The notes under the pieces: generated by a model
The model's database searches: none
What the model was told of the DNA's origin: nothing
The model's input: the letters and a program-made list of their open reading frames with translations, nothing else
Shown here: piece by piece, positions 1 to 13,077 of the stretch
Layout: each line of letters starts with the position of its first letter
Position numbering within the stretch: position 1 is the stretch's first letter
Program-made: the position numbers and the translations under genes
DNA from: Pseudomonadota bacterium
Lineage (GTDB): Bacteria > Pseudomonadota > Alphaproteobacteria > Rhizobiales > Xanthobacteraceae
Direction of reading: 5' to 3'
Length of the DNA: 13,077 nt
Assembly (NCBI GenBank): GCA_023391175.1
Contig: JAEWBL010000362.1
Span: 1 to 13,077 of the forward strand

Positions 1-223
1 ATCCTTACCGCGCCGCATTCAAGTGCGGGCTGCGATGCACGCGCGCCACAGGCCGATCACGATCGCGCGCCTGTCGCAATCTCGCATTGCCGGGGAACAG
101 GAGCGCGCCTAAAGCCGTTGCAAGACACCAGCTGCAGAGCCGGAACAAGCTACCGCCAGACGGGCCAAATTTTTCCGCGACCCGTTTCCAATTTCGTCAC
201 GTTTCACGGTTAACACCTCAAGC
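1..223. other. Leader region with no gene seen
   Basis: No convincing coding frame, RNA gene or repeat is visible here. The last 60 bases before the L,D-transpeptidase start are less GC-rich than the rest and probably hold its promoter, but no hexamer pair is good enough to call. The ribosome-binding site before the ATG at 224 is also weak (only CAAG-like). Confidence 0.4.
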
Positions 224-1468
224 ATGACCCTTCGCAATACCCTTCTCCTCGCCGCCTTCGGGGCGTCCGTTCTTGCCGCTCCGGCCTCTGCACAGGGGCC
301 TTACGGCGGACCGAACTACAGCCTGCCCGGCGGCCAGCAGGACGATGCCACCGGCACGCTTCCGCCCGCCCCTGTCGGCGGCTATGGCGAGGCGCCTCCC
401 GGCTATTCGGACCCGTATGCGCGTCAGCAGGCGCCGGTGCGCCGCGACCAGGTGGAGCGGACGGATCTCCCGGCGCCGGGTCAGGCCTATCCTCAGCAGC
501 AGCAGGGCTATCCCCAGCAGGCGTATCCCCAGCAGGCGTATCCCCAGCCGGCGCAGCAGGGCTATCCGCAGCCCGCGCCCGGTGGCTACGCCAGCCGTCC
601 GATGCCCGTGGCGCCCGATTCCGGTCCCTACCCCGCCGCGGTGCCGGCGCAGGGTCAGCAGGCCTATGGCGGCCAGCCGGTCTACAATGCGGCGCCCGAC
701 CTCTACGGACGCCAGGCGACCCCGACCGCCTATGAGCCCCAGCAGCAGGCCTATGGCCAGCAGCAGCCCGGCTATGGCGGCTCCGGCCGCGGCGCGGTGG
801 ATCAGGATGCGCTTTATGCCAGCCTGAACAACGCTCCCGCGCCCGCCGGCTCCTATGGTCCCAACTCCGCCGTGGTGCCCGGCACCACCGAGGCGCCGTC
901 CGGTCCGCGCATCGAGAACATCGATCCCACCGAGCCGGTGCCGGAGCGCTTCCGCCGCCAGACGGTGGATTACGTGACCACCCAGCCGGCCGGCACCATC
1001 GTCATCGATACGCCGAACACCTACCTCTATTTCGTCCTCGGCGGCGGCAAGGCCGTGCGTTACGGCATCGGCGTCGGCCGCGAAGGCTTCACCTGGGCCG
1101 GCACCGAGAAGATCACCGCGAAGAAGGAATGGGCCGACTGGCGCCCGCCGTCCGAGATGATTGAGCGCCAGCCCTACCTGCCGCGCTTCATGGCCGGCGG
1201 CCCCGGCAATCCGCTGGGCGCACGCACCATGTATCTCGGCGGCACGGTCTATCGCATCCACGGCACCAACGAGCCGCAGACCATCGGCAAGTTCGTGTCC
1301 TCCGGCTGCTTCCGCATGCTGAACGCCGATGTCGAAGATCTCTATGACCGCGCCAAGGTCGGCACCAAGGTGGTGATTCTGCCCAAGGGCAGCTCCGCCC
1401 CCCAGGCCAATGCCGCTCCGGCGCCCGTCTCGACCGCTTCGGCCGGCAAGCCCGCCGCGCAGCGCTGA
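224..1468 (+). CDS. Exported L,D-transpeptidase (YkuD/ErfK family) with long disordered linker
   Basis: This 414-aa protein probably forms 3-3 crosslinks in peptidoglycan, or attaches proteins to it, in the periplasm. Residues 1-24 form a signal peptide with a likely cut after ASAQ or ASA. Residues 25-235 are rich in Pro, Gln, Tyr and Gly, look disordered, and include YPQQ repeats at about 89-117. Residues 248-390 are the YkuD catalytic domain. It carries the signature H346-G-T-N followed by S-S-G-C362-F-R-M, where C362 is the expected nucleophile and H346 the expected catalytic histidine. A short Ala/Pro tail follows. In this family the linker is thought to span space in the envelope; in several Hyphomicrobiales such enzymes tie outer-membrane barrels to peptidoglycan, which is not shown for this one. 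The ATG at 224 is chosen because it gives an intact signal peptide, though the Shine-Dalgarno is poor. The gene stands alone and ends before a strong terminator. Confidence 0.93.
   Translation: MTLRNTLLLAAFGASVLAAPASAQGPYGGPNYSLPGGQQDDATGTLPPAPVGGYGEAPPGYSDPYARQQAPVRRDQVERTDLPAPGQAYPQQQQGYPQQAYPQQAYPQPAQQGYPQPAPGGYASRPMPVAPDSGPYPAAVPAQGQQAYGGQPVYNAAPDLYGRQATPTAYEPQQQAYGQQQPGYGGSGRGAVDQDALYASLNNAPAPAGSYGPNSAVVPGTTEAPSGPRIENIDPTEPVPERFRRQTVDYVTTQPAGTIVIDTPNTYLYFVLGGGKAVRYGIGVGREGFTWAGTEKITAKKEWADWRPPSEMIERQPYLPRFMAGGPGNPLGARTMYLGGTVYRIHGTNEPQTIGKFVSSGCFRMLNADVEDLYDRAKVGTKVVILPKGSSAPQANAAPAPVSTASAGKPAAQR
488..574 (+). repeat. In-frame YPQQ tandem repeat inside the L,D-transpeptidase linker
   Basis: Imperfect units of about 15 bp (core CAGCAGGCGTATCCC, nearly identical in two adjacent copies, with diverged copies on both sides) encode Tyr-Pro-Gln-Gln-Ala/Gly units, residues 89-117. 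The low-complexity DNA could gain or lose units without shifting the frame, changing the linker length. Confidence 0.75.
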
Positions 1469-1489
1469 GCGCATCCCGGTCCGCCGGGA

Positions 1490-1535
1490 AAACAGGACCC
1501 AGACGGCCCGGCCCACGCCGGGCCGTCTGCTGTTT
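1490..1535 (+). terminator. Intrinsic terminator after the L,D-transpeptidase gene
   Basis: A perfect 12-bp inverted repeat (AGACGGCCCGGC at 1501-1512, its complement at 1517-1528) with a 4-nt loop begins 32 bases after the stop codon. An outer AAACAG (1490-1495) pairs with CTGTTT (1530-1535), which also gives a short T-rich end. The T run is weak, but the stem is very stable. Confidence 0.8.
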
Positions 1536-1651
1536 AAGGCACCCTTGGCCGGTCTCAGGCTCCGCAATCTGCCGGAGCGGAAGACCACTGTGCGCGGCGT
1601 TCCTGTTCGATATGATGGCCCCAGCAGCGATCAAGCTGACAGGAGAGGCCC

Positions 1652-2233
1652 ATGTCCACGCCTGCATCTGCGCCCACCCCCGCTTCCACCATCGCCGACC
1701 AGCTGCACGCGGTACGCGCCAGCTGGGGCTGGTTCGCTGTGCTCGGCATCGCCTTCATCGTGCTCGGCTTCGTCGCCCTCGCGCACGTGCTGGCCTCCAC
1801 GGTCGTCACCGCCCTCTATGTGGGCGCGCTGATCCTGGTGGGCGGTGTGGTGCAGGTCATCCATGCCTTCCGGGTGCAGGGCTGGGGACGCTTCTTCTAC
1901 TGGCTGCTGGCGGGCGTGCTCTACGTCGTGGCCGGCGCCCTCATCATGTACAACCCGCTGCTCGGCGCCGGCGTCCTCACGCTGATGATCGGCGTGGCGC
2001 TCGCCGTCGAGGGCATCTTCAGGGTCTTCGCCGGGTTCGGCTCCCAGCACGGCAAGGGCTGGGGCTGGATCGTGGTCTCCGGCATCGTCACCCTGCTGCT
2101 GGGCCTCATCATCATCGCCCGCTGGCCGGTGAACTCGGTCTACATCCTCGGCCTCTTCCTCGGCGTGGACCTCATCGTCAACGGCGTCGGCACGCTGATG
2201 TTCGGCCTCGCCCTGCGCGAGAAGAAGGACTGA
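1652..2233 (+). CDS. HdeD/DUF308 family six-helix membrane protein
   Basis: This 193-aa inner-membrane protein has six predicted hydrophobic helices at about 27-46, 50-72, 80-99, 103-125, 137-157 and 162-185. The N-terminal tail is short and rich in Pro, Ala and Thr; the C-terminus is charged (REKKD). The three repeated helix pairs and the loop segments rich in Gly and Trp fit the DUF308/HdeD family. The founding member, E. coli HdeD, sits in the acid-resistance island, but the molecular function of the family is unknown. The ATG at 1652 is supported by AGGAG at 1641-1645 with 6-nt spacing; a longer in-phase start is not apparent. A TATGAT at 1611-1616 could be a -10 box, but no good -35 accompanies it. 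The gene appears monocistronic between the upstream terminator and the convergent efflux operon. Confidence 0.88.
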   Translation: MSTPASAPTPASTIADQLHAVRASWGWFAVLGIAFIVLGFVALAHVLASTVVTALYVGALILVGGVVQVIHAFRVQGWGRFFYWLLAGVLYVVAGALIMYNPLLGAGVLTLMIGVALAVEGIFRVFAGFGSQHGKGWGWIVVSGIVTLLLGLIIIARWPVNSVYILGLFLGVDLIVNGVGTLMFGLALREKKD

Positions 2234-2357
2234 GTCGCACGCTCCGCTCGACGTTGGAAAAGCCGCCCCGCCCGTCCGCGGCGGGGGCGTTGCCGGGAAC
2301 GGGCGGAGCGGACGGCCCCGGGGGGCGTCGGGGCGCGTCCTGTTCAGATGGTGAAGA

Positions 2358-5300
2358 TCATTCCGCCGGCTGCGGCAGCGCGGCCGGCGCGGTTTCCCCC
2401 TCCGTGACCTTCACGCGGAACCAGGTGGCATAGAGCGCCGGCACCACCAGCAGGGTGAGCACGGTCGCGACCAGAAGGCCGCCCATGATGGTTACCGCCA
2501 TCGGACCCCAGAACACGCTTTCCGCCAGCGGGATCATGCCGAGCACGGCGGCAAGCGCCGTGAGGACCACGGGCCGGGCCCGCCGCAGCGTTGCCTCCAC
2601 GATGGCGCGGTGCGGCGTCGCCCCCTCACGGATGTCGTGGTCGATCTGGTCCACCAGGATCACGGTATTGCGCATGATCATGCCGGCGAGCGCGATGAGG
2701 CCCAGCAGCGCCACGAAGCCGAACGGCCGGTGCGCGATGAGCAGAGCCGCCGCCGCGCCGATGAGGCCGAGGGGGGCGGTCGCCAGCACCAGGGCAAGGC
2801 GCGAGAAGCTCTGCAGCTGGATCATCAGCAGCGTCAGCATCACCAGGATCATCACCGGGAACACCGCCGCCAGCGAGGCATTGGCCTTGGCACTTTCCTC
2901 GATGGAGCCGCCAGTCTCGATGCGGTAGGCGGGCGGCAGCTCGGCCTTGAGCTGCGCCAGCTTGGGCAGGAGGCGGGTGGTGACGTCGGGCGGCTGCACG
3001 CCGTCCCGCACATCGCCGCGCACGGTGAGCACGAGGTCGCGGTCGCGCCGCCAGAGGATCGGCTCCTCATGGGCATAGCCGATGCGGGCCACCTGCCCGA
3101 GCGGCACGGCCAGCCCGTTGCGGGTGGTGACGGTGAGCGCGGCGAGGTGTTCGAGGTCCACCCGCTCTTCCGGCACGGCCCGCGCCATCACGTCGATGAG
3201 CAAATTGCCCTCGCGCAGCTGGGTGATGGCATATCCCTGAAGCAGGGTCTGCAGCGTCTCGGCGATGTCGCGCGGCGAGGTGCCGAGCGCCCGGGCGCGG
3301 TCCTGATCGACGGTCAGGGTGATGGACTTGACCTGCTCGCCCCAATTGAGATGCGGGTCGATCACGTCCTTGTCGGACGCCATCACCAGCCGAACCTTCT
3401 CGGCGATGTCGCGCACCGCGATGGGGTCCGGCCCCACCACGCGGAACTGCACCGGGAAGCCCACCGGCGGGCCGAACACGAAGCGGTCCACGCGCACGCG
3501 CGCCTCGGACAGGGCGCCTTCGGCCAGCTCTGCGTCGAGCCGGGCCTTCAACCGCTCGCGGGCGGCCACATCCTTCGCCACGATCACGATCTGCGCGAAG
3601 TTGGGATTGGGCAGCACCGGATTGAGGCCGAGCCAGAAGCGCCGCGCGCCGCGGCCCACATAGGTGGTGCGGGTGGCGACATCCGGATCGTCTCCGACGA
3701 GGGCCTCCGCCTTCTTCGCCGTCGCTTCGGTGACGGTGATGGAGGTGCCTTCCGGCAGGCGGATTTCGAGGAACAGCTCGGGTCGGGTGGAGGTGGGGAA
3801 GAACTGCTTCTGCACGAAGCCGAACGCCACCACCGAACCGGCGAACATCAGAACCGTCGTGCCGATGACCATGAAGCGGTGGCGCAGGCAGAATTCCAGC
3901 GTCCCGCGCAGCATCCGGTAGAGGCGGCCGTCGTGCATCTCGTGATGCCCGCCCGCCTTCTTCATGTCCGGCAGCAGCACCGTGCCGAGATAGGGCGTGA
4001 AGATCACCGCCACGAACCACGATGCGATGAGCGCGATGCCCACCACCCAGAAGATGCCGCCGGCATATTCGCCCGACGACGACTTGGCGAAGCCGACCGG
4101 CAGGAAGCCGGCCGCCGTCACCAGCGTGCCGGTGAGCATGGGAAAGGCGGTGGAGGTCCAGGCGAAGGTGGCGGCGGACATGCGGTCCCACCCCTCCTCC
4201 ATCTTCACCACCATCATCTCGATGGCGATGATGGCGTCGTCCACCAAGAGGCCGAGGGCGATGATGAGCGCGCCCAGGGTGATGCGGTGGAGGTCCATGC
4301 CCGCGGAGAACATGATGAGGAAGACAATGGCGAGCACGAGCGGCACCGACAGCGCCACCACGATGCCGGTGCGGAACCCGAGCGAGAGGAAGCTCACCAC
4401 CAGCACGATGACGAGGGCTTCGAGGAAGGTCTTCAGGAACTCGCCCACCGATTCGCCGACGATGTGCGGCTGATCGGCCACCTGCGTCACGTCGATGCCG
4501 TGCGGCAGCTCGGCGGTGGCCTCGGCCATGGCGACCTTCAGGTTTTCGCCCAGGGTGAGGATGTTGGCGCCCTGCGCCATGGACACGCCAATGCCGATTG
4601 CGGGCAGCCCGTGCTGACGCATGAGGAAGGAGGGCGGGTCCTCATAGCCACGCCGGACGGTGGCGATGTCGCCGAGGCGCAGCAGCGCGCCGTTCACCGC
4701 CACCGGCACCTCGGCAATGGCCTCGACGCCGGTGAAGGCCCCGGTGACGCGCAGATTGATGCGGTCGGAGCGGGTATCCACCGCGCCTCCCGCCACCACG
4801 GCGTTCTGCCGGGCCACGCTGTCGAACACCTGCTGCGGCGTGATGCCGAGATTGGCGAGGCGGGCGTGAGAGAACTCGATGTAGATCTTCTCCGGCCGCT
4901 CGCCGATGAGGTCGACCTTCTCCACGTCCGGCACGCGCAGCAGACGCTGGCGGATGACCTCCGCCTGCCGCTTCAGCTCGGCCGGCGCCGCCCCCTGACC
5001 GCTCAGGATGTAGAGGGCGGAATAGACGTCGCCATATTCGTCGTCAAAGCCGGGCCCGATGACGCCGGCGGGAAGGTCGCCGTGTACGTCGGAAACCTTC
5101 TTGCGCACCTGGTACCAGAGGTCCTTCACCTCTTTCGCCGGCGTGTTGTCGCGCAGGAAGACTTGCACGAAGGACACGCCGGGGCGCGAATAGCTCTCCA
5201 CCCGGTCGAGGTGCGGCAGGGATTGCAGCTTCTTCTCGATGGGATCGGCCACCTGCGCCTGCATCTCGGAGGCGGTGGCGCCCGGCCACGCGGCCTGTAC

Positions 5301-5477
5301 CACCATGACCTTGATGGTGAAGGACGGATCCTCGGCGCGGCCGAGGTTGAAATAGGAATAGGCCCCCGCAGCGCCCAGGAGGATGATGGCGAACAGGGTC
5401 AGCGCACGGTGGGTGATGGCCCAGCGCGAAAGATTGAAGCGCGAGGCGCCGTCCGGGGAAGGACCGGCGGCGCTCAC
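2358..5477 (-). CDS. RND-family multidrug efflux permease (AcrB-like)
   Basis: This 1039-aa inner-membrane proton/drug antiporter is the pump of a tripartite efflux system and has the full length usual for the AcrB superfamily. TM1 is at about 25-45, followed by a large periplasmic porter/docking loop (46-340), TM2-TM6 (about 345-505), TM7 (about 535-556), the second periplasmic loop (557-865) and TM8-TM12 (866-1022). The TM4 proton-relay pair is intact (LGLLVDDAI, D413 and D414). In TM10 the position held by Lys940 in AcrB is R936 (GMIMRNTVI). The start is a GTG at 5475-5477 that overlaps the adaptor stop codon in a GTGA sequence, a 4-nt overlap indicating translational coupling. Substrates cannot be told from sequence. 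Some relatives export solvents, biocides or dyes. No outer-membrane factor is encoded nearby, so a TolC-type channel from elsewhere is presumably used. Confidence 0.95.
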   Translation of the reverse strand: MSAAGPSPDGASRFNLSRWAITHRALTLFAIILLGAAGAYSYFNLGRAEDPSFTIKVMVVQAAWPGATASEMQAQVADPIEKKLQSLPHLDRVESYSRPGVSFVQVFLRDNTPAKEVKDLWYQVRKKVSDVHGDLPAGVIGPGFDDEYGDVYSALYILSGQGAAPAELKRQAEVIRQRLLRVPDVEKVDLIGERPEKIYIEFSHARLANLGITPQQVFDSVARQNAVVAGGAVDTRSDRINLRVTGAFTGVEAIAEVPVAVNGALLRLGDIATVRRGYEDPPSFLMRQHGLPAIGIGVSMAQGANILTLGENLKVAMAEATAELPHGIDVTQVADQPHIVGESVGEFLKTFLEALVIVLVVSFLSLGFRTGIVVALSVPLVLAIVFLIMFSAGMDLHRITLGALIIALGLLVDDAIIAIEMMVVKMEEGWDRMSAATFAWTSTAFPMLTGTLVTAAGFLPVGFAKSSSGEYAGGIFWVVGIALIASWFVAVIFTPYLGTVLLPDMKKAGGHHEMHDGRLYRMLRGTLEFCLRHRFMVIGTTVLMFAGSVVAFGFVQKQFFPTSTRPELFLEIRLPEGTSITVTEATAKKAEALVGDDPDVATRTTYVGRGARRFWLGLNPVLPNPNFAQIVIVAKDVAARERLKARLDAELAEGALSEARVRVDRFVFGPPVGFPVQFRVVGPDPIAVRDIAEKVRLVMASDKDVIDPHLNWGEQVKSITLTVDQDRARALGTSPRDIAETLQTLLQGYAITQLREGNLLIDVMARAVPEERVDLEHLAALTVTTRNGLAVPLGQVARIGYAHEEPILWRRDRDLVLTVRGDVRDGVQPPDVTTRLLPKLAQLKAELPPAYRIETGGSIEESAKANASLAAVFPVMILVMLTLLMIQLQSFSRLALVLATAPLGLIGAAAALLIAHRPFGFVALLGLIALAGMIMRNTVILVDQIDHDIREGATPHRAIVEATLRRARPVVLTALAAVLGMIPLAESVFWGPMAVTIMGGLLVATVLTLLVVPALYATWFRVKVTEGETAPAALPQPAE

Positions 5478-6712
5478 GGCCGCTGCTCCGCGACGCTGGC
5501 GCCGGTGGCCGGCGTCTGCGCCCGGCGGGTTTCGACAGACGGGAGGCGCTCGGCCACCTCGGTCACGGATGGGGCCTGCACCGTGCGCACCTTCTGGCCT
5601 GGCAGCAGCGTCTGAACCCCGAGGATCACCACCGCATCCCCCGGCGCGACGCCGCCCGAGAGCAGCACCTCGTCGCCCGTATAGGCTGCGATCTCCACCG
5701 GGCGGGCGACGATGGCATGGCTCGCGCCATCCACCACGAATACCTGCGGGCCGTGGCCGCGATCGATGAGCGCGGAAAGCGGCAGGCGCGCCACCTGCTG
5801 CTGGTCCTTCGGGCGAAGCGTCACGGTGGCGGTCATGCCCAGCGCCACGGTCTCGTCCGCCCCTTCCAGCGTGAAGCGGGCGGGATAGGTGCGGGATGTC
5901 GCATCCGCCTGCGGCGACAGCTCCCGCAGGCGGGCCGGAATGCGGCGGCCGGGATCGGCCCAGAGGGTCACGACGGCGTCGGCGGCGCGGGCGTCGGCCA
6001 GCGCGGTTTCGGGCAGCGAGACCAGCGCCTCCTTCTCGTCCAGCCTGGCGACGCGCACGATGGTCTGGCCGGAGGCCACCACCTGCCCCGGCTCCGCCGA
6101 GGTCGCGACGACGACGCCGGCCGCATCGGTCACGAGGTCGGCATAAGAGAGGCGGTTCTCCGCCAGCTCCAGCGAGCGCTTCGCCCGTTCGAGCCGGCCC
6201 ACGGCCTCGTCCTTGGCGAGCGACTTGCGGTCGAGGTCGGCGTTGGAGGCGGCGCCCTTGGCGGTGAGGGCGCGATAGCGGGTGTCCTCGGTGGTGGTCT
6301 GGGCGAGGTTGGCGGTGGCGGCCTGCATCTCGGCCTTGGCGCTCTCCAGCTCCAGCTTCAGGTCTTCCCTGTCGAGGCGCGCAACAACGGTACCGGGCTC
6401 GATGCGATCCCCGACCTCCACCAGCCGCTGCACCACTTTGCCGCCGACCCGGAAGGCGAGATCGATCTCGCGGCGGGCGCGGACGACACCGACGAAGCTT
6501 TTCTGCGTCTCACGCGGACGGAAGCTGACCGTCATCACCTGCACCGGGCGGGCGAGCGTGGCCGGCGCCCCTCCGGCCGGCGGCGCCTCCCCCGCGTTGG
6601 CGGGGCTTTCCTGGCCGCAGCCGGCGAGCAAAAGAGCGGACCCGGCGAGAATCAGCGCGGCCACGCCCCTCAGGTGGCGGCCGGATCGGATCGGAACAGC
6701 GAGGCGGGGCAT
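5474..6712 (-). CDS. RND efflux periplasmic adaptor subunit (MFP/HlyD family lipoprotein)
   Basis: This 412-aa adaptor connects the RND permease to an outer-membrane channel. A lipoprotein signal ends in the lipobox L29-A-G-C32, so the mature protein should be acylated at C32 and membrane-anchored. The order is: lipoyl half-domain at about 78-113, alpha-helical hairpin at about 115-187 (rich in Glu, Ala and Lys), second lipoyl half at about 188-222, beta-barrel at about 224-300 and membrane-proximal domain at about 303-378. A variable Pro/Ala-rich tail follows. The ATG at 6712 has a modest AGG 8 nt upstream. It is the first gene of the adaptor-permease pair and lies 102 bp downstream of the TetR gene on the same strand. 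That gap contains a possible TetR site at 6755-6770. Confidence 0.94.
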   Translation of the reverse strand: MPRLAVPIRSGRHLRGVAALILAGSALLLAGCGQESPANAGEAPPAGGAPATLARPVQVMTVSFRPRETQKSFVGVVRARREIDLAFRVGGKVVQRLVEVGDRIEPGTVVARLDREDLKLELESAKAEMQAATANLAQTTTEDTRYRALTAKGAASNADLDRKSLAKDEAVGRLERAKRSLELAENRLSYADLVTDAAGVVVATSAEPGQVVASGQTIVRVARLDEKEALVSLPETALADARAADAVVTLWADPGRRIPARLRELSPQADATSRTYPARFTLEGADETVALGMTATVTLRPKDQQQVARLPLSALIDRGHGPQVFVVDGASHAIVARPVEIAAYTGDEVLLSGGVAPGDAVVILGVQTLLPGQKVRTVQAPSVTEVAERLPSVETRRAQTPATGASVAEQRP

Positions 6713-6754
6713 AAGGCGATCCTGTGGCTCAGGCCTATCGAATATGAATTCAAC

Positions 6755-6770
6755 ACTGACGAATTTCGTC
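6755..6770. promoter_or_regulatory. Possible TetR operator upstream of the efflux adaptor gene
   Basis: The sequence contains ACTGACGA (6755-6762) and a short palindrome GACGAA-T-TTCGTC (6758-6770). The octamer ACTGACGA also occurs, on the other strand, as one arm of the long palindrome over the tetR promoter. The shared half-site suggests that the same regulator binds both places and controls the adaptor-permease genes. No clear -35/-10 pair is visible around it, so the assignment is an inference. Confidence 0.4.
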
Positions 6771-6814
6771 GATCATCACTTTTACGACGCAGAACGGCGT
6801 TTCGCTCACTCCGG

Positions 6815-7432
6815 TCAGGGCAGTGGCGAACGCTCGACCTCGATACTTCTCAGAATGAACCGGAGGCTCTCGCGCAGTGCGCCCTCCTGATCTTCGTCGC
6901 CAATATGCTGGGCCACCAGCACAGGATGGCAGAAGCGGAGCAGCGCGCTCTGGATGTGCCGGCTGATCTTGCCTGGGTCATGGGCCACGAACACGCCTTG
7001 GGCGATGCCCTCGGCGAGAACGCGGGCTGTCAGGTCGCACAGGCGCGCCTTGTGAGCCTCGATGGCGTCCCAATTGTTCTCGATGGCCACCAGGACCATG
7101 TCGTGGACGCGCCGCTCCTCAAGGAAATTCTCCTTGTGATAGCGCATGATGGCGAGATAGGCGGCGAGGATGCGCTCCTGCGGGGAGCCCCCGTCGGCAA
7201 CGGCCGCGGCCACCTCGGCCTCGCTCTCGTTGAGGCAGCGCGAGCAGATGGTGGCGACGATGGCGGTCTTGGACGGGAAGAAACGGTAGACGTTGGCCGG
7301 GGACATGCCCAGTTCGGCGGCGATGTCGGCCACCGCCGTCTTGGCGAAACCCATGCGGCGGAACAGTTCCTCCGCCGTGCGCGCGATGCGCTCGCGGGTC
7401 TCGTCTGCCGTCTCCTTCACCCTGATGTTCAC
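6815..7432 (-). CDS. TetR/AcrR-family transcriptional regulator of the efflux operon
   Basis: This 205-aa DNA-binding repressor has a TetR N-terminal helix-turn-helix at about residues 14-58 (TAVADIAAELGMSPANVYRF, with the recognition helix at about 44-53). The C-terminal ligand/dimerisation domain (about 70-200) is divergent, as usual in this family, and the length is typical. The start is a GTG at 7430-7432, supported by AGGAG at 7439-7443 with 6-nt spacing. A nearer ATG is out of frame and stops after two codons. The gene is transcribed toward the MFP-RND pair. Its own promoter is overlapped by a palindrome, so autorepression is likely, with release by an efflux substrate. The inducer is unknown. 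Confidence 0.92.
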   Translation of the reverse strand: MNIRVKETADETRERIARTAEELFRRMGFAKTAVADIAAELGMSPANVYRFFPSKTAIVATICSRCLNESEAEVAAAVADGGSPQERILAAYLAIMRYHKENFLEERRVHDMVLVAIENNWDAIEAHKARLCDLTARVLAEGIAQGVFVAHDPGKISRHIQSALLRFCHPVLVAQHIGDEDQEGALRESLRFILRSIEVERSPLP

Positions 7433-7445
7433 GCCATACTCCTAC

Positions 7446-7475
7446 GAACTGACAATTATCATAAATCGTCAGTTC
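7446..7475. promoter_or_regulatory. Palindromic operator, likely for the TetR regulator
   Basis: Perfect 8-bp arms GAACTGAC (7446-7453) and GTCAGTTC (7468-7475) flank a 14-bp AT-rich centre with three further symmetric pairs (ATT/AAT). The site covers the -10 box and most of the spacer of the tetR promoter, the classic place for a TetR autorepressor. It is also the most symmetric element in the 162-bp divergent region, so it could affect the rightward propeller gene too. Confidence 0.7.
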
Positions 7476-7486
7476 TGAATTTCCAA
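7458..7486 (-). promoter_or_regulatory. Sigma-70-type promoter of the tetR gene
   Basis: On the minus strand, TTGGAA (7481-7486) and TATGAT (7458-7463) are separated by exactly 17 bp. They match the consensus at 4/6 and 5/6 positions. Transcription would start near 7451, giving a leader of about 20 nt that contains the AGGAG site. Confidence 0.65.
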
Positions 7487-7594
7487 GCCCGCGACTCGCG
7501 CGTCTCGCAAAATCTTATCCCCGCCGTGTCGGCGCGTCGCCTGCGCCCGCGTCCTCGGAGCGGCCCCCAGCCCGGGCCGAGGGAGGAACAAGAG

Positions 7595-8680
7595 ATGACG
7601 CAGAAGGTGCTCATCCTGATCGGAACGAAAAAAGGCGCGTTCATCCTGGAGAGCGACCCCGCCCGGAAAAGCTGGGCGCTGCGCGGTCCCTTCTGCGACA
7701 CCTGGCCGACCAACCACGTGATGGGCGATCGCGCCTCCGGCCGCATCTATGCCGGCGGAGGGAATGAATGGTTCGGGCCGGCGGTGTGGCAGTCGGACGA
7801 TCTCGGCGCCAGCTGGACCCATTCCTCGCGCGGCCTGGCTGCAGCCGAGGGCGAGGCGCCGGTGAAATCCGTGTGGAGCCTCGCGCCCGGCTCGGACGGC
7901 GTGCTCTATGCCGGGGTCGAGCCGGCCGGCCTGTTCCGCTCCGACGATGGCGGCGAAACCTTTACGGCGCTCGACGGATTGCAGAAGCATCCCTCCCGCG
8001 CCGAATGGAACCCCGGCGGGGCGGGTCTCATCCTGCATTCCCTGGTGCTCGATCCGGATGATCCGGAGGCGCTGTGGGTCGGCATCTCCGCCGCCGGCGT
8101 CTTCCACAGCGCCGACGGCGGGCGCACCTGGAGCGCGCGCAACCGCGGCACCCGCGCCGACTACATGCCCGAGGGCCAGCGCTATCCCGAGCATGGCCAG
8201 TGCGTGCATTGCGTGGTCAAGGCGCCGGGCCTGCGCCACCGCCTCTACCAGCAGAACCATTGCGGCATGTACCGCTCCGACGACGGCGGCGTCTCGTGGC
8301 AGAGCATCGAACAGGGCCTGCCCTCCAGCTTCGGCTTTCCCGCCGCTGCCCATCCGCGCGATGCGGAGACGCTGTTCCTCGTGCCGCTCAACGGCGACAC
8401 CGCCGGCCGCTTCATGCCGGAGGCGAAGGCCGCCGTCTGGCGCACCCGCGACGGCGGCACCTCATGGCAGGCGCTGAGAACGGGCCTCCCGCAGCAGGAT
8501 GCCTATTTCAACGTGCTGCGTCAGGCCATGGCCACGGACACGCTGGAGCCCGCCGGCGTCTATTTCGGCACCGGCTCGGGCGAGATATACGCCAGCGCCG
8601 ACGAGGGGGAGAGCTGGACGCGGCTCGCGGAGCACCTGCCCACCATCTCCTCCGTGGAGACGCTGGTGGTGGAGGCCTGA
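7595..8680 (+). CDS. BNR/Asp-box beta-propeller protein (sialidase-like fold, function unknown)
   Basis: This 361-aa protein has six Asp-box motifs of the S-x-D-x-G-x-x-W type at residues 67-74, 116-123, 172-179, 228-235, 284-291 and 334-341, spaced 44-56 residues apart, as in a six-bladed beta-propeller. Such proteins are often annotated as exo-alpha-sialidase or glycosyl hydrolase. I see no FRIP-like arginine motif of true sialidases, so enzymatic activity is doubtful. There is no signal peptide, so it should be cytoplasmic. A Cys/His cluster is present (H200, C203, H205, C206, H222, C223). The ATG at 7595 is chosen because GGAGGA at 7582-7587 lies 7 nt upstream; the frame is open far upstream, but that part is antisense to tetR and the adaptor. 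The stop overlaps the MoaD-like start by 1 nt (TGATG), so the two are probably co-translated and functionally linked. Confidence 0.85.
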   Translation: MTQKVLILIGTKKGAFILESDPARKSWALRGPFCDTWPTNHVMGDRASGRIYAGGGNEWFGPAVWQSDDLGASWTHSSRGLAAAEGEAPVKSVWSLAPGSDGVLYAGVEPAGLFRSDDGGETFTALDGLQKHPSRAEWNPGGAGLILHSLVLDPDDPEALWVGISAAGVFHSADGGRTWSARNRGTRADYMPEGQRYPEHGQCVHCVVKAPGLRHRLYQQNHCGMYRSDDGGVSWQSIEQGLPSSFGFPAAAHPRDAETLFLVPLNGDTAGRFMPEAKAAVWRTRDGGTSWQALRTGLPQQDAYFNVLRQAMATDTLEPAGVYFGTGSGEIYASADEGESWTRLAEHLPTISSVETLVVEA

Positions 8681-8964
8681 TGGTGGCGGAGGCCCCCGCG
8701 CCGGTGAAGGTGCGCCTGCCGGCGCATCTCGTCCGGCTGTTCCCGGACGGGGAAACCTATGTGGAGCTGGACGCGCGGACCGTCGAGGAGCTGATGGGCC
8801 AGTTGGAGGCCCTGTGGCCGGGCATGCGCGACCGGCTGTGCGACGAACGCCCCGCCATCCGCCGGCACATCAACGTGTTCGTCGACGGCCGCCGGGCGCG
8901 GCTGGATACGCCGCTGCGGCCCGGCGCGGATGTGTTCGTGCTCACCGCCATCAGCGGCGGCTAG
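8680..8964 (+). CDS. MoaD/ThiS-family ubiquitin-like protein with C-terminal Gly-Gly
   Basis: This 94-aa protein has the size and layout of a beta-grasp sulfur carrier: a first strand (VKVRLPAHL), a helix with VEELMGQLEALWPGM, the strand-turn INVFVDGRRAR, and the ending DVFVLTAISGG. The C-terminal Gly93-Gly94 is the tail that is adenylated and turned into thiocarboxylate, or joined to lysines, in MoaD, ThiS and related ubiquitin-like proteins. The P-G-A-D-V-F-V-L-T-A-I-S-G-G ending closely follows the family pattern. No molybdopterin or thiamine genes are nearby, so it is probably a specialised paralogue rather than moaD or thiS. Start and stop codons overlap with the propeller gene. The activating E1-like enzyme (MoeB/ThiF type) is not in the window. 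Confidence 0.87.
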   Translation: MVAEAPAPVKVRLPAHLVRLFPDGETYVELDARTVEELMGQLEALWPGMRDRLCDERPAIRRHINVFVDGRRARLDTPLRPGADVFVLTAISGG

Positions 8965-8978
8965 AGGGGGCGCGGATA

Positions 8979-9965
8979 TCAGCGCCCGTCGGCGATCAGG
9001 CAGCCGGGCGGGAACTCGGTCCCGTCCAGCGCCGCCACCACGCATTGCGCCGAGATGAGGTTGCCCCGGGCCAGCGCCTCGGCGCTCGAGCCGGAGGCAT
9101 GGGCGGTCGCCACCACGTCGCCCCGCGCCGCCAGGGCTGCGGCAACCGGCAGCATTGCGGGGTCCGCCTCGGCCTCGAACACATCGAGGCCGGCGCCGCC
9201 GATGCGCCCCGCATCCAGCGCCGCCAGCAGCGCCCGATCGTCCACAAGGCCGCCGCGCGCGGTGTTGATGACCAGCGCATGGGGCTTCATGGCAGCGAGC
9301 GCGGCGGCACCGATCATGTGGTGCGTTTCGGGGGTCAGCGGAGCGTGCACGCTGATGACGTCGCTCCGGGCGATGAGATCCCCCAGCGGCACATAGTCCA
9401 CGAAAGGGAAGTCTGGGTCGGGGGTGCGGGTCGCCACCAGCACCTTGGTCCCGAAGCCGTGCAGGCGCCGCGCCACCGCCTTGCCGATGCGGCCGAGGCC
9501 GACGAGGCCCACCGTCTTGCCGGTGAGGTCGAAGCCGCTCAGCACCCGCCAATTGCCGGCGGCGATGGCGCGGTCGCTCTCCTTCAGCCGGCGCAGCAGG
9601 GCAAGAATCATCGCCAGGGTGTGGTCCGCCACCGCATCGTCATTGGCCCCGGCCGCGATTGTCACCACCCGGCCCAGTGCCTTGGCTGAGGGCACATCCA
9701 CCCGGTCATAGCCGACGCCGCGGCGGGCGATGACCTTCAGATCGGGATGGGCGGCAAGGATCTCCCGCGTCACCGCGCGCATGCCGACGATCCAGCCCTC
9801 TGCACCTTCCAGCAGCGCGCTCAGCTCGGCATCGGGAATGTCGGCATCGAGCGCATCGCCCGGCAGGCCAGAGGGCACCGCGACGCAGCCGTGCTCCGCA
9901 AGATATTCGGCGGCGGCGGCATCGAACAGGCGGGTGGTGATGAGAACCTTGCGGGGGGCGGGCAC
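8979..9965 (-). CDS. D-2-hydroxyacid dehydrogenase (NAD-binding, SerA/GyaR-like)
   Basis: This 328-aa cytoplasmic oxidoreductase of the D-isomer-specific 2-hydroxyacid dehydrogenase family interconverts a 2-keto acid and a D-2-hydroxyacid using NAD(P)H. The NAD-binding Rossmann motif is G156-L-G158-R-I-G161. The catalytic residues expected for the family are R237 (NTARGG), E266 (DVFEAE) and H289 (TAHASG). The usual TPHxxG signature around the histidine is altered to TAHASG. A GTG at 9965 is preferred because the family begins a few residues before VLITTR and AAAGG lies 8 nt upstream. The open frame reaches 10097, but the extra 44 residues look non-native. It converges on the MoaD-like gene, with 14 bp between stop codons. 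The substrate (phosphoglycerate, glyoxylate, hydroxypyruvate or other) cannot be told. Confidence 0.88.
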   Translation of the reverse strand: MPAPRKVLITTRLFDAAAAEYLAEHGCVAVPSGLPGDALDADIPDAELSALLEGAEGWIVGMRAVTREILAAHPDLKVIARRGVGYDRVDVPSAKALGRVVTIAAGANDDAVADHTLAMILALLRRLKESDRAIAAGNWRVLSGFDLTGKTVGLVGLGRIGKAVARRLHGFGTKVLVATRTPDPDFPFVDYVPLGDLIARSDVISVHAPLTPETHHMIGAAALAAMKPHALVINTARGGLVDDRALLAALDAGRIGGAGLDVFEAEADPAMLPVAAALAARGDVVATAHASGSSAEALARGNLISAQCVVAALDGTEFPPGCLIADGR

Positions 9966-10100
9966 GGCAGCGACCTTTGCAGGAGAGAAGCAGAACGGTG
10001 CCCCCTCCTCTCCCGGCGGCGCGGCAAGATCAAGCCCTGCCCGCCGCAACCACGCCATGCAACCGCGCCTCGCGAACGCTCCATACGACCGCTCCACGCG

Positions 10101-10127
10101 AAAAAGGGCGGCGCATGCGCACCGCCC
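10101..10127 (-). terminator. Intrinsic terminator of the small heat-shock gene
   Basis: Read on the minus strand, GGGCGG and CCGCCC form a 6-bp GC stem with a 10-nt loop that is itself self-complementary, followed directly by TTTTT. It lies 46 bases past the stop codon and separates the heat-shock gene from the dehydrogenase downstream. Confidence 0.85.
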
Positions 10128-10140
10128 TCCAGTCTGTTTC

Positions 10141-10158
10141 GGCGGGCCGCTGCCCGCC
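10141..10158 (-). terminator. First of two tandem hairpins after the small heat-shock gene
   Basis: A perfect 7-bp stem (GGCGGGC/GCCCGCC) with a 4-nt loop starts 15 bases after the stop codon and is followed on the minus strand by GAAACAG, not a T run. It may stabilise the mRNA end or assist the stronger terminator beyond it. Confidence 0.4.
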
Positions 10159-10173
10159 TTTCAGTGCCGCCGG

Positions 10174-10659
10174 TCAGGCCGCCTGTGCGGCGCTCTCTAC
10201 CGGCGATCCCTCGATCGTCTTGGGAGCTGACGCCCCACCCGCGATGGGGATGATGCGGGGCTTCTTGGCCTCGGGAATGTTGCGCACGAGGTCCACGTGC
10301 AGCAGGCCATTCTCAAGCACCGCGCCCTTCACCTCCACATGATCGGCGAGTTGGAAGCGACGCTCGAAGGCGCGCGCGGCGATGCCGCGATAGAGCACCT
10401 GGGCGCCCTCGGACGCCTCGGACGCCGTCTTCTCGCCCTTGAGGGTGAGGGTGTTCTCCTTCACTTCGATGCCGAGTTCGGCCTCGGTGAAGCCCGCCAC
10501 GGCCACCGTGATGCGATAGGCGTTCTCGCCCGTGCGCTCGATGTTGTAGGGCGGGTAGGTCGGAGCCGCATCCACGCCGCCGACGGAATCGAGCAGCGAG
10601 AACAGCCGGTCGAAGCCGACGGTGTTGCGGTACAGCGGAGCAAGATCAAACGTACGCAT
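10174..10659 (-). CDS. ibpA: IbpA-type small heat-shock protein (Hsp20)
   Basis: This 161-aa ATP-independent holdase binds unfolding proteins in the cytoplasm and passes them to DnaK/ClpB. The N-terminus ([20 protein letters not shown]) matches the IbpA/IbpB class A pattern. The alpha-crystallin domain spans about 36-127 and carries the conserved L-E-N-G-L-L motif (115-120). The IxI anchoring motif is I137-P-I139, and a variable Ala/Pro-rich tail follows. The family member is clear, but Hyphomicrobiales often carry several paralogues with names such as hspA-hspH, so the symbol is by similarity to E. coli IbpA. The ATG at 10659 has a strong AAAGGAGG (10667-10674) 7 nt upstream, which is folded into a hairpin. 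A heat-shock-like promoter and a three-hairpin leader precede it, and a strong terminator follows. Confidence 0.95.
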
Positions 10660-10660
10660 G

Positions 10661-10742
10661 GCATATCCTCCTTTGAAGCGACATGCGGGACCCGCATAAA
10701 GCCGGGTCCGGTCAGGGCGCCGTCAGGTCTCTGCCCGGCGCC
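10661..10742 (-). promoter_or_regulatory. ROSE-like RNA thermometer in the small heat-shock mRNA leader
   Basis: On the minus strand three hairpins follow one another. Hairpin 1 pairs GGCGCCG (10742-10736) with CGGCGCC (10722-10716). Hairpin 2 pairs GGACCCG (10709-10703) with CGGGTCC (10694-10688). Hairpin 3 covers 10686-10661: GCAU pairs with AUGC, then G-U, U-A, C-G, a single bulged G at 10679, then C-G, U-A, U-G, C-G closing an AAA loop. Hairpin 3 sequesters the GGAGG and ends next to the AUG. The strand facing it reads UCGCU, matching the U-U/C-G-C-U element with a key G of ROSE thermometers, which melt on heating and release the ribosome-binding site. The fold was done by hand. Confidence 0.8.
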
Positions 10743-10749
10743 TTTTCGG

Positions 10750-10778
10750 ATGTGGGTAGGCCCGTTTCGGGCGTCAAG
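10750..10778 (-). promoter_or_regulatory. Heat-shock (RpoH-like) promoter of the small heat-shock gene
   Basis: On the minus strand CTTGAC (10773-10778) and CCCACAT (10750-10756) are separated by 16 bp. The CTTG and C-rich -10 resemble RpoH promoters, although CTTGAC also suits the housekeeping sigma factor. The predicted start, near 10743, falls exactly at the first leader hairpin, giving a leader of about 83 nt. Confidence 0.55.
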
Positions 10779-10805
10779 GGGGTGCCCGGGCCGCAATCTG
10801 AACAC

Positions 10806-10838
10806 GCGATGAACGCCCCTGCCGGCCGGCGTTCACGC
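10806..10838. repeat. Inverted repeat between divergent ibpA and PepSY-like genes
   Basis: Arms TGAACGCC (10810-10817) and GGCGTTCA (10828-10835) match perfectly around a 10-bp centre. They extend by GCG/CGC with one unpaired base. The repeat lies about 65-95 bp upstream of the predicted heat-shock transcription start. There is no T run on either strand, so it looks more like a protein-binding site than a terminator. The binding protein is unknown. Confidence 0.5.
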
Positions 10839-10924
10839 ACCGCGGATAGACTTTTCCCCAACGACATCTGCTCCGTCCGCGGCGTCATCCCGTGAGGAGG
10901 CGGGGAGCAAGGGGAGGTCGGGCG

Positions 10925-11449
10925 ATGCGGGCCTGTGCGGCCGCCTGTGCGGCCTTCTTCCTGATGGCGCTCGCGCCGCCAACGTCGCGGGCCCTTGCCC
11001 AGTGCGGCGCCGAGCCCGCGGTTTCGGCCGGCGCTCAGACGGCCGTGCCGGCCAAGCCCCCGCCCCTGCAGCCTCCACCCCTGCACATGCATCATCCGCC
11101 GAGTGCGGCCGGGGCCATCGGCCTTCCCGCGGCGCCGATCGCGCGCGCAGCCTCCGTCACCGCGACCCAGATGCCGGACGAGGCCACGCTGCTGCCCGGC
11201 GCCATCGCGCCGCGCGCCTACCGGCCCTACCAGACCGCCCCCGCCGGCCCCCTTCCGCTCACCACCGAGACCGTCGCGCCGAGCCTGGAAGCCCGCGGCT
11301 TCCGCCAGATCAGCGCCGTTCGCCAGCGCGGCCAGAGCTTTCTTGCCGAAGCCACCGGCCCGCGTGGCGAGCGGGTGCGCCTGGTGCTCGATGCCGCCAG
11401 CGGCGACATCAGCGGCATGCAGATCATCGGCTCCGGGGGGCCGCGATGA
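10925..11449 (+). CDS. Small exported proline-rich protein with PepSY-like C-terminus
   Basis: This 174-aa protein is not recognised by name. Residues 1-25 form a signal peptide (hydrophobic core CAAFFLMAL, likely cut after SRALA), so it should be periplasmic. Residues 40-60 are proline-rich with the cluster H-M-H-H (54-57). The C-terminal part, about 115-170, reads like one PepSY unit: a helix (SLEARGFRQI) and strands (QSFLAEATG, VRLVLDAASGDISGMQII). PepSY domains often regulate proteases or bind other envelope partners. The ATG at 10925 is supported by GGGAGG (10912-10917) with 7-nt spacing and by the signal peptide that starts there; a GTG at 10892 would add 11 Arg-rich residues. It is divergent from ibpA. 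The hydrolase gene begins 86 bp downstream, and co-transcription is possible. Confidence 0.75.
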   Translation: MRACAAACAAFFLMALAPPTSRALAQCGAEPAVSAGAQTAVPAKPPPLQPPPLHMHHPPSAAGAIGLPAAPIARAASVTATQMPDEATLLPGAIAPRAYRPYQTAPAGPLPLTTETVAPSLEARGFRQISAVRQRGQSFLAEATGPRGERVRLVLDAASGDISGMQIIGSGGPR

Positions 11450-11535
11450 GCGCGGCTCCTGGCGAGAGGGCGATTGTGAAGCGGGCGCCCGGCGTGTAAC
11501 CCTCAGCCCGCCCGCCTTCCATCGCTGCGAGCCTC

Positions 11536-12477
11536 ATGACGCTCTATTCCCTGCCGAACAATCCGGTGCCCGAAGGCGCGATCGAGGGCGAGATCACCGC
11601 CCGCGACGGCGTGCGCCTGCGCTTCGCCCGCTTCCTGCCTGAGGGCAAGGCGAAGGGCACCGTCGCCCTGTTCAGCGGCCGCTGCGAGTTCATCGAGAAA
11701 TATTTCGAGGTGGTGCGCGAGCTGAGGTCGCGCGGCTTCGCCGTGGCGCTGCTCGACTGGCGGGGACAGGGCGGCTCGCAGCGCCTGCTGCGCAACCGCC
11801 TGAAGGGGCACGTCACCCGCTTTTCCGATTACCTGCTCGACCTGGAGGCCTTCGCCCGCGAGGTGCTGCTGCCGGATTGTCCGCCGCCCCACTTCGCGCT
11901 CGCCCACTCAATGGGCGGCTCCATCCTCCTGTCCTCCGTGCTGGAGGGGCAGCGCTGGTTCGACCGCATGGTGCTGAGCGCGCCGATGCTGGGGCTTGAT
12001 TCGGTGCCGTTCGAAGGCATCGTGCGGCCAACCGCCACCGTGCTCTCCCACATCGGCTTCGCCCGTGCCTTCGTGCCGGGTGGACGCGGGCGCACGCTCG
12101 CCCGGCTGAAGTTCGAGGGCAATCCGCTGACCTCGGACCGGAGCCGGTTCGATCGCACCCAGGCCCTGGTCACGGCCTATCCGCAGCTCGATCTCGGGGC
12201 GCCCACCATCGGCTGGCTGGCCGGTGCCTACGCCACCATGGCGGAGCTGACCCATCCCGACGTGATTCCGCGCATCCGCCAGCCGCTGCTCATCATCGCG
12301 GCGGGCGGCGAGAGGCTGGTCTCAAACAAGGCCATCGAGCACTTCTCGGCCCGGCTCATCGCCGGCGCCCATGTGGTGGTGCCGGCCAGCCGGCACGAGC
12401 TGCTCATGGAACGCGACATCTTCCGCGCCCAGTTCTGGGCCGCGTTCGACGCCTTCATTCCGGGCACGCCGATCTGA
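11536..12477 (+). CDS. Alpha/beta hydrolase, lysophospholipase (PldB-like) family
   Basis: This 313-aa serine hydrolase of the monoglyceride lipase/lysophospholipase group probably cleaves acyl esters of lysophospholipids or monoacylglycerols. There is no signal peptide, so it is predicted to be cytoplasmic or membrane-peripheral. The nucleophile elbow is A-H-S125-M-G-G, and the catalytic histidine is H287 (PASRHELLME). The acid position after the sixth strand seems to be E259 (AAGGERLVS), where many relatives have Asp. The early DWRGQGGS segment (74-81) and the SGRCEFIEKYFEV segment (48-59) are typical of PldB-like proteins. The ATG at 11536 has no clear Shine-Dalgarno, but the protein starts where homologues usually do. 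It may be co-transcribed with the small exported gene upstream. Confidence 0.88.
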   Translation: MTLYSLPNNPVPEGAIEGEITARDGVRLRFARFLPEGKAKGTVALFSGRCEFIEKYFEVVRELRSRGFAVALLDWRGQGGSQRLLRNRLKGHVTRFSDYLLDLEAFAREVLLPDCPPPHFALAHSMGGSILLSSVLEGQRWFDRMVLSAPMLGLDSVPFEGIVRPTATVLSHIGFARAFVPGGRGRTLARLKFEGNPLTSDRSRFDRTQALVTAYPQLDLGAPTIGWLAGAYATMAELTHPDVIPRIRQPLLIIAAGGERLVSNKAIEHFSARLIAGAHVVVPASRHELLMERDIFRAQFWAAFDAFIPGTPI

Positions 12478-12494
12478 GAAGTTTTACGTTGCGC

Positions 12495-12551
12495 CGCTCA
12501 GGCGCCCCGCGGGCTGGTGTTGCATTGCCACGCTCAGGCGCCGCGCGGGCT
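12495..12551. repeat. Two-copy 21-bp direct repeat in the convergent intergenic gap
   Basis: Copies at 12495-12515 and 12531-12551 share CGCTCAGGCGCC-(C/G)-CGCGGGCT with one mismatch, 36 bp apart. The second copy ends at the stop codon of the histidinol phosphatase gene. It looks like a local duplication. Each copy is GC-rich and partly self-complementary, but no T-tailed terminator is visible. Confidence 0.6.
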
Positions 12552-13077
12552 CAGCCGCCGGTGAGCTGGCGCAGCGCCGCCTCATGCACCTTGCGGCTGC
12601 CGGCGGCGACCACCCGGCCGCCAGCAACCGGCGAACCGCCTTCCCAGCTGGTGACGACGCCGCCCGCCCCTTCGATGATGGGCACGAGGGCGATCACGTC
12701 GTGATCCTGCAAGCCGGTCTCGATGACGAGATCGATGAGCCCCGCCGCCACCATGCAATAGGCGTAGCAATCGCCGCCGTAGCGAGACATGCGCACCCGC
12801 TCCTCCACCGTGCCGAAGGCGGCGCGGTCCTCGTCGTTCATCAGGCGGGGGCTGGTGGTGTAGAGCACTGCATCCTCCAGCCGGGCGCAGTCGCGGGTGG
12901 CGAGCAGGCGCTCCCCGGCCGGTCCCCGATAGCGCGCCGCGCCGCCGTCGCCGAAGAAGCGTTCGCCGATGAACGGCTGGTGCATCATGCCATAGACCGG
13001 ATCGCCCTCCTTCAGGAGACCGATCAGCGTGCCCCAGGCGGGCAGGCCGGCGATGAAGGACTTGGTGCCGTCGATGG
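12551..13077 (-). CDS. hisN: Histidinol-phosphatase, inositol monophosphatase type (HisN), 5' end outside window
   Basis: The C-terminal 174 residues of a metal-dependent phosphatase are visible; the frame runs off the right edge, so about the first third is missing. The segment begins with I-D-G-T-K-S-F, the second half of the metal-binding DPIDGT motif of the inositol monophosphatase superfamily. It continues with AGLPAWGTLIGLL, then YGGDCYAY, and finally QDHDVIALVPIIEGAGG, which carries the last metal-binding Asp. The IDGTKSF, GTLIGL and HDVIALVPIIEGAGG wording is that of the HisN group, which removes phosphate from L-histidinol phosphate in histidine synthesis in alphaproteobacteria. Other activities of the superfamily (inositol-phosphate or nucleotide phosphatase) are not excluded. 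No other his genes are in view. It converges on the hydrolase gene. Confidence 0.85.
   Translation of the reverse strand, partial: IDGTKSFIAGLPAWGTLIGLLKEGDPVYGMMHQPFIGERFFGDGGAARYRGPAGERLLATRDCARLEDAVLYTTSPRLMNDEDRAAFGTVEERVRMSRYGGDCYAYCMVAAGLIDLVIETGLQDHDVIALVPIIEGAGGVVTSWEGGSPVAGGRVVAAGSRKVHEAALRQLTGG

Follow-up and report, generated by a model that had tools for sequence, protein, structure and literature searches.

The 5' leader of an ibpA-type small heat-shock gene of Xanthobacter very probably (at roughly 92%) contains an RNA thermometer of the ROSE type. The gene is encoded on the reverse strand of a stretch of DNA of 13,077 nucleotides, referred to here as the window. This finding is right but largely expected, relatives carrying the same kind of thermometer before the same gene. 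Less expected are a bulged G in the two upstream hairpins and the presence of canonical ROSE elements before an uncharacterised non-chaperone gene in close relatives. A full-text literature search retrieved no ROSE paper on Xanthobacter, and the analysis adds a well-supported thermometer to this lineage.

The ibpA-type gene, its leader and the predicted temperature response

The gene product was assigned to the small heat-shock proteins by Pfam (HSP20, 1.9e-19). IbpA was the best NCBIfam model (2.4e-48) but stayed below its cut-off with 163.7 of 212 bits, and the nearest named protein, from Xanthobacter flavus, shares 96% identity. The features of the gene, its leader and the remaining window are as follows.

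10174..10659, reverse strand: hsp20/ibpA-type small heat-shock protein gene, 161 aa (Pfam, NCBIfam, protein identity)
10661..10686, reverse strand: hairpin III, predicted to sense temperature and to sequester the Shine-Dalgarno sequence (folds, pair counts)
10667..10671, reverse strand: Shine-Dalgarno sequence GGAGG (sequence; wholly paired in the fold)
10679, reverse strand: bulged G in the UCGCU strand facing the Shine-Dalgarno sequence (fold; sole bulge of hairpin III)
10688..10709, reverse strand: hairpin II, GGACCC/GGGUCC with an optional bulged G (10703/10702) and an inner GC/GC pair (fold; 3 of 7 pairs with two-sided change)
10716..10742, reverse strand: hairpin I, outer stem GGCGCCG/CGGCGCC (fold; 4 of 8 pairs with two-sided change across relatives)
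10750..10756, reverse strand: -10-like box CCCACAT (by eye; recurs at the same place in relatives)
10773..10778, reverse strand: -35-like box CTTGAC of an RpoH-like promoter (by eye; pattern recurs in relatives)
10101..10127, reverse strand: possible terminator 3' of the gene, an imperfect GGGCGG/CCGCCC hairpin followed by UUUUU (by eye; weak)
1500..1529, forward strand: strong 13-pair hairpin 3' of an L,D-transpeptidase-like gene (partial sX6 match, 23.7 of 40 bits)

The initial annotation had drawn the leader by hand as three successive hairpins, and this drawing equals its minimum-energy fold. At -44.4 kcal/mol the fold is more stable than all 200 shuffled leaders (mean -33.2 kcal/mol, sd 3.3; z -3.4 for the real leader). 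Hairpin III (GCAUGUC[G]CUUC AAA GGAGGAUAUGC) likewise forms as proposed: all five bases of the GGAGG (10671-10667) are paired, the sole bulge is G10679 in the UCGCU-containing strand, and the hairpin is closed by GCAU/AUGC at 10661-10664, one base ahead of the AUG (10659-10657). The helix ends ahead of the start codon, which is mostly unpaired in the model (about 0.85 at 30 °C). For hairpin II the script chose GGACCC[G]GC tttat GCGGGTCC; the bulged G (10703 or 10702) can be drawn in the structure behind the covariation counts, whereas the minimum-energy fold of the window has an 8-base loop instead. Hairpin I contains an internal GG/A loop in the window's genus and a single bulged G in most relatives.

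The two boxes were read as an RpoH-like promoter on the basis of the RpoH consensus. Inferred from this consensus, transcription is predicted to start at about 10743, directly 5' of hairpin I (10742-10716), which agrees with the earlier placement of the start at the base of the first hairpin. At the pattern level the boxes correspond to an RpoH (sigma-32) promoter with CTTG and a C-rich -10 box 16-19 bases apart, and a scan of positions 10500-11000 yielded no sigma-70-type promoter. The pattern CTTG-N16-19-CYNANNT, composed after the leaders had been viewed, occurs upstream of 88 of 109 leaders including three duplicates (base shuffles predict 0.54 of 109), and after removal of the duplicates in 85 of 106, the window among them. 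Promoter and leader would fit a joint control by heat-shock sigma factor and thermometer, as shown for Pseudomonas ibpA in a passage of PMC3669281.

As defined in a passage of PMC13104619, ROSE-type elements comprise two to four hairpins in a 5' UTR of 60-120 nt or longer, a 3'-terminal hairpin that occludes the ribosome-binding site, an unpaired G in the anti-Shine-Dalgarno strand U(U/C)GCU, and translation that increases with temperature as the hairpin opens. The window leader has three hairpins over about 84 nt, counted from the inferred start, and a terminal hairpin in which the GGAGG is wholly paired, in line with the pair counts; its anti-Shine-Dalgarno strand contains UCGCU with G10679. 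The opening calculated for this hairpin is small, as detailed below.

The following mechanism is proposed. Transcription from the heat-shock sigma promoter would yield the leader of about 84 nt, in which hairpin III presumably keeps the Shine-Dalgarno sequence closed at growth temperature, the bulged G and the weak pairs (G-U, U-G) holding it near its opening point. Heat would then loosen hairpin III, ribosomes could bind and the small chaperone would be made. Hairpins I and II, which are stable and conserved, probably aid the folding or the persistence of the leader.

In the nearest-neighbour model the mean unpaired probability of the GGAGG rises from 0.03 at 30 °C to 0.07 at 42 °C, and the Shine-Dalgarno sequence stays closed at every temperature tried. 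This small calculated opening would also suit a static hairpin that merely lowers translation, the heat induction arising solely from the RpoH-like promoter, which by itself would provide it. We consider this explanation very unlikely: the ROSE-motif sites of RF00435 loci likewise change little in the model (e.g. from 0.24 to 0.28, starting at a higher level), so that the calculation favours neither explanation, and the bulged G together with U(U/C)GCU is kept in 105 of 106 leaders, which plain occlusion would not need.

Opening of the Shine-Dalgarno sequence is predicted to cost 5.0 kcal/mol at 30 °C and 3.8 kcal/mol at 42 °C, the former being near the median of 108 orthologous leaders (4.95 kcal/mol). 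It also lies within the range of 1.8 to 7.7 kcal/mol (median 5.9) obtained at 30 °C for 21 ROSE-motif sites, which were found by pattern in the RF00435 loci L112-L131 and include identical values for L114 and L115 and, in L116, a third site that is a pattern match only. The unpaired probability of these sites is mostly 0.2 to 0.5, that of the window being lower than all 21 at 30 °C, and the E. coli ibpA leader has an opening cost of only 1.8 kcal/mol. Deletion of the bulged G10679 in the model increased the cost at 30 °C from 5.0 to 10.9 kcal/mol. A role of the unpaired G in the opening of the ROSE hairpin is reported in a passage of PMC13104619, and according to a section of PMC11342760 deletion of the bulged G lowers the induction of another ROSE-like element.

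Other candidate elements were considered in the window and in related loci. The possible terminator at 10101-10127 was not called by the terminator scanner. The hairpin at 1500-1529 is perhaps a terminator; its identity as sX6 is unlikely, the match being a bare hairpin that covers only 30 of the 342 model positions. A sub-threshold guanidine-III riboswitch match (8759-8695, reverse strand; 27.1 of 36 bits) lies antisense in a ThiS-like gene and is probably a chance match that is not conserved: none of 61 genomes had a match above the cut-off, and in a close relative (G042) a match located some 1.9 kb beyond the start of the gene reached only 16.7 bits. In 19 of the 39 related loci searched the mmgR/suhB sRNA (RF00519) was detected upstream of ibpA at a distance of about 2 to 3 kb, e.g. 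at L010:296-373 on the reverse strand.

Conservation in the order and relation to the Rfam ROSE model

A total of 111 leaders upstream of orthologues was collected across the Hyphomicrobiales, the paralogue L082 being skipped. For the motif count 106 leaders distinct in their last 60 bases were used; five identical leaders were dropped, the window's being identical to L083, and two short ones were kept. All but one of them (105; the exception is L027) have U(U/C)GCU no more than 32 bases from the start, compared with a mean of 5.8 and a maximum of 12 in shuffles, which here and for the promoter and bulge counts preserve base content only. The leaders of Ensifer and Sinorhizobium align with that of the window.

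In 33 leaders chosen as close and alignable, 97.6% of the cells are paired in the three-hairpin structure. Their covariation score of 0.215 was reached by none of 500 shuffles (0.126) and fell to at most 0.074 when the structure was slid. Two-sided changes affect four pairs of hairpin I and three of hairpin II, none being found in hairpin III among these 33 leaders, and the count of further pair types was reached by 43 of 500 shuffles. Hairpin III alone was assessed in a separate order-wide alignment of 59 leaders, giving a score of 0.242; none of 500 shuffles (0.187) reached it, and sliding the structure gave at most 0.115. The number of its pairs changed on both sides was reached by 28 of 500 shuffles, and its lower stem is unpaired in 16 to 31 of the 59 leaders. 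Relatedness can inflate such shuffle tests, while the slid controls retain it. Covariation in relatives, whose absence along with that of a covariance-model hit the initial annotation had named as evidence against its reading, is therefore present in both alignments. A chance folding of GC-rich DNA, suggested by the GC content of the stretch (0.66), is refuted by the shuffles of the fold (0 of 200) and of the covariation score (0 of 500), and its probability is practically negligible.

A covariance model (R1) was built on the 33 leaders and tried on 94 sources. The window is part of the seed and obtains its 82.2 bits by construction. R1 recognises the leader in further families of the same order. 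Of the 19 RF00435 loci supplied it matches 11 with an E-value no higher than 0.01, the other eight being weaker (up to E 4.4). Applied to 100 genomes with stricter filters, by which weak matches are lost with R1 and RF00435 alike, it gave 71 matches in 68 genomes. The ibpA place is visible in 80 genomes and carries an R1 match in 58; the other 13 matches comprise 11 in genomes without a visible ibpA place and two elsewhere. In the 22 genomes lacking R1 at ibpA the motif was found in all 21 leaders read (G014, which is L092, included; G090 left out) and the promoter pattern in 18 of 20. Since the leaders read in the missed genomes all carry the motif, the misses look like a matter of sensitivity and not like a loss of the element. 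The sole R1 match in E. coli (20 bits, E 0.29) falls short of significance and precedes ibpB instead of ibpA.

A match to the Rfam ROSE covariance model, proposed earlier as a check, was obtained only below the cut-off. RF00435 ranked first on the leader in a narrow Rfam search (21.4 bits against a cut-off of 45, E 0.22 for 171 bases), followed by the unrelated sRNA family P11 on the other strand (E 0.26, 14.5 of 70 bits). ROSE was not listed when the whole window was searched at E up to 1, nor was it reported for the window at the gathering cut-off. With its score below 45 bits the leader is filed as ROSE-type by structure and orthology and not as a member of RF00435. At the cut-off the public model also misses all 39 related ibpA-type loci searched whole (a subset of 80 related loci), all of which have U(U/C)GCU in the leader, at most 32 bases from the start. 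Because the same model is silent on these motif-bearing relatives, the failure of the window leader to reach the cut-off seems to reflect a limit of the Rfam model.

Of 100 genomes of the same family, 26 have RF00435 matches above the cut-off; of these 40 matches one lies at a visible ibpA place. Among the 57 RF00435 matches listed for these relatives, which were assigned to ibpA leaders and to the WASD genes described below by eye on coordinates, 11 lie exactly at the orthologous ibpA-type leader as judged by the gene's own place. One of the 11 is above the cut-off (G013, 45.6 bits) and the others have 32 to 38 bits. Two further matches (G034, G080) coincide with R1 matches in genomes where the gene's place is not visible. 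The leader is homologous to RF00435 through its relatives, orthologous leaders being matched in 11 genomes and R1 matching RF00435 loci. The initial reading of the architecture as ROSE is supported: the kind of gene, the motif U(U/C)GCU with its bulged G, the position of the promoter and the conservation across relatives all agree with it.

Bulged Gs in hairpins I and II and ROSE before a second gene family

The region upstream of hairpin III was scanned in 76 representatives of the 106 leaders (two short ones and three duplicates were dropped) for stems of at least four pairs with a one-base bulge and at least two inner pairs. At least one such bulge is present on the 5' arm in 72 of the 76 leaders and two in 50 (28.6 and 3.2 in shuffles), and the bulged base is a G in 113 of 122 cases, whereas no excess was detected on the 3' arm (24 of 76 versus 28.6 shuffled). 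An additional 20 leaders agree, with G in 26 of 31 bulges. The excess is weaker in 26 canonical or WASD-associated ROSE sites, of which 21 have at least one bulge (shuffled mean 12.6, maximum 20), the base being G in 20 of 27 bulges. Where the bulge falls on a GG step it can be drawn at either G, so that its place is ambiguous and its identity is not. The window itself is an imperfect example, given the GG/A internal loop of hairpin I and a bulge in hairpin II that depends on formation of the inner GC pair. Judged from these alignments and folds, a single bulged G on the 5' arm appears usually to be retained in hairpins I and II while the surrounding stems change. The pattern is partly implicit in Rfam, because the RF00435 consensus leaves a G unpaired in its own hairpin I.

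We know of no protein or small RNA that acts as a partner of the leader. That the leader mainly binds such a partner, hairpins I and II being the binding sites, would accord with their covariation and with the 5'-arm bulged G retained across the order, and the role of the 5' hairpins is described as not fully understood in section 24 of PMC3669281. The best-conserved part of the leader is, however, the Shine-Dalgarno hairpin with its motif, and we regard this explanation as highly improbable compared with a thermometer of the ROSE type. The passages on bulged Gs in PMC11342760 and PMC12857270 concern the Shine-Dalgarno hairpin, and the order-wide pattern in the upstream hairpins offers a defined target for mutation.

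In G042 and G074, which are among the closest relatives, RF00435 matches of 60.5 and 61 bits lie directly before a gene of 137 aa, whose product has no Pfam match up to E 1. It belongs to an uncharacterised family of 120-137 aa with the conserved motif EKRA...SWASD...E.AP.LR, here called WASD, which is present in 65 of 149 genomes and for which the AlphaFold model is of low confidence (mean pLDDT 65.4). Canonical ROSE elements directly before a WASD-family gene were found at the following sites, some of them in close relatives of the window.

L128:1494-1994, forward strand: canonical ROSE directly before a WASD-family gene
L127:1496-1993, forward strand: canonical ROSE directly before a WASD-family gene
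L126:1145-1605, reverse strand: canonical ROSE directly before a WASD-family gene
L129:1527-1969, forward strand: canonical ROSE directly before a WASD-family gene

Nine of the 57 listed RF00435 matches, in eight genomes, directly precede the WASD family. The motif was found by script in frame before the WASD gene in 8 of 30 loci, the script having missed L184, which is the same site as L127. In three genomes (G037, G071, G092) an hsp20-like frame is preceded by a ROSE match, and the WASD gene follows 500 to 620 bases downstream of that match. A further ROSE-like leader before a WASD gene (L187, G010:C90:67858-67945; 43.4 bits) has its U(U/C)GCU replaced (CCATGATCCAGGGAGG) and is possibly a natural variant without the motif.

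A 2014 review (PMC4166951) states, in the passage used here, that ROSE is always associated with small heat-shock genes. Excerpts of other work describe a ROSE type before rhlA (PMC13104619) and others before ABC transporter genes (PMC11342760, PMC12857270), so that non-chaperone targets as such are not new. Taking both observations together, there is about an even chance that ROSE in the Hyphomicrobiales consists of several bulged-G hairpins in series instead of a single sensing hairpin flanked by passive ones, with hairpins I and II possibly under selection for a separate role, and that it also directly controls the WASD family. If so, hairpins I and II might serve partial sensing, folding order or binding.

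Comparison with known systems

RF00435, the ROSE of the Bradyrhizobium hspA type, resembles the window leader in its hairpins and in the terminal Shine-Dalgarno hairpin with a bulged G. Its consensus helix runs through the AUG, whereas the terminal stem of the window is shorter and leaves the AUG free.

Among the rhizobia, the ibpA leader of S. meliloti is described in a passage of PMC2873474 as ROSE-like; the prediction dates from before 2010, and sequencing detected the transcript with only eight reads. An excerpt of PMC3989490 reports the leaders of the class A sHSP genes of M. loti as ROSE-like. As far as these passages describe them, they share with the window the kind of gene and the U(U/C)GCU/Shine-Dalgarno hairpin. 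They differ in the lower stem of hairpin III, which is GCAU/AUGC in the window and unpaired in part of the order.

The short ROSE-like ibpA thermometers of Pseudomonas, as presented in the sections of PMC3669281 considered here, are similar in their short terminal hairpin, the GC-rich hairpin upstream of it and the heat-shock sigma promoter, but consist of two hairpins instead of the three in the window. The ROSE-like and ROSE-G elements before ABC transporter genes (passages of PMC11342760 and PMC12857270) also have a bulged G facing the Shine-Dalgarno sequence; they precede other genes, and ROSE-G differs by CUGCU and two opposed bulged Gs.
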